Below are positions 1-64,000 of a stretch of 64,000 nt of DNA, piece by piece. Under the pieces are notes generated by a model that saw nothing but the letters and a program-made list of their open reading frames with translations, did not search any database and was not told the DNA's origin. Origin of the DNA: Ruminococcus sp. (GTDB lineage: Bacteria > Bacillota > Clostridia > Oscillospirales > Acutalibacteraceae). Position numbers and translations under genes: made by a program. The DNA lies in the NCBI GenBank assembly GCA_017404665.1, contig JAFRBX010000079.1, positions 29,451 to 93,450 on the forward strand, given 5' to 3'. Numbering within the stretch: the first letter of the stretch is position 1; each line of letters opens with the position of its first letter.

Positions 1-572
1 GAAGTAATGAGCTTGTCAAATGAAACGAGATATCCGGCGCTCTCCTTATCGGTCATGCTTCCGATATCGGTATAGTATTTGTCCATGACGGCATAGGCGT
101 AGCCGCTGTATATCTCTTTGGGAACAGTAAATAATTCCGTTGGATTCGTTTGATTAGCGCAGTACAGACGCCTGAAGACTCGGTACAGCATAATCATAAA
201 GTAATTATTGATGGTTCTGTCCAGCTTGCGATTTCCCGCTGTCGCAGCAAAATCATAAATGACGTTGATCATGCTGGCAATCAGTCTGCGGTTGACGATC
301 TGCGCCGCGCTTTGTTTTCTGGAGCTCTTTTCGACAGACGGCTCGTTCAGATCGTAATCTCGAAAAGCGGTTTTACCCAACAGATAATCACAGCTGACGT
401 TATAATAATCCGCCGCTTTGACGACAAAGTCCAAGCTGCATTCTCTTATCCCTTTTTCGTAATGGGAGAGCAGCGCCTGGGATATGCCCAGATCCAATGC
501 CGCCTGTTTTTGGCTGAGCTTGCGTTCTTTTCTTAAAAATGTCAGATTTCTCGGAAAACTGTTATTCATCAT
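1..572 (-). CDS. XRE-family helix-turn-helix regulator, cut by window edge
   Basis: The reverse strand reads without a stop from an ATG at 572 to the window edge, so the C-terminus is missing. The first ~65 residues form a Cro/C1-type HTH: an RKERKLSQKQAALDLGIS segment, then LLSHYEKG and a typical DYLLG end. The rest (about 125 residues seen) is a helical region I do not recognise. An AGGTG ribosome-binding site precedes ATGATG; the second ATG (569) is an alternative start. The gene diverges from the histidine phosphatase gene, and a perfect palindrome lies between them, which fits an autoregulated repressor. Its target and signal are unknown. Confidence 0.85.
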   Translation of the reverse strand, partial: MMNNSFPRNLTFLRKERKLSQKQAALDLGISQALLSHYEKGIRECSLDFVVKAADYYNVSCDYLLGKTAFRDYDLNEPSVEKSSRKQSAAQIVNRRLIASMINVIYDFAATAGNRKLDRTINNYFMIMLYRVFRRLYCANQTNPTELFTVPKEIYSGYAYAVMDKYYTDIGSMTDKESAGYLVSFDKLIT

Positions 573-590
573 AATCACCTCATTATACAG

Positions 591-605
591 TCAGTATAAT
601 ACTGA
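591..605. promoter_or_regulatory. 15-bp palindrome, probable operator of the XRE regulator
   Basis: TCAGTATAATACTGA is a perfect dyad of 7+1+7 bases between the divergent XRE gene and the phosphatase gene. It contains a TATAAT-like core, so protein bound here would block a promoter. A partial half-site (TATACAG) lies directly to its left. Assignment to the adjacent regulator is inference from position. Confidence 0.6.
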
Positions 606-635
606 ATTTACGATTTGTAAAGCATGGAGGTCAAA

Positions 636-1265
636 ATGAAATCATATTATTTACATTTTATCCGACACGGCGCCATCAATCCGACGCTCAAAGGCCGCTA
701 TATCGGTGTGACTGACGTCCCGCTATCCGAAGAGGGTAAAAAAACGATTGAGACACTGGCGGCTTCCATGGATTACCCCTATGCTAAGGTCGTGTTTTCT
801 TCACCGCTCAAGCGCTGTACCCAGACCGCTAGGCGGATTTATCCCGAACTGGATCCGCTGATTATCGATCAATTATCAGAGTGTCACTTTGGTGAATGGG
901 AGAATAAAACTGCTGACGAGCTGAAGGAGGATGAAACATTTTCTAAGTGGCTGGCAGGCGATATTAATATAAAGCCGCCCAGAGGAGAGAGCACTGCCGA
1001 CTTTACCCGTCGCGTTTGTCTGATTTTTGAAACTATCGTTGAAGGATTGATGAAGACCGGCACGACCGACGCCGCTTTTATTATGCACGGCGGCGTGATG
1101 AATCTGCTGCTGGCAGTATACGGATTGCCGCAGGCAAAGCCCTTTGACTGGGCATGCGATAACGGATACGGGTATTCACTGCGGATCACGCCTTCTTTAT
1201 GGATGCGCGATAAGGTTGCTGAGGTCTATGAGAGGATCCCGAAGGCTCGTGAAGATGACGAATGA
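636..1265 (+). CDS. histidine phosphatase family protein
   Basis: A 209-residue member of the phosphoglycerate-mutase-like histidine phosphatases. The catalytic RHG motif is near the N-terminus (FIRHG, about residue 10), followed by the usual SPLKRCTQTA segment, FGEWE, a PPRGES loop and the second catalytic histidine in MHGG. Such proteins remove phosphate from small metabolites or proteins, and some are alpha-ribazole phosphatases (CobC); no cobalamin genes are nearby, so the substrate stays open. I chose ATG 636 because GGAGG sits five bases upstream. The in-frame ATG at 624 would place that ribosome-binding site inside the gene. Confidence 0.85.
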   Translation: MKSYYLHFIRHGAINPTLKGRYIGVTDVPLSEEGKKTIETLAASMDYPYAKVVFSSPLKRCTQTARRIYPELDPLIIDQLSECHFGEWENKTADELKEDETFSKWLAGDINIKPPRGESTADFTRRVCLIFETIVEGLMKTGTTDAAFIMHGGVMNLLLAVYGLPQAKPFDWACDNGYGYSLRITPSLWMRDKVAEVYERIPKAREDDE

Positions 1266-1327
1266 TTTCTTTTTGAAATTTTATCAATAAAATATTTCAT
1301 TTTTCCGCAAATACGGGCATGATCTTA

Positions 1328-1356
1328 TTGAATTTTGCAGGATGATATGCTAAAAT
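1328..1356 (+). promoter_or_regulatory. sigma-A-type promoter for the rpiR-like operon
   Basis: TTGAAT (1328-1333), a 17-base spacer and TAAAAT (1351-1356), about 60 bases upstream of the RpiR-type regulator. The transcript probably continues through the flavoprotein gene and perhaps cmk-plsC-ispH. Confidence 0.6.
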
Positions 1357-1417
1357 GAATGGGATGGACGTTCAAGATGTTTGGACTTGATTCGGACGTC
1401 CGGGGAGTGTGAAGGAT

Positions 1418-2308
1418 ATGTTATCAAATCTGCTTGTCAGGATCGACCTTGCCCGCAAGGATTTTTCTAAGGGTCAGCGAAAAATTGCCGATTATATCGA
1501 AGAGCATTATGACACGGCGGCGTTTATGACTGCAGCAAAGCTGGGTGAGGTAGTCGGCGTGTCAGAAAGCACAGTTGTGCGTTTTGCGACGCAGATCGGC
1601 TATGACGGCTTCCCTTATTTACAAAAAGCAATGCAGGAGATGATTCGGGATAAGCTGAACTCCATTCAGCGCATTGAGGTCACCACCGGACGAATCGGGG
1701 ATGCCGATGTAGTGGAAAGCGTATTGAATCAGGATATCGACAAGATCCGCCGTACCATCGACGAAGTGTCGCGCGAGGATTTCAATAACACCGTGAAGGC
1801 GATCATCAATGCGCGCAAAATCTATGTGTTCGGCGTGAAATCCTCCTCTTTTATCGCCAATTTTCTGGCGTATTACCTTGATTTGATCTTCGGCAACGTA
1901 CACTTTTTGAATTCAACCTCCAAAACAACCGTGTACGAAAAGCTTTTCCGCATTACCGGCGACGATGTGATGATCGGCATCAGCTTTCCGCGTTATTCCT
2001 CGATGGCGGTTGACGCAATGAGCTTTGCTCATGAGCGCGGCGCTGAGGTTGTCGCTATAACCGACAGCATGGTTGCACCTGTTGTAAAGGATGCCGACGA
2101 GGTGCTTTTGGCACGCTCCGATATCGCTTCGGTGGTAGATACGCTGGTAGCTCCGCTGAGTCTGATCAATGCGCTGCTGGTTGCGATTGTGATCGAACGC
2201 AAAGAGGATATCAAAAAAACATTTACCGATTTGGAAGAGGTGTGGAAGGAACAGAATGTCTACGCCGTCAATCGGATCAATCAAAAACCTAAGGATAAAG
2301 TAGAATGA
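1418..2308 (+). CDS. MurR/RpiR-family transcriptional regulator
   Basis: An N-terminal HTH of the RpiR type (residues ~1-80, with VGVSESTVVRFATQIGYDGF, the recognition-helix signature) is followed by a SIS sugar-phosphate-binding domain (~120-260). The family senses phosphosugars such as MurNAc-6-P or amino-sugar phosphates and controls sugar catabolism, but no sugar genes flank it here. The start is uncertain: GTG 1409 is only one base from the GGGGAG ribosome-binding site, so ATG 1418 (spacing ~10) is preferred. The stop overlaps the start of the next gene by four bases (ATGA), so the two are translationally coupled. Confidence 0.85.
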   Translation: MLSNLLVRIDLARKDFSKGQRKIADYIEEHYDTAAFMTAAKLGEVVGVSESTVVRFATQIGYDGFPYLQKAMQEMIRDKLNSIQRIEVTTGRIGDADVVESVLNQDIDKIRRTIDEVSREDFNNTVKAIINARKIYVFGVKSSSFIANFLAYYLDLIFGNVHFLNSTSKTTVYEKLFRITGDDVMIGISFPRYSSMAVDAMSFAHERGAEVVAITDSMVAPVVKDADEVLLARSDIASVVDTLVAPLSLINALLVAIVIERKEDIKKTFTDLEEVWKEQNVYAVNRINQKPKDKVE

Positions 2309-3546
2309 ATCAAATAAAGGTGCTTGTGATCGGTGCCGGACCTGCAGGAATGATGGCGGCAGGAGCGTCGGCGGAGGCCGGCGCAAAAGTCGTACTATTC
2401 GAAAAGAATCAAAAGGCAGGACGAAAGCTTGCTATCACCGGAAAAGGTCGATGCAACATTACGAACTTTTGCGATAATGAGACCTTTATCGCTCATCTGA
2501 CGTCTAATCCGCGTTTTATGTACAGCGCCGTCAACCGTTTTTCCTGTTATGACACGGTAGCATTTTTTGAAGAACTGGGATTGCAAACGAAAGTCGAACG
2601 CGGCAATCGTGTTTTTCCAGAGTCGGATAAGGCACTGGATGTCGTTGATACATTATGTCGCTATGTCACGGAGTTGGGCGTGAGAATTGTCCATGATGAG
2701 GTCAAAGGCCTTCTGATTGAAGACGGGGAGATAAAAGGCGTCAGGCTTGAAGACGGTACCATGACCGCTGATGCTGTGATCGTTGCCAGCGGCGGGATGT
2801 CATATCGGGCGACAGGTTCTACAGGCGACGGTTATCGATTTGCGAAAGAAGCCGGTCATACGGTTACGCCGCTGATACCGTCGCTGGTTCCGCTGACCGC
2901 GGCTGACGGGGATATCCCCGCTTTACAGGGCTTATCGCTGAAAAATATCCGTTTAACTGTTTGGGATACCGTTACGGAAAAAGAAGTGTTTTCCGAAACG
3001 GGAGAAATGCTGTTTACGCATTTCGGAATCTCCGGACCGCTGGTATTGTCAGCAAGCGCGCATATGCGTTCGATGTCTCCCGAGCGCTATACCGCGATCA
3101 TCGATTTGAAGCCCGCGCTGGACACAGAAACACTTGACAAGCGCATCCTGCGCGATTTTGTCGAATTTCACAATAAAGATCTGATCAATTCACTCGGCAA
3201 ATTGCTGCCGAAAAAGCTGATTCCCGTAATCGTCGGACGCACCGGTATTGCTCCGCATACCAAATGCCGTACGCTGACTGTCGAACAGCGCCGCGCGCTG
3301 CTGTTGCAGATCAAACGCTTTGAGGTGCATATCCGTTCCTTCCGTCCGATCAATGAGGCAATTGTGACTCACGGCGGTGTGGATGTGAAGGACGTCGATC
3401 CGCGCACCATGCAGAGCAAGCTGGTAAAGGGATTATATTTTGCCGGAGAGGTTTTGGATCTGGACGCATACACCGGCGGCTTCAATTTACAGATCGCCTA
3501 TTCCACCGGCAGACTCGCCGGAGAATCGGCGGCTATTCAATATTAA
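2305..3546 (+). CDS. NAD(P)/FAD-dependent oxidoreductase, BaiN/HI0933 (YhiN) family
   Basis: A 413-residue flavoprotein. The N-terminus carries a dinucleotide-binding GAGPAGMMAA motif and the family-typical GRKLAITGKGRCNITN segment. Near the C-terminus, YFAGEVLDLDAYTGGFNLQ is the second FAD-contact signature. The family is widespread and includes BaiN-annotated proteins implicated in bile-acid reduction, but most members have no proven substrate. It overlaps the RpiR-type regulator by four bases. Downstream lie a partial repeat and a heptamer array before cmk. The family call is firm; the reaction is not known. Confidence 0.9.
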   Translation: MNQIKVLVIGAGPAGMMAAGASAEAGAKVVLFEKNQKAGRKLAITGKGRCNITNFCDNETFIAHLTSNPRFMYSAVNRFSCYDTVAFFEELGLQTKVERGNRVFPESDKALDVVDTLCRYVTELGVRIVHDEVKGLLIEDGEIKGVRLEDGTMTADAVIVASGGMSYRATGSTGDGYRFAKEAGHTVTPLIPSLVPLTAADGDIPALQGLSLKNIRLTVWDTVTEKEVFSETGEMLFTHFGISGPLVLSASAHMRSMSPERYTAIIDLKPALDTETLDKRILRDFVEFHNKDLINSLGKLLPKKLIPVIVGRTGIAPHTKCRTLTVEQRRALLLQIKRFEVHIRSFRPINEAIVTHGGVDVKDVDPRTMQSKLVKGLYFAGEVLDLDAYTGGFNLQIAYSTGRLAGESAAIQY

Positions 3547-3590
3547 ATGTCTTTGCGAGGGCTTTAGCCCGCGGCAATCTCAACCGATTA
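3547..3590. repeat. partial copy of the TTGCGAGG...GGCAATC repeat
   Basis: A short GC-rich palindromic piece (CTTTGCGAGGGCTTTAGCCC then GCGGCAATCTC) shares its TTGCGAG and GGCAATC words with the elements at 46340, 55255 and 60817. It looks like a decayed or half copy. Confidence 0.45.
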
Positions 3591-3596
3591 AAATAC

Positions 3597-3624
3597 TGGC
3601 CACTTGTCACTGGTCACTTGTCAC
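3597..3624. repeat. heptamer array upstream of cmk
   Basis: Four head-to-tail 7-mers: TGGCCAC, TTGTCAC, TGGTCAC and TTGTCAC. The array ends just before the GAGGAG ribosome-binding site of cmk. Arrays with the same NNNNCAC pattern or its complement occur at 36645-36752, 42068-42184 and 42999-43033. Confidence 0.7.
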
Positions 3625-3636
3625 TGAGGAGAGAAA

Positions 3637-4305
3637 ATGTCTATCGCTATTGCAATTGACGGTCCTGCGGGAGCCGGGAAATCTACTATTGCGCGTTTAA
3701 CCGCGAAAGAACTGGGCTTTATTTATGTTGATACCGGCGCCTTATACCGCGCAATCGGTCTTGCGGCGTCAAGAAGAGGACTGAGCGCTGAGGATAAGGA
3801 TGCAATCGTCGCTATGCTGCCCGGAATCAAGGTCGAGTTGGCGTTCAATGAAAACCACGAACAGATCGTACTGCTCGACAAAGAGAACGTCAGCGGCTTG
3901 ATCCGTACGCCTGAGATCTCAATGATGGCATCAGCGGTGTCCGCGATCCCTCAAGTCAGAGCATATCTGCTGGATTTACAGCGCGATATGGCACACACCA
4001 ATAACGTTATTATGGATGGCAGAGATATCGGCACGGTAGTGCTTCCTGACGCGAAAATCAAGATCTTCCTCTCTGCTTCTCCGGAATGCAGAGCTCGCCG
4101 ACGCTATGATGAGCTGGTTGAAAAAGGAATGGACGTCAGATTTGATGATGTCCTGAAGGATGTGATCGCGCGGGATTACGCTGATTCTCACCGCGATATT
4201 GCTCCCTTAAAGCCTGCCGACGACGCGATCCTTGTCGATACATCCGGCGAGGATCTGGATACCTCCGTCAATAAACTGTTGAACATTATGAGGGAGCATC
4301 TATGA
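3637..4305 (+). CDS. cmk: cytidylate kinase
   Basis: Phosphorylates CMP and dCMP to the diphosphates for nucleic-acid and phospholipid precursor supply. The 222-residue protein has the P-loop GPAGAGKS at residues ~9-16, the family segment YVDTGALYRA, the MDGRDIGTVVLPDA strand-loop and an RRYDEL lid. Length is normal. GAGGAG precedes the ATG. Its stop overlaps the plsC start by four bases, the first coupling in a cmk-plsC-ispH/S1 cluster that is a common clostridial arrangement. Confidence 0.96.
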   Translation: MSIAIAIDGPAGAGKSTIARLTAKELGFIYVDTGALYRAIGLAASRRGLSAEDKDAIVAMLPGIKVELAFNENHEQIVLLDKENVSGLIRTPEISMMASAVSAIPQVRAYLLDLQRDMAHTNNVIMDGRDIGTVVLPDAKIKIFLSASPECRARRRYDELVEKGMDVRFDDVLKDVIARDYADSHRDIAPLKPADDAILVDTSGEDLDTSVNKLLNIMREHL

Positions 4306-4919
4306 AACGCAATCATTTTTACTTTTTCTGGAGAGCTATATTACTTCCTTTCTTCAAATTGAAATACCGCATGAAGTATATCGGTAGGGAGAATGTACCT
4401 GCAGACGGCGCCTATATCTTAGCTTCCAATCATCGGTTGGCAACTGATCCGATCATGCTCGGTATGGGCTTGAAGCGACAGGTGCTTTTTATGGCGAAGG
4501 AAGAACTGTTCAAAAATCAATTCATCAGCTGGTTTCTGCGTAAGCTCGGCGCTTTTCCCGTTTCCAGAGGTAAGGCTGATACAGGCTCTATCCGTCATTT
4601 TGAGAAGGCGCTGGAGGACGGCGCGCTGATGGGTATTTTTATCGAGGGCACCCGCTCCAAGGACGGCGAATTTTTGCCGCCGAAAAACGGCGTCAGCCTG
4701 ATCGCGTGGGATACTAAAACGCCCGTGATCCCTGTTTGCCATACAAAGCTCGGTTCCCGTATCGTTTTCCATTTCGGAAAACCGCTGTCACTTGAGGAGA
4801 TGGGCTTTGAAAAGGGCGGCGCAAGAGAATTCCGCAATGCCAGCCGCACTATCATGGATCACATCAAAGCGCTGCGTGAAGAGGATACAGCGGCTCTTGA
4901 GGAAAAAAAGAATGGCTGA
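4302..4919 (+). CDS. plsC: 1-acyl-sn-glycerol-3-phosphate acyltransferase
   Basis: A 205-residue lysophosphatidate acyltransferase making phosphatidic acid at the membrane. The catalytic HX4D motif is at residues 44-49 (NHRLATD), and the substrate-binding FIEGTRSKDG motif is near residue 118. An N-terminal hydrophobic stretch (residues ~6-20) probably attaches it to the membrane. It overlaps cmk by four bases and its last eight bases overlap the ispH/S1 start, so the three genes form one transcript. The exact acyl-acceptor is inferred from family. Confidence 0.92.
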   Translation: MKRNHFYFFWRAILLPFFKLKYRMKYIGRENVPADGAYILASNHRLATDPIMLGMGLKRQVLFMAKEELFKNQFISWFLRKLGAFPVSRGKADTGSIRHFEKALEDGALMGIFIEGTRSKDGEFLPPKNGVSLIAWDTKTPVIPVCHTKLGSRIVFHFGKPLSLEEMGFEKGGAREFRNASRTIMDHIKALREEDTAALEEKKNG

Positions 4920-6987
4920 GATCATAGTTGCCGGAACCGCCGGATTCTGCTTCGGCGTCAGAAGAGCTGTAAAGCTCGCGTTCGACGCTGCCGACCGTTA
5001 TCACAGCGGCTGTACACTGGGTCCGATCATCCATAATAAGGAAATGGTCAAGGAGCTGAGCGACAGGGGAGTCGACGTTGTTCATTCTGTCGGGGAGATC
5101 AACGGAAGAAAGCCTGTTATCATACGTTCCCACGGCGTAGAGCGCTCCGTATATGAGCAGTTGGATTCGATGGGAATTGAGTATATCGACGCTACCTGTC
5201 CCTTTGTAGCAAAGATCCATCAGATTGTTGTCGAAATGAGCCGAAAGGGATATACGATCCTGCTGGCGGGAGATGAAAATCATCCCGAGGTACAGGGAAT
5301 ACTTTCCAACTGTATCGGATCGTATTATGTTTTTCAAAATGAGGAGGATTTAAAAAGGATTCCAGAAATAATTCCTCCTGAGAATAATAATGACGTTTGT
5401 ATCGTAGCACAGACTACTTTTAATGAAGATTTTTGGAAAAAATGTATAATTTTTTTGAAAAAACTATATACAAACGCCAAAATCTTTGATACAATATGTA
5501 ATGCTACGTCTAAGCGTCAGGCTGAAGCGCACACCTTGTCAATGAAGTGCGACAGCATGATCGTGGTAGGAGACCGCTCCAGTTCCAATACGAATAAGCT
5601 TTATGCGATTTGTAAAAACAACTGTGAGCGAACCTATCTGATCGAGACTGCCGCCGACCTTGATGCGGCGATGTTCGCGGATGCTGGGACGATTGGCGTA
5701 ACAGCCGGCGCTTCTACACCGGAAAGGATTATAAAGGAGGTACTGGATACAATGAGTGAAAACACTACATCCAGCGTAAACGAAACTGAGAACTTTGAGG
5801 AGATGTTAGAAGAATCTCTGAAGAGTTTGAACACTAATGAAAGGGTTATGGGTACTGTCGCGAGCATCACTCCCAACGAAGTGTATGTCGAAGTCGACGG
5901 CAGAAAGCAGACTGGCTTTATCCCATTTGACGAGTTATCATCCACTCCGATTCAGAGCGCCGATGAAGTTGTCAAGGTCGGCGATCGTGTAGAACTGCTG
6001 ATTATGAAAACCAATGACGTCGAAGGTACCATCATGCTCTCTAAGCGCAGAGTCGACGCCCAGAAGGGCTTTGAAGAGCTGCAGAAGGCCTATGATGAGA
6101 AGCAGATTCTCAGCGGCACCGTTACCGAGGTCGTATCCGGCGGCGTAATTGTCGTTACCAACGATATCCGCGTATTCATCCCCGCTTCTCAGGCTACCAT
6201 GGAGCGCGACGCTAATCTCGAGGAGCTCAAGGGTCAGGAAGTCAGATTCCGTCTGATCGAGCTGTCGCAGCGCGGCAGAAGAAAGAAGATCATCGGCTCT
6301 ATCAAGAGCGTTCTGCGCGACGAAATTTCCGCCAAACGTGCAGAGTTCTGGGAGAACTGTGAGGTCGGTAAGGTTTACACCGGCGTTGTTCGCTCACTGA
6401 CCTCTTACGGCGCATTTGTGGATCTGGGCGGCGTGTCCGGTATGATCCATATTTCCGAGCTGAGCTGGCTTCGCATCAAGCATCCCAGCGAGGTCGTTAA
6501 GGTCGGCGATACCGTAGAGGTTTATATCAAGGACATTAATATGGAATCTACCCCGAAGAAGATTTCTTTGGGCTACAAGAAGACCGAGGACAATCCTTGG
6601 GTCATTCTGCAGAGAGATTATCCTGTCGGCACTGTTGTCAAGGCAAAGATTGTCGGTCTGACCGATTTCGGCGCTTTTGCCAATATTATCCCCGGTATCG
6701 ACGGTCTGATTCATATTTCTCAGATTTCCAACAGACGTATCGAAAAGCCTTCCGATGAGCTTTCCATCGGTGATGAGGTTGAGGTTCAGATTACAGGTAT
6801 CGACGCCGATAAGCAGCGTGTCAGCCTGTCTATCCGTGCACTGCTTCCTGATTCAGATTCAGCTGCTCCTGCTGAGGATATCGATGAAGATGATCAGGTT
6901 GAGCCTGAGATTCGCGACTTAGAGGATGAAACTCCTGCTGAAGACCCGGCTCCCGAGGTTGAAGCCGCTCCCGAAGAGGAAGAATAA
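4912..6987 (+). CDS. ispH: fusion of IspH (HMBPP reductase) and ribosomal protein S1-like domains
   Basis: A 691-residue bifunctional protein. Residues ~1-285 are IspH, the iron-sulfur enzyme that reduces HMBPP to IPP and DMAPP at the end of the non-mevalonate isoprenoid pathway; the three cluster cysteines are C13, C96 and C196. Residues ~305-645 hold four S1 RNA-binding domains, followed by an acidic Glu/Asp/Pro/Ala tail. The fusion is known from Clostridia and replaces a separate rpsA-type gene. ATG 4912 is chosen because IspH homology begins there; an in-frame ATG at 4792 lies inside plsC. A terminator follows directly. Confidence 0.95.
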
Positions 6988-6996
6988 TGAATGATG

Positions 6997-7027
6997 ACGG
7001 GCGTCCGGAAGGATGCCCGTATTTTTC
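6997..7027 (+). terminator. intrinsic terminator of the rpiR-ispH cluster
   Basis: A 10-bp stem, ACGGGCGTCC with GGATGCCCGT, with GGAA loop (one G-U pair), then ATTTTTC. It sits ten bases after the ispH/S1 stop. Confidence 0.85.
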
Positions 7028-7137
7028 TTGCTTTTATCTGTATAAGAATATTATTTACGTCTTTTTTTGATATGATATATAATAAGGACATCACAGAAAA
7101 TAGATAATGATAAATTAATCGGTTAGGATCTGAGAAT

Positions 7138-7689
7138 ATGTTTGATCAAATTACTAAAGACGCCAATGCTGTTTTTTCACAGCTGATCGAAGCGGCTGGA
7201 CTGCATAAGGGCTCCGTCGTCGTACTCGGCTGTTCCACCAGCGAAATCGGCGGCGATCGGATCGGCACACACTCCAGCATGGAGATTGCCGCCGCTGTAT
7301 ACGACGGATTTTTCGATTTGTTGAAGGAAAAAGGAATATTTCTGGCTGTTCAGTGTTGTGAGCATTTGAATCGAGCGCTCGTTATCGAGAGAGCATTGGC
7401 TGAAAAATACAATATCCCGATCGTGAATGCCGTTCCACAGCCCAAAGCCGGCGGCAGCAGTGCGACTACCGCGTATGCTCGTTTTGATGATCCGGTGCTG
7501 GTAGAGCATATCCAAGCGGACGCAGGAGTTGATATCGGCGGCACGCTTATCGGTATGCATTTGAAGGAAACCGCCGTACCGCTGAGGCTGCCTCAGAAGA
7601 AAATCGGCGAGGCGTTTGTAGCTTCCGCCCGCACGCGCGCAAAGTTCATCGGCGGCGCCAGAGCTGTATATGACGAAACGTTATTGTGA
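7138..7689 (+). CDS. DUF436 / UPF0340 (TIGR01440, YwlG-like) protein
   Basis: A 183-residue member of a conserved Firmicutes family with no established function. It shows the family's VLGCSTSEIGGDRIGTHSS glycine-rich start, a QCCEHLNRAL segment with paired cysteines, VPQPKAGGS and a GVDIGGTLIGMHL block. The conserved Cys/His pattern would suit a metal or nucleotide site, but that is speculation. It is nine bases upstream of the HD-domain gene and probably cotranscribed with it. Confidence 0.88.
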   Translation: MFDQITKDANAVFSQLIEAAGLHKGSVVVLGCSTSEIGGDRIGTHSSMEIAAAVYDGFFDLLKEKGIFLAVQCCEHLNRALVIERALAEKYNIPIVNAVPQPKAGGSSATTAYARFDDPVLVEHIQADAGVDIGGTLIGMHLKETAVPLRLPQKKIGEAFVASARTRAKFIGGARAVYDETLL

Positions 7690-7698
7690 GGGTTTGCT

Positions 7699-8277
7699 AT
7701 GATGACTGCTAAAGACGAATTTATCCGCATTTATACCGAAAATATTTCCCGCAAGGGCTCCGCGGAGCTTTTGGAATGGATCAAAAAGACTGATTTTTTT
7801 ACGGCTCCCGCCAGCACGAAGTATCACTGTGCCTGTGAAAACGGCTTGGTGATGCATTCCGTCAGCGTATTTAATACGCTGGTGGAAAAGCACTTTGACG
7901 AAGAAACGGACAACATCGAAAGCTTTGCGATCTGTGCGCTGCTTCATGATCTGTGCAAGGCGCAGTTCTATAAGGTATCCACCCGAAACGTCAAGAACGA
8001 CGAGACAGGTCAGTGGGAAAAGGTTCCTTTCTATGCAATCGAGGATAGCTTTCCTTACGGTCACGGTGAGAAAAGCGTCTTTTTGATCGAGCGGTTCATG
8101 CGGCTGAGGCTTGACGAGGCGATGGCGATCCGATGGCATATGGGCGGCTTTGATGATAATAACGGTTTTTATATCAGCAACGCCTATGATCGTTATCCGT
8201 TGGCGGTCAAGCTGCATTTAGCCGATCTGGAAAGCACTTATCTCAGAGAGAAGGGCACCTCTTCGGTCAGAAGATAA
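7699..8277 (+). CDS. HD-domain phosphohydrolase-like protein
   Basis: A 192-residue protein with the metal ligands of the HD superfamily in order: a histidine in LVMHSVSV (~residue 54), the HD pair in LLHDLCK (~80), a histidine in YGHGEKS (~117) and a histidine in RWHMGGFD (~139). HD proteins usually cleave phosphate esters of nucleotides; substrate unknown here. The translational start is ATGATG at 7699 with a weak upstream GAGGG. It lies between the DUF436 gene and ligA, about 75 bases before the latter. Confidence 0.82.
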   Translation: MMTAKDEFIRIYTENISRKGSAELLEWIKKTDFFTAPASTKYHCACENGLVMHSVSVFNTLVEKHFDEETDNIESFAICALLHDLCKAQFYKVSTRNVKNDETGQWEKVPFYAIEDSFPYGHGEKSVFLIERFMRLRLDEAMAIRWHMGGFDDNNGFYISNAYDRYPLAVKLHLADLESTYLREKGTSSVRR

Positions 8278-8335
8278 GGATGGCGACATTTTTGGGAGGG
8301 GTATGACATATGATGTCTGCTCCTCTTTTAATTGA

Positions 8336-10348
<2,013 letters not shown>

Positions 10349-10363
10349 TGTATTGTATATAGC

Positions 10364-10396
10364 ATCCCCATCCAAAGTGTTTGGATGGGGATTTTA
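10364..10396 (+). terminator. terminator after ligA
   Basis: A perfect 13-bp stem (ATCCCCATCCAAA with its complement) around a GTG loop, then TTTT. Confidence 0.9.
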
Positions 10397-10466
10397 ATGT
10401 GATTTCATTACCATGCAGCGTACTTTTTTAACTGTTTGTGTGTAAAGCGGTATGCATTGTTTTTTC

Positions 10467-10493
10467 GGACAGGTTCTATCTGCAGACCTGTCC
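10467..10493. promoter_or_regulatory. inverted repeat beside a possible SigE promoter of spoIIIA
   Basis: GGACAGGT and ACCTGTCC form an 8-bp inverted repeat. Just downstream, CATATGAT resembles a SigE -10 element (consensus near CATACA-T), with TCTATC about 14 bases upstream of it. spoIIIA is SigE-controlled in Bacillus, so a SigE promoter is expected here. The match is only moderate, and the repeat's role (repressor site or RNA hairpin) is unknown. Confidence 0.4.
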
Positions 10494-10535
10494 ACATATG
10501 ATGAACTGTACTCAAATAATCGGACGGTGAAGAGC

Positions 10536-11462
10536 ATGGAAAAGAAAAGTATAGACGTTATCCTTGAAAGACTGCCTGAACGGATGCAGCTGCCGCTGAG
10601 AAAGGTCAGGAGCGCAGTTGAGGATAAGGCAACAGAAATCGTGCTGCGCACGGACAGAGCTTTGTGTATCTACGAAGCAAATAAGCAGTTTTATGTGACG
10701 GAAAGCGGCTGTCTGACAGATTCCTGTTGTGTGGAGGGATTGGTGTATTCAACCTCAAAGGAGATCGAGCAGACGGTCATGCGGCTTTGTGATTATTCCG
10801 TGTATACTCATCAGCATGAGATCAACAGCGGCTATATCACGATCGAAAACGGCGTCAGAGTCGGACTGTGCGGAAAGGCGGTGATGGGAGAGGGAAAGGT
10901 TGCCAATATCCGCGATATCGGTACGCTGAGCTTTCGTATCGCGCGTGATATACACCATTGTTCCGATGAATTGCTGAAAAAACTTGTCCCACCGGGCGGA
11001 GTGCTGATTTGCGGCGCTCCCGGGAGCGGAAAAACCACGCTGATCCGCGATATGGCGCGTCAGTTATCCTACCGCTGCCGCGTCAGCTTGCTGGATGAAA
11101 GAGGAGAGCTCAGCGCATTCAGCCGCGGCAAGAACGGTTTTCCATTGGGATTATGCGATGTTTATGCCGGATATCCGAAAGGATTTGCCGCGAACTGCGC
11201 TATTCGCAGTATGTCCCCGGCTATCATCGTATGCGATGAAATGGGCAATCAAAACGACGTTGAACTGCTATTATACTCTGTGCGGTGCGGCGTTACGTTT
11301 ATCGCAACCGTACACGCCGCCTCGATGAGCGACCTTCGCAACAGGAAAATCACCTCCGATATGATCAATACAGGTGCGTTTCGTTATATTGTTTTTATAG
11401 GCGGAAACAGGGGTGTCGGGTCGATCAATAAGATATACGAAATGTGTGATAAGCGTGCTTAA
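10536..11462 (+). CDS. spoIIIAA: stage III sporulation protein AA
   Basis: The cytoplasmic AAA-type ATPase of the SpoIIIA-SpoIIQ channel between mother cell and forespore. The 308-residue protein shows the Walker A motif CGAPGSGKTT and a Walker B-like IIVCDEMG, as in secretion ATPases. The length matches Bacillus SpoIIIAA (~307) when ATG 10536 is used. An upstream in-frame ATG at 10452 would add 28 unrelated residues and lies inside the promoter region. It is the first gene of a complete eight-gene operon with overlapping reading frames. Confidence 0.95.
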   Translation: MEKKSIDVILERLPERMQLPLRKVRSAVEDKATEIVLRTDRALCIYEANKQFYVTESGCLTDSCCVEGLVYSTSKEIEQTVMRLCDYSVYTHQHEINSGYITIENGVRVGLCGKAVMGEGKVANIRDIGTLSFRIARDIHHCSDELLKKLVPPGGVLICGAPGSGKTTLIRDMARQLSYRCRVSLLDERGELSAFSRGKNGFPLGLCDVYAGYPKGFAANCAIRSMSPAIIVCDEMGNQNDVELLLYSVRCGVTFIATVHAASMSDLRNRKITSDMINTGAFRYIVFIGGNRGVGSINKIYEMCDKRA

Positions 11463-11922
11463 GTTGTTTTTATGTATCCTGATCCTTTTTTGCTCTGCAG
11501 TGATTGGCTTGCACCTGTCACAGCAACTGAAACGTAGGCTGGATGTTCTGCTTGATTTTGAACAGCTCTTGCATCATGCTTCGATCAAAATCGAATATAC
11601 CAAGGGTGATCTGTGCGAGGTTTTCTCTGATAACTTCGCTCGATTTGATTTTCGGCGTGACGTCTCATTTGAGGAACAGTGGAAACGGTTCGTTGAACGA
11701 TTCAGCGGCTTTATGAAGGAAGATGATATAAAATTGATGCTGGAATTCACCGATGGCTTGGGCGCAGCGGATATCGACTCTCAGCAGAAGCATCTTGCTC
11801 TGTATGTCAAACTCTTGCAGGAGCATATCGATAATGCTAGGGTGAATATAGAAAAGAGATCAAAAATGTATCGGATCATGCCGTTATCACTGGGCATGGC
11901 GGTATCCTTACTGATAATTTAA
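11455..11922 (+). CDS. spoIIIAB: stage III sporulation protein AB
   Basis: A 155-residue SpoIIIA membrane component. GTG 11455 gives the N-terminus (M)LKLFLCILIL, which matches the MLKL start of the Bacillus protein; frames open further upstream, but they run inside spoIIIAA. A transmembrane segment spans residues ~2-20, a helical domain follows, and a second hydrophobic stretch ends the protein (MPLSLGMAVSLLII). The fold resembles GspF-type secretion proteins. It overlaps spoIIIAA by eight bases. Confidence 0.88.
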   Translation: MLKLFLCILILFCSAVIGLHLSQQLKRRLDVLLDFEQLLHHASIKIEYTKGDLCEVFSDNFARFDFRRDVSFEEQWKRFVERFSGFMKEDDIKLMLEFTDGLGAADIDSQQKHLALYVKLLQEHIDNARVNIEKRSKMYRIMPLSLGMAVSLLII

Positions 11923-11933
11923 GGAAGAAAACA

Positions 11934-12128
11934 ATGGATGTTGATATGATATTTAAGATCGCGGCGATCGGGATCATTGTCGCGATCCTCAATCAGCTGC
12001 TGGTACGCAGCGGCAGAGAGGAACAGGCGCTTTTGACAACGATAGCCGGTTTAGTTGTTGCGCTGATGATGATCATCTCACAGATCAGCGAGCTATTTAC
12101 AACCGTCAAAAGCACCTTCGGGCTGTAG
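11934..12128 (+). CDS. spoIIIAC: stage III sporulation protein AC
   Basis: A 64-residue protein with two transmembrane helices (residues ~5-22 and ~30-55). Size and position match SpoIIIAC, a small membrane part of the feeding-tube channel that resembles SpoIIIAD. AAGGAAG lies upstream of the ATG. The next gene begins two bases after its stop. Confidence 0.92.
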   Translation: MDVDMIFKIAAIGIIVAILNQLLVRSGREEQALLTTIAGLVVALMMIISQISELFTTVKSTFGL

Positions 12129-12130
12129 CA

Positions 12131-12517
12131 GTGGACATTATTGCCATTTGCGGCGCGGCGATTATCACTACGGTATTAGCAGTTATGCTTCGCACACAGA
12201 GCCCGCACAGCGCAATGCTGTTATCCATATGCTCCGGCGCTGTAATCATCCTCAGTCTGCTCAAAAACATACCTGATTTGCTCTCAGGCGTCCGTTCGAT
12301 GCTTGCCGACGGGGGTATCGATGTATCGGACTTTACGATTCTTCTGAAGGTGTTAGGCATTTGCTTTGTCACAGAGTTTACCTGCGACTGCGTGACAGAG
12401 GCGGGCCTGCTGTCCCTGAGCACAAATATTTCCTTTGCGGGCAAGATATTGGTGCTGATGACCGCGCTGCCGCTGTTTCAGCATATCCTTGACGTGATTG
12501 TATCACTGGCAGGTTGA
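12131..12517 (+). CDS. spoIIIAD: stage III sporulation protein AD
   Basis: A 128-residue membrane protein with about four hydrophobic helices. It starts at GTG 12131, right after spoIIIAC, and has the usual family length. SpoIIIAD is an integral membrane component of the mother-cell to forespore channel. Its stop is one base before the spoIIIAE ATG, so translation is coupled. Confidence 0.92.
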   Translation: MDIIAICGAAIITTVLAVMLRTQSPHSAMLLSICSGAVIILSLLKNIPDLLSGVRSMLADGGIDVSDFTILLKVLGICFVTEFTCDCVTEAGLLSLSTNISFAGKILVLMTALPLFQHILDVIVSLAG

Positions 12518-12518
12518 A

Positions 12519-13637
12519 ATGAAGAGAACCTTGATTTGTATTACGATGGCTTTGATTCTATCGCTGTGGGTATCGTTATCCTGCTCCGCTGCAGTCAATA
12601 CCTTCGATAAAGAGAAACAGCAGATCGAAAACAGCGTTGACGGCAATACCGCGAAAGCGCTGGAGGAGATGGGCTCCGCCGGCATAGATCAAGTTATTTC
12701 CGGTGGCGTTGATACGGCTGAGGTCTGGAGCTATCTTTACCGCACCATGACAAAGTATCTTTCGGGTCCGCTGTCGGCTCTGGTCATTCTGACCGCGGCG
12801 ATTCTTCTTACCGGTGTTGCCGAGTCTTACTCCTATTCACTGCGATATACGGAAACAAAGGATATCACAAGTGCTGCGGTCAGCTTGTTTGTCGCGTCGG
12901 TTCTGATATCGCCGATTACAGAGCTGGTCTCGGATTGTGTGACGGTCGTTCAGGGCTCCTCATCACTGATGACGGTCTATCTGCCGGTAATGGCAGGAAT
13001 AATGGCTTTTTCGGGACATATGATCACATCGGGAGGTTATTATGCTGCGGTCATGACTGCAGCAGGATTGTTGTCGCGACTGGCTTCATCGGTGTTGATG
13101 CCGCTGCTCAATACGATTTTATCTCTGTCTTTATGCGCGGGCATCTGTTCAAAAGTTCACTTGAGCGGATTGATCGAAACCCTGAGTAAAGGCTTCAAAT
13201 ACGCCGTTACCTTTTCGATGAGTGTGTTTATCGCCGTTCTCGGGCTCAACAGCGCTTTGTCCGGCGCAGCAGATTCGGTGACCGACAAGACTGTGAAATT
13301 AGGTCTCAGTTCATTTATCCCGCTGATCGGTTCATCCATCTCAGAGGCTTACAGCGCACTGCAAAGCAGCCTTGGTACCTTGAGATCAGGCGCCGGTGTA
13401 TTTGTGATACTGGCAGTATTCGCGTCGTTCGCGCCTGTGCTGGTTCGTTCGCTGTTGTGGTCGGGGACACTTTTTATCGCAAAATCAATATGCGAGATTC
13501 TGAATATATCCGCTATGTTATCTGTTATGAACATCCTGACCCAGTTCCTGTCCGCGCTGAGGGCGGTTCTGATCGCGGTGATGACGGTGTTTATCATCTC
13601 ATCATCGATCATGATACGACTGGGAGGAACTCTATGA
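12519..13637 (+). CDS. spoIIIAE: stage III sporulation protein AE
   Basis: A 372-residue polytopic membrane protein with an N-terminal signal-like helix (residues ~1-24), an extracytoplasmic stretch and about eight transmembrane segments. ATG 12519 is preferred over the in-frame 12498, which lies inside spoIIIAD. SpoIIIAE is the largest membrane subunit of the SpoIIIA complex. Its last codons overlap the spoIIIAF start (ATGA). Confidence 0.93.
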   Translation: MKRTLICITMALILSLWVSLSCSAAVNTFDKEKQQIENSVDGNTAKALEEMGSAGIDQVISGGVDTAEVWSYLYRTMTKYLSGPLSALVILTAAILLTGVAESYSYSLRYTETKDITSAAVSLFVASVLISPITELVSDCVTVVQGSSSLMTVYLPVMAGIMAFSGHMITSGGYYAAVMTAAGLLSRLASSVLMPLLNTILSLSLCAGICSKVHLSGLIETLSKGFKYAVTFSMSVFIAVLGLNSALSGAADSVTDKTVKLGLSSFIPLIGSSISEAYSALQSSLGTLRSGAGVFVILAVFASFAPVLVRSLLWSGTLFIAKSICEILNISAMLSVMNILTQFLSALRAVLIAVMTVFIISSSIMIRLGGTL

Positions 13638-14125
13638 GCGGATTGCAAAGTGTTTGTCTCACGTTGTGCTATACCTGTATCACTGTCGGTATTCTGTCAG
13701 TATTAATCCCGCAAAAGCGCACGCGGAGGGTGATGGGCTTTGTGATAGGATTGTTTTTTATCAGCACATTAGTCACAGCTGTATCGGCACAGATGGAGAA
13801 TATTATATTTGCAGAACCGGAAACAGAAGAAATATCAGTGCCTTGTTACGACGAAAATGACTATGAAGACACAGCGGCACAGTTGACTGCTGACAATCTG
13901 ACGGAGGCGCTGAATGAACTGCTGCTTAATGAGGGTATACAAGCTGATGACATTCGGCTGACGCTGAAAATATCTGAAGAGAGAAGAATAACCGTCTCGC
14001 GGGTCATCATATATATAAGCAAGGATTACCAAAGCAGAGAGACAGATATCGAGAACATTATTTACAGGAATATTGCGAAGGAGCCGGAATTATGTTATCG
14101 GGGAAAAAGCTCAGCGAATGGCTGA
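13634..14125 (+). CDS. spoIIIAF: stage III sporulation protein AF
   Basis: A 163-residue protein with two N-terminal transmembrane helices (residues ~6-25 and ~33-52) and a C-terminal soluble domain that in Bacillus has a ring-building-motif fold. GGGAGG lies upstream of ATG 13634; the open frame extends further 5' but there it shadows spoIIIAE. It overlaps spoIIIAE by four bases and spoIIIAG by 34 bases. Confidence 0.9.
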   Translation: MSGLQSVCLTLCYTCITVGILSVLIPQKRTRRVMGFVIGLFFISTLVTAVSAQMENIIFAEPETEEISVPCYDENDYEDTAAQLTADNLTEALNELLLNEGIQADDIRLTLKISEERRITVSRVIIYISKDYQSRETDIENIIYRNIAKEPELCYRGKSSANG

Positions 14126-14508
14126 GCAGAAAAAGTACGCTCAGGGTCGCAGTTATCATCGGCACGGCGGCAATCCTGCTTATCGCTTTGTCCTCGGTGA
14201 TCGACTTTGATCAAAGCGGTAACGATCAAGCGGAAGCTTACGCCTCCCGTACCGAGGCAAGGTTGCTGGAGATCGTATCACAGATCAGCGGGGTGGGAGA
14301 GGCTAAGATTTTTTTGACCATGGATAACAGAGGTGAAAACGTGTATCTCAAAAACACGGACACTAAAACCGTCAGCATTGAACCGAAGGTGCGCGGCGTT
14401 GTGATTGTCTGTGACGGCGGGGATGATCCGCTGGTGGTATCACGTGTACTTGACGCGGTGACTAAAGCGCTGAATATCAGCTCAGATAAAGTATGTATTA
14501 CAAAATAA
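14092..14508 (+). CDS. spoIIIAG: stage III sporulation protein AG
   Basis: A 138-residue protein with one transmembrane helix (residues ~18-37) and a ring-building-motif domain that in Bacillus forms a large ring in the intermembrane space. AAGGAG precedes the ATG. It is shorter than Bacillus SpoIIIAG (~229), which has an extra insertion; clostridial versions are commonly compact. It starts inside spoIIIAF. Confidence 0.9.
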   Translation: MLSGKKLSEWLSRKSTLRVAVIIGTAAILLIALSSVIDFDQSGNDQAEAYASRTEARLLEIVSQISGVGEAKIFLTMDNRGENVYLKNTDTKTVSIEPKVRGVVIVCDGGDDPLVVSRVLDAVTKALNISSDKVCITK

Positions 14509-14522
14509 CGAGGAGGAATATG

Positions 14523-15065
14523 ATGAAAGTGAAAAAACAACATATTTTGGCAGGTGCGTTGGTGCTCGCGCTGGGAGCTGCGGTATATCTGAATTGGCAG
14601 TTTTCAGGAACACCGCTGGTCTCATCAACATCAAAGGAGCTCGGTACCGCGACCTATGTCAATAACGAAGCGTCCGCGACCGTCGATGAAGCGCAGTCGG
14701 CGTCCCGTGAGATGACCCCCGAGGCCAAGCTCGCGCAGGCACGTACCGACCGTACACAAGCACAGGACAGCGCACTGGAGTCGGCGGAAAATATTCTGAC
14801 GCTCTCCGACAGCTCCGATGACGCCAAAACCGAAGCGGTTAAGGCGGCAAATACCATTGAACAGCGTATACTTTCACAGAGCAATATAGAGGGGATCCTG
14901 TCCGCAAAGGGCTTTCCAAGCGCGATTTGTTATTTGTCCGATTCAGGCTGCACAGTTACAGTGCTGAAAAATGAGCTCAGTGACAACTCGCCGATCATCA
15001 TCAAAGAAGCGGTCATGTCACAGACACAGGTCGAATTCAATAACATTGTGATAGTCGATGTTTAG
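14523..15065 (+). CDS. spoIIIAH: stage III sporulation protein AH
   Basis: A 180-residue protein with one N-terminal transmembrane helix (residues ~8-26), an Ala/Gln/Glu-rich coiled stretch (~60-125) and a C-terminal YscJ/FliF-like ring-building domain (~125-180). In Bacillus it binds SpoIIQ across the intermembrane space. ATG 14523 lies six bases after AGGAGG; ATG 14520 is also possible. It is the last spoIIIA gene and is followed by a terminator. Confidence 0.93.
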   Translation: MKVKKQHILAGALVLALGAAVYLNWQFSGTPLVSSTSKELGTATYVNNEASATVDEAQSASREMTPEAKLAQARTDRTQAQDSALESAENILTLSDSSDDAKTEAVKAANTIEQRILSQSNIEGILSAKGFPSAICYLSDSGCTVTVLKNELSDNSPIIIKEAVMSQTQVEFNNIVIVDV

Positions 15066-15111
15066 GTATGCGAGAATAACATATATTGATACTACTTTAG
15101 TTTTTCCAAAG

Positions 15112-15160
15112 AAAAAAGGTACTGAGACTGTGAATAGCTTCAATCTCAATACCTTTTTTA
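15112..15160. terminator. bidirectional terminator between spoIIIAH and pulA
   Basis: AAAAAAGGTACTGAGA pairs with TCTCAATACCTTTTTT around a ~16-base loop. The A-run and U-run on either side allow it to serve both convergent genes. Confidence 0.8.
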
Positions 15161-15167
15161 TTTTGTG

Positions 15168-17219
15168 TTATTTCAGCATTTTGATGATATCATTGTTATC
15201 ATAGCTCTGCGGAGATTCTACCTTCAGCTTAAAAGTTTGAAAATCCGTGCCGTTAATTCTATCATAGCTGTCAGCGTCGATGATGATCATCGCGGAGCGG
15301 GGCGCCAGCACAGTGGCTTCGGATCGGAAAGGATACAGCGCATGATCGGATGCATTCTCTGCGTCGGCGAGTACATACCAGTTATTCGGCAACTCATACT
15401 GTGACTTGATCTGCGGAGAACAGGGCTTGTCGGAGTTGTTGATAATTACGCTGAACATCTTCCACTCGCCTTCAATTTCGTTTTTCAGCGTTAAAGAGAT
15501 GCTCTGACCGTTATAGACGATATACCCGTCGTTAACTGCCTTTGTTGTGTTGTCGCGCAGGGGAGAGAACGCCTTGCGGATACGGATCAAGCCCCTGTAA
15601 TAGTCGACCAGGTCCGCATAATGGATGGTCCTCGCCCAGTTAATGGAGTTGACGGAATCGGGGGATCGATAGGAGTTTTGATCGCCCTTTTTGGTGCGGG
15701 CAAATTCTTCGCCTGCCAACCAGAAGGAAATACCTAAAGAGCAAAGAACAAGAGTCGCTGCAAGCTTATTCTGAGCAATATAAAGATTATCATTGGTGTC
15801 AAAGTCGTTGCACCAGTTTGACTTGAGAATTTTATCCCAAAGCGTCAGGTTATCATGTGCCGAAGCGTAGGTGACGCACTGTGAAGGCTCGTTCGCCCAG
15901 TTGCCGAAGGTGACGGACGAAGCGCCCATCATACCCGCGATCACATTGTATGCACTGTGCGTGGAGCCTTGGATAAAGCCCTTGCTGTCATCGTCTGAAC
16001 CGCCCTTGATGCCGTGGCGCATATCGTCGTTGAACATGCCGATGCGGCTAGAGAGCTTTTTCGCGTTGGATTTATTGCAGCAGTCCTCACCGGAAATACC
16101 GTTTTCGCCGTCGTTAGCAGTCCACGGCTCTCCGTACAGGATAATGCGCTTGTCGATTTTATCCAGCGCCTCGCGAATCAGATTCATGGTCTCGACGTCG
16201 TGACATGCCATCAGGTCAAAACGGAAGCCGTCAATATGATATTCGCTTGCCCAGTAGCATAGCGATTCTATCATGAATTTGCGGAACATCGTCTTGTCGG
16301 AGGCAGTGACATTGCCGCAGCCGGAGGAATTGAGGAACTTCCCGTTCTGCATGCGGAAATAATACCCGGGAACGGTCTTTTCAAAAGGTGAGTGCTTGGT
16401 GGAATAGACATGGTTGTAAACAACATCCATGATCACGCCGATGCCTTCATCATGAAGCGCCTTAACCATTTCCTTGAATTCCCTGATACGGACCTCGCCG
16501 TGATACGGATCGGTTGAATAGGAACCCTCGGGTACATTATAGTTAACAGGATCATATCCCCAGTTATACTCTACGCCTGTCGCTTCGTTGACCGAACCAA
16601 AGTCAAAGACGGGATTGAGCTGAACATGTGTGACGCCCAGCTTCTTTAAATAATTGACACAGGTTGGATAGGCGGTAAAGGGGATTACAGTGTCTTTTTC
16701 CGTGAACGCGAGGAACTTGCCGCGGTGTTCTTTGCTGACGCCGGAGGTGTCGGACGAGGAGAAATCACGTACATGCACTTCCCAGATGACTGCGTCATTC
16801 GGTTTTTCGGGAACAACACGGCAATCGTTTTCCCAGCCGAAGGGATTGGTTTCGGAAAGATCAACGACTTCGGAACGCATCGAATTGACTCCGACAGCTT
16901 TAGAATATACGTCCTGCGTTTCACACGTGCCTTTTTCGGTTTTAATGACAAAAGTATAATAGATATGATTCAGGTCACCGTCGACAAAAGCCGACCAGAC
17001 GCCCGTGACTGCGTCATAAAGCATCTGCTTGATGCTCAGCACCTGTGCACCTTCTTCATAGAAGGAGCCGGTGGAATAGAGCTTTAACAGCACCTGCTCA
17101 GCAGAAGGCGCCCATACCTTGAAGGTTGTTCCCTCCGGGGTATAGGTATAGCCCAAATCATTACCCTCATAAGTGTTGTAGATCTCAGATTTGTTGGAAT
17201 AAAATGCGGTAGTACCCAT
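15168..17219 (-). CDS. pulA: type I pullulanase, intracellular
   Basis: A 683-residue glycoside hydrolase 13 debranching enzyme that cleaves alpha-1,6 links in pullulan, amylopectin and limit dextrins. It has an N-terminal CBM48-like domain (TFKVWAPSAEQVLLKLYSTG, residues ~30-55), the pullulanase-specific YNWGYDP, the region I DVVYNH, the nucleophile aspartate in GFRFDLM and the acid glutamate in LYGEPW. There is no signal peptide, so it acts on imported malto-oligosaccharides. It stands alone, with its own promoter and a convergent terminator. Confidence 0.95.
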   Translation of the reverse strand: MGTTAFYSNKSEIYNTYEGNDLGYTYTPEGTTFKVWAPSAEQVLLKLYSTGSFYEEGAQVLSIKQMLYDAVTGVWSAFVDGDLNHIYYTFVIKTEKGTCETQDVYSKAVGVNSMRSEVVDLSETNPFGWENDCRVVPEKPNDAVIWEVHVRDFSSSDTSGVSKEHRGKFLAFTEKDTVIPFTAYPTCVNYLKKLGVTHVQLNPVFDFGSVNEATGVEYNWGYDPVNYNVPEGSYSTDPYHGEVRIREFKEMVKALHDEGIGVIMDVVYNHVYSTKHSPFEKTVPGYYFRMQNGKFLNSSGCGNVTASDKTMFRKFMIESLCYWASEYHIDGFRFDLMACHDVETMNLIREALDKIDKRIILYGEPWTANDGENGISGEDCCNKSNAKKLSSRIGMFNDDMRHGIKGGSDDDSKGFIQGSTHSAYNVIAGMMGASSVTFGNWANEPSQCVTYASAHDNLTLWDKILKSNWCNDFDTNDNLYIAQNKLAATLVLCSLGISFWLAGEEFARTKKGDQNSYRSPDSVNSINWARTIHYADLVDYYRGLIRIRKAFSPLRDNTTKAVNDGYIVYNGQSISLTLKNEIEGEWKMFSVIINNSDKPCSPQIKSQYELPNNWYVLADAENASDHALYPFRSEATVLAPRSAMIIIDADSYDRINGTDFQTFKLKVESPQSYDNNDIIKMLK

Positions 17220-17265
17220 TGCGAAACCTCACTTTATGCTACCTGATTTCTCATAAATCGGTAAT

Positions 17266-17294
17266 ATTCTATCATTATTCGGTTTATTTTTCAA
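17266..17294 (-). promoter_or_regulatory. sigma-A-type promoter of pulA
   Basis: On the reverse strand, TTGAAA (17294-17289), 17 bases, TAGAAT (17271-17266), about 46 bases before the pulA start. The remaining ~200 bases up to 17469 are AT-rich, and I see no gene or repeat in them. Confidence 0.65.
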
Positions 17295-17469
17295 CAATAA
17301 TCTGTCTGTTGTATGGTTATAAAGGGAAATTCCGTTCAATTCAATAAAATTTTTCTGAATGAATTGTTGATTCTGTCAAAATCTATATGGCGTTTTTTTA
17401 TCCTGTTTGTTATATTTTATGATTATTCTTTTTATGTGTTCAGGATTGTGTATTCATTATGTTCCGTTA

Positions 17470-17498
17470 TTTACAAAATCAGTCTGTTGTGATATACT
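17470..17498 (+). promoter_or_regulatory. sigma-A-type promoter of the nusB-dnaE run
   Basis: TTTACA, 17 bases, TATACT, ending 36 bases upstream of the nusB ATG. Confidence 0.65.
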
Positions 17499-17534
17499 GT
17501 CTCAGTAAAGAAATGTGCAAAGCGAGGGGTAATT

Positions 17535-17972
17535 ATGTGTGAACAAAACGCTTCTTCCCAAGAGGATAGAAACAGTATTTCCAGATATAAAATGCGTGAG
17601 CAGGCTTTTTTTCTGTGCTTTGAAGCCTTGTTTACCGACGCCGATATTGACGAGATTGCCGATAACGCGGGTGATGCAAGAGATGAATTCATCTCGGATT
17701 TTGCGATAGAATGTGCGAAAGGCGTTGAAACACATCGTGAATTGATCGATGAAAAGATATCAGCGAACCTGAAATCCGGATGGAAAATCAATCGTATTTC
17801 TAAGGTTTCGCTGGCTTTATTGCGCTTAGCGATTTATGAAATGTTGTTTTTGGATGATATTCCCGTTTCGGTTTCTATCAACGAAGCTGTCGAGCTTTCC
17901 AAAAAATATACCGTTAAGGAGGATACCTCCTATATCAACGGCGTGCTGGGCGCGGTCGCCAAAGAGCTATGA
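17535..17972 (+). CDS. nusB: transcription antitermination factor NusB
   Basis: A 145-residue all-helical RNA-binding protein that joins NusE (S10) on boxA RNA and promotes complete rRNA transcription. The family signatures REQAFFLCFEALF near the N-terminus and the C-terminal DIPVSVSINEAVELSKKY and SYINGVLGAVA are clear. GCGAGGGG lies upstream. It overlaps the TsaD-like gene by four bases, heading a run with xseA and dnaE. Confidence 0.95.
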   Translation: MCEQNASSQEDRNSISRYKMREQAFFLCFEALFTDADIDEIADNAGDARDEFISDFAIECAKGVETHRELIDEKISANLKSGWKINRISKVSLALLRLAIYEMLFLDDIPVSVSINEAVELSKKYTVKEDTSYINGVLGAVAKEL

Positions 17973-18901
17973 GTTATTATCTCGGGATCGATACCAGCAA
18001 CTACACCACGTCCGTATGTCTGTATGACAGTGACTGCGGCAAGGTGATCTCCAAACGAAAACTGCTTCCCGTCAGAGAAGGGGAGTTAGGTCTGCGCCAA
18101 AGCGATGCTGTCTTTCATCATGTACAGCAGCTGCCTGATCTGTTTGAGGATTCTTTTGAAGGATTCAGTGGTTCAATCAAAACAATCGGCGTCTCCTACG
18201 CGCCCAGAACCTCGGAAGGATCATATATGCCCTGCTTTACGGTCGGACTCGCGGCGGCAAAGATTCTTTCCTCGGTGCTGAAGGTTCCCGAATACCGCTT
18301 CTCGCATCAGCAGGGGCATATTGCGGCGGCGCTCTACAGCGTTGACCGTTTGGACCTTTTAATGCAAAAGCACATTGCCTTTCATGTCAGCGGCGGCACC
18401 ACTGAGGCGCTCCTCGTCAATTGTGACGAAGGCTTTGTTTCGACACAGATTGCAGCACAAACACTCGATCTGAACGCAGGTCAGCTGATTGACCGCGTCG
18501 GCGTGATGCTGGGATTGCGCTTTCCGTGCGGGAAAGAGCTTGAAAAGCTCGCTTTGCAATATGATGAATCGATCCGTGTTAAGACAACACTGAAGGGTCT
18601 TGACTGCTGTTTGAGCGGTGGTCAGAATATTGCAGAAAAGCTGTTGAAAGATGGGAAAAGCCCTGCGTATATTGCTCGCTTCACCATGACGTTTATCGGC
18701 GCTGCGATCTCTGCTATGAGCTTTAAGATTCGCGAGCGTTACGGTGACCTTCCGTTTGTATACGCCGGCGGTGTGATGTCCGATTCCATCATACGAAATC
18801 AGCTCGCAGCACAGCATGACTGTGTTTTCGCCCGACCGGAATTCTCTTCCGATAACGCTGCGGGTACGGCTGTACTCGCTTATATAAAGGATGACTTATG
18901 A
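17969..18901 (+). CDS. TsaD-like (glycoprotease M22 / Kae1-family) paralog
   Basis: A 310-residue ASKHA-fold protein with GIDTSNYTTSV at the N-terminus, SHQQGHIAAAL (an HxxxH pair like the TsaD iron site), HVSGGTTEALLV and the C-terminal VYAGGVMSDS and FSSDNAAGTA motifs. True TsaD makes the t6A tRNA modification with TsaB/TsaE. This version is shorter than usual (~335-340) and sits between nusB and xseA, a conserved clostridial place for a divergent paralog. Whether it makes t6A or does something else cannot be read from sequence; no tsaB or tsaE is in the window. Confidence 0.8.
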   Translation: MSYYLGIDTSNYTTSVCLYDSDCGKVISKRKLLPVREGELGLRQSDAVFHHVQQLPDLFEDSFEGFSGSIKTIGVSYAPRTSEGSYMPCFTVGLAAAKILSSVLKVPEYRFSHQQGHIAAALYSVDRLDLLMQKHIAFHVSGGTTEALLVNCDEGFVSTQIAAQTLDLNAGQLIDRVGVMLGLRFPCGKELEKLALQYDESIRVKTTLKGLDCCLSGGQNIAEKLLKDGKSPAYIARFTMTFIGAAISAMSFKIRERYGDLPFVYAGGVMSDSIIRNQLAAQHDCVFARPEFSSDNAAGTAVLAYIKDDL

Positions 18902-20091
18902 TTACACCGAAGGTATTTACCGTTTCGCAGCTCAACGCCCGTATCAGCAATCTGATTGCGTCTGATGAAGAATTACAGATGATCTTCATCGAGGGCGAGC
19001 TTTCCAATGTAAATCTAAATACCAAAAGCGGGCATCTGTATTTCTCGCTTAAGGATATAAACGCCGTTGTCCGCGCCGTGATGTTCTCATGGAGCGTCCG
19101 TAATTTGCGCTTTCGTCCCGAGGACGGAATGAAGGTGATCATGCGCGCTCAGGTTACGGTTTATGAGCCCGCCGGTCAATATCAGCTGCGCGTCGAGGAT
19201 ATGCAGCCCGACGGCGTCGGCGTATTGGCAATGCAGTTTGAACAGCTAAAAAAGAAGCTTTCAGCGGAGGGGCTTTTTGATCAGAAACATAAAAAGCCGA
19301 TACCCGCTTTTCCGAAAACCGTGGGTATTATTACCTCTCCGACCGGCGCCGCGCTGCGTGATATCATGGATATCATTGGCAGACGGTATCCGTGCGTCGA
19401 GCTGGTACTCGCTCCTGTGCCGGTTCAGGGAGAAGAAGCGCCTTCTCAGCTTATAAGTGCTGTTGAATTATTTTCCGAGCATTTTGCTGCCGACGTAATC
19501 ATCATCGGCAGAGGCGGAGGTTCGATGGAAGACTTATGGGCTTTTAACGATGAGGGCCTTGCCAGAGCGATCTATGCCTGTGAGATTCCTGTGATTTCCG
19601 CGGTCGGACACGAAACAGACACCACGCTGTGTGACTTTGTCAGCGATCTGAGGGCTCCTACTCCGTCCGCTGCGGCGGAGCTTGCTGTTCCGAACAGGAT
19701 CGATCTGCTGGAAAATGTTCAGAACCTGTTGAGACAGGGCTTCAATACTGTCAATGCGCAGCTGAGTCTGAAGCGGATCGATTTTGATAAGCTGGCTGAG
19801 ATCGTATTTTTACATTCGCCCGTTTCGCAGATCGATACGAATCTGGAATTGGTTGAAACATATGCCGTTCGTGCCGCAAACGCCGCTGCACGCAGTATGG
19901 AGAGCGTTTCGGCAAACGCAAAGGAATTGTTTGCTAAGGTTGAGGCGCTGAATCCCGCAGCAGTTTTGAACCGCGGCTTTGCGTACGTCACGCATGACGA
20001 TAACAATGTCGATTCCGTTAAGGATGTTCAGCGTGGAGATCACTTGAACATCACGTTAAAGGACGGCAGTATACAGGCAACTGTTGATTAG
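18898..20091 (+). CDS. xseA: exodeoxyribonuclease VII large subunit
   Basis: The catalytic subunit of the single-strand-specific exonuclease VII. The 397-residue protein has an N-terminal OB fold (residues ~5-105; IFIEGELSNV), the central GIITSPTGAALRDI and IIGRGGGSMEDLWAFN, then VGHETD and APTPSAAAE of the catalytic core. The C-terminus, at about 397 residues, is near the short end of the family. It overlaps the TsaD-like gene by four bases. No xseB (small subunit) lies between it and dnaE, which begins 11 bases downstream. Confidence 0.95.
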   Translation: MITPKVFTVSQLNARISNLIASDEELQMIFIEGELSNVNLNTKSGHLYFSLKDINAVVRAVMFSWSVRNLRFRPEDGMKVIMRAQVTVYEPAGQYQLRVEDMQPDGVGVLAMQFEQLKKKLSAEGLFDQKHKKPIPAFPKTVGIITSPTGAALRDIMDIIGRRYPCVELVLAPVPVQGEEAPSQLISAVELFSEHFAADVIIIGRGGGSMEDLWAFNDEGLARAIYACEIPVISAVGHETDTTLCDFVSDLRAPTPSAAAELAVPNRIDLLENVQNLLRQGFNTVNAQLSLKRIDFDKLAEIVFLHSPVSQIDTNLELVETYAVRAANAAARSMESVSANAKELFAKVEALNPAAVLNRGFAYVTHDDNNVDSVKDVQRGDHLNITLKDGSIQATVD

Positions 20092-20102
20092 AGAGGAATA
20101 AT

Positions 20103-23100
20103 ATGTCATTCGCACACCTGCATGTACACACCGAATACAGCTTGCTCGACGGCACCTGCCGCATTTCCCGCTTAGTTACAAGAGCGAAGGAGTTGGGGCA
20201 GAGTGCTCTTGCTGTAACGGATCACGGCGTCATGTACGGTGTGATCGATTTTTACAGGGAATGTAAGAAACAGGGCGTCCGGCCGATCATCGGCTGTGAG
20301 GTCTATGTTGCGCCGCGCTCGCGCTTCGATAAAACCTTCGAGCTCGACAAAGAGTATTATCATCTGATCCTGCTGTGCGAAAACCAAATCGGCTATCAGA
20401 ATCTGATGAAGCTGGTCTCGCTCGCATTCACGGAGGGCTTTTATAACAAGCCCCGCGTCGACTATGAGCTGCTGGAGCGATATCACGAGGGCTTGATCTG
20501 TCTGTCCGCCTGTATGTCCGGCGAGGTGCCCAAGCGCATTTTGTCCGGCGACGATAAAGGCGCTTTGGAGAAAGCGGAGTACTATCAAAGAGTTTTCGGC
20601 AAAGATAATTACTTTATCGAACTGCAAAGTCACGGTATCCCCGAGCAGAATATGCTGAATCAAAAGCTGATTAAGATTGCGAGAAGCATCGGCGCAGGCT
20701 TGGTCGTAACAAACGACTGTCATTATATTCGCAAAGAGGACAGCCGCCTGCATGATATCCTGCTGTGTATCCAGACCAACAGCACCGTCAATAATAAAAA
20801 AATGGGCTTCGAAACCGAAGAATTCTACCTCAAAAGCGAGGAAGAAATGCGAGCATTATTCCCCGATATTGACGAAGCCTTTGATAATACCGTGAAAATC
20901 GCCGAACGCTGTCAATTGGAGTTTGAATTCGGTAAGCGCAAGCTGCCTGATTTTAAGACGCCTAACGGCGAGGATCATTATGAATACTTCCGCCGACAAT
21001 GCTATGATGGACTGTACCGCCATTACGGAGATACCCCCGATCAGGCTGTTGTCCAAAGACTCGACTATGAGCTTTCCGTGATTCGCAGAATGGGCTTTGT
21101 CGATTACTTTTTGATCGTCAACGATTTTGTACAGTACGCGAAAAGCAAGGATATCCCCGTTGGACCCGGCAGAGGCTCCGGCGCAGGCTCTCTGTGTGCT
21201 TACTGTATCGGGATTACCGGTATCGATCCGATCAAATACGATCTGCTGTTCGAACGGTTTCTCAACCCCGAACGCATCAGCATGCCGGATTTTGATATCG
21301 ACTTTTGTAAAGATCGCCGCGGAGAAGTAATCGATTATGTGATTCGCAAATACGGCGCAGACCATGTTGCGCAGATTGTCGCCTTCGGCACAATGCAGGC
21401 GCGCGGCGCTGTTCGCGATGTCGGCAGGGTGCTGGATATTCCATACGCATCTGTGGACAGGATCGCCAAAATGATTCCGTTCAGCTTGGATATGACAGTC
21501 GATAAGGCGCTGACGCTTTCCGCTGAGCTCAGGCAGAGCTATCAGCAGGACGATACCGTCAAGCAGATCATTGACGTTGCACGGGAGCTTGAGGGAGTAC
21601 CGCGCCATATCACGATGCACGCGGCGGGCGTCGTCATTACCGACAGACCTGTCAGCGATTATGTTCCGCTCGCAGTGTCGGACGAGTCGGTTGTGACGCA
21701 GTTTACGATGACGACACTCGAGGAACTCGGTTTGCTCAAAATGGATTTTCTCGGCTTGCGCAACCTGACGGTGATTCATGATGCCGAGGTGATGATCCGT
21801 CGTCATGAACCGGATTTCAGTATTGAAAAGATTAGCTACAGCGATAAAGCTGTCTATGATATGATATCCACCGGCAATACGGACGGCGTCTTTCAGTTTG
21901 AAAGCGGCGGCATGAAGAATGTTCTTGCGCGATTAAAACCCGATCACTTTGAAGATCTGATTGCCGTCATTTCTCTCTATCGTCCCGGTCCGATGGATTC
22001 TATTCCGACTTATATCCGCAACCGTCATGATTCGCGCCAGATCTCATACAAGCATCCGCTGTTAGAACCTATCCTGAACGTCACCAACGGCTGTATCGTG
22101 TATCAGGAGCAGGTCATGCAGATTTTCCGGACTCTTGCGGGCTATTCGCTCGGACGCGCAGATATTGTGCGCCGTGCCATGAGCAAGAAAAAGCACGACG
22201 TCATGGAACGTGAAAAACAGATTTTTATCCACGGACTGGTAAATGAAAACGGAGAAGTGGAAGTAGAAGGCTGCCTGAGACGCGGCATCGACGAGCGTAC
22301 CGCCCTTTCGATATTTGCCGAGATGGAGAGCTTTGCTTCGTATGCGTTCAATAAAAGTCATGCTGCGGCATACGCCGCCGTGTCTTATCAAACCGCCTTT
22401 CTGAAATGCCGCTATAATCGAGAATACATGGCTGCTCTGCTATCCTCCGTGATCGACAATCAGAATAAAACGGCTGTGTATATCGGTGAGTGTCATCGCA
22501 TGGGGATAGCGGTTCTTCCGCCAAGCGTCAATGAGAGCGAAAGTAAGTATACCGTATATTCAGGTAATATCCGTTTTGGACTGTCCGCTGTCAAAAATCT
22601 CGGTTTGTCGTTTATCACGGCGATTATCAACGAGCGCAGACTCAAGCCGTACCAGTCTTATTATGATTTTTGCAGAAGGCTCAACGGTAAAGGACTGAAC
22701 AGTCGTTCATTGGAAAGCTTGATCAAATGCGGCGCTTTGGACAATCTCGACTGCAACAGACGTCAGATGCTGGCTGTTTCCAAAACGATATTGGATGATC
22801 TGGAATATGAACGGCGGCGCGGCGGAGGCTCCGGTCAGATTTCGCTCTTTGATATGGGTGAAGACGACCGCGCCGGAGAGATCGCTATTCCGGAAATGGA
22901 AGAGTTTCCGCTGACAGAGCTTCTCAACATGGAAAAGGAAATGGCAGGCATGTATCTCAGCGGTCACCCGCTAGATGAATATGCCCGGTATTCCGCAGCG
23001 GTCAACGCGGACAGAATCAGCGATATCCTTAATGCCGAAGACGGCAGGTACAACGATCGCGGCAAGGTCAGACTGGTGGCGTCCATCAATAAAAATAGGA

Positions 23101-23648
23101 CGCAGATCACTAAGAATAACAAGATGATGGCGTTTGTCGAAGCGGAGGATCGCTTCGGTACCTGTGAGATCATTGTGTTTCCTAATGTACTGGATGAGTC
23201 GCGCGAGGCTTTATATGTCGGTGCAGTCGTTATGATAGAGGGCACTCTCAGTCTCAGGGAGGACGAGGAGCCAAAAGTGATGGCTGACAGGATTACTCTG
23301 CTGCCTGCCGCAAAGGAACTGAACCTTGATGTTCGGCTGCAAACGAATCATCCGCAGACTGCAAATAACGAGAAGCGTTATGGAACGTCAAGGTCGGTAC
23401 AACAGCGGCAGATACAGCCCCGAAAAGAACAAACACTTTATCTGCGGGTACCTTCCTTTGAGTCTAGCGAGTATCAGAAGGCAAAAAACATCTTGGAGAT
23501 CTTCGGCGGCAGCATACGAGTGATATTCTATCTCAGCGAGACAAAACAGCAGCTTTTGGCACCGAGAAGCTTGTGGACAAATCCCAATCCTACCATGCTC
23601 GCCGAGCTGGAATACCAGCTCGGACAAGATAATGTGATATTGAAATAA
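20103..23648 (+). CDS. dnaE: DNA polymerase III alpha subunit
   Basis: A 1181-residue C-family replicative polymerase of the DnaE type (no PolC-like exonuclease insertion). The N-terminal PHP domain starts with HLHVHTEYSLLDG and contains TDHGVMYG; the polymerase active-site aspartates are in MPDFDIDFCKDRR (~residues 398-410). Later come GPGRGSGAG (residues ~356-364), the helix-hairpin-helix region and a C-terminal OB fold with a last domain after ~1100. The PHP metal residues look intact. AGAGAGGA precedes the ATG, and the gene is tightly linked to xseA. Confidence 0.96.
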   Translation: MSFAHLHVHTEYSLLDGTCRISRLVTRAKELGQSALAVTDHGVMYGVIDFYRECKKQGVRPIIGCEVYVAPRSRFDKTFELDKEYYHLILLCENQIGYQNLMKLVSLAFTEGFYNKPRVDYELLERYHEGLICLSACMSGEVPKRILSGDDKGALEKAEYYQRVFGKDNYFIELQSHGIPEQNMLNQKLIKIARSIGAGLVVTNDCHYIRKEDSRLHDILLCIQTNSTVNNKKMGFETEEFYLKSEEEMRALFPDIDEAFDNTVKIAERCQLEFEFGKRKLPDFKTPNGEDHYEYFRRQCYDGLYRHYGDTPDQAVVQRLDYELSVIRRMGFVDYFLIVNDFVQYAKSKDIPVGPGRGSGAGSLCAYCIGITGIDPIKYDLLFERFLNPERISMPDFDIDFCKDRRGEVIDYVIRKYGADHVAQIVAFGTMQARGAVRDVGRVLDIPYASVDRIAKMIPFSLDMTVDKALTLSAELRQSYQQDDTVKQIIDVARELEGVPRHITMHAAGVVITDRPVSDYVPLAVSDESVVTQFTMTTLEELGLLKMDFLGLRNLTVIHDAEVMIRRHEPDFSIEKISYSDKAVYDMISTGNTDGVFQFESGGMKNVLARLKPDHFEDLIAVISLYRPGPMDSIPTYIRNRHDSRQISYKHPLLEPILNVTNGCIVYQEQVMQIFRTLAGYSLGRADIVRRAMSKKKHDVMEREKQIFIHGLVNENGEVEVEGCLRRGIDERTALSIFAEMESFASYAFNKSHAAAYAAVSYQTAFLKCRYNREYMAALLSSVIDNQNKTAVYIGECHRMGIAVLPPSVNESESKYTVYSGNIRFGLSAVKNLGLSFITAIINERRLKPYQSYYDFCRRLNGKGLNSRSLESLIKCGALDNLDCNRRQMLAVSKTILDDLEYERRRGGGSGQISLFDMGEDDRAGEIAIPEMEEFPLTELLNMEKEMAGMYLSGHPLDEYARYSAAVNADRISDILNAEDGRYNDRGKVRLVASINKNRTQITKNNKMMAFVEAEDRFGTCEIIVFPNVLDESREALYVGAVVMIEGTLSLREDEEPKVMADRITLLPAAKELNLDVRLQTNHPQTANNEKRYGTSRSVQQRQIQPRKEQTLYLRVPSFESSEYQKAKNILEIFGGSIRVIFYLSETKQQLLAPRSLWTNPNPTMLAELEYQLGQDNVILK

Positions 23649-23654
23649 TAATCG

Positions 23655-23690
23655 GGAGGGATAATCCGGTTATCCTTCCTGAATTTCTTT
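23655..23690 (+). terminator. terminator after dnaE
   Basis: GGAGGGATAA pairs with TTATCCTTCC (one G-U) around TCCGG, followed by a T-rich stretch. Confidence 0.7.
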
Positions 23691-23710
23691 GACGAATTTT
23701 GCATAAATAC

Positions 23711-23740
23711 TTGATTCTGCGTGGTTGTTTGTATTATAAT
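23711..23740 (+). promoter_or_regulatory. sigma-A-type promoter of pfkA
   Basis: TTGATT, 18 bases, TATAAT, about 40 bases before the pfkA ATG. Confidence 0.65.
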
Positions 23741-23779
23741 ATATGGTGTAAAATATAACTCGGCAGAGGAGGATTTTTT

Positions 23780-24745
23780 ATGGCTAAATCATTGGCAGTA
23801 TTAACAAGCGGCGGCGACGCCCCCGGCATGAACGCGGCGGTCAGAGCGGTAGTCAGAGCCGGAATCTATAACGGTTTTAAGGTGTACGGCATTTATAAGG
23901 GCTATAACGGTCTTCTGAACGGCGACGTCAAGGAAATGAATCTCCGTTCCGTTTCCGATATCCTCAGCCGCGGCGGTACGATCCTCTATACCGCGCGCAG
24001 TAAAAAGTTCATTCAGCCCGAGTATCAGCAGAAAGCAGCTGATTTCTGCCGTTCCCTGGGCATCGAGGGTCTTGTTGTCATCGGCGGCGACGGCTCCTTC
24101 AAGGGCGCTAGAGCGTTATCTAATATCGGCATCCCCTGTGTTGCGCTTCCCGGCACTATCGATAACGATATCGCCTGTACGGATTTCACGATCGGCTTTG
24201 ATACCGCGATGAATACCGCGGTCGAAATGATCGATAAGATCCGTGATACCGCTCAGAGCCACGACCGCTGCTCAGTGGTAGAGGTCATGGGTCGTCACTG
24301 CGGCGATATCGCACTGGAGACCGGTATCGCGGTCGGCGCGACTTCTATTATCGTTCCCGAGATCGAGTACGATCTGGAGAGAGATGTTATCTCACGTATT
24401 TATGAGCAGAAGGATACCGGCAAAAAGCACTTTATCGTTATCGTAGCCGAGGGCGTCGGCGGTTCTCAGGAGATTTCGCATTACATTCAGCATCGCACCG
24501 GTATCGAGACCCGCGCTACGATCCTCGGTCACGTACAGCGCGGCGGTTCGCCGACACTGCGCGACAGACTGATGGCTACCAGAATGGGCGTAGCGGCTGT
24601 TGAACTGCTGGCAAAAGGCATCGGCAACCGTGTCGTCGCTTCTCATGAAGGCAGGATCGTCGATTATGATATCACAGAAGCTCTGGATATGCCGCGTAAG
24701 TTCAATAAGGAACTGTACGAAGTAGCGATGAAGGTATCTATCTGA
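23780..24745 (+). CDS. pfkA: ATP-dependent 6-phosphofructokinase
   Basis: Converts fructose-6-phosphate to fructose-1,6-bisphosphate, the committed step of glycolysis. The 321 residues match the bacterial type. TSGGDAPGMNAAVRA opens the protein, VIGGDGSFKGA binds ATP, the catalytic base is in GTIDNDI and EVMGRHCGDIAL follows. A glycine in the GGDGS loop (not a PPi-type aspartate) points to ATP use. It has its own promoter with AGAGGAGG upstream. Confidence 0.96.
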   Translation: MAKSLAVLTSGGDAPGMNAAVRAVVRAGIYNGFKVYGIYKGYNGLLNGDVKEMNLRSVSDILSRGGTILYTARSKKFIQPEYQQKAADFCRSLGIEGLVVIGGDGSFKGARALSNIGIPCVALPGTIDNDIACTDFTIGFDTAMNTAVEMIDKIRDTAQSHDRCSVVEVMGRHCGDIALETGIAVGATSIIVPEIEYDLERDVISRIYEQKDTGKKHFIVIVAEGVGGSQEISHYIQHRTGIETRATILGHVQRGGSPTLRDRLMATRMGVAAVELLAKGIGNRVVASHEGRIVDYDITEALDMPRKFNKELYEVAMKVSI

Positions 24746-24768
24746 GTACGAAAAACATTTTGCAGCTG

Positions 24769-24799
24769 AGCCCTTGGAACGATGTCCGTTCCAAGGGCT
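24769..24799. other. perfect 12-bp hairpin without a U-tract after pfkA
   Basis: AGCCCTTGGAAC and GTTCCAAGGGCT flank a 7-base loop. No T-run follows on either strand, so it is not a classic terminator; it may protect the pfkA mRNA 3' end or act with the terminator just downstream. Confidence 0.6.
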
Positions 24800-24824
24800 A
24801 CGATAATCTTAACAGATAAGGGGC

Positions 24825-24877
24825 GATCTTCAATGGTTGGTGACGACACTGCCCTTCGGATCATTGAAGATTTTTTA
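24825..24877 (+). terminator. terminator with long loop, pfkA downstream region
   Basis: ATCTTCAATG (24826-24835) pairs with CATTGAAGAT (24862-24871) and runs into TTTTTT. The 26-base loop could fold further. It ends ten bases before the MORN gene's ATG. Confidence 0.7.
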
Positions 24878-24886
24878 TAAACAATT

Positions 24887-26248
24887 ATGGGTATTCATTA
24901 TTTTTATAACTTTTGTATCAGAGAGATCGATGATACCGATTTGGAAAGCGATATTCTTTCTGCGGTTCGAAAAAGCTATTTTGCTTCTTTTGAGAAGATT
25001 CGGGACAAGATCACCTATGACAGCGAAGGTATTTCGATGCTGTATGATTACTGCATCGAGCGCGACAAGCCTCTTCGTTGGACGGTAAAGAATCTGCACG
25101 GCGGAACGGTCGAGGAAGTTTTGCCAGCCGATGGCGACAGGTATTATTTGTGCTTTTACCGCGGAGATCAGCTCTTCAAGCGTTTGCTGTTCAGCAAACT
25201 GCATACCCTGCTGAAAGCGGAATATATGGACGATAACGGTGCTGTGAGCTGTTACATCGAACCTCGCAAGATACAGGGCGGTTTATGCCTGCTGTATCAG
25301 GATTCGCGGCTCGATCAGCCGATCGTGCTTTACGCGATGCCGGACGTCAGCAATGAACGTATTGAGGAGCAGATGAAACGACAGTATAAGGATTATACAG
25401 TAGAGGCGTCCACCAACGAGGGGGTCGTCCGGTTCTTGTCCGATAGTCAAATGGCTCATTTCAGAGAATTTGTTGACAAGGTACAGGCGGCGATCAATAA
25501 TGAGGAGGAGACGAGCTTTGTCGGAAGTGACGCGCCGTTATTTGAAAAAATCAACGCAAAGGATTTCAACATGAAGCGGAATCTTTCCGCGTCGCTTGAT
25601 ATCTCCGAGGCAAAAAATTTTGGTGTTGTCGCAGCTGAGGAAGAGGCGGTCACAATACATAACTCTGTGGATGATATTCCGGACGTATCTGATACTCCCG
25701 CAGTTGATACAAACGTTTCTGAAAACAAAAGCGACGAGAATTCTGTCGCATTATCTCAATCTACTGAAGCTTCCGGCGCCAAACCCGATAAGCTGATCAA
25801 AGCGGACGGTGCAGTATACAGTTATTACGGCGAACTTGATGCGAGCGGCAACCGTTCCGGTTACGGCAGAACGCTGACTGATCTCGGACGCACTGCATAT
25901 GAGGGGCAGTACCTGAACGATAAGCGTTCAGGCAAAGGTGCATATTTCTATAAGGATGGTACGCTGTGCTATAGCGGTGACTGGTCCGAGAACGTGCGTC
26001 ACGGCGTCGGCATCGGCGTCAGCGCGCGCGATGGGTCTCTGCATGTCGGCAAATGGGTGAATAACAAGCCTGAAGGCAACGGCACACGTATAACAGCTGA
26101 CGGTGAGATCAAATTTGTATGCAAGGAGCTTTCCGACGGCTGTACAGTGCTGATGAATTATCTTGATGATGATACGGTCGTTATTTCAAAATATGATAAA
26201 AACGGCAGCAAGCTGTCTGAGAAAAAGATTTCTTTGATTGATAATTGA
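24887..26248 (+). CDS. MORN-repeat protein of unknown function
   Basis: A 453-residue cytoplasmic protein, with no signal or membrane segment. The first ~210 residues form a domain I do not recognise. An acidic, Ser/Glu-rich linker follows (~215-300), then about four MORN-like repeats (~310-410; GxYxGxxxxGxRxGxG pattern: YGELDASGNRSGYG, YEGQYLNDKRSGKG, YSGDWSENVRHGVG, VGKWVNNKPEGNG). MORN repeats usually mediate protein or lipid contacts. The ATG has no convincing ribosome-binding site and lies only ten bases after a terminator, so the real start or promoter is uncertain. Confidence 0.8.
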   Translation: MGIHYFYNFCIREIDDTDLESDILSAVRKSYFASFEKIRDKITYDSEGISMLYDYCIERDKPLRWTVKNLHGGTVEEVLPADGDRYYLCFYRGDQLFKRLLFSKLHTLLKAEYMDDNGAVSCYIEPRKIQGGLCLLYQDSRLDQPIVLYAMPDVSNERIEEQMKRQYKDYTVEASTNEGVVRFLSDSQMAHFREFVDKVQAAINNEEETSFVGSDAPLFEKINAKDFNMKRNLSASLDISEAKNFGVVAAEEEAVTIHNSVDDIPDVSDTPAVDTNVSENKSDENSVALSQSTEASGAKPDKLIKADGAVYSYYGELDASGNRSGYGRTLTDLGRTAYEGQYLNDKRSGKGAYFYKDGTLCYSGDWSENVRHGVGIGVSARDGSLHVGKWVNNKPEGNGTRITADGEIKFVCKELSDGCTVLMNYLDDDTVVISKYDKNGSKLSEKKISLIDN

Positions 26249-26265
26249 TTTTGATCATAAGGATT

Positions 26266-26296
26266 AAGCGCGGAGTGGAAACATTCCGCGCTTTTT
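26266..26296 (+). terminator. terminator after the MORN gene
   Basis: AAGCGCGGA and TCCGCGCTT form a 9-bp stem around a 10-base loop, followed by TTTTTG (part of the T-run overlaps the stem). Confidence 0.85.
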
Positions 26297-26397
26297 GATG
26301 TATATTTTTCTTTTGGTTTTCCATACTATTGTCATCGTGTTATTTGATCTAAAAGACGGAAATAACACTGAACTGTACAATAGTAAGGAGAATCATT

Positions 26398-26742
26398 ATG
26401 AAAAGAATTATGTTGCTGATTTGCGCTGTGATCATTCTTGGCCTGAGCCTTTGCTCGTGTATGAATACCTCAGCGCAGAATGTTGATGAAACAGCTGTCG
26501 AGACGCGCATGAACAGCGCTCAGACGGAGCGAAGCCGCAACGACAACGGCGTACTCGGCGACAAACGTGAAACGGTCATGCCGACTGAGAAGAACAACAT
26601 GGCTGAGACCGTCATGGACGCCGTGGAGACCCGTTGGGACGAGATGGTGCAGGACGGCGAAATCGAGGACGGCGACGGTAATGTCGGTGAGCTCGAAAAC
26701 AACGACGGCGACGGGAACGTTGATCCCGATGCGGTTGACTGA
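26398..26742 (+). CDS. small secreted lipoprotein, acidic, function unknown
   Basis: A 114-residue protein with a lipoprotein signal: basic MKR, a hydrophobic core and the lipobox-like LCSC, with the modified cysteine at about residue 21. The mature part is highly charged and disordered-looking, ending in repeated acidic blocks (EDGDGNVGE, NDGDGNVDPD) that could bind calcium, though they are not clear EF-hands. AAGGAG precedes the ATG. No homologous family is recognised. Confidence 0.75.
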   Translation: MKRIMLLICAVIILGLSLCSCMNTSAQNVDETAVETRMNSAQTERSRNDNGVLGDKRETVMPTEKNNMAETVMDAVETRWDEMVQDGEIEDGDGNVGELENNDGDGNVDPDAVD

Positions 26743-26772
26743 GCAGGTGACCGCCTGCTCTACATATGGGAG

Positions 26773-26802
26773 GAAGCCTTTCATTATGTGAAGGCTTCTT
26801 CA
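26773..26802 (+). terminator. terminator after the lipoprotein gene
   Basis: GAAGCCTTTCA and TGAAGGCTTC form a 10-bp stem, followed by TTCAATTAT. A second hairpin (GAGCAGG...CCTGCTC) lies just upstream at the stop codon. Confidence 0.7.
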
Positions 26803-26863
26803 ATTATATAGTCATAACGAAAGCCTAACAGGGTTGCAGCAATCTCAATCTATTATCTATTAC

Positions 26864-27565
26864 TTATATCACTTTTTCCAGATCCTGCTTCAGCTTGCCG
26901 ATGATCTTTTTTTCGAGTCGAGAGATATAGGACTGTGATATTCCCAACAGCTCCGCTACTTCTTTTTGAGTATGCTCTTTGTTGCCGTTGAGCCCGAAGC
27001 GCAGCTCCATGATCATCGCCTCGCGGGTATTCAGGCGGCTTACCGCCTCCAAAAGCTGATTGATCTCCACTTCTTGTTCGATATCTGCGCTGACGGTATC
27101 GCTATCCGAACCTAAGATATCGCTCAGCAGCAGTTCATTACCGTCCCAGTCGGTCGAAAGCGGTTCTTCGATGGATATTTCAAATTTGTTTTGTGAGGTT
27201 TTTCGCAGAAACATGAGGATCTCATTTTCGATGCATCGCGAAGCATAAGTCGCCAGCTTGATATTGCGGTCGGGAGAGAAGGTGTTGACTGCTTTGATCA
27301 GGCCGATAGTGCCGATCGATATCAAGTCTTCGATGTTGACGTTGCTGTTCTCGAATTTTTTGGCGATATAGACGACAAGCCGCAGGTTGTGGACGATCAG
27401 CGGCTCACGCGCCTTTTCGTCACCGTCTCTGATCTGCTGCATAATCACCTCTTCTTCCGCTTTGGTAAGGGGTGGGGGAAGAGCGGCTGAGGAATTGATG
27501 TAATAGACACTGTTGGAGAGAAAGATAAAACGGATCTTGAACAGGATGTTCCTTAATAACTGCAT
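26864..27565 (-). CDS. sigE: RNA polymerase sporulation sigma factor SigE (pro-form)
   Basis: The mother-cell sigma factor that follows engulfment. The 233-residue protein starts with a hydrophobic pro-sequence (residues 1-20). The segment [14 protein letters not shown] (from residue 20) aligns with the pro-SigE cleavage region of Bacillus (VYYIGGSEALPPPL), so cleavage near V20/Y21 is expected. Region 2 ([26 protein letters not shown]) and region 4 (LELRFGLNG-like, [20 protein letters not shown]) are intact. It lies directly after its protease gene spoIIGA. Confidence 0.96.
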
Positions 27566-27569
27566 GATT

Positions 27570-28352
27570 TCACCTTGTTATATCAGAATTGATGATCGCC
27601 TGATATTGAGGATGACCGAGGTCTGTTGAGGCGATATAGACGGTTTTGTCGACTGGGTGCTTGTCAATAATGACGCTGTCTGCTTTGACGGCGTAAAGAA
27701 ACGAGCTGCCTCCCAGAACGGTATAAGGGATAATACGAAAGGGCTTTCGCTTGTCAACGTCAAAAACTACGCTGTCTGTAATTATCACGGGAGCGGATGA
27801 AAACGGTTCGCGCAGGCTGCAGCCTGTATCGATCTTACCAATGCAGGAATATGTACACTCCCTTATCGTGAACTGTAGTGATACAACGGTTGATTTTATT
27901 CTTTCAGAGAATAATTTGTATAGCAGTACCAATATGATATAAATGACTGACGTGAGCGCCGTCAGCCACATCGGATTCACCTGAAAGTAGACGACGTCGT
28001 TTACAATCATCATATGCGGCGGCTTGAACAGTTGATAGAATAGGAAAAAAAATCCGCTGAAAACTGCTGATATCAGGACGTTGCATACACAGAGCTTGAT
28101 GAACTCTCGGCTCGACTTCCATCCAAAAGCAGCAATTGTCATGCACAGGGAAGATATGACGCGTATCAGAAGCGGGAATATACGGCTTGCTGCAGTTATC
28201 ATGATCGTCAGGGAAAAAACTGCTCCTGCTAATGCTCCCAGTAAAATGCGATACAAACGACAGTCTTTTTTCATCAGCTTTTCTGTAATTGCCAGTACAG
28301 CATAATTGATGACGGTGTTGATGAACAAAAGTATATCTACATAAATGATCAC
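27570..28352 (-). CDS. spoIIGA: sigma-E processing peptidase SpoIIGA
   Basis: The membrane aspartyl protease that removes the SigE pro-sequence in response to a forespore signal. The 260-residue protein has about five N-terminal transmembrane helices (residues ~5-155) and a C-terminal protease domain whose catalytic aspartate is in [12 protein letters not shown], close to the DSGNQLYDP motif of Bacillus. It starts at GTG 28352, five bases after GGAGGG. Four bases separate it from sigE, so the pair form the spoIIG operon. Confidence 0.92.
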
Positions 28353-28404
28353 GCTGTCCCTCCATTCACACGACGGTGTTTGCCTGGATGCTGCCTGTGC
28401 ACTT

Positions 28405-28486
28405 TATTATGACACCAAAACGATGCGATACCTGTCAAAGCAGCCGTAGTTATTATTGTAAGATACCGTATTATCTCATTGTCGAA
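28405..28486 (-). promoter_or_regulatory. spoIIG promoter with Spo0A boxes
   Basis: On the reverse strand, TTGACA (28438-28433) and CATAAT (28411-28406) are separated by 21 bases. This wide spacing is the hallmark of the Spo0A-activated sigma-A promoter of spoIIG in Bacillus. A perfect 0A box, TGTCGAA, lies at 28480-28486, roughly position -80 to -88. TGTCAAA over the -35 is a 6/7 second box. Function is inferred from this architecture. Confidence 0.75.
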
Positions 28487-28579
28487 GACGGTAATATGTA
28501 TGAATAATTCCTATTCGGAATAATTGTGTTGAATTTTTTTACAAGACTTAATTTTTGTTAAAAATACGTCAAAAAACAT

Positions 28580-28608
28580 TTGACTTCATGAGGCTTTGCG
28601 GTTATTAT
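28580..28608 (+). promoter_or_regulatory. sigma-A-type promoter of the V-ATPase operon
   Basis: TTGACT, 17 bases, TATTAT, 31 bases before the first ATPase gene. Confidence 0.75.
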
Positions 28609-28639
28609 AGGATAGAATACACAATATGGTGGTGATACT

Positions 28640-28951
28640 ATGGCATTATCCACAATAGATAGAGTCAGAGAAGCCGAAAAAAAAGCGAATGAACGGCAGG
28701 CTGCCGCCGAAGCGGAAGCTGAACAGATCGTGGGCGATGCACAGCAGCACGCGCTGGAGCTGATCGACACAGCGAAAAAGAAAGCGGAAGATCTGGACAG
28801 CAGAGCTGCGGCTGAGGCACAGTCCCGCTGTGACGAAATGATCCGTGACCGCAGAGCGAAGGCAGAGGAGAATGCTGCGACCTTGACGGAAAAGACCGTC
28901 AAGCTCAAGCAGAACGTCATCAATAAATTGATCGAAGAGACTTTATGCTGA
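28640..28951 (+). CDS. V-type ATP synthase peripheral-stalk subunit (G/H type)
   Basis: A 103-residue, Ala/Glu/Lys-rich protein that is almost wholly predicted coiled coil, as expected for the stalk subunit that pairs with subunit E. It is the first gene of the ATPase operon, behind a good promoter. Sequence conservation in this subunit is low, so the assignment rests on composition, length and position. An 87-base gap separates it from the subunit I gene. Confidence 0.8.
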   Translation: MALSTIDRVREAEKKANERQAAAEAEAEQIVGDAQQHALELIDTAKKKAEDLDSRAAAEAQSRCDEMIRDRRAKAEENAATLTEKTVKLKQNVINKLIEETLC

Positions 28952-29038
28952 TTTTTGGACAGCCGCATTTGATCGCGGTGTTCTGCAGACTACAAAGTCA
29001 CGATCGCTGATAATACATACGCAGTAAGGAGGAGCCGT

Positions 29039-31562
<2,524 letters not shown>

Positions 31563-31576
31563 TTCGGAGGACCGTT

Positions 31577-32158
31577 ATGTCCGGTATTGATAAAATCATA
31601 CAGGAAATTGAATCCAACACGGATCGCTCCTGCGAATCTGTCATCTCCGCGGCGCAGAAGAAGGCCGAAGCTATACTGGATGACGCGCGCCGTGAAGCGA
31701 ATAAGATCGCTGCCGACGCAAAAGAAGCTACCGCGAAGCATGTAGCGGATATCAAGAAGCGCGGTGAATCCGCCGCTGATCTGGAAGAAAAGCGCGTGAT
31801 GCTCTCTGCTAAACAGCGGATCATTTCCGATATGCTTCAGACAGGGCTTGATCATGTGAAGAATCTGCCCGAAGACGCTTACTTTGCGCTGATACGGAAA
31901 ATGGTCGTAAAGTATGCCCTCGATTCAGAAGGTGAGATCCGATTCGGTGAGAAGGATATCAAGCGTCTTCCCGTCGGCTTTATTGAAAAGATCAATGAAG
32001 ATTGCAAGGGCAGGATCACCTTATCTGATTCTGCCGCTGAGATCGACGCGGGATTTATCCTTCTGTACGGCGGTATTGAGCAGAACTGTTCATTCGACGC
32101 CATCTTCGCGAGTGAATCCGAAAACCTCTGTGACAGAGCCGGACGGCTGCTGTTCTGA
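31577..32158 (+). CDS. ntpE: V-type ATP synthase subunit E
   Basis: A 193-residue peripheral-stalk subunit: the N-terminal half (residues ~1-90) is an Ala/Glu/Lys-rich coiled coil, the C-terminal half is a globular domain with ILLYGGIEQNCSFDAIF typical of E subunits. It pairs with the G/H-type coiled-coil protein encoded at the operon's start. Length is normal. It lies 14 bases after ntpK. Confidence 0.92.
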   Translation: MSGIDKIIQEIESNTDRSCESVISAAQKKAEAILDDARREANKIAADAKEATAKHVADIKKRGESAADLEEKRVMLSAKQRIISDMLQTGLDHVKNLPEDAYFALIRKMVVKYALDSEGEIRFGEKDIKRLPVGFIEKINEDCKGRITLSDSAAEIDAGFILLYGGIEQNCSFDAIFASESENLCDRAGRLLF

Positions 32159-32172
32159 TAAAGGGAGATAAT

Positions 32173-33138
32173 ATGGAACAGGATTACACATATGCTGTAG
32201 CCCGTATCCGATTCAGAGAAACAAAATTGCTTTCCGACGCGGATATCGGCTCGCTGCTGGCGGCAGGCGATACAGCCGCTGTTATGCGTCTGCTTCGCGA
32301 TAAAGGCTGGGGCGATAATACCAATTGTCAGCCGGAAGAGCTGCTCGTGATCGAAGAAAAGAAGCTGTGGGAATTTGTGTCCGAAACGGTGGACGATCTG
32401 TCCGCTTTGAACTTTTTGCTGATACCTAACGATTTCCATAATCTCAAGGTTGCGGTAAAGTGCGTCACGCGTAATCTTGAGCCTGATGGTTTGATGATTG
32501 CTAACGCCATTGAGGATCCCGAAAACATTTATCAGGCTATCGTTTCACGTGACTATGGTGAACTGCCGGAGTTTTTACAGATTTGTGCGCGCGAAGCGAT
32601 GACGACGCTGCTGCAGACATCTGACGGTCAGTTGTGCGATATCATCATTGATAAGGCATGCATGGAGACCGTCTATCAGTTCGGTAAAGAGAGTGATAAC
32701 GAGATCATCCGTCTGTACTGTGAGCTGTTTGTCGCCGCGGCGGATATCAAAATTGCGATCCGCTGTGCCAATACGCACAAAAAGCCCGAGTTCATTCGTC
32801 GAGCGCTGGCTGAGTGCGATACGCTCGATATCGACAGACTTGCTGAAGCGGCGTGTGAAGGAAAAGACGTTGTGCTGACTTATCTTTCTGCAACTGAGTA
32901 TCGTTCCGCCATTGAGGCGATTACTGCGTCGATGTCTGCTTTTGAAAAATGGTGCGACGATTATCTGACTAATGTGATGAAGCCCCAGAAATGGGAGCCC
33001 TTCGGCATTGGTCCGATCGTCGCGTATATCATCGCGCGGCAGAATGAGATCAAGGCGGTGAGGATGATCCTTTCCGCAAAGGTCAACTCTCTGCCCGATG
33101 CAACGATCAAAGAAAGACTGAGGAGCATGTATGTCTGA
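32173..33138 (+). CDS. ntpC: V-type ATP synthase subunit C
   Basis: A 321-residue V-ATPase C/d-type subunit that links the central shaft to the membrane rotor. It is all helical, with the family motifs YAVARIRFRE at the start and GIGPIVAYIIARQNEIKAVRMI near the C-terminus. It is shorter by some 10-20 residues than typical archaeal-type versions but complete. AAAGGGAG precedes the ATG; it overlaps ntpF by eight bases. Confidence 0.93.
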   Translation: MEQDYTYAVARIRFRETKLLSDADIGSLLAAGDTAAVMRLLRDKGWGDNTNCQPEELLVIEEKKLWEFVSETVDDLSALNFLLIPNDFHNLKVAVKCVTRNLEPDGLMIANAIEDPENIYQAIVSRDYGELPEFLQICAREAMTTLLQTSDGQLCDIIIDKACMETVYQFGKESDNEIIRLYCELFVAAADIKIAIRCANTHKKPEFIRRALAECDTLDIDRLAEAACEGKDVVLTYLSATEYRSAIEAITASMSAFEKWCDDYLTNVMKPQKWEPFGIGPIVAYIIARQNEIKAVRMILSAKVNSLPDATIKERLRSMYV

Positions 33139-33451
33139 GAGAATAGCTGTTTTCGGTGATAAAGAGAGCGTCTACGGCTTTTCCGCCCTCGGTCTGGATA
33201 CGTATTTTTTCGAACCTTCCGACGAGGGAACCGCCTTGTTCAGAAGGCTGTGCCTGAGCGGAAACTACGCCATTATTTATATAACAGAGACGGCGGCAGC
33301 TTTTTTAGAGAAAGAGATTGCCAAATACCGCAGCGAGCCAAAGCCCGCCATTATTCTGATTCCCGGCGTCACAGGCAATACGGGCGAAGGAATGAGCGCG
33401 GTACGGCTGTCGGTTGAGAAAGCAGTCGGCAGCGACATATTTAATGAATAG
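33131..33451 (+). CDS. ntpF: V-type ATP synthase subunit F
   Basis: A 106-residue central-stalk protein with a Rossmann-like fold: IAVFGDKESVYGFSALG at the N-terminus and AIILIPG midway are family hallmarks. It overlaps ntpC by eight bases. It stabilises the D-F shaft in the A3B3 head. The end is followed by a short GC-rich stretch before ntpA. Confidence 0.92.
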   Translation: MSERIAVFGDKESVYGFSALGLDTYFFEPSDEGTALFRRLCLSGNYAIIYITETAAAFLEKEIAKYRSEPKPAIILIPGVTGNTGEGMSAVRLSVEKAVGSDIFNE

Positions 33452-33502
33452 TTTAGAAATAGCAGGGGAGGGGCTTGCTCCTCCCGAAAAGGATTGATAA
33501 TT

Positions 33503-35272
33503 ATGAGTACAGGTGTAATTAAGAAGGTTGCGGGTCCCTTGGTCATTGCAGAGGGTATGCGCGACTGCAATATGTACGACGTCGTGCATGTATCCAACAT
33601 GAACCTCATCGGCGAGGTCATCGAGATGCACGGCGACCGCGCCTCCATTCAGGTTTATGAGGAAACATCAGGACTCGGACCCGGTGAGCCTGTCGTTTCG
33701 ACCGGCAATCAGCTTTCCGTAGAACTCGGACCCGGTCTGATCGAGAGCATCTACGACGGAATCCAGCGTCCCTTGGACGATATTATGAAGATCAGCGGCA
33801 ACAACCTCAGCCGCGGTATCTCCGTGCCTGCCTTGAAGCGTGACAAGGTGTGGCAGTTCAGCGCGACCGCAAAGGTCGGCAACAAGGTAATGGGCGGCGA
33901 TGTGATCGGTACCGTTCAGGAAACCGAGATCGTCCTGCACAAAATCATGGTGCCCACCGGTATCAGCGGCGTGATTAAAGAGATCAAAAGCGGCGGTTAT
34001 AAGGTCACCGATACCGTTGCCGTTGTTGAGAATGAAAAAGGGGAAAGGCACGAGCTTTCTCTCATGCAGAAGTGGCCTGTCCGAATCGGAAGACCTTATC
34101 AGAAAAAGCTTTCACCTGATATGCCCTTGATCACCGGTCAGCGTGTTATCGACACGCTGTTCCCGATCGCCAAGGGCGGCGTCGCGTCTGTTCCCGGTCC
34201 CTTTGGTTCCGGTAAGACTGTCGTACAGCACCAGCTCGCGAAGTGGGCTGAGGCTGACATTGTCGTCTATATCGGCTGCGGTGAGCGTGGCAACGAGATG
34301 ACGGACGTACTCAACGAGTTCCCCGAGCTGCTCGACCCTAAGACCGGTCACAGCCTGATGGAGCGTACCGTGCTGATCGCCAACACCTCCGATATGCCGG
34401 TTGCGGCGCGCGAGGCTTCGATCTACACCGGCATCACGATCGCCGAGTATTTCCGCGATATGGGCTATTCCGTCGCGCTGATGGCTGATTCCACCTCCCG
34501 CTGGGCAGAGGCTTTGCGCGAGATGTCCGGACGTCTGGAGGAAATGCCCGGTGAAGAAGGCTATCCCGCCTATCTGGGATCCCGTCTGGCGCAGTTCTAT
34601 GAGCGCGCCGGCAGAGTCATCACTCTCGGCTCCAAGGAGCAGGAAGGATCCCTGTCCGTTATCGGAGCGGTCTCGCCTCCCGGCGGCGATATTTCCGAGC
34701 CTGTATCACAGGCAACCCTGCGTATCGTCAAGGTTTTCTGGGGTCTGGATGCTGGTCTTGCTTACAAGCGTCATTTCCCTGCTGTCAACTGGCTGACTTC
34801 CTATTCGCTGTATGTGGATACCATGGCGAACTGGTATAAAGAGAACGTTGCGTCCGATTGGATGAACCTGCGCGCGAGGATCATGTCGCTGTTGCAGGAA
34901 GAAAGCGAGCTTGAAGAGATCGTCAAGCTGGTCGGTATGGATGCGCTTTCGGACATCGACCGCGTCAAGCTCGAAGCCGCCCGCTCCATCCGCGAGGATT
35001 TCCTGCACCAGAATGCTTTCCATGAGACCGACACCTACACTACTCTCAACAAGCAGTATCACATGATGCAGCTCGTCATGGCGTTCTTTGATAAATGCGT
35101 CGCGGCGCTCAGCAAGGGCGCTCAGCTCAACGCGCTGATCAATATGCCGATCCGTGAACGCATCGGTCGTTTCAAATATGTTCAGGAGAATGAGGTAGAA
35201 CAGCACTATCAGGATATTCTCCATAATCTCGACGTTGATATCGACAACATTATCAAGAAAGGAGATGACTGA
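33503..35272 (+). CDS. ntpA: V-type ATP synthase catalytic subunit A
   Basis: The catalytic ATP-binding subunit (589 residues). The P-loop GPFGSGKT is at ~residue 232, the arginine-rich SRWAEALRE at ~333 and the family start [11 protein letters not shown] is intact, as is the A-type non-homologous insert ([12 protein letters not shown], ~residue 195). ATG 33503 follows AAAGGA; the frame opens earlier at TTG 33494, which is not needed. Confidence 0.96.
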
Positions 35273-35274
35273 TC

Positions 35275-36645
35275 GTGCCGAAGGAATATAAGACCATACA
35301 GGAGGTCGCGGGCCCTTTGATGCTTGTCAAGGGCGTATCCGGCGTCAGCTACAACGACCTCGGTGAGATTGAGCTTACTTCCGGCGAAGTCAGACGCTGC
35401 AAGGTGCTGGAGATCAACGGCGAGGACGCGCTGGTCCAGCTGTTTGATTCCGCGGCAGGCATCAATCTCTCCAATTCAAAAGTACGTTTCTTAGGCAAGT
35501 CCATGGAGTTGGGCGTCAGCACCGATATGCTGTCGCGCGTCTTTGACGGCATGGGCAAGCCGATCGACGGCGGTCCCGATATCTTGCCTGTCAGACGAGC
35601 GGATATCAACGGTCTGCCGATGAATCCCTATGCCCGCAACTACCCGCAGGAGTTCATCCAGACGGGCGTTTCGGCGATCGACGGTCTGAATACGCTGGTA
35701 AGAGGGCAGAAGCTGCCGATCTTCTCTGCGTCCGGTCTTCCGCATGCTCAATTGGCGGCACAGATCGCGCGTCAGGCGCGCGTACGCGGTACCGATGAAC
35801 AGTTCGCCGTTGTATTCGCCGCAATGGGCATCACCTTCGAAGAATCCAACTACTTCATCGAAAGCTTCAAGGAGACCGGCGCGATCGACCGTACCGTCAT
35901 GTTCGTCAATCTGGCGAACGACCCCGCCATCGAGCGTATCTCCACGCCCCGTATGGCGCTGACCGCCGCTGAGTTTCTGGCGTTTGAAGCGGATATGCAC
36001 GTGCTGGTCATCATGACCGATATCACCAACTATGCCGACGCACTGCGCGAGGTTTCCGCCGCACGTAAGGAAGTCCCCGGCAGACGCGGCTACCCCGGCT
36101 ATATGTACACCGACCTCGCCACATTATATGAGAGAGCAGGCAGGCAGAAGGGCAAGAAAGGCTCGATCACCCTGATCCCGATCCTGACCATGCCCGAGGA
36201 CGACAAGACCCATCCGATCCCCGACCTGACCGGATACATCACCGAGGGTCAGATCATTTTGTCCCGTGAGCTGTACCGCAAGAACGTCTCGCCGCCGATC
36301 GATGTTCTGCCGTCTCTGAGCCGACTCAAGGATAAGGGCATCGGCGAAGGGAAGACCCGTGCCGACCACGCCAACACCATGAATCAGCTGTTCTCCGCAT
36401 ATGCCCGCGGTAAGGACGCGAAGGAGCTCATGGTCATTCTCGGCGAGAGCGCTCTGACCGATATCGATAAACTGTATGCGAAATTTGCCGACCGCTTTGA
36501 GAACGAGTATGTCTCGCAGGGTTATGACAAGAACCGCTCGATCGAAGAGACCCTCGACCTCGGCTGGGAGCTGCTGCGCATCCTTCCGAGAAGCGAGCTG
36601 AAGCGTATCGACGACAAGTTCCTCGATATGTACTATGAGAAATAG
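35275..36645 (+). CDS. ntpB: V-type ATP synthase subunit B
   Basis: A 456-residue regulatory subunit that shares the A-subunit fold but lacks a P-loop, as normal. It starts at GTG 35275, two bases after the ntpA stop, behind [47 protein letters not shown] and [12 protein letters not shown] are clear family segments. A repeat-rich gap follows before ntpD. Confidence 0.96.
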
Positions 36646-36752
36646 TGACAAGTGACAAGTTATCGGGTCGCTCCGCTCCGGTTTTATAATCGGGTGCGGG
36701 CAAAGCCCGCCCACAACTGGACACTGGACACTGAACACTGGACACATGTCAC
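36645..36752. repeat. heptamer arrays with GC-rich palindrome, between ntpB and ntpD
   Basis: Two GTGACAA 7-mers (36645-36658) lead into GGGTCGCTCCGCTCC and GGGTGCGGGCAAAGCCCGCC (36674-36712). The last contains the hairpin GCGGGCAAAGCCCGC. Five further 7-mers follow (TGGACAC twice, TGAACAC, TGGACAC, ATGTCAC; 36718-36752). The core is shared with 42108-42150 upstream of rpsB. The insertion separates ntpD from the rest of its operon without a terminator U-tract. Confidence 0.7.
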
Positions 36753-36767
36753 TCAAAAGGAGATATT

Positions 36768-37415
36768 ATGGCTGTCAAACAGGTCAACCCGACCCGTATG
36801 GAGCTGACAAGGCTCAAGAAAAAACTGAATACGGCGACCCGCGGACACAAGCTCCTCAAGGATAAACGTGACGAGCTGATGCGGCGTTTTTTGGAAATGG
36901 TGCGCGAAAACCGTGCCCTGCGTATGAAGGTCGAGGAGAAGATCAAGGCGGCGAACGCTAATTTTGTTCTGGCGAAAGCATCCATGAGCGACGAAACGCT
37001 CAAAACCGCTCTGCTCGCTCCCAAGCAGGAGGTCTATGTTTCCACCTCCTACCGCAACGTTATGAGCGTCGAAATCCCGGTATTTGAGACTCAGACCCGT
37101 ACTCCCGACGAAAATGATATCTATTCTTACGGCTTTGCATTTACCTCTGCCGATTTGGACGACGCTGTCAAGTCTCTTTCCGACGTCCTGCCCGATTTGA
37201 TTCGACTCGCCGAGATAGAGAAAAGTTGTCAGCTGATGGCGGATGAGATCGAAAAGACCCGCCGCCGCGTCAACGCGCTCGAGCATGTGATGATCCCCGA
37301 GACGCAGGAGCAGATCCGCTATATTACCCGCAAGCTCGATGAAAATGAGCGCTCCACCCAGACCCGCCTGATGAAGGTCAAGGATATGATGCTGCAGCGG
37401 GCGCACGGTTATTAA
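36768..37415 (+). CDS. ntpD: V-type ATP synthase subunit D
   Basis: A 215-residue central-shaft subunit, equivalent in role to gamma. Both ends are long helices that form an antiparallel coiled coil: NPTRMELTRLKKKLNTATRGHKLLKDKRDEL near the start (shown by its key words NPTRMEL and GHKLLKDKRDEL) and the IRYITRKLDENERS stretch near the end. AAAAGGAG precedes the ATG. The last ATPase gene; it is set apart from ntpB by a 122-base repeat. Confidence 0.95.
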   Translation: MAVKQVNPTRMELTRLKKKLNTATRGHKLLKDKRDELMRRFLEMVRENRALRMKVEEKIKAANANFVLAKASMSDETLKTALLAPKQEVYVSTSYRNVMSVEIPVFETQTRTPDENDIYSYGFAFTSADLDDAVKSLSDVLPDLIRLAEIEKSCQLMADEIEKTRRRVNALEHVMIPETQEQIRYITRKLDENERSTQTRLMKVKDMMLQRAHGY

Positions 37416-37429
37416 ACTGAAGTCAGTGG

Positions 37430-37660
37430 TCAGCATTGAGGAGCCAAGCAGCTTTCACGTCCCCTCTGACGAGGGGGTTGGGGGAGAGATAACGCAATAC
37501 AACCGTTACGATGCGCATACTGACTCAATCCGTTGCTTCAATATCATTACATAGGGTATTGCGTCATGCGTTCCGAAGTTATTATTGTGTTGCGTTATCT
37601 CTCCCTCAGTCACCGCTCTTGACGGTCGGTGACAGCTCCCTCGTCAGAGGGAGCCTGATA
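37430..37660. repeat. imperfect palindromic element downstream of ntpD
   Basis: GGGAGAGATAACGCAATAC (37481-37500, with TTGG before it) is repeated in inverted form as GTTGCGTTATCTCTCCCTCA (37589-37608). An outer pair, CCCTCTGACGAGGGGG (~37462-37477) and CTCCCTCGTCAGAGGGAG (~37636-37653), encloses them. There is no gene in this 328-base gap. The layout (inverted ends, non-coding interior) resembles a miniature transposable element, but no target duplication is evident. Confidence 0.55.
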
Positions 37661-37704
37661 AATGCCCTGCTCCAATATGTATACTTGTTCTATATGAAAG
37701 ATTC

Positions 37705-37729
37705 AGCCCCCGACTTTCTGTCGGGGGCT
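37705..37729. terminator. GC-rich hairpin between convergent ntpD and blaR1-like gene
   Basis: AGCCCCCGAC and GTCGGGGGCT form a perfect 10-bp stem with a TTTCT loop. No strong T-run follows either way, so efficiency is uncertain; it lies 15 bases beyond the stop of the minus-strand gene. Confidence 0.6.
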
Positions 37730-37743
37730 TCGCTGTGGGGAGA

Positions 37744-39978
37744 TCATTCGAATATCTTGTAGGTTTTCTCCGTACCGTCCTCTTTCTTGATTGTCAGTTC
37801 CATGTTCTTGAGCTTACCGTCCGGAACCGAGAGAGTATAGGTGATTCCGTCTTTTCTCGGGATCATCGTATAATGCTTAAAGCCTTCCTCAACCGTGTCA
37901 AATTGAAACAGCTCTTGGTTCTCAGCGTAGTCGTTGTCGGAGGTACATATCGTATCGCTTGTCATATCTAATACGCCGCAAATATCGGAACCGTTTACAG
38001 GGTCTGTAGCATCATACAGAAAAACTTTGCTTCCGTCTGCTGAAGCCCTTGCATACAGACTTTGATATCCCAGATCCTTCAAATACGCGGAAGACAGCAT
38101 TCCTCTGAATTCCCCGTCTGCAATATCATAGATAATGATCCCGCATCCTTTTCCGCTGATATAGACGGTTCTGCTGTTGGTGAAGATGATATCCGGATCG
38201 ACGCCCGGATCAACATCGATTGTCACTTCGGAGATATCATCATTCGGTTGTACCGTGATGCTTCTGAATGTGAGATAATCCGAGTCGCTGATGTTTTCCT
38301 TGAACCACTTGACCTTTTCATCAGTCATATCGTAGATACCGATCTCGACCTTGTTCCTATCCTCCAGCAGAGACAATCCAACGATACTTCCTCTGTATCC
38401 TTCCGTGTCATCCGTTGTGCTCAGAGCACTGTTGATACTGCTGATCCCTGTATCCAGTTCAATCAGGTTGTACTCGCATTTTTTATAGCGAATATTCCTT
38501 CCGACGCTCACATAATCAGCCGCCTGACTGATATCGGTCAAGAGAATCACCTGCGTCGCACCGTCCATATAAGTGCCGCCGTAGTATTCATCTCTGACGT
38601 CAGCCCATGTCCAATTCTTTTGATTGTTCGGATTCATCGGGAATTTGTTGGGATTCGCTTTGAAAAACGCGTCGACGATTTTTAATGGATCGGTTTCTTT
38701 TGTGGAGGTCACCGGATTTGTTTCTATGACCGACAGATCGAGTTGTTCGTCCTTTACCGTTAAGGCGCATCTGTAGTAGGTATCTGTATCGGGAACCGTG
38801 TTCTGTATGAGGTTATATCCCGTGACGATCAGGACGTTTTCATCATCGTTTTCAAAGCTGACATCCCAACAGTTGACAGCGCTGATCGGCTTGTATTTCT
38901 TTTCATACGTATCGGGGTCATATGCGTTGATTTCCACACTATATTCGCTTGAGTTGGATTTGGGGGAGAGCGTGATCCATTCTATTTTTCCGTCGCCGTC
39001 GATGTCTGCGCTTGCATATGCATATACCTCGTCAGGCAAGAGCTTTTCCTTGTTGACGGGATTCGTCAGGAAACAGACGGCGACAATGATGCTCAGAATA
39101 ATAGTGATCACAATCCCCCAGAAAGCCGGCTTTTTATAATTCAATACATTTTTGATGCGGCTTTTCACGCTCGTCTCGCTAAAGGCGAGGGGACATGCGG
39201 TGATCAGTCTTTTCTGCGCGGCTGAATTGATCAGCGCGTTGGCATATGGTTTTTTGACCTCAATCCCGAGTTCGGTGATGACCTTTTCATCACAAGCAAG
39301 CTCGATATCCCTGCACAACAGCACATATGCGACCCACAGCAGCGGATTGAACCAATAAACAGATAACAGCATAAATCCCAGCGGCTTCCATAGGTGATCT
39401 CGCCGCTTGAGATGCGCCCGCTCGTGGGCGAGGATATACGGCTTGTCTGATTCGTTGATATCGAAAGGCAGTATGATCCTCGGTCGAAATATCCCGAGGA
39501 TAAACGGAGATCGGACGCGGTCGCACAGATAATGATTCTCGATCTTGATGCTCTCCCTTGTCAGACGATACAACCGCCGATAGCTGATGAAAGCGTACAA
39601 AAGCAGAATGATTACACCGGCGATCCAGATATACGCCGCGATTCGCGGCAGCTCGTTCCACAGTATATCGGTCTTTTCCTTGATAACCGTGTTGTCGGTG
39701 GTTTGTAGGAAGGTTTCCGGATATTCCCAGACGACGCTTGAGATTCGTTCAGCCGCAAAGCTGCCGACCGTGCGCGCGGCAAATTCGGTATCCGGCGCCA
39801 GACTGAAAACGCTTTCGACCTTTACCGGTATCACCAGCCTGACCCCGACCAGCGCCCATAAGGCGCAGATCAGAGAACGCGGCGCTTTTCTCAGCAGCAG
39901 CCGCAGAATAATGATAACAAGGACAATGACGCCCGCCTGTATATTGAATTGTATGATTGTTTTGAAAACGTCAACCAT
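37744..39978 (-). CDS. M56/BlaR1-family membrane metallopeptidase with unusual sensor domain
   Basis: A 744-residue integral membrane protease that, in BlaR1/MecR1 systems, inactivates the paired repressor on stress. Transmembrane helices are at ~12-30, ~35-50, ~112-131 and ~283-303. The zinc motif HERAH is at H185-H189, with a further glutamate at E226 (RDIELACDE). The extracellular C-terminal ~440 residues do not show the penicillin-binding SxxK domain of BlaR1; they start with an integrin-like DIDGDGKIEW segment. GAGGAG overlaps the stop of the BlaI gene. The ligand is unknown. Confidence 0.85.
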   Translation of the reverse strand: MVDVFKTIIQFNIQAGVIVLVIIILRLLLRKAPRSLICALWALVGVRLVIPVKVESVFSLAPDTEFAARTVGSFAAERISSVVWEYPETFLQTTDNTVIKEKTDILWNELPRIAAYIWIAGVIILLLYAFISYRRLYRLTRESIKIENHYLCDRVRSPFILGIFRPRIILPFDINESDKPYILAHERAHLKRRDHLWKPLGFMLLSVYWFNPLLWVAYVLLCRDIELACDEKVITELGIEVKKPYANALINSAAQKRLITACPLAFSETSVKSRIKNVLNYKKPAFWGIVITIILSIIVAVCFLTNPVNKEKLLPDEVYAYASADIDGDGKIEWITLSPKSNSSEYSVEINAYDPDTYEKKYKPISAVNCWDVSFENDDENVLIVTGYNLIQNTVPDTDTYYRCALTVKDEQLDLSVIETNPVTSTKETDPLKIVDAFFKANPNKFPMNPNNQKNWTWADVRDEYYGGTYMDGATQVILLTDISQAADYVSVGRNIRYKKCEYNLIELDTGISSINSALSTTDDTEGYRGSIVGLSLLEDRNKVEIGIYDMTDEKVKWFKENISDSDYLTFRSITVQPNDDISEVTIDVDPGVDPDIIFTNSRTVYISGKGCGIIIYDIADGEFRGMLSSAYLKDLGYQSLYARASADGSKVFLYDATDPVNGSDICGVLDMTSDTICTSDNDYAENQELFQFDTVEEGFKHYTMIPRKDGITYTLSVPDGKLKNMELTIKKEDGTEKTYKIFE

Positions 39979-39981
39979 CTT

Positions 39982-40344
39982 TTACTCCTCATATTGATCG
40001 ACCAGTCGTCTGAGCTCCGTGACCTCCTCGGGGCTCAGGCTTTTGCTTTTGGTGAACGCCGCAATGAACGCGGGCAGGGAACCGTTGAAGTTTTCCTCGA
40101 CAAATCGTTTACTCTGCCTTGCGTAAAACTCATCTCGCTTTACCAAAGATGTTACCGTACCATTATTATTCTGAAACAGACCTTTATTGCATAATCGTTT
40201 CAATACCGTGAAGGATGTCGTCTTCTTCCAGCCCAGCTCCTGTTCACTCAGCTTCGAAAGCAGAGAGGAGGAGAGGGGCTCATTCTTCCAGATGATGTCA
40301 GCGAATTTTGCTTCCGCCGCTCCGAGGGAGTATTCTGTGCTCAT
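39982..40344 (-). CDS. BlaI/MecI/CopY-family transcriptional repressor
   Basis: A 120-residue winged-helix repressor that would be cleaved by the adjacent M56 protease. The N-terminal WHTH has SLGAAEAKFADIIWKNEPLSS and WKKTTSFTVLKRLCNKGL, matching the family's TVxTxLxRLxxKG segment; the C-terminal helices dimerise. AGGAGATG precedes the ATG. It is the first gene of the pair, and the promoter carries two operator dyads, so it represses its own operon. Confidence 0.93.
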   Translation of the reverse strand: MSTEYSLGAAEAKFADIIWKNEPLSSSLLSKLSEQELGWKKTTSFTVLKRLCNKGLFQNNNGTVTSLVKRDEFYARQSKRFVEENFNGSLPAFIAAFTKSKSLSPEEVTELRRLVDQYEE

Positions 40345-40373
40345 ATGATCATCTCCTGTATGATTTAGTCGTT

Positions 40374-40423
40374 CTACAAATGTAGTACAATTAAATTCTA
40401 CAATATGTAGAACGGTTTGTCAA
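40374..40423 (-). promoter_or_regulatory. promoter of the blaI-blaR1-like pair with two BlaI operators
   Basis: On the reverse strand, TTGACA (40423-40418), 17 bases, TAGAAT (40400-40395). Two TACA/TGTA dyads match the BlaI family's site type: TTCTACA-ATA-TGTAGAA (40396-40412, a perfect 7+3+7) covers the -10 and spacer. CTACAAATGTAG (40374-40385) lies downstream of the start point. Confidence 0.85.
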
Positions 40424-40511
40424 GACTGTATTTACAAATCATTCAAAATATATCCCATGAAATATTCATATTTTCCTGTTATCATTCATATCATGATCCT
40501 GAGGTGATTGT

Positions 40512-40817
40512 GTGCCGTGTCGTTTACAGGAGCTCAGAAAAAAAGAAGTCATCAACGCCTGCACCGGGTGCCGGATCGGTTATGTGGACGATCTGGAGAT
40601 CGATACCAAGTGTGCAAAGGTCGTAGCGCTGATCGTGTTCGGCAGACCTCGCTTTTTCGGTCTGTTCGGTCAATCTGACGATTACCTTATTTTGTGGGAT
40701 AAAATACGCCTGATCGGCGAAGATGCAATATTAGTCGAAAATTCTGTGCAAAAAACGCCAAAGAAAGCAAAAAAACGTCATAAATTTGTAACGTTTTGTC
40801 ACCAAATATTTTTGTGA
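40512..40817 (+). CDS. YlmC/YmxH-family (PRC-barrel) sporulation-associated protein
   Basis: A 101-residue protein that starts at GTG 40512 behind GAGGTGAT. Residues ~1-80 form a PRC-barrel: RLQELRKKEVINACTGCRIGYVDDLEID and WDKIRLIGEDAILVE are the signature ends (key words KEVIN, GCRIGYVDD and KIRLIGEDAI). YmxH-like proteins are made in sporulation, but their role is not well defined. The C-terminus is a Lys-rich tail with a hairpin (GTCAC...GTGAC) at the stop. Confidence 0.85.
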   Translation: MPCRLQELRKKEVINACTGCRIGYVDDLEIDTKCAKVVALIVFGRPRFFGLFGQSDDYLILWDKIRLIGEDAILVENSVQKTPKKAKKRHKFVTFCHQIFL

Positions 40818-40941
40818 CCAAAGGCAAATTGCACAGTGATATATTGTTGAATATGTACATATTTTATAAAGTAAAATTCCGCAAAAGAATCAAAAGCTCG
40901 TTATGATGCTTTTAAAGAATTATTGTGCAAAAGTTACAAAC

Positions 40942-41030
40942 TTGCAATTCTTGTTATTTTGTGGTTAAATAGGACACGAAATGAAGGGAGACCTGCGGGT
41001 ACTCCGGACATTTCATATCGGATCACCGAT
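40942..41030 (+). promoter_or_regulatory. promoter and structured leader of the wall hydrolase gene
   Basis: TTGCAA (40942-40947), 17 bases, TTAAAT (40965-40970) predict a start near 40977. The transcript then begins with a two-tier hairpin (GAAATG at 40978 pairs with CATTTC at 41009; inside it, GGAG pairs with CTCC). ATCGG-ATCA-CCGAT (41017-41030) follows. I compared it with what I know of the ydaO (c-di-AMP) riboswitch and found no match. Confidence 0.5.
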
Positions 41031-41057
41031 ACAATACTTATTAAAGGAGGCAGAATT

Positions 41058-41927
41058 ATGAGTAAGACAACACCCCATTTATTTCGCAGAATAGTGTTGA
41101 TCGGTCTGTGCGTTACCATTTTAATGACCGCGTATACTCTGATTCTCGCGCCGGGCGTAGGTGCTGCAGCAAGTGATGCCACTAAAACAGAAACAGAAAT
41201 CCAAAATGACGATAACAATAATATAGTGTCGACTGAAGATGCGCTTCTCACACAGAGAGCCATCGTGATTGACGAAGCGAAGAAAGAGGCTCAGGATATC
41301 GTGACTGAACAGCTGGCGATTCTGGAGGCTAAGGCCGCCACCGAGGCGCCTACGGAAGCTGCCGCTGCAAGCGCGGCGCAGACTCCGTCTGCCACAGCTT
41401 CTGCTTCCTCCGCTTCAGAAGAGTCCTCTGATTCTTCTTCCGACGATTCAGCCGACAGCAGCTACGCTTACGACGACGAGGATTACAGTGAAAGCAACGC
41501 TATCTCTGCATCCGGAACCGGTGACTATCTGTTAGACATCGACAATCCTGACTACAGCTATGTAGGCTACAGCGTATCTCTCAACGATGCAGACAGAGAT
41601 ATGACTGAGCGCATCCTGATGGGTGAAGCAGGCGGCGAGGGCTTTATCGGTATGGCACTGGTTGCCCAGTGTATCAGAGATACCTATGTCAACGGCAGCT
41701 ATAGCAGTATCGCTCAGCTCCTGACACAGAACGGTTACTACGGTTCCACTTCTATGGCAGGCTCCGAGACCGCGAAGGAAGTAGTCAACTACATCTTTGA
41801 TCAGGGCGGCTCCGCTGTGCAGCATGACATCCGTATCTTCTATGCGAGCAATATGTGCTCCAGTGCATGGCATGAGGCGCAGGAATTCGTTGTCCAGTAC
41901 AATTATGTCAGATTCTTCGATTTTTGA
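41058..41927 (+). CDS. secreted cell wall hydrolase, SleB-like domain
   Basis: A 289-residue exported protein. A signal peptide or anchor covers residues ~10-37 (IVLIGLCVTILMTAY core, cleavage possible at GAAAS). Then comes an Ala/Glu/Ser/Thr-rich, disordered linker (~40-165). The C-terminal ~115 residues resemble the hydrolase_2/SleB domain of spore cortex lytic transglycosylases: DMTERILMGEAGGEGFIGMALVAQ contains the conserved glutamate region (key words ERILMGEAGGE). AAAGGAGG is seven bases before ATG 41058. Function in germination or growth is open. Confidence 0.85.
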   Translation: MSKTTPHLFRRIVLIGLCVTILMTAYTLILAPGVGAAASDATKTETEIQNDDNNNIVSTEDALLTQRAIVIDEAKKEAQDIVTEQLAILEAKAATEAPTEAAAASAAQTPSATASASSASEESSDSSSDDSADSSYAYDDEDYSESNAISASGTGDYLLDIDNPDYSYVGYSVSLNDADRDMTERILMGEAGGEGFIGMALVAQCIRDTYVNGSYSSIAQLLTQNGYYGSTSMAGSETAKEVVNYIFDQGGSAVQHDIRIFYASNMCSSAWHEAQEFVVQYNYVRFFDF

Positions 41928-41960
41928 TAACGAATCGTCATAAGAACTAAAAAATGATGA

Positions 41961-42006
41961 AGAAATCAAGTGTTTTTCTCAGATTAACGCTTGATTTCTT
42001 TTTTTA
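41961..42006 (+). terminator. terminator after the wall hydrolase gene
   Basis: AGAAATCAAGTG pairs with CGCTTGATTTCT around a ~15-base loop and leads into TTTTTTT. Confidence 0.9.
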
Positions 42007-42019
42007 TTTGTGTTAAAAT
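41991..42019 (+). promoter_or_regulatory. promoter of rpsB, overlapping the terminator
   Basis: TTGATT (41991-41996, inside the terminator's 3' arm), 17 bases, TAAAAT (42014-42019). This overlap packs the end of one unit and the start of the next. Confidence 0.5.
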
Positions 42020-42067
42020 ATTTAGGCATTACGCACGCCGACGGTTTGACGGTTGGGTGTTTTGGTT

Positions 42068-42184
42068 GTGATGAGTGGCAAGAGGTTAGTGATTAGTTGT
42101 TTGGGTCGTTTCGCTCCGAATTCATAAATCGGGTGCGGGCAAAGCCCGCCTATAACTGATCACTGGTCACTAAACACTAATCAC
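42068..42184. repeat. heptamer arrays with GC-rich palindrome upstream of rpsB
   Basis: Left 7-mers (GTGATGA, GTGGCAA, GAGGTTA, GTGATTA; 42068-42095), a core with GGGTCGTTTCGCTCCG and GGGTGCGGGCAAAGCCCGCC, and right 7-mers (TGATCAC, TGGTCAC, TAAACAC, TAATCAC; 42157-42184). The left arm is partly complementary to the right arm, so the whole can fold as one long hairpin. The core is nearly identical to that at 36665-36712. It lies inside the rpsB 5' leader. Confidence 0.75.
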
Positions 42185-42246
42185 TAAAATTGTCCTGTCA
42201 AAATACAAGACCGCGGCGGAGGTTTTCAACCTAAGGAGGAAAAAAC

Positions 42247-42981
42247 ATGGCAGTAGTTTCTATGAAACAGCTTCTGGAGGCCGGCGTACACTTCGGCCAC
42301 CAGACGAGAAGATGGAACCCTAAGATGGCTCCCTACATCTTCACCGAGCGCAACGGCATTTATATCATTGATCTTCAGAAGACCGTTGTTAAGCTCGAAG
42401 AAGCGTACAACTTTGTCCGCGAGATTTCTATGGAAGGCAAGAGCGTGCTGTTTGTCGGCACCAAGAAACAGGCTATGGAGTCTGTCAAGGATGAAGCTAC
42501 CCGTGCGGGTGCTTATTATGTCAACGCAAGATGGCTCGGCGGCATGCTGACTAACTTCACTACCATTCGCCGCAGAATCGGCCGCTTAAAGCAGCTGCGC
42601 ACGATGGAAGAGGACGGCACGTTTGATCTGCTGCCCAAGAAGGAAGTTATCAAGCTCAACCTTGAGATCGAAAAGCTTGAGAAGTTCCTCGGCGGTATCA
42701 AGGATATGACTGAGATGCCCGGTGCGCTGTTTATCGTTGACCCCAGAAAAGAGATGATCGCCGTAGCTGAGGCGAAGAAGCTTGGTATCCCGATCGTTGC
42801 GATCGTCGACACCAACTGTGATCCCGATGATGTAGACTATATTATCCCCGGCAATGACGACGCGATCCGTGCTGTTAAGCTGATCTCCGGGGCGATGGCG
42901 AACGCGATCATCGAAGGTAAGGAAGGTCGAATGGGCGCTGCGGCTGCTGAGCCCGAGGCTGACGATATCGTAGAAGAGTAA
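42247..42981 (+). CDS. rpsB: 30S ribosomal protein S2
   Basis: A 244-residue small-subunit protein. [28 protein letters not shown] (key words [15 protein letters not shown]) and WLGGMLTNF are diagnostic, with [18 protein letters not shown] near the end. AAGGAGG precedes the ATG. It is followed, as in most bacteria, by tsf; a heptamer array lies between them. It is preceded by a ~230-base leader with a long hairpin. Confidence 0.98.
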
Positions 42982-42998
42982 GATGCGGCTTTGCCGCA

Positions 42999-43033
42999 GT
43001 GAATAGTGAATAGTGAATAGTAAATAGTGAACG
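42999..43033. repeat. heptamer array between rpsB and tsf
   Basis: Five consecutive 7-mers: GTGAATA three times, GTAAATA and GTGAACG. The array follows a small hairpin (TGCGGCTTTGCCGCA). It is the reverse-complement type of the NNNNCAC arrays seen elsewhere in the window. Confidence 0.75.
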
Positions 43034-43121
43034 GAGGGCTTCGCCTTCATTTGTTCCTATATAATCTCTTCCTTTCACTATCATTTAATAATAAAATTGT
43101 TTATGGAAGGAATTGATTGAT

Positions 43122-44045
43122 ATGGCATTTACAGCTCAGGATGTAAAGGCGCTTCGCGAGAAGACCGGCTGCGGTATGATGGACTGCAAAAAGGCGCTCA
43201 CTGAGGCAAACGGCGACATGGAAGCCGCTATTGACGTTTTAAGAAAGCAGGGTTTGGCGAAGCAGGCAAAAAAGGCTGACCGCATCGCTGCCGAGGGTAT
43301 CGCGCTGGCAATCACCAATGAGACCAACACTGCCGGCGTCGTGATCGAGGTCAACGCCGAGACTGACTTTGTCGCGAAGAACGCTGATTTCCAAGCATTT
43401 GTCAACACCTGCGCACAGACTGTTATGACTGAGGCTCCCGCTGACGTAGAGGCGCTGCTTGCCTGCAAGGCTGTCGGTTCCGAGATGACCGTAGCTGAGC
43501 TGCTGCAGGAAAAGGTCCTGACCATCGGTGAGAATATTCAGATCCGCCGCTTTGTCAAGATTGACGGTGCTTGTGTCGCATATGTACACGCAGGCGGCAA
43601 GATCGGCGTTCTGGTCAACTTCGACACCGATCTGGATCCTGCAAGCCCCGAGTTCATTGCTTACGGCAAGGATGTCGCGATGCAGATCGCCGCTTTGAAC
43701 ACCCTTTACCTCGATGAGGCTGACGTACCCGCTGAGGTCATTGAGCATGAGAAGAGCATCATGGTCGAGCAGATGAAGAACGATCCCAAGATGGCTAATA
43801 AGCCCGAGCAGGTTCTGCAGAACATTGTCAAGGGCAAGATGGGTAAGTACTTCAAAGAAAACTGCCTTGTTGATCAGGAGTTTGTCAAGGACAACACCCT
43901 GACCGTCGGCAAGTACACCGAGGCTACTGCAAAGAAGCTCGGCGGTTCCATCACGATCAAGAAGTTCGTTCGCTATGAAAAGGGCGAAGGCATCGAGAAG
44001 CGTCAGGATGATTTCGCCGCTGAAGTAGCAAGCATGGTACAGTAA
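43122..44045 (+). CDS. tsf: elongation factor Ts
   Basis: The nucleotide exchange factor for EF-Tu; 307 residues. The N-terminal UBA-like domain contains VKALREKTGCGMMDCKKALTE (key words REKTGCGMMDCKKAL), followed by the core VEVNAETDFVAKN. ATG 43122 gives the canonical MAFTAQDVK start; a TTG at 43113 is in frame but less likely. The ribosome-binding site GGAAGG is about 11 bases away, a little far. A good terminator follows. Confidence 0.97.
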   Translation: MAFTAQDVKALREKTGCGMMDCKKALTEANGDMEAAIDVLRKQGLAKQAKKADRIAAEGIALAITNETNTAGVVIEVNAETDFVAKNADFQAFVNTCAQTVMTEAPADVEALLACKAVGSEMTVAELLQEKVLTIGENIQIRRFVKIDGACVAYVHAGGKIGVLVNFDTDLDPASPEFIAYGKDVAMQIAALNTLYLDEADVPAEVIEHEKSIMVEQMKNDPKMANKPEQVLQNIVKGKMGKYFKENCLVDQEFVKDNTLTVGKYTEATAKKLGGSITIKKFVRYEKGEGIEKRQDDFAAEVASMVQ

Positions 44046-44061
44046 TTTCATATAATCTAAG

Positions 44062-44090
44062 AGCTGTCGCAGTAATGCGGCAGCTTTTTC
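44062..44090 (+). terminator. terminator after tsf
   Basis: AGCTGTCGCA and TGCGGCAGCT (one G-U) with a GTAA loop, then TTTTTC. Confidence 0.9.
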
Positions 44091-44139
44091 GATTTCATGA
44101 TGTCTAAAGATAAAGTCTGTTTTTCTCATCAATATTCAA

Positions 44140-44168
44140 TTGACATATATGTTCGATTTATGTATAAT
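44140..44168 (+). promoter_or_regulatory. consensus sigma-A promoter of recG
   Basis: TTGACA, 17 bases, TATAAT: a full match to consensus in both hexamers and spacing. It is about 80 bases upstream of the recG start. Confidence 0.85.
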
Positions 44169-44249
44169 AGACTTAATGAATCAGCGTTTACGTTAAGCTC
44201 GTTATTTATTGTTTTGATACGTCTACTTGACGCGGATAGGAGAGTAATC

Positions 44250-46292
44250 ATGTCACTGTATGAGGTCCCGATCACTAAACTCAGTGGAATTGGTGAGAAG
44301 CGAGCTGCTTTATTTGCTAAGTTAGGGATCCGTTCTGTCGGCGATATGATCACCTATTATCCGCGCTCTTACAGTGACTGGTCGAATATTACCAATATCG
44401 CCGATATACAGCCTGAAACGACCTGTGTTGTGAAAGCCCGCGTTATGACTCCTGTCAACAGCATCCGTATTTCAGGCGGACGCATAATGTCCAAGCTGAG
44501 CGTCGCTGACGACAGCGGTTACCTCAACCTCGTTTTTTTCAATAACAAATACATCTCATCAATGCTGCGCTTCGGAGAGACATATGTGTTTATGGGTAAG
44601 GTCACCCGTGATCGCTACGGATTTCAGATGACTTCTCCTGAATTCAACAAATTGAACGATCAAACTGAGATCACGCCTGTTTACCACTTGACCGCCGGTC
44701 TGAACAATCACATGATGATACGCGCTGCGAAAGAAGCGCTCTCCATGCTGCCCGAGTTAATACGTGACCCGCTGCCATATGATATCCAAAAACACTATGA
44801 TCTTTGCCCGTTGTCTTACGCACTGCATCATATCCATTTTCCGTCAGATAACCTGTCGATGGAAAAAGCACGCCGACGGCTGGTCTTTGAGGAATTGCTG
44901 ACGCTGAACCTCGGAATGCGGCTGATGAAGTCACAGTCAAAGGAGCAGACTGCCATCCGTATGCCGGAGGATTTTACGAAATCGTTTATCAAAAATTTAC
45001 CCTTTGAGCTGACAGGTGCCCAGCAGCGCGCTGTGACCGACTGTGTCAATGATATGCGGCACAAGATTAACCCGATGAATCGATTAATTCAAGGTGACGT
45101 CGGCTCCGGTAAGACCGCCGTATGCGCCGCTGTGTGCTGGCAAACTGTCAAAAGCGGCTATCAAGCTGCCTTTATGGCGCCTACCGAAATACTTGCGCAG
45201 CAGCATTACGAGACTTTTTTGAAAATGTTCGAGGGTACCGGCATTCGGATCGACTTGCTGATCGGATCAATGACAGTTTCAGAAAAAAGAAAAATTCGCG
45301 CTCGGGTCGAAACCGGAGAAAGCGATATCGTGATCGGGACACATGCACTTGTGTCAGAAAGCACAGTGTTTGCGCGGCTGGGCTGTGCCATCACCGACGA
45401 ACAACACCGCTTCGGCGTCGCGCAGCGTGCGCGCCTTGCCTCCAAGGGTGAGCATCCGCATGTGCTTGTCCTGTCCGCAACGCCCATTCCACGCACGCTG
45501 GGGCTCATCATCTACGGCGATCTGGATATCACTATCATTGACGAGCTGCCTCCGGGCCGTACTGAGGTGGATACTTTTTTAATCGGCTCCGACAAACGAG
45601 ATCGCGCCTTGGGATTTCTCAAAAAACAAGTCGATGAAGGCAGACAGTGTTATATCGTCTGCCCGCTGGTCGAAGAAAGTGAAGGCGTCGACGAGCTGCA
45701 AAACGCTAACGATTATGCCGCCGATCTAATGCTGGGACCTTTCCGAGACATTTCCGTCGGTATCCTGCACGGAAAAATGAAAACGAAGGATAAGGAGCGA
45801 GTGATGGCTCGCTTTGCCGCGAATGAGATTTCTGTCCTCGTTTCTACGACGGTGGTCGAGGTAGGCGTCGACGTCAGAAACGCAACCGTCATGATGATCG
45901 AAAACGCCGAGCGGTTTGGTCTGTCTACGCTCCATCAGTTGCGCGGACGCGTCGGCAGGGGAGAGCATAAGAGCTACTGTATCCTTGTGTCCGATAACAG
46001 CGGCGAAAACACAGAGCAGCGACTTGGCGTGATGTGCCGTACCAATAACGGCTTTGAGATCGCTGATATGGATCTGAAGCTCCGTGGTCCCGGCGACTTT
46101 TTCGGCAGCCGTCAGCACGGTCTGCCTCAGTTGGCGATTGCCGACTTTTCAGATACCGAGACCTTAGCGCAAAGTCAGGATGCGGCGGAACTTATCTTAC
46201 AGATTTCTCCCGATCTCAGTAATGAAGCCCTGCGTCCGCTTAAAGCTAAGATACGTCGGCTGTTTGAAACGACAGAAAACACGATGAACTAG
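44250..46292 (+). CDS. recG: ATP-dependent DNA helicase RecG
   Basis: Remodels stalled replication forks and Holliday junctions. The 680-residue protein has the N-terminal wedge (OB) domain (residues ~1-200), Walker A GDVGSGKTA, the helicase motif DEQHRFG, SATPIPRTL, and C-terminal motifs VSTTVVEVGVDVRNA and LHQLRGRVGRG. ATG 44250 follows ATAGGAGAG; the frame opens 51 codons upstream but that part contains the promoter, so it is not coding. Downstream lies an inverted-repeat element. Confidence 0.97.
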   Translation: MSLYEVPITKLSGIGEKRAALFAKLGIRSVGDMITYYPRSYSDWSNITNIADIQPETTCVVKARVMTPVNSIRISGGRIMSKLSVADDSGYLNLVFFNNKYISSMLRFGETYVFMGKVTRDRYGFQMTSPEFNKLNDQTEITPVYHLTAGLNNHMMIRAAKEALSMLPELIRDPLPYDIQKHYDLCPLSYALHHIHFPSDNLSMEKARRRLVFEELLTLNLGMRLMKSQSKEQTAIRMPEDFTKSFIKNLPFELTGAQQRAVTDCVNDMRHKINPMNRLIQGDVGSGKTAVCAAVCWQTVKSGYQAAFMAPTEILAQQHYETFLKMFEGTGIRIDLLIGSMTVSEKRKIRARVETGESDIVIGTHALVSESTVFARLGCAITDEQHRFGVAQRARLASKGEHPHVLVLSATPIPRTLGLIIYGDLDITIIDELPPGRTEVDTFLIGSDKRDRALGFLKKQVDEGRQCYIVCPLVEESEGVDELQNANDYAADLMLGPFRDISVGILHGKMKTKDKERVMARFAANEISVLVSTTVVEVGVDVRNATVMMIENAERFGLSTLHQLRGRVGRGEHKSYCILVSDNSGENTEQRLGVMCRTNNGFEIADMDLKLRGPGDFFGSRQHGLPQLAIADFSDTETLAQSQDAAELILQISPDLSNEALRPLKAKIRRLFETTENTMN

Positions 46293-46339
46293 TAATACAG
46301 TGAAACACTACCGTGCTTTGATTGTTATAAAAATGAAGC

Positions 46340-46537
46340 GGGCTGTGAAAAAACGTAGTCATTGCGAGGGCAAAGCCTCCCTTAGGAAAGGGAGGTAGCT
46401 CCGGACACGCGCGTCCGGAGCCGGAGGGTTCCCGTGGCAATCCCACAAAAGGTAGATATAACCTATGGAGATTGCCACGTTGCTGAACACGCGTGTTCGC
46501 TCCTCGCAATGACATTTCTGTGTTTTTTCACAGTCCC
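46340..46537. repeat. inverted-repeat (MITE-like) element, copy 1, carrying an insert
   Basis: A 198-bp element in the gap between convergent recG and the phosphoesterase gene. Its ends are inverted repeats: GGGCTGTGAAAAAACG...GTCATTGCGAGG at the left, and CCTCGCAATGAC...GTTTTTTCACAGTCCC at the right. The middle (GGCAATCCCACAAAAGGTAG, CTATGGAGATTGCCACG) matches copy 2 at 60817-60960 in reverse orientation. About 60 extra bases (46371-46432) with their own hairpins (TCCGGACACGCGCGTCCGGA) are absent from copy 2. No ORF and no transposase is present. Confidence 0.8.
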
Positions 46538-46600
46538 TTAATTATTAAAGTCTATTAATCATTAATAAGTATGTGCAACGCACTTTTCACTGGTTTTTCT

Positions 46601-47248
46601 TCATTCAAATCGATGTACTTCCTCAAATACACAGATCAGCTTGTCGCTGATGGCGCTGTCACGATGCAGGCTGCCGAAATACCATTTCTTCCACCGGGTA
46701 TTATGCATCACCGTGTCTAGAAATATGTTCAGATCGTTGATTTCGGCACTTCTGTCGATCATACGCTTGACGGAGGCTGGAGCCTCATGGGTGACGATCA
46801 GGTCGACCCGCCGCCGCTGTTCTTCAAGATTAACGACAGCGTATTCCAGCTCTTCATCTGTAGGCATGGAAGGGGTGCGATTTGTTTCGTCTGCTTCGGG
46901 AAGAAGACCGCCTCCGAGCGCAAAAATCGTCTTACCCTCAATGGAATAGAGCTCTCCCCGGTTCAGACAATAGATATTATCGGCAATCTTCCGCGCCGTT
47001 CCTTCGTGATAGTTGACTTCATCATACTTTTTCAGTCGCTCGAAGTTCTCATGAGTTCCTTCAACGAATAGAATGTCAAATTTCTTTTTGCTGAGCTTTT
47101 TCAGATTTTTGACCTCATCCTTAGAATCATCCCAGATAAAGCCGAAATCTCCTGTTATGATCAGCGTATCGCCTTTTTTCAGATGGTCAAGACGCCTTTC
47201 ACTGAAAATTTCTATATCTCCGTGCGTGTCTCCTGTGATGTATATCAA
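46601..47248 (-). CDS. calcineurin-like metallophosphoesterase
   Basis: A 215-residue protein with the dinuclear-metal motifs in order: GDTHGD (residues 6-11), GDFGFIWDD (~34), GTHENF (~63; H in place of N-H pair), and THEAPAS (~152) near the end. There is no final GHxH that is typical of full members, only a degenerate GSLHRDS (~193). It is cytoplasmic, with no signal peptide. Substrate unknown; relatives hydrolyse phosphodiesters or phosphomonoesters. AGGAGGAAC lies upstream on the minus strand (near 47255). Confidence 0.85.
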   Translation of the reverse strand: MIYITGDTHGDIEIFSERRLDHLKKGDTLIITGDFGFIWDDSKDEVKNLKKLSKKKFDILFVEGTHENFERLKKYDEVNYHEGTARKIADNIYCLNRGELYSIEGKTIFALGGGLLPEADETNRTPSMPTDEELEYAVVNLEEQRRRVDLIVTHEAPASVKRMIDRSAEINDLNIFLDTVMHNTRWKKWYFGSLHRDSAISDKLICVFEEVHRFE

Positions 47249-47383
47249 ATTGTTCCTCCAAAAAACTTGTATTTTTATGAACTTTGTGATTGATATCAGT
47301 CGGCAAATAGTGTAAAATAAATATGTATATAAGTAAATTATGATTCTTCTTTAACATTATAACATACCCTAAAAGGAAATACT

Positions 47384-48733
47384 ATGAATAAAAGATTAAA
47401 ACTTTTGTTGTCATGTGTCTTGATTTTTGCAATATTTGTCAGCAGCTTTGTTCTTCCCGCGTCATCCTTTGAAACCGACGTGAAGACTTCGACCGCTGAT
47501 ATGCTTCTTGTCAATATTGATACCGATACTGTCGTATTTTCTCAAAAGCCCGATAACATGTGGTATGCCGGTTTTTTGTCGGAGCTGGTGACTTTCCTGG
47601 TTGCGTATGAAATGATCGACGATCCCGTTCAGATAACCTATAAGGTAGAGAGCTCTTTTCCCTCGTCGCTCCCGCAATCTGACGGTTCACTGAATCCGTA
47701 TATCGGCAAGGAATTGACCGCCAAAGATCTGATGGCAATCATGCTGCTCACATCCGGAAGCGACGCCGCTTATGCATTGGCTGACTTGGCAAGCAGCGGT
47801 GACAGAACGGCTTTTGTACAGGAAATGAACGATAAGGTATCGGCTTTGGGGTGTAAAAACACCGGTTTTGTCAGCCCCGGCTATAACGGTACCAGCGACC
47901 AGTACACTACCTGCCGAGACCTGTACACTATTTATATGGAAGTTTTGAATAATGAGTATTATCGTGAGTTTATGGACGCCGAACCGTTAAGCTATATTCC
48001 TCCGAGCCTTTATAATGAGGACGATAAGAGTGCGAACGACGCTTTTACGGTATACTCTGAAGCATCTATTCTGAATGAAAACAGCCCGTATTATTTCCGT
48101 TACGCCAATGACGCGAAATATTCTCATACCGACTCGACATTTGCCGGTCTGGTTGTGACAACTACCTACCGCGGCAAGAGCTACTTTTTTGCCGGTCTGC
48201 TCGGAAAAAATGAAAGTGAAGAAAATGTCAATTCGGATGCTAAAAAGCTGACGACATGGGCGTATCTGAATCTTTCTGACCGCAAGGTTGTCAACTCGGA
48301 CGAAGCGCTGTCGCAAATCAAAATAAAAACTGATTGGGGCGATTATTCTGTCGATCTTCATCCGTTTAACTCTGCGTTCAAAACCATGCCCAACGACTAT
48401 GATGAAGATATGCTTTCCTATGAGTATGATATTCCCGAATTTGTACAGACGCCGATTGTGATGGGGCAATCCGCGGGTAAAATGAAGTTAAGCTACGATG
48501 GCAATGAGATCGACGATATTAATTTGATCGTCAACTCCGACGAGGGGATCGATATGCTGCCGGACGTTGGACGCTTCTCTACGTATGTTTACAAGCAACT
48601 GATGCGTTTTGAAGTGAACCTTGATGATGAAGCCGATGATAAGAATCATGTCGATGATAATGAAAGCAAGACAGCTGCAGCTGAGAAAACATCTGAGGCG
48701 GAAGTGTCACAGACAAAGGCTACGGAGGGGTGA
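47384..48733 (+). CDS. D-alanyl-D-alanine carboxypeptidase (S11)-like protein lacking catalytic residues
   Basis: A 449-residue exported protein with a signal peptide (residues ~1-28). Residues ~36-280 have the S11/PBP5-type layout: ADMLLVNIDTDTVVFSQ, then SGSDAAYALADLA, MNDKVSALGCKNTGFVSPGY and an ARD-like CRDLYTIYM. The catalytic SxxK box (normally PASxTK) reads AGFLSE at 62-67, giving F64 and E67. The SxN box is S124-G-S126, and the KTG position reads HTDST. A degenerate C-terminal domain and a Ser/Glu-rich tail follow, without the usual C-terminal membrane anchor. Probably a non-catalytic, D-Ala-D-Ala-binding or regulatory protein. Confidence 0.8.
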   Translation: MNKRLKLLLSCVLIFAIFVSSFVLPASSFETDVKTSTADMLLVNIDTDTVVFSQKPDNMWYAGFLSELVTFLVAYEMIDDPVQITYKVESSFPSSLPQSDGSLNPYIGKELTAKDLMAIMLLTSGSDAAYALADLASSGDRTAFVQEMNDKVSALGCKNTGFVSPGYNGTSDQYTTCRDLYTIYMEVLNNEYYREFMDAEPLSYIPPSLYNEDDKSANDAFTVYSEASILNENSPYYFRYANDAKYSHTDSTFAGLVVTTTYRGKSYFFAGLLGKNESEENVNSDAKKLTTWAYLNLSDRKVVNSDEALSQIKIKTDWGDYSVDLHPFNSAFKTMPNDYDEDMLSYEYDIPEFVQTPIVMGQSAGKMKLSYDGNEIDDINLIVNSDEGIDMLPDVGRFSTYVYKQLMRFEVNLDDEADDKNHVDDNESKTAAAEKTSEAEVSQTKATEG

Positions 48734-48737
48734 TACA

Positions 48738-50066
48738 ATGAACAAATTCCTTCGATGTGTCATTTTCATTCTTTCACTCGTGCTGATAACAATGTTTGTT
48801 TGCGCCGTTCCCGCTTCTGCACTCACCTTCGACTGTGAGGTGGAACAGTATTCCGATACACTGTTGATGGTCAATCTGGATACGGGAATGGAGGTCTTTG
48901 CAAAAGAAGCGGATACCAAGCGTTATCCCGCTGCTTTGACTAAGGTGATGACTTATATTATCGCCGCCGAATACTTTGATGACTTTGATACCGAGATTCC
49001 CATCAAACAATCCTGTATTGAGAATGTCGTCAGCCAGGGTATGTCATGCTCAGGTGTCGACTGGTATACTGGTGAGACACTGACGGTGGAAAATTTGCTG
49101 TACGCGATGATGCTGCCCACCGGTCATGACGCGGCAATGGTCTTTGCCGATTATATCGGCGAAGGAAATATTCAGACGTTTGTGGATATGATGAATGTGA
49201 AGGCTGCCGAGTTAGGATGTGAAAATACACACTTTACCAATCCCTTCGGTACGCATGACGACAACCACTATACCACTGCGCGCGATCTGTACAAGATCAC
49301 AAAATACGCAATGGGTCTGCCGCTGTTTTCTAAAATCTGCGCTACTTCTACTTATTACGCGAGGGAAGATGACGATGTTCCCTTCATAACCACCAACTGG
49401 ATGATCGACCCCGGCAGAGGCGGAGAGTATTATTATGTCTACGCGACCGGCGTCAAAAACGGTACGACTCAGCAGGCAGGACGATGTCTGATTGCAAACG
49501 CTGTCTATGACGGCTACGCCTACATGTGCATTTGTCTGCACGCTCCCTATGATGATAACAAGGATGAAAATGAGCAGTACTGTATGATTGAGGCGGCTAA
49601 TATGTTCCGATGGGCATTTTTAAATCTGTCCTTTGTCACTCCCGTGACTAAGGATACGCCGATTTGTGAGCAAAAAGTAGATCACGCGTGGGATACCGAA
49701 AGCATTTTGCTGGTGCCCGAATCAGATTTTAACGTGATCCTGCCGGATGGTTATTCTCAGGGAGACGTGCGCATCGTTCCCGACAGTACCGACGCAGTCA
49801 GCGCGCCGATTAATAAGGGCGATATCGTAACGACCGCGACCGTCTATTATAAGGATGAACCGTTCACACAGATCAATCTTGTCGCGAACGAAAGCGTAGG
49901 CGTGAGTCCGATCCTTTATACTACCGATACGATCCGAGGAATCCTGACTTCTCCTTGGTTTTTGATATCAGTCGGTCTGGTCGTTGTTCTGTTCATCATT
50001 TACGTTTCTGTTTCGTCCTCCTACGCGAAAAAGCGCAGACAGGAACGGCAAAAGAAAAAACGTTAA
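48738..50066 (+). CDS. second S11 D,D-carboxypeptidase-like protein with altered active site
   Basis: A 442-residue paralog of the preceding protein, four bases downstream, with a signal peptide (~1-28; AVPASA before the cleavage site) and a C-terminal transmembrane helix (~400-425) with a basic tail. The S11 fold markers MNVKAAELGCENTHFTNPFG and TTARDLYKITKYA are strong. The active-site box reads PAALTK (64-69), so the serine is A66 while K69 is kept; SxN reads T128-G-H130 and KTG reads K240-N-G242. ATG 48738 follows GGAGGGG. Likely a pseudoenzyme; retained lysine leaves some doubt. Confidence 0.82.
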   Translation: MNKFLRCVIFILSLVLITMFVCAVPASALTFDCEVEQYSDTLLMVNLDTGMEVFAKEADTKRYPAALTKVMTYIIAAEYFDDFDTEIPIKQSCIENVVSQGMSCSGVDWYTGETLTVENLLYAMMLPTGHDAAMVFADYIGEGNIQTFVDMMNVKAAELGCENTHFTNPFGTHDDNHYTTARDLYKITKYAMGLPLFSKICATSTYYAREDDDVPFITTNWMIDPGRGGEYYYVYATGVKNGTTQQAGRCLIANAVYDGYAYMCICLHAPYDDNKDENEQYCMIEAANMFRWAFLNLSFVTPVTKDTPICEQKVDHAWDTESILLVPESDFNVILPDGYSQGDVRIVPDSTDAVSAPINKGDIVTTATVYYKDEPFTQINLVANESVGVSPILYTTDTIRGILTSPWFLISVGLVVVLFIIYVSVSSSYAKKRRQERQKKKR

Positions 50067-50071
50067 TAATT

Positions 50072-50111
50072 CAATCGGCATGGGCTATCCGTGCCGATTG
50101 TTCATTTTTTT
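50072..50111 (+). terminator. terminator after the S11-like pair
   Basis: CAATCGGCATGG pairs with CCGTGCCGATTG (one G-U) around GCTAT, then TTCATTTTTTT. Confidence 0.9.
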
Positions 50112-50138
50112 ATGCAAATTAGTTTACAAAACATTAAC

Positions 50139-50167
50139 TTGACAGTGTAAATCGCTTCATATACAAT
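50139..50167 (+). promoter_or_regulatory. sigma-A-type promoter of the membrane protein gene
   Basis: TTGACA, 17 bases, TACAAT, 32 bases before the ATG at 50200. Confidence 0.8.
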
Positions 50168-50199
50168 ATATGGTAGTTTATAATACGAGGAGTATGTTT

Positions 50200-51324
50200 A
50201 TGAAATCCAAATTAGCTTGGATACCGTTTATTCCTTTGGCATTGATCGCCTGCTTTCTGAAGATCGGACGGGAGTTTTTGCCTAATGGCGCCGTTATGGG
50301 TTTGAGCGCGCTGAAGCTTGAATATTTATTCTTGGGCTGCGTCGCGCTGATTTTCGTGTTTTCTGTTGTTTTTTGCTTGATTGATAGAAAAATTGCCTCA
50401 TATTATTTGCCTCGCCGCAATTTCATCGCGGGTATTTTAGGATTGCTGCTGGCGCTATTACTGGCTGCCGACGGTGCTGATTCCTTATTCCTTACCTTCA
50501 GTTCGGGCGCGATCAATATGCTGGATCTATCAGGCTCAATATTATCGATCCTGTCCGCCGTTGTGTTTGTCGTATTGGGACTCCGTCACTCCTTCCGCTA
50601 TGAAGAAGGCAAGCATTTTTCACTGCTGAACGTACTCCCGGCGCTGATGTGCGGCGTTAGAATGATATTGTCTTTTGTACAGTTTACTACGATTTCAATT
50701 CGTCTTGCTGACGTCAGCGGACTGATATGTTATATTTTCGCAACGATGTTTTTCTTCAACTATGCGATCATACTGTCGGTGATCAAATCGAAAAATGCTG
50801 TAAAAAACTGTTTCATCTTCGGTTTACCCGCTGCGGCAGTAATGATTCCCAGCGGTCTTTATTCGCTGTTGTTCTCATTCAATGCTGAACAAATCACGAA
50901 GAACCTGCAGCCTCTTTCGATCCTTTTGATGGGTTTGTATATCCTGACGATTCTGATAGAGCTTTCCTTTTTCGTCCGTGACAGAGACAGCGTTGAGCTG
51001 GTTCTCAATGACGCGCCTGCTGTAGATGTTTCGAAGGAAAAGGTAGAAGGTTTTATCGCCAGTAATCAGGGCGAAGATGATAACGACTCTGATCGGGATG
51101 ACTCTCATCTTGATGCGCGGGATACAGAAGGCTTTTTGTATCAGGAGTTCCATGCAGAGGATGAGGAGCCTGAGGAAAGTGAAGAGAAAAAGAATGACGC
51201 TGAACTGTATCTTACCGATATCTCAGAAGACGCTGATGAAGAAAACGACAGACCGAAGGATTATGAATCCCGACTTGATGAGATCGATAAGCTGATTATT
51301 GATATTAACGGTCAATCCGACTGA
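50200..51324 (+). CDS. polytopic membrane protein of unknown function with acidic tail
   Basis: A 374-residue protein with about seven transmembrane helices within residues ~5-255, then a long, strongly acidic cytoplasmic tail (~265-374) rich in Asp, Glu and Ser (DDNDSDRDDSH, EEPEESEEKK, DADEENDR). ATG 50200 lies seven bases after GAGGAG; ATG 50194 and an earlier in-frame start at 50170 are less likely. I do not recognise a family. It lies between the S11-like pair and the dockerin protein, so a cell-envelope role is plausible. Confidence 0.7.
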   Translation: MKSKLAWIPFIPLALIACFLKIGREFLPNGAVMGLSALKLEYLFLGCVALIFVFSVVFCLIDRKIASYYLPRRNFIAGILGLLLALLLAADGADSLFLTFSSGAINMLDLSGSILSILSAVVFVVLGLRHSFRYEEGKHFSLLNVLPALMCGVRMILSFVQFTTISIRLADVSGLICYIFATMFFFNYAIILSVIKSKNAVKNCFIFGLPAAAVMIPSGLYSLLFSFNAEQITKNLQPLSILLMGLYILTILIELSFFVRDRDSVELVLNDAPAVDVSKEKVEGFIASNQGEDDNDSDRDDSHLDARDTEGFLYQEFHAEDEEPEESEEKKNDAELYLTDISEDADEENDRPKDYESRLDEIDKLIIDINGQSD

Positions 51325-51442
51325 CTGTACGTCTGACTGTTTTACAACTTCTATTGCATTTTCCTCGCTAATATATGATATCCCGATACCTAATGTAAAT
51401 CACCGGTTAATTGTCGATAATTTCCGAAAGGAGGATAACAGT

Positions 51443-52837
51443 TTGAAAAAACTATGTTTTCTGTTAGCTTTAGTGCTGTTGTCTTCGTTTATTACGGTGC
51501 CTGTAGAAGCGGCACACTCCGATTTTGACGTGCAATCCGGTATTTTGGTAAAGTATAACGGCACAGGTGCAGAGGTAACGGTACCGGATTATGTGACGGC
51601 AATCGGAGCTTCTGCCTTTGAAAACAACATAAATATTCGCGTTATCACACTGAATGCCAATGTATATTCGATTGGCGAACGAGCGTTTTACGGCTGTTCT
51701 TCGCTTGAAAGTGTCCGTTCCGGAGACGGTATTGTTGAGATCGGCGATATGGCTTTTCGCGGAACACCGTATCTGGAAATGTCCACTGATAAATATATGA
51801 TGCTTGGTAAAGTGCTGTTGTGGTATAACGGTACGTCTCCGAGCGTTACGATCCCTTCGCGCTGTACTTCTGTAGCGTCCTATGCCTTTGCACGGTGTGA
51901 CTATCTCCAATCATTTACGGCGTATGAAGGGCTGATCAGTGTGGGAACGGGTGCATTCTACGGCTGTTCCTCACTGGAAAGCGTTAACCTTCCGTCTACC
52001 GTAAGTGAGATCGGCGCCTATGCGTTTGATGATACGCCGTATCTGCGCAGCGCGGGAGAATTTGCCTCTGCAGGAGATGGCATTCTGATCCGCTATCAGG
52101 GCAGCGAATCGGACGTTATGATACCGGATACAATCCGCAGGATCGCTCCTCATGCGTTTGTCAGTTCGAAGGTGACCTCGGTTAACATCCCTGACAGTGT
52201 ATATGCAATAGATCGATATGCTTTCGCAGACTGCGTCGGTTTGAAGACTCTTGATTTGAATAACGGACTGATTTCTATCGGAGACGGCGCTTTCCGAGGA
52301 TGCAAATCGCTCAGGGAATTTATTGCGCCCACATCCCTTTCCTATATCGGTCAGCAGGCATTTTGCGGCGACTCAGCGATCGGCAGCGCCTCTGTACGCG
52401 GCAATGATCTTTCGGTATCTTATCATGCTTTTCAGGATTGTACAGGGTTAAAATACGTCCTGTTATCTGACGGCGTTTGTGCGATATATGACAACGCTTT
52501 TGACGGCTGTACTGCTCTGGAGGGGATTTCCATTCCCGCTGACGTCAGCAGGATCGGGACATCGGCGTTGTCCGGCTGTGATAAAGCGGTCGTTTGTTGC
52601 AACCAGGATTCTCCGGCATACAGTGTTTTGTCTTCTCATGAGATCAGCACAGTGATCGGCGACGTCGATTCGGATGGTTCCCTTAATATTATCGACGCGA
52701 CAGGTATTCAGATGTTCATTGCGAATTTACGAACTCTTAACGGTGCGCAGACCGCAGCCGCAGATATGAACTCCGACGGTGAGATCAATATTGTCGATGC
52801 TGTTAAGGCGCAGATGAAAATTGCGCAGTTGGAGTAA
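51443..52837 (+). CDS. secreted leucine-rich-repeat (BspA-type) protein with type I dockerin
   Basis: A 464-residue exported protein starting at TTG 51443, eight bases after AAAGGAGG; a signal peptide covers ~1-24. Residues ~40-385 are BspA/TpLRR-type repeats with recurrent IGxxAFxGCxSLxSV patterns. The last ~60 residues form a dockerin: two calcium-loop repeats, DVDSDGSLNIIDATGIQMFIA and DMNSDGEINIVDAVKAQMKIA (shown here by key words DVDSDGSLNIID and DMNSDGEINIVD), joined by a linker. It should bind a cohesin on a scaffold outside the cell (cellulosome or amylosome). No cohesin lies in this window. Confidence 0.9.
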   Translation: MKKLCFLLALVLLSSFITVPVEAAHSDFDVQSGILVKYNGTGAEVTVPDYVTAIGASAFENNINIRVITLNANVYSIGERAFYGCSSLESVRSGDGIVEIGDMAFRGTPYLEMSTDKYMMLGKVLLWYNGTSPSVTIPSRCTSVASYAFARCDYLQSFTAYEGLISVGTGAFYGCSSLESVNLPSTVSEIGAYAFDDTPYLRSAGEFASAGDGILIRYQGSESDVMIPDTIRRIAPHAFVSSKVTSVNIPDSVYAIDRYAFADCVGLKTLDLNNGLISIGDGAFRGCKSLREFIAPTSLSYIGQQAFCGDSAIGSASVRGNDLSVSYHAFQDCTGLKYVLLSDGVCAIYDNAFDGCTALEGISIPADVSRIGTSALSGCDKAVVCCNQDSPAYSVLSSHEISTVIGDVDSDGSLNIIDATGIQMFIANLRTLNGAQTAAADMNSDGEINIVDAVKAQMKIAQLE

Positions 52838-52854
52838 TTTTTTGTTTTTCGGCA

Positions 52855-52883
52855 TTGACAGCGACGTTTTCAGGTGTTATATT
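52855..52883 (+). promoter_or_regulatory. sigma-A-type promoter of thrS
   Basis: TTGACA, 17 bases, TATATT, placing the RNA start near 52890, upstream of the T-box. Confidence 0.85.
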
Positions 52884-52907
52884 ATAAAATAATCGAATAG
52901 CAGATAG

Positions 52908-53201
52908 GGGACATGTTCTTTACCGTATCGCTCCAGAGAGTCGTCGGCAGGTGTAAGATGACGCGTAAAGTAAAGAGTACCGCCCCTCGTACGCAAGTAT
53001 GTCTCGCTCAGGAAATGGGGCGACGTGAGCCGCGTTAAGGCTTGCCTTACAGGCATAATGAGGGTACATCATTTGTCATTGCACGGTAGTGGGCATGCAT
53101 GTCAAGCAACCGTGGCGATATCGACCTTATGTTATGTACCGAATCAGGTGGAACCGCGTTTATTCGCCCTGTTATTTCTTCGGAAATGGCAGGGCTTTTT
53201 T
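52908..53201 (+). promoter_or_regulatory. threonine T-box riboswitch controlling thrS
   Basis: A ~290-base leader that uses uncharged tRNA-Thr to allow read-through. It has an AGAGAGT...GGTGTAAG-type distal stem I, then a CTTTAC/GTAAAG helix below it. The specifier codon ACC (Thr) sits at 52979-52981, followed by a purine. The conserved T-box AGGTGGAACCGCG at 53146-53158 forms the antiterminator. The competing terminator (GCCCTG...CAGGGC, 53166-53195) ends in TTTTTT (53196-53201). A short + strand open frame inside it is not a gene. Confidence 0.95.
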
Positions 53202-53305
53202 AGTAGGGTAGGGGGATGCTCCTCCCGATTCAAATGAATATAGTAAATACTAATCCTTGATAAAAGGTTTTACTCAGGGTAAGTATAAGCAAAGGAGATA
53301 ATAGT

Positions 53306-55249
53306 ATGATTAACGTAGAATTAAAAGGCGGCGTAGTGCAGCAATTTGAAGAGAATATTACGCCTGCCGCGATCGCCAAATCCATTTCCGCGGGTCTGTA
53401 CAAGAATGTCTGCGCCGCGCTGGTCGATGGCAAGGTGTGCGATCTGCGCACCGAGCTTAGCGACGACTGCAAGGTGGAGCTGTTGACATTCGACGACGAT
53501 GAAGGCAAGAAGGCGTTTTGGCACACGACCTCTCATATTCTAGCGCAGGCAGTCAAGCGCCTATATCCAAACGCGAAGCTTGCCATCGGTCCCTCCATCG
53601 ACGAGGGCTTCTACTATGATTTTGATGTTGAAAAGCCATTTGACGCGGAAGATCTCGCTACAATCGAAGCCGAGATGAAAAAGATCGTCAAATCCGGCAT
53701 CGAGATCAGCCGCTTTGAAAAAGCTCCTCAGGATGCGCTTGATTTCTTGAATGAAATCGGAGAGCCTTACAAGGTAGAATTGGCTTCTGAGCATGCCGGA
53801 AAAGGTGAGCCCATCAGCTTCTATAAACAGGCGGAGTTTGTCGACCTGTGTGCAGGACCTCACCTGATGTCTGTCGCTCCCGTTAAGGCATTCAAGCTGA
53901 CCAACTGTACCGGTGCTTACTGGCGCGGCGACTCAAAGAACCAGCAGCTTTGCCGCGTCTACGGCATTTCATTCCCCAAGGCTTCGATGCTTGAAGAGTA
54001 TATCACTCGCAGAGAAGAAGCGCTCAAGCGCGACCACAACAAGCTCGGCAGAGAGCTGGAGCTGTTCACCACCGTCGATTATATCGGACAGGGATTAGCT
54101 ATCATGCTGCCTAAGGGCGCGCGCATCATCCAGCTGCTGCAGCGTTTTGTCGAAGATCTGGAGCAGAAGAACGGCTGGCAGCTTACCAAAACGCCGTTCA
54201 TGGCAAAATCCGACCTCTATAAGATCAGCGGTCACTGGGATCACTATCAGGACGGCATGTTTATCCTCGGCGATCCCGAAAAGGATGATGACGTTTATGC
54301 TCTTCGCCCGATGACCTGTCCGTTCCAGTATCAGGCATATCTGAACCGCGGCAGAAGCTACCGCGACCTCCCTATGCGTCTCAATGAGACCTCGACGCTG
54401 TTCAGAAATGAAGCCAGCGGCGAGATGCACGGTCTAATCAGACTGCGTCAGTTTACCATTTCCGAGGGTCACCTGATGTGTACCCCCGAGCAGCTCGCAG
54501 GCGAGTTTGAACATTGCCTGAGTCTTGCCATGTACTGCCTGAAAACGCTTGGACTGGACGATGACGTCAGCTACCGTTTCTCTCAGTGGGATCCCAATGA
54601 TCGTGAAAAGTACATCGGTACCGTGGAAGAATGGAATGAGGTTCAGGGTATGATGGGCAAGATCCTCGATGATCTAGGCGTCGACTACAAGATCGGTATC
54701 GGAGAAGCAGCTTTCTACGGTCCTAAGCTCGATATCCAGATCAAGAACGTATTCGGTAAGGAAGATACCCTCATTACCATCCAGATCGATCCGATGATTG
54801 CCGAGAAGTTCGGTATGGAATATGTTGATCGTGACGGCATCAAGAAAAATCCCTATATCATCCATCGTACCTCCATCGGCTGCTACGAGCGTACTTTAGC
54901 GCTGCTGATCGAAAAGTATGCGGGCGCCTTCCCGCTGTGGCTCGCTCCCGTACAGGTCAAGCTGCTGCCAATTGCCGATCGTCATCACGACCGCGTTTAT
55001 GAAATCGCCAAAGAGCTCGAAGACATGGGCATGCGTGTCGAGGTTGACGACAGAAACGAGAAGATCGGCTACAAGATCCGCGAAGCGCAGGTGCAGAAGA
55101 TCCCGTACATGGTCATCATCGGCGACAAGGATATCGAGAACAACACCGTTTCCGTCCGCCACCGCAAAGACGGCGACCTCGGCTCCATGAGCCTTGAGAC
55201 TTTCAAGGCGATGATGAAAGAAGAGATTGATACCAAGGCGATCAAATAA
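53306..55249 (+). CDS. thrS: threonyl-tRNA synthetase
   Basis: A 647-residue class II synthetase that charges tRNA-Thr. Domain order is normal: TGS (residues ~1-62), the N2 editing domain with HTTSHILAQAVKRLYP (the HxxxH box), the catalytic core (DLCAGPH, MRPMTCPFQY with the zinc cysteine, RFSQWDPND), and a C-terminal anticodon-binding domain (~545-640). AAAGGAGA precedes the ATG. Under T-box control. A repeat fragment follows. Confidence 0.97.
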   Translation: MINVELKGGVVQQFEENITPAAIAKSISAGLYKNVCAALVDGKVCDLRTELSDDCKVELLTFDDDEGKKAFWHTTSHILAQAVKRLYPNAKLAIGPSIDEGFYYDFDVEKPFDAEDLATIEAEMKKIVKSGIEISRFEKAPQDALDFLNEIGEPYKVELASEHAGKGEPISFYKQAEFVDLCAGPHLMSVAPVKAFKLTNCTGAYWRGDSKNQQLCRVYGISFPKASMLEEYITRREEALKRDHNKLGRELELFTTVDYIGQGLAIMLPKGARIIQLLQRFVEDLEQKNGWQLTKTPFMAKSDLYKISGHWDHYQDGMFILGDPEKDDDVYALRPMTCPFQYQAYLNRGRSYRDLPMRLNETSTLFRNEASGEMHGLIRLRQFTISEGHLMCTPEQLAGEFEHCLSLAMYCLKTLGLDDDVSYRFSQWDPNDREKYIGTVEEWNEVQGMMGKILDDLGVDYKIGIGEAAFYGPKLDIQIKNVFGKEDTLITIQIDPMIAEKFGMEYVDRDGIKKNPYIIHRTSIGCYERTLALLIEKYAGAFPLWLAPVQVKLLPIADRHHDRVYEIAKELEDMGMRVEVDDRNEKIGYKIREAQVQKIPYMVIIGDKDIENNTVSVRHRKDGDLGSMSLETFKAMMKEEIDTKAIK

Positions 55250-55254
55250 AACAA

Positions 55255-55377
55255 GTCATTGCGAGCCCTTTAGGGCGTGGCAATCCCACAAACAGGAGCA
55301 GAGACCACGTTTTTTTCATGAAAAATGGATGAAGCTACCGGGAGATTCCCACGGTTGCTTTGCTCCCTCGGAATGAT
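55255..55377. repeat. diverged copy of the TCATTGCGAG inverted-repeat family
   Basis: It begins GTCATTGCGAGCC and GGCAATCCCACAAA, and ends AGATTCCCACGGTTG and CTCGGAATGAT. The word order matches copies at 46340 and 60817, but the outer ...TGTGAAAAAAC ends are missing and the interior differs. It lies between thrS and the VanY-like gene. Confidence 0.6.
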
Positions 55378-55402
55378 AATGATTATCAGGGATGGTTGAC
55401 TA

Positions 55403-56200
55403 TTGAGCAGAAAACTACGCAACATGAAACCTCGAAAAGTGAATCGCGGCGTTTTAGAGGAACAAAAGCAGCGGGAAGAGAACAAGACGCAGAATCAGCG
55501 TGCTTTGCTGTTCATCCTCCCGCTGGTGATGCTCGCCGTTTTGATTGTCGGTATCTTCTTTGGTTATAAATTCTATGTCAATTCCGTCAGCGAGCTGAGT
55601 CCTGTTTCACCGTCCGAGACCATTATGGATGATGTTGTATCCTCCAATCCGTATTTTTTGAGAGCTGTCAATTCCGCGTCGACGCTCAGTGCGGATTTTG
55701 TGCCTGAGACGGTTGAAGCCTGCGGGGTTCTTATTGCTCCCGAAGCATCGGATGATCTGACAGCAATGGTTAATGACGCAGCGGATAACGGTTTCAATCT
55801 GATGGTCGTTGAAGGTTATGTTTCCTATGACGACCTTGATGCACGTTATCAGGATGCAGTGCAGGATTACCGCGACAGCGGCAAGGCAAGTCTGGTGATG
55901 GCGGAGGCACATATCAAAAAAGAGTCGCCTCCCGCCGGTGAAAACGAACAGCAGACCGGACTTTTGGTATATCTGACCGTTAAGACAGACGGCAAATTTG
56001 CCGATACTCCTGCTTATTCATGGCTGATGCGCCACAGCGTGGAGTACGGTTTTATCCTTCGATATCCAGATGCGGAAAACGCCGGAGGCGTATCATATTC
56101 ATCCCATCTGTACCGCTACGTCGGGCGTTCCAACGCCTACAAAATGCGCGCACTGGATATGGATTTTGACGAGTATGCAGCATATCTGGCGGCGCAATAA
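55403..56200 (+). CDS. VanY-like (M15B) D,D-carboxypeptidase homolog missing its zinc ligands
   Basis: A 265-residue type II membrane protein: basic cytoplasmic end, one transmembrane helix (~35-55), then an external domain with the VanY layout. The core reads SPPAGENEQQTGLLVY (175-190), where active enzymes have SEHQTGLAVD, so the ligand H is Q183 and D is Y190. The late motif reads SSHLYRYVG (233-241) for the usual EPWHYRYVG, giving S233 and L236. Active zinc chemistry therefore seems lost although the fold looks kept. The start is TTG 55403 (AGGG upstream); ATG 55424 is the alternative. Confidence 0.75.
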   Translation: MSRKLRNMKPRKVNRGVLEEQKQREENKTQNQRALLFILPLVMLAVLIVGIFFGYKFYVNSVSELSPVSPSETIMDDVVSSNPYFLRAVNSASTLSADFVPETVEACGVLIAPEASDDLTAMVNDAADNGFNLMVVEGYVSYDDLDARYQDAVQDYRDSGKASLVMAEAHIKKESPPAGENEQQTGLLVYLTVKTDGKFADTPAYSWLMRHSVEYGFILRYPDAENAGGVSYSSHLYRYVGRSNAYKMRALDMDFDEYAAYLAAQ

Positions 56201-56242
56201 CAGAACTTTTTGCGTTATGCGCACAAAAATATAAAAAAACAC

Positions 56243-56271
56243 TTGCATTTTGAGATTTGTTAGTGTATAAT
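56243..56271 (+). promoter_or_regulatory. sigma-A-type promoter of rpmE
   Basis: TTGCAT, 17 bases, TATAAT, about 43 bases before the rpmE ATG. Confidence 0.8.
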
Positions 56272-56313
56272 ACGTATGTTAATTTTGGCTATTGCATAAG
56301 AGAGGTGAATGAA

Positions 56314-56517
56314 ATGCAGGAAAAGATCCATCCTAATTACGGCCAGACCACCATTACCTGTGCTTGCGGTAATGTTATCGAGACCGGCTCGACAAAGAAG
56401 GATATCCGTGTTGAAATTTGCTCCAAGTGCCATCCGTTCTTTACCGGTAAACAGAAGCTTGTTGATACAGGCGGCCGTGTTGACCGTTTCAAGAAGCGCT
56501 TCGGTATGGAGAAATAA
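56314..56517 (+). CDS. rpmE: 50S ribosomal protein L31 (zinc type)
   Basis: A 67-residue protein with four cysteines in a zinc-ribbon order (CACGN near residue 14 and CSKCH near 34), so it is the zinc-binding L31 form. MQEKIHPNY and [11 protein letters not shown] are typical. AGAGGTGA precedes ATG 56314; the frame opens earlier, but that portion contains the promoter. Confidence 0.96.
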
Positions 56518-56530
56518 TCAAAATGAGCTT

Positions 56531-56556
56531 AAGGCGGTACATCGGTACCGCCTTAC
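56531..56556 (+). terminator. hairpin after rpmE
   Basis: AAGGCGGTAC and GTACCGCCTT form a perfect 10-bp stem with an ATCG loop; the following ACTTAG is only weakly T-rich. Confidence 0.6.
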
Positions 56557-56564
56557 TTAGTTAA

Positions 56565-56680
56565 AGGCTCCCTTTGGTAAAGGAGATTCCTCTGCTAGGT
56601 GAAATGTCCGCAACGCGGACAAAGGGGGCCGCTGCCTCCGCTAAGGAGGGCGTCAGCGTGAGCTAACTGCGGGATTAATG
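56565..56680. repeat. GC-rich palindromic repeat remnant
   Basis: AGGCTCCCTTTGGTAAAGGAG and later GTCCGCAACGCGGAC and CTCCGCTAAGGAGG form several hairpins. The first words resemble the 60-base insert (CCTCCCTTAGGAAAGGGAGG) in the element at 46340, so the two may belong to one repeat family. No gene is seen in this gap. Confidence 0.45.
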
Positions 56681-56736
56681 GAGCAAAATTCTTTTCGCGA
56701 CCAACCACATCAGTATAATTGGAGATCGTTGAGTTT

Positions 56737-57102
56737 ATGGATAATATGTTTATAGTTGATTATTTAAATTGCTTTCATAGCATTTTAGACATAGATTATT
56801 CTGATAAAGCATCTGTACAGTTAAGAAATAAACAGATTGCTAAAGCGCGTTCTATCGCCAAAGAGATCGACAACTTTTCCAAAGAAATGAAAGTCGCATT
56901 TGCCGGATTGTTATCTTGTGATATTATGGATGATATCAAGCTCTTTACAGCACATTTTATGCTTGAAGTAATGGAATATAACGATGTATATCGTAAAGAT
57001 GCACTTGAAGTAATTAAGAATCATTCGACTGATTTAGGCGAAGAAATGTGGTTGAAGCAGTATTTTGAAACACATCCGGACGATTATGGGTTAATTAATT
57101 GA
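56737..57102 (+). CDS. AT-rich orphan, helical protein of unknown function
   Basis: A 121-residue protein from ATG 56737, with no membrane segment. The gene is visibly richer in A and T than its neighbours, with Asp, Lys, Ile and Asn codons ending in A/T. The pattern of a short helical soluble protein ending in MWLKQYFETHPDDYGL recalls small immunity-type proteins (Imm or DUF2019-like), but I cannot place it in a family. GGAG is 12 bases upstream (long). It is flanked by a repeat remnant and yigZ and could be a recent acquisition. Confidence 0.6.
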   Translation: MDNMFIVDYLNCFHSILDIDYSDKASVQLRNKQIAKARSIAKEIDNFSKEMKVAFAGLLSCDIMDDIKLFTAHFMLEVMEYNDVYRKDALEVIKNHSTDLGEEMWLKQYFETHPDDYGLIN

Positions 57103-57105
57103 GTT

Positions 57106-57732
57106 ATGCATACTTACAAAACAGTTAAACAATTCGCCTCCGGTGAACTCATCGAGAAGCGTTCGCGCTTCATCGGCTATTGCAAGCCTGTTTCAACACA
57201 GTATGAGGCGATCACTTTTATCAATGAAATCAAATCAAAACATTGGGACGCGCGGCATAACGTCTATGCCTATGTGATTCGTAACGAGGGTATATCCCGC
57301 TACAGTGACGACAATGAACCGCAGGGTACCGCGGGAATCCCTGTTCTTGACAGTATCCGCAAGCGCGGAATTACTGACTGTGTCGTAGTGGTCACCCGCT
57401 ACTTCGGCGGCGTGCTGCTGGGAGCAGGCGGCTTGGTGCGCGCATATTCGACGGCGGCAAAGCTCGGCATCGACGCGGCAGGGGAGATGGAGATGGAAAA
57501 GTGCTCCGTCTGTACGCTCACCTGTTCTTATACCATGTACGGCAAGATACCCACTTTGGTTGCAAAATTCGGCGGCAGTATAGACGATTCGGATTTTACC
57601 GACGACGTCAGTCTGCGGTTTCACCTGCCTGAGGACAGATTTAATGCTTTCAACAAGTCGCTCAGTGAAGAATCATCGGGAAAATATGCAGCTGTAGAAG
57701 TTTCAAGAGAATTTTTTAAAAAAATCCAGTAA
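57106..57732 (+). CDS. YigZ/IMPACT-family protein
   Basis: A 208-residue member of the UPF0029 family, in which the N-terminal ~130 residues are the IMPACT domain: KRSRFIGYCKPV, HNVYAYVIRNEGISRYSDDNEPQGTAG (key words SDDNEPQGTAG) and VVVTRYFGGVLLGAGGLVRAYS are diagnostic. A C-terminal ferredoxin-like domain (~140-208) follows. The bacterial role is unclear; eukaryotic IMPACT modulates translation control. It starts three bases after the previous stop. Confidence 0.93.
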   Translation: MHTYKTVKQFASGELIEKRSRFIGYCKPVSTQYEAITFINEIKSKHWDARHNVYAYVIRNEGISRYSDDNEPQGTAGIPVLDSIRKRGITDCVVVVTRYFGGVLLGAGGLVRAYSTAAKLGIDAAGEMEMEKCSVCTLTCSYTMYGKIPTLVAKFGGSIDDSDFTDDVSLRFHLPEDRFNAFNKSLSEESSGKYAAVEVSREFFKKIQ

Positions 57733-57874
57733 ATTAAAGGGTATCAGGCGATTTTTGCGTATTTAAATAGTGTGACGCCGCTTTCCGAAGAATAATTACC
57801 AATGATGCGAATTTCGCGAATAATCATCGTTTATCTAAATGTGAATATTTGTACATTGTTGAAAGAGAGCTTTT

Positions 57875-59644
57875 ATGGCACGTTTATCGGATGATTTTAT
57901 CAGTGAAATCAAATACCGCAACGACCTCGGCGAGCTTGCCGCGTCGTATATGCAGTTAAAACGCCGCGGGCGCAATCTGGTCGGACTGTGTCCTTTCCAT
58001 GGAGAGAAAACGCCTTCCTTCAATATCTACACTGAGAACGGCTCCTTCTACTGTTTCGGCTGCGGCACGGGCGGCGACGTCATCACCTTTGTCATGAAGA
58101 TCGAGAATCTCGATTACATGGAGGCGGTCAAATTCCTTGCCGAACGCGCGGGGATGTCCATGCCGGAGGATGATTACGACGACTCGCTGAGCAGACTGCG
58201 TACCCGCATATACGAGGCAAACCGTGAGGCTGCGCGTTTTTTCTATCAAAAGCTGATTTCGAAAGAAGGCTTTGAAGGACTTGCTTATCTGCGCGCAAGA
58301 GGTCTTGCCGACAAGACGATCCGTCACTTCGGTCTCGGTTTTGCGCCGGACGAGCGTTTTGCGCTGGGCAATCATCTGCGTTCACGCGGTTTTTCCGAGA
58401 GCGAGATGATCGCCGCTAATCTGGTATTTAAGTCACGCTCCGGCAATTCGGTTCTTGATCGCTTTTATAACCGCGTGATGTTTCCGATTATCGACGTTCG
58501 CGGCAACGTGATCGCTTTCGGCGGTCGAATCATGTCCGATCAAAAGCCAAAATATCTCAACACCTCCGACACGCCGGTTTTCAACAAGAGCATGAACCTC
58601 TTTTCGTTGAACAACGCGAAAAACAGCAAGTCTGATTCTTTGATTCTGTGCGAGGGGTATATGGATGTTATCTCGCTCTATCAGGCGGGATTTCCGAACG
58701 CTGTCGCGACGCTTGGAACGGCGCTGACCCCCGATCAGGCGGCGTTGATGAAGCGCTACTGCAAGGAGGTTATCATCTGCTATGATGCGGATGAAGCAGG
58801 TCAGAAGGCGACCGCCAGAGCGATCGATATTCTCAGACGCACCGGGCTGCCGGTCAAGGTGATTTCCATCCCGGACGGCAAGGATCCCGATGAGTTCATC
58901 CGCCGTCACGGAGAGCAGGGTCATGCCGCTTTTCAGAATGTACTGGATAACAGCGGAAATGATATGGATTATCGTCTGCAGAAGCTCAAATCGCGATTTG
59001 ATATGAGCTCGCCGCAGGACAAGCTCAATTACCTTAACGAGGCGGTGAAGCTGCTCTGCGAGCTGGACAACCCCATGGAGCGGGATATCTACGCATCAGC
59101 CTTAAGTGACGATACAGGTGTATCCAAGGACGCGATCAAGGAGCAAATCAAAAACGCAATGCGCCGCAGAGATCGTAATCGCAGAAAAACCGAGTTCAGA
59201 CAGCTGCAAAAGGATATTTCCGCGCGTGATGACAGAATCAATCCGCAGCACGCGTCACATCTGCGCGCAGCTTCAGCGGAGGAGAATTTAATCGCGTTTC
59301 TGGTCAGCAATCCCGACAAGTTAACCTATATCCACGAAAGGCTTCATCCTGAGGATTTTACTACCGATTTCAACAGAAAACTATTTCTATATTTCTCTGA
59401 TAGAATATTAAATCATCTGGATCCGCTCAACGGTCTTTCCTCTGATTTCACAACAGATGAACGAAATAAAATCGTGCGAATGGTTAACGCCGGCGTCGAA
59501 ATGCCTCGTACCATTGAAGCGCTGAATGAATATATCGACGTTATTCTCGAGGAAAAGGCTAAGCCGACCGAGAATGAGATCCGTAACAGTACCGATGACG
59601 AGTTTACCGATATGTTTGCTCGTTTAAAGAATAAACATGAATAA
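57875..59644 (+). CDS. dnaG: DNA primase
   Basis: Synthesises RNA primers at the replication fork. The 589-residue protein has the N-terminal zinc finger with C39, H42, C60 and C63 (LCPFHGEKTPSFN...FGCG), the RNA polymerase core with the TOPRIM segment ILCEGYMDVISLYQ and YDADEAGQKA, and a C-terminal helicase-binding domain (~450-589). GAAAGAGAG precedes ATG 57875. Forms the dnaG-rpoD unit common in Firmicutes. Confidence 0.96.
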   Translation: MARLSDDFISEIKYRNDLGELAASYMQLKRRGRNLVGLCPFHGEKTPSFNIYTENGSFYCFGCGTGGDVITFVMKIENLDYMEAVKFLAERAGMSMPEDDYDDSLSRLRTRIYEANREAARFFYQKLISKEGFEGLAYLRARGLADKTIRHFGLGFAPDERFALGNHLRSRGFSESEMIAANLVFKSRSGNSVLDRFYNRVMFPIIDVRGNVIAFGGRIMSDQKPKYLNTSDTPVFNKSMNLFSLNNAKNSKSDSLILCEGYMDVISLYQAGFPNAVATLGTALTPDQAALMKRYCKEVIICYDADEAGQKATARAIDILRRTGLPVKVISIPDGKDPDEFIRRHGEQGHAAFQNVLDNSGNDMDYRLQKLKSRFDMSSPQDKLNYLNEAVKLLCELDNPMERDIYASALSDDTGVSKDAIKEQIKNAMRRRDRNRRKTEFRQLQKDISARDDRINPQHASHLRAASAEENLIAFLVSNPDKLTYIHERLHPEDFTTDFNRKLFLYFSDRILNHLDPLNGLSSDFTTDERNKIVRMVNAGVEMPRTIEALNEYIDVILEEKAKPTENEIRNSTDDEFTDMFARLKNKHE

Positions 59645-59691
59645 TGTGCCGTCTCAGCGGCGACACGCGAATACAGAAAGGATGATTTCCC

Positions 59692-60804
59692 ATGTCCGCA
59701 GCAGCTGATAAAAAGAGCCTGTTAAAGGAATTGACTGATTTAGCAAAAGCGAAGGGCAGTATTACCAATAAAGATATCCTCGACGCCATCGGCGAAATGG
59801 ATATGGACCCCGAACAGCTTGAAAAGCTCTATGACGCGCTGGAATCCGCCGGTATCGAGATCGTTGAGACCGACATCGAAGAGGATCTCAACATCGATAA
59901 TCTCGATATCGAAGGTAACGGCAACGAAGACGATGAAAGCGGCGACTCTTCTACGGTAGATAATTCCGATAATATTTCTATCGACGATCCTGTCAAAGTT
60001 TATTTAAAAGAAATCGGACGTGTACCGCTTCTCACCCCTGAGGAGGAGGTAGAGCTTGCTATCAAGATTTCAGAGGGTGACGTCAACGCGAAAAAGCGTT
60101 TGTCAGAAGCAAATCTCAGACTGGTCGTCAGTATCGCCAAGCGTTACCTGGGCAGAGGCATGCATTTCCTCGATCTGATCCAGGAGGGTAACCTCGGTTT
60201 GATAAAGGCGGTCGAAAAATTCGACTATACGAAGGGTTTCAAGTTCTCTACATACGCGACATGGTGGATCCGCCAGGCAATCACCCGCGCCATCGCCGAT
60301 CAGGCACGTACCATCCGTATCCCTGTTCACATGGTAGAGACCATCAACAAGGTTAAGAAGGTGTCTTCTCAGCTGCTCCATCAAAACGGCAGAGAGCCTT
60401 CGGCTGATGAGATCGCTGAGGTGCTGGGTATGCCCGTTGATAAGGTGCGCGAGATCATGCGCGTTGCGCAGGAGCCTGTGTCTCTCGAAACGCCTATCGG
60501 CGAAGAGGAGGACAGCCATCTGGGCGATTTCATCCCCGACGATGACGCTCCCGCTCCCGCTGACGCCGCTTCTCATACAATGCTGCGCGAACAGCTCATG
60601 GAGGTGCTCGATACCCTGACTCCCCGTGAGGAGAAGGTGCTCCGCCTGCGTTTCGGTCTGGAAGACGGCAGAAGCCGCACGCTCGAGGAGGTCGGCAAGG
60701 AGTTCAATGTTACCCGTGAGCGTATCCGTCAGATCGAGGCGAAGGCGCTTCGCAAGCTCCGTCATCCGTCCCGCTCTAAAAAGCTTAAGGATTTTCTGGA
60801 TTGA
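59692..60804 (+). CDS. rpoD: RNA polymerase primary sigma factor SigA
   Basis: A 370-residue housekeeping sigma factor. Region 1.1 (residues ~1-80) is present with an acidic linker, then region 1.2 ([17 protein letters not shown]), region 2 ([19 protein letters not shown] and [17 protein letters not shown]), region 3 and region 4 ([30 protein letters not shown]). All parts are intact. It follows dnaG with a 47-base gap and is followed by an inverted-repeat element. Confidence 0.97.
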
Positions 60805-60816
60805 TATCAACGATCT

Positions 60817-60960
60817 GGGACTGTGAAAAAACACAGAAATGTCATTGCGAGGAGCGAAGCGACGTGGCAATCTCCATAGGCTATATCTACCTTTTGTGGG
60901 ATTGCCACGGGCTGACACGCGTGTCGAGCCCTCGCAATGACTACGTTTTTTCACAGCCCC
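60817..60960. repeat. inverted-repeat (MITE-like) element, copy 2
   Basis: A 144-bp element 12 bases beyond the rpoD stop, with ends GGGACTGTGAAAAAACACAG and the inverted TACGTTTTTTCACAGCCCC. Inner words are GTCATTGCGAGG, GGCAATCTCCATAGG, CCTTTTGTGGGATTGCC and CCTCGCAATGAC. It is the reverse complement of the backbone of copy 1 (46340-46537). The A/T-run ends make it a plausible two-way terminator. No coding capacity. Confidence 0.8.
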
Positions 60961-60996
60961 TTTGATATTTTATCGGAACACGGTAAGGAGCTTTTT

Positions 60997-61374
60997 ATGA
61001 CATACGAAGAATGCGGCGTTATCCTCGATGAGATTGCCGAATCACTCCCCGTCGAGCTGTATCGCGAACTCAACGGCGGTATTGTGCTTGAGGAAGGCGT
61101 GCGCTACCACTGGTACGCGCAGAACAACGATCTGTGCATCCTCGGCGTATATATCCGCGACAATCTCGGCAAATCCATCAAGATCTATTACGGCAGTATC
61201 ATCCGCGCTTATCGCAACAAGACGCTTGACGAGTATCGCGAGATCCTCAGGCGCATCCTTGTTCACGAGCTGCGCCATCATAACGAGTATCTCGCCGGAA
61301 TGGACGACCTTGAATACTACGATGACGAGCAGATCAGCAAGTATCTTGCGTCAAAGGGCTATACCATCAAATGA
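60997..61374 (+). CDS. zincin-like metallopeptidase-fold protein
   Basis: A 125-residue cytoplasmic protein with HELRHHNEY (~residues 89-97), an HExxH-type zinc motif, set in ILVHELRHHNEYLAGMDDLE (key words HELRHH and GMDDLE). This recalls the small 'possibl zinc metallopeptidase' family (PF06262-like). The rest is a compact alpha/beta domain beginning MTYEECGVILDEIAE. AAGGAG is six bases before ATG 60997; the open frame extends upstream into the repeat. Enzymatic activity of such proteins is unproven. Confidence 0.75.
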   Translation: MTYEECGVILDEIAESLPVELYRELNGGIVLEEGVRYHWYAQNNDLCILGVYIRDNLGKSIKIYYGSIIRAYRNKTLDEYREILRRILVHELRHHNEYLAGMDDLEYYDDEQISKYLASKGYTIK

Positions 61375-61397
61375 TTTGAAAGAACAGGTGGCTTTTT

Positions 61398-61718
61398 ATG
61401 AGTATTGATGTACTTTTCAGTTGGCTTTTCTATCTGTATTCAGCCTGCATTCCGTTTATTATCGTCTTCACGGCTCAAATGCTGTGCCGCTTGTTTGTCA
61501 GGCACAAGCTCCTTCGTCAGCTGCCGGTGCTGTTCTGCATATTCTTTTTTCTGATGACGGTCATCTCGCAATTCCTGAGCGGTTATGACGGTATGGTTTT
61601 TGCCTCGTTTTGCCAAACTTGTCTTGTCGAGAGCATAATCGGATATGCTGGGGCGTGGGCGGTACAAGGCATTGTGCTGTTTATCAGGAACCGTAAAACA
61701 GCCGATTATCTATCATAG
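61398..61718 (+). CDS. small integral membrane protein of unknown function
   Basis: A 106-residue protein with three or four hydrophobic helices (residues ~8-30, ~40-62 and ~75-95). AGGTGG lies upstream of the ATG. Nothing in it identifies a family. It follows the zincin-like gene by 23 bases and is probably cotranscribed with it. Confidence 0.6.
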   Translation: MSIDVLFSWLFYLYSACIPFIIVFTAQMLCRLFVRHKLLRQLPVLFCIFFFLMTVISQFLSGYDGMVFASFCQTCLVESIIGYAGAWAVQGIVLFIRNRKTADYLS

Positions 61719-61800
61719 ATATTTTCACGTTTGACCGGACAATTAATTTATCACGCTTTAACTTATGAATAATTATCTTTGGCTTGAATAGATATTTCTA

Positions 61801-61829
61801 TTTACTTTTTTGTTTTCGTGTGTTAAAAT
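61801..61829 (+). promoter_or_regulatory. promoter of the TrpR-like operon
   Basis: TTTACT, 17 bases, TAAAAT, about 75 bases before the TrpR-like start. The remaining gap from 61719 is AT-rich and I see nothing else in it. Confidence 0.6.
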
Positions 61830-61904
61830 ATTAAAGCAAGAAAATGTGACCGCGGCAAAAGGACCGCCGCGGCAATCTTTACCGAGCATAAGGAGTTCAT
61901 GATC

Positions 61905-62201
61905 ATGCCTGCAAAACCCAATTCGGAATTCACCAAAGATTTATATAAAGCGATCCTGACGCTGGAGACCGTGGAGGAATGTGAAGCGTTCTTCAAGGAT
62001 CTGTGCACCATCCCCGAGCTCAAGGCGCTTTCTCAGCGCTTTGCCGTTGCGATGATGCTGGATAAGAATATGGTATATAACAAGATCGTCGAGGCGACGG
62101 GCGCATCCACCGCGACCATCAGCCGCGTGAAGCGCTCGCTGGATTATGAGAACGCCGGCGGCTACAGCCTTGTTTTTGATCGATTAAAGGAACAGGAATG
62201 A
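61905..62201 (+). CDS. YerC/YecD-family TrpR-related regulator
   Basis: A 98-residue all-helical protein with a TrpR-like DNA-binding core: LCTIPELKALSQRFAVAMML and MVYNKIVEATGASTATISRVKRSLDY (key words TGASTATISRVKRSL, the helix-turn-helix). Members are common in Firmicutes, with no clear target. ATG 61905 (nine bases from AAGGAG) is preferred to ATG 61899 (three bases). It overlaps the methyltransferase gene by four bases, so they are coupled. Confidence 0.9.
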   Translation: MPAKPNSEFTKDLYKAILTLETVEECEAFFKDLCTIPELKALSQRFAVAMMLDKNMVYNKIVEATGASTATISRVKRSLDYENAGGYSLVFDRLKEQE

Positions 62202-62956
62202 GCGGATATCAACTTTTTTCACAGTTCTACGACAATTTGACCTTTAATGTGGATTATGTAAAACGCGCTGATTATCTTCAGAGCGTTTTATCTTTATGCG
62301 GTCACCCGTGGGGGCTGACGCTCGACCTCGCCTGCGGGACAGGCTCATTGACCGTTGAGCTCAAGCGCCGCGGCGTGGATATCTTCGGCATCGACGGCTC
62401 TTATGACATGCTAGGCATCGCGATGGATAAGGCGTATGACGAGGAGCTCGAAGTGCTTTTCCTGTGCCAGCGGATGGAGGAGCTCGACCTTTACGGTACC
62501 ATCGATACCTGCGTCTGTACGCTGGACAGCCTTAACCATATCACCGATAAGGAAAAGCTGCAAAGGGTGTTCGACCGCGTCGCGCTTTTCATGAATCCCG
62601 ACGGTCATTTCATTTTTGACGTCAATACGGTTTATAAGCATCGGCATATTTTGGCGGACAACACCTTTGTTTATGATACTGACAGTGTGTACTGCGTGTG
62701 GAATAATTCCTTGAAAGAAAATAATATCATTCAGATCGATTTAGACATGTTTGAACGTGAGGGAGAAGTATATCATCGTTACAGCGAACATTTCAAAGAA
62801 CGCGCGTATGAGATCGACGAGATAAAAGGAATGCTTGCGCAATCGGGCTTTGAAGTTAAAGCGGTCTATCATGATATGACGACAGAGTCTCTGCGTGATA
62901 ACAGCGACCGTGCTATAATTGTCGCGAGGATTATTGAGGCGATCAATAAGGAATAA
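62198..62956 (+). CDS. class I SAM-dependent methyltransferase
   Basis: A 252-residue methyltransferase. Motif I is LDLACGTGSLT (~residues 43-53), followed by DIFGIDGSYDML (post-I acidic residue) and DTCVCTLDSLNHI (motif IV area). An extra C-terminal beta region follows. Its substrate is not evident; similar proteins next to YerC-type genes are annotated only as methyltransferases. It overlaps the regulator by four bases. Confidence 0.9.
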   Translation: MSGYQLFSQFYDNLTFNVDYVKRADYLQSVLSLCGHPWGLTLDLACGTGSLTVELKRRGVDIFGIDGSYDMLGIAMDKAYDEELEVLFLCQRMEELDLYGTIDTCVCTLDSLNHITDKEKLQRVFDRVALFMNPDGHFIFDVNTVYKHRHILADNTFVYDTDSVYCVWNNSLKENNIIQIDLDMFEREGEVYHRYSEHFKERAYEIDEIKGMLAQSGFEVKAVYHDMTTESLRDNSDRAIIVARIIEAINKE

Positions 62957-62978
62957 TACCTGAATTAAGGAAAGGAAA

Positions 62979-62996
62979 ATGAAACGTCATGGATAA
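62979..62996 (+). other. five-codon upstream ORF overlapping the hslO start
   Basis: ATGAAACGTCATGGATAA (MKRHG, stop) starts three bases after a good AAGGAAAGGA ribosome-binding site. It overlaps the hslO ATG at 62989 in another frame. It may deliver ribosomes to hslO by re-initiation, or be chance. Confidence 0.4.
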
Positions 62997-63864
62997 GATC
63001 ATCAGATGCATTACCAGCGACGGAGCCGTTATGGTTTCCGCGATCGACTCTACAGATATAGCTTATAAAGCAAGTGTCATCCACCATACATCTCTGGTCG
63101 CGTCGGCAGCTCTGGGCAGACTGCTTTCCGCCGCATCAATGATGGGTGCGCAACTCAAATCCTCTAAGGCTACATTGAATATCCGTTTCGAGGGCGATGG
63201 CGAGCTGGGCGCCTTTATGGCAGTTGCCGACAGCCGCGGCAACGTCAAAGGCTTTGTGACCAATCCCGATTGTCCGACGACCCATTATGATAACGGAAAG
63301 CTGAATGTTGCCGAAGCTGTCGGTGCGGGAATCATCAGCGTGATGAAGGATTTTGGCGAAGGTGAGCCTTATATCGGTAAGATACCGATCGTTTCGGGCG
63401 AGATCGCCGAAGATATCACCAACTATTATGCAACAAGTGAACAGATCCCCACCGTTTGCGCACTGGGAGTTCTGATCGATAAAGCGAGCAAGCAGGTGCT
63501 TTTATCAGGCGGTTTGCTCATCCAGCTTTTGCCCGGTGCTGACGACAGCACGATTGACAGGATCGAAGCAAACGTCGCAAAGCTTGATTCTGTTACGACG
63601 ATGCTGGCAAAGGGCTTTTCTGCTCTTGATATGTGCAAAGCGGCGCTGGACGGTTTTGAGGTCGAGGTGCTGGACGAGTTCAGGGTGGATTATGTCTGCG
63701 GCTGCTCCAAGGCAGTGATCCGCAATCTGATTGCCGCGATGCCAAACGAGGAGATACAATCGATGATTGATGAAAATCATGGGGCTGAGGCGCACTGCCG
63801 TTTTTGCAATAAACGATATTCCTTTGATGAAAATGAGCTCAAGAAACTATTAAAGAAAACGTAA
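62989..63864 (+). CDS. hslO: Hsp33 redox-regulated chaperone
   Basis: A 291-residue holdase activated by oxidation. The N-terminal domain has the DGAV..AIDSTDI start and SAALGRLL; the C-terminal redox switch has four cysteines as VCGCSK and HCRFCNK (CxC and CxxC), which release zinc on oxidation. The nearest purine-rich site lies ~13 bases from ATG 62989, further than normal. ATG 62979 in another frame would serve a short upstream ORF. The last complete gene in the window. Confidence 0.95.
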   Translation: MDKIIRCITSDGAVMVSAIDSTDIAYKASVIHHTSLVASAALGRLLSAASMMGAQLKSSKATLNIRFEGDGELGAFMAVADSRGNVKGFVTNPDCPTTHYDNGKLNVAEAVGAGIISVMKDFGEGEPYIGKIPIVSGEIAEDITNYYATSEQIPTVCALGVLIDKASKQVLLSGGLLIQLLPGADDSTIDRIEANVAKLDSVTTMLAKGFSALDMCKAALDGFEVEVLDEFRVDYVCGCSKAVIRNLIAAMPNEEIQSMIDENHGAEAHCRFCNKRYSFDENELKKLLKKT

Positions 63865-63875
63865 ATTCCCAAAGT

Positions 63876-63906
63876 AAATTCCACAGTAGGAAAAGTTGTG
63901 GAATTT
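63876..63906. other. inverted repeat after hslO
   Basis: AAATTCCACA and TGTGGAATTT form a perfect 10-bp dyad with an 11-base loop. AATTCCACA-like words recur nearby (AAATTCCCAA and CAGAATTTAG). It could be the end of hslO transcription, but the U-tract is only TTT. The rest (63907-64000) has no gene I can support. Confidence 0.45.
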
Positions 63907-64000
63907 AGTATGAAAATGGGCAGAATTTAGTTTGAGAAAAGTACTGTTGGAGGTGCAATAAAGGGAATCGGACAACAAAAGCAGTAAAATAATGCATAGC

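Follow-up and report, generated by a model that had tools for sequence, protein, structure and literature searches.

A tandem pair of S11-family pseudoenzymes maintained by purifying selection in Ruminococcus-type bacteria

Two adjacent genes in a 64,000-nucleotide stretch of Ruminococcus sp. DNA (the window) encode relatives of the S11 D,D-carboxypeptidases, P1 and P2, and both proteins are pseudoenzymes that are maintained by purifying selection across related species. P1 (449 aa; 47384..48733, + strand) has a signal peptide-like N terminus and no C-terminal membrane helix, and P2 (442 aa; 48738..50066, + strand) is membrane-anchored; the ATG at 48738 was taken as the P2 start, the TTG at 48621 of the open-frame list having been judged too long. 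We propose that P2 probably serves, anchored in the membrane, as a partner-binding scaffold or regulator, with P1 as a coupled soluble companion held at the membrane. Annotation by family would name P1 and P2 after an activity that both probably lack.

Family membership and catalytic motifs of P1 and P2

An earlier note on this DNA had described two adjacent S11-type proteins, and the tandem open frames and Pfam bear this out: PF00768 matched P1 with an E value of 3.2e-20 (73.1 bits) and P2 with 4.8e-37 (128.1 bits; curated cut-off 27.6). P2 has the full PBP5/DacA architecture, namely a signal peptide-like start, the S11 domain, a PBP5_C domain that was also matched by Pfam, and a C-terminal membrane anchor, the start and the anchor being judged by hydropathy. 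P1 departs from this architecture, as Pfam called no PBP5_C domain and a C-terminal membrane helix was found in 0/41 P1 proteins over 400 aa. The C-terminal half of P1 does align with PBP5, though; residues 40-388 of P1 and 40-381 of P2 align with Haemophilus influenzae PBP5 (3a3j). The PBP5/DacA references were Escherichia coli PBP5 (1nzo), H. influenzae PBP5 (3a3j), Bacillus subtilis DacB (3mfd), and Streptomyces K15 (1skf). P1 and P2 have the S11-domain homology and the signal peptide-like start in common with enzymes of this type, and P2 the C-terminal membrane anchor as well, while the pair stands apart by its broken SxxK, SxN, and KTG motifs, its tandem arrangement, and, in P2, a constraint that has moved to the C-domain and anchor. 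AlphaFold models built from 9-row alignments were of low confidence (mean pLDDT 54.1 for P1 and 42.9 for P2); in Foldseek the low-confidence P1 model (pLDDT 54) matched PBPs with E values down to 8e-13, with a TM score by query length of just 0.31-0.36 among the matches listed. Both proteins are presumably secreted.

Neither P1 nor P2 has an intact SxxK, SxN, or KTG motif, the features by which an active S11 D,D-carboxypeptidase is recognized. In P1 the motif places read GFLSE, SGS, and KYS, with F64 and E67 at the positions of the SxxK Ser and Lys (FLSE, residues 64-67, 47573..47584; SGS, residues 124-126, 47753..47761; KYS, residues 245-247, 48116..48124; all + strand). In P2 they read AALTK, TGH, and KNG, with A66 at the nucleophile position and K69 retained (ALTK, residues 66-69, 48933..48944; TGH, residues 128-130, 49119..49127; KNG, residues 240-242, 49455..49463; all + strand). 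These are the residues that the earlier note had given for the P1 SxxK box and for P2 (PAALTK, TGH, KNG), but its P1 KTG box, HTDST, was off by three residues, the true place being K245-Y246-S247 with HTD directly after. Its claim that both boxes were lost in both proteins stands insofar as the triad is broken in each, with the correction that the SxN Ser of P1 is retained and only the Asn lost (Ser occurs in 24/43 P1-type rows), and that P2 retains the SxxK and KTG lysines.

A relocated catalytic motif, which the note had named for SxxK as the case that would speak against it, was rejected because no string in the sequence scan of P1 and P2 fits. P1 contains six SxxK strings, all from 284 onward, as well as four SxN/YxN strings (102, 216, 240, and 294), none at the aligned places; P2 contains no SxN/YxN, and its single SxxK lies at 428, where the membrane helix ends; and [KHR][TS]G occurs nowhere in the sequence of either protein.

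Occurrence and ancestry of the pair

Of 161 genomes from the genus, 44 encode a P2-type protein and 43 a P1-type protein. P1 without P2 was found in none of the genomes of the genus, and P2 without P1 in one (G063). The P2 search, at an E value of 1e-95, returned no match in 13/161 genomes, and the query with a further S11 protein, L3, at 1e-70, returned none in 7/161. Loci L036-L043 were left uncounted, being the same sequences as G073, G071, G148, G083, G017, G125, G141, and G093, and two P1 rows cut by contig ends (G081 and G132) were kept among the 43, with their missing motifs treated as gaps.

Other species of the genus have one S11 protein next to recG, here called S, in which all motifs are retained in 102/105 copies. 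recG lies in the same stretch as the single S in 90/104 genomes and in the same stretch as P2 in 27/44, a set with many short stretches or contigs. P2 groups with S in trees of sequence subsets (95 and 57 rows; SH-aLRT 96 and 97) and is 43-50% identical to S and 38% identical to the L3 of the same genome. As judged from these sequence comparisons, P2 is the ortholog of S and descends directly from an intact D,D-carboxypeptidase-type protein of the same locus. On a RecG tree of 108 sequences (108/120 RecG frames, over 500 aa, covering 19/44 pair and 89/104 single genomes), the 19 pair genomes form one clade. S and L3 (L003) have the same architecture as P2, and S also has the same locus, whereas L3 is unlinked; both differ from P2 in that their motifs are retained and their C-domain and helix are fast-evolving, and both are presumably active enzymes. 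The origin of P1 is less clear: a sister grouping with P2 gave an AU p of 0.086 and a grouping with L3 gave 0.42, so that P1 as sister of P2 is neither shown nor rejected and simple tandem duplication may not account for P1.

We classed 62 genomes as L3-bearing and collected 57 L3 sequences. L3 is present in 40/44 pair genomes versus 17/104 single ones, counts that are non-independent because of shared ancestry. L3 was rejected as the cause of motif loss; it is associated with the loss, but its distribution over the RecG tree takes 15 changes to explain, and 17 single-copy genomes retain S beside L3.

Motif loss and constraint among orthologs

The full triad was found in 0/43 P1-type and 0/44 P2-type proteins, versus 102/105 single-copy S and 57/57 collected L3, which places the double loss beyond chance. 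S and L3 have 62 fixed positions in common, of which P2 has lost 8 and P1 31. Four of the seven motif residues are among the 8 lost from P2 (hypergeometric p 0.004). Two changes are fixed in P2: the SxN Ser is lost in 44/44 orthologs, and the KTG Thr, present in 0/44, has become Asn in 43/44. The SxxK Lys (44/44), the middle Gly of SxN (44/44), and the KTG-position Lys (37/44, with Gln in 7) are retained. In P1 the KTG Thr is absent in 42/42 rows readable there, with an aromatic residue instead in 39/42. The P1 nucleophile position underwent 12 changes and the Lys position 10, and the nucleophile state changed 5 times on the P2 tree; these positions wander, so the exact substitutions are not the thing selected. 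Free variation of the lost positions, which the earlier note had named as speaking against its view, is thus half borne out: it holds for the nucleophile and Lys of P1 and the nucleophile of P2, and not for the SxN Ser loss and the KTG Asn of P2.

Since the nucleophile Ser is still present in 24/44 P2 orthologs, some of them could still be acylated. It might be argued that these Ser-bearing orthologs carry out covalent chemistry with a rebuilt site, made of the invariant SxxK Lys, the His, Asp, Gln, or Asn at the SxN place, and the Asn that has replaced the KTG Thr. A similar set (STVK, GAN, and NYG or NAG) occurs in S11 proteins of another family of the order (L313-L315, in 3/3 genomes searched); like P2, these have lost the SxN Ser and KTG and retained the SxxK Lys, but unlike P2 they retain the nucleophile, are the one S11 copy in their stretch, and are ~31% identical to P2. 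Given the 5 changes of nucleophile state and the Ala in the P2 of the studied locus, Ser chemistry cannot be the function that the orthologs share, and we regard changed catalysis as highly improbable.

Loss of function by drift is still harder to reconcile with the data. Redundant copies could have decayed neutrally after L3 took over, and the frequency of L3 in pair genomes, the variable catalytic positions, and the fast evolution of P1 are in line with such decay. Yet no internal stop was found within the 43 P1-type or the 44 P2-type matches, the one TAA each in G073 and G148 being the natural stop at the match end. The median dN/dS (NG86) was 0.19 for P1, 0.13 for P2, 0.23 for L3, 0.11 for S, and 0.085 for RecG. 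Relative to RecG in pair genomes (25-29 of the 44), the distance was 1.50 for P2, 2.37 for L3, and 3.84 for P1; S in single-copy genomes gave 1.28, so P2 is slightly faster than S. P2 is therefore no faster than the intact L3 in pair genomes and is constrained at least as tightly, and for the S11 domain alone the two diverge about equally (0.457 for P2 and 0.495 for L3). With these values and the gain of constraint in P2 described below, we give neutral decay almost no credence. The earlier note had taken intact frames and ribosome-binding sites as a sign of selection for a non-catalytic task; the frames are open in 43-44 genomes, Shine-Dalgarno-like sequences (AAAGGAAA and GGAGGGG) lie 5' of both starts, and selection is supported by dN/dS well below 1.

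The distribution of constraint along P2 differs from that in its intact homologs. The PBP5_C/S11 rate ratio was 0.86 for P2, 2.12 for L3 in the same 36 genomes, and 1.95 for S, and the membrane helix/S11 ratio was 0.76, 3.39 (same 36 genomes), and 2.67, respectively; the C-domain/S11 ratio of P1 was 1.28. Thus the PBP5_C domain of P2 (residues 301-388; 49638..49901, + strand) and its C-terminal membrane helix (49932..50027, + strand; hydrophobic over residues 399-430, with a basic tail behind it) are unusually conserved compared with its own S11 domain. The contrast with the intact homologs is present in every distance band with data, although in the nearest band the P2 C-domain/S11 ratio is 1.05 and not below 1. 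dS is even along P2, and in dN/dS P2 stands out less clearly from S than from L3.

The earlier note had given binding of D-Ala-D-Ala stems and regulation of wall hydrolases as examples of a non-catalytic task, and both are candidates. The shift of constraint toward the C-domain and helix favors the binding of a partner over that of a ligand in the former groove. A ligand sensor or decoy, in which the groove binds uncrosslinked D-Ala-D-Ala stems without cutting them and P2 signals or shields the stems, would explain why the two lysines and the Gly of the P2 motifs are retained, since these imply that the groove frame is retained; it would also suit an S11-domain conservation equal to that of S (0.76 each). 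But the S11 motif residues lost here normally act on the substrate or touch it, the nucleophile and SxN positions wander, the extra constraint sits in the P2 C-domain and helix, and P1 mostly carries an aromatic residue at the KTG Thr place. We consider a sensor or decoy unlikely.

Proposed role of the pair

In our reading, P2 arose from the intact S11 protein of the same locus and then lost catalysis, and the unlinked intact L3, found in nearly all pair genomes, could supply the D,D-carboxypeptidase activity. After this loss the constraint on P2 shifted to its C-terminal domain and membrane helix, which would bind a partner in the membrane or the wall machinery; partner binding by P2 and a wall-related role of the pair are both presumed here. 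P1, a soluble secreted pseudoenzyme, would be translationally coupled to P2 and held by it at the membrane surface, a P1-P2 contact that gene order suggests. More tentatively, P2 might use its slowly evolving C-domain and helix to sit in a membrane protein complex, with P1 docking on P2, and the two degenerate PBP folds might serve the wall machinery as a dedicated non-catalytic unit for structure or sensing.

If this proposal is true, a carboxypeptidase was turned into a scaffold once, in one clade of gut Ruminococcus-type bacteria, and a membrane anchor was promoted from tether to interaction surface. One locus lets an apparently active enzyme be compared with its non-catalytic descendant, and constraint can be seen to leave the catalytic center for the C-terminal domain and the anchor. 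Partner binding thereby becomes a testable role for PBP5_C and the anchor, both still poorly understood. PBP-derived pseudoenzymes seem to be little described; no paper on an S11-family pseudoenzyme was found in the open-access library searched, among the matches listed.

A spore-specific wall regulator, acting in the spore cortex or in germination, could be envisaged in the manner of CspC:CspA, which is subtilisin-like. CspC:CspA of Clostridioides difficile is described as a signaling heterodimer of two pseudoproteases (PMC12880746). It resembles P1/P2 in that a Bacillota bacterium uses a pair of pseudoproteases for a task other than catalysis, and differs in its protease family, its solubility, and its germination role; no homology is claimed, and the analogy is one of kind and not of family. 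Spo0A is present in 147/161 genomes of the genus, in keeping with a spore role, but it occurs in pair and single genomes alike and is uninformative as a discriminating trait, and the conserved neighbors examined (recG, a metallophosphoesterase, a membrane protein, an LRR protein, and thrS) include no spore gene by name. A spore-specific role is accordingly improbable in our estimate.

The arrangement of the two genes is consistent with the coupling of P1 to P2 in the scaffold or regulator proposal. The distance from the P1 stop to the estimated P2 start, taken as the ATG closest to the aligned start of P2 at the studied locus, is 2-5 nt in 32/41 genomes (range -8 to 115). A terminator-like hairpin with 13 pairs and a T-rich tail lies directly 3' of P2 (50072..50100, + strand), which suggests that P1 and P2 form a two-gene operon; terminator-like matches in the region number 5 versus 4.7 expected, and this hairpin has the longest stem by far. 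A promoter-like site, TTGATA-17-TAAAAT, lies 5' of P1 (47290..47318, + strand) as a consensus match only, one of 18 such matches in the scanned region versus 10.2 expected.

Catalytic motif states

P1 (47384-48733, plus strand, 449 aa) and P2 (48738-50066, plus strand, 442 aa), the tandem S11-type proteins, are encoded head to tail, 4 bases apart, and match Pfam S11 at 3.2e-20 and 4.8e-37; P2 also matches PBP5_C (4.7e-07). In structure-database alignments, also run with 9-row profiles, the best solved structure was H. influenzae PBP5 for P1 (3a3j, residues 40-388), and B. subtilis DacB (3mfd) and Streptomyces K15 aligned best with P2. At the SxxK, SxN and KTG places, P1 reads GFLSE, SGS and KYS and P2 reads AALTK, TGH and KNG; the genome's three further S11 proteins are intact (SITK/SAN/KTG and, twice, STTK/SGN/KTG). 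The earlier note had put the KTG place of P1 at HTD, three residues too far from the correct KYS. Its claim of motif loss held against the case of a relocated SxxK, as scans for a canonical set elsewhere found only stray SxxK and SxN strings with no KTG-like string in P1 and a single SxxK string, in the tail, in P2. A promoter-like site lies 5' of P1 and a 13-pair terminator-like hairpin 3' of P2, both of kinds frequent by chance in the region.

Relatives were sought across the genus (161 genomes); named records among these relatives are chiefly rumen and gut Ruminococcus MAGs. The P1 query (E 1e-48) matched 44 genomes, and P1-type proteins are counted in 43 because G087 (33%) carries a single intact protein. 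The P2 query gave matches of at least 57% identity in 44 genomes, and in a further 104 it found a protein at 43-50%. None of the 43 P1-type or 44 P2-type rows has a full triad. In P1, the nucleophile place holds Y in 22 rows, S in 8, T in 4 and other residues in the rest; the Lys place holds E (21), N (9), A (3), R, T and V (2 each), D, H and K (1 each) and a gap (1); and the KTG Thr place holds Y (30), F (9), I (2), L (1) and one gap. The only row with K, from G067, also has Ser at the nucleophile but MYS at KTG. For P2, the SxxK Lys is present in 44/44 rows, with S (24), A (19) or N (1) as nucleophile, H (25), N (8), D (8) or Q (3) at the third SxN place, and N (43) or G (1) at the KTG Thr place. 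On their own trees the nucleophile changed state 12 times in P1 and 5 times in P2, and the P1 Lys 10 times; the motif states wander, so what has been retained is not any given substitution. Whether the lost positions are conserved as non-catalytic, as raised earlier, is thus answered in part: the SxN Ser of P2 is lost in 44/44 rows, but the nucleophile varies in both proteins.

S, the single S11 protein at the same locus in other species, is intact in 102 of 105 rows (104 genomes), and the unlinked paralog L3 keeps its triad in 57/57; from these motifs, both are probably active enzymes. The S exceptions are SLTM with SGI or SGS in G020 (L059) and G076 (L203) and AALTK in G079 (L246), three genomes not classed as having L3. 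In another family of the order, S11 proteins of 3/3 genomes (L313-L315; G040, G185, G184) retain STVK, but their SxN place reads GAN and their KTG place NYG or NAG, a pattern that may mark another, independent loss of canonical catalysis. Within the genus itself, some genomes have larger S11-domain proteins (open frames 652-809 aa), on G009:C12, G008:C57, G002:C78, G016:C13 and G011:C168.

Locus and descent

The pair locus runs recG, metallophosphoesterase, P1, P2, membrane protein, leucine-rich-repeat (LRR) protein, thrS. This order is kept in eight named loci, as far as locus ends allow, and within contig reach in eight fetched pair genomes, except that the LRR gene was not found in G023. 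Twelve fetched single-copy genomes have one S11 protein at the same place, adjoining recG in 10; the other two, G010 and G020, have thrS, but their contigs stop short of recG. recG shares a stretch with S in 90/104 genomes and with P2 in 27/44, a set with many short stretches or contigs; it shares none with L3 (0/57), for which the stretches are short. Most assemblies comprise tens to hundreds of contigs, and failure to find a gene in such a draft is weak evidence that it is missing. The P1 stop lies 2-5 bases from the estimated P2 start in 32/41 cases. P1 without P2 was not seen among the genomes searched; G063 has P2, with P1 absent at the locus. The metallophosphoesterase-like gene (46601-47248, minus strand, divergent from P1, under the Pfam cut-off) shares a stretch with P2 in 39/44 genomes and with S in only 19/104.

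In S11 trees of 95 and 57 rows, P1, P2 and L3 each form a single group (support 100), and P2 groups with S (support 96 and 97). The stem of P1 is long (1.1), and its placement is ambiguous, the AU test rejecting neither P1+P2 (p 0.086) nor P1+L3 (p 0.42). The 19 pair genomes included in a RecG tree form one clade (support 99), giving one change in all. L3 was found in 40/44 pair genomes versus 17/104 single ones, patchily on the tree; the four without a match (G011, G067, G088, G104) are drafts of 66-92% completeness. We read this as the locus enzyme having become dispensable where L3 exists, although 17 genomes keep both S and L3 and the counts share descent and are not independent.

Constraint along P2

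Median NG86 dN/dS, from pairs with dS 0.05-1.2, was 0.19 for P1 (41 pairs), 0.133 for P2 (89), 0.233 for L3 (121), 0.113 for S (69) and 0.085 for RecG (16). Relative to RecG, pair-genome distances were 3.84 for P1, 1.50 for P2, 2.37 for L3, 1.65 for the metallophosphoesterase and 3.11 for the downstream membrane protein, and S scored 1.28 in single genomes. P1 is fast-evolving yet clearly under selection; on these figures, whole P2 is more constrained than L3 in the pair genomes, and almost as constrained as its intact ortholog S.

S (at 95%) and L3 (at 90%) have 62 fixed positions in common. P2 has lost 8 of these (66, 102, 128, 130, 172, 241, 285, 365), including four of the seven motif residues (p 0.004), and P1 has lost 31, including six motif residues (p 0.05). 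Positions 102 and 172 probably match PBP5 groove residues (a serine of GSS, and L153). Because P2 keeps the groove frame, a role in sensing D-Ala-D-Ala is a viable alternative to the reading in which P2 would act via contacts of its C-domain and helix.

The evidence on the C-domain and helix comes from rates along the protein. In 36 pair genomes, median distances of P2 and L3 were 0.457 and 0.495 for the S11 domain, 0.375 and 1.123 for PBP5_C, and 0.339 and 1.79 for the membrane helix. Across distance bands, P2 had a C-domain ratio of 0.81-1.05 and a helix ratio of 0.63-0.90; in the intact groups these ratios were 1.55-2.43 and 1.83-3.91. Genome pairs in these rate comparisons are not independent. 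All 200 of 200 half-samples of genomes gave the same sign (smallest difference 0.86). For S11, C-domain and helix, dN/dS was 0.134, 0.114 and 0.090 in P2, 0.180, 0.282 and 0.413 in L3, and 0.090, 0.121 and 0.164 in S, the P2 contrast being weaker against S than against L3. Since dS is even along P2 (0.80, 0.80 and 0.77), the conservation of its C-domain and helix reflects protein-level constraint.

Possible roles and partners

A C-terminal hydrophobic helix is present in P2 (44/44) and absent from P1 (0/41). Beyond the loss of catalysis, we infer that P2 would be a membrane-bound base and P1 its soluble companion, with a putative P1-P2 contact and binding of a partner by P2. By analogy only, the pair resembles CspC:CspA of C. 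difficile, a pseudoprotease pair that can function as a heterodimer (PMC12880746). A literature search for a paper on the YxkC-DacA complex (9a4z) found none; chain B of that integrative model was the top Foldseek row for the AlphaFold model of P1, which like that of P2 was poor, a match that hints that DacA-type proteins may have partners.

Next after P2, in all examined pair loci whose contig reaches it, is a fast-evolving multi-pass membrane protein with an acidic tail and no Pfam family (50200-51324), a candidate partner by position only. A BspA-type LRR protein with a C-terminal dockerin (51359-52837) lies near the pair in most examined pair loci with contig reach.
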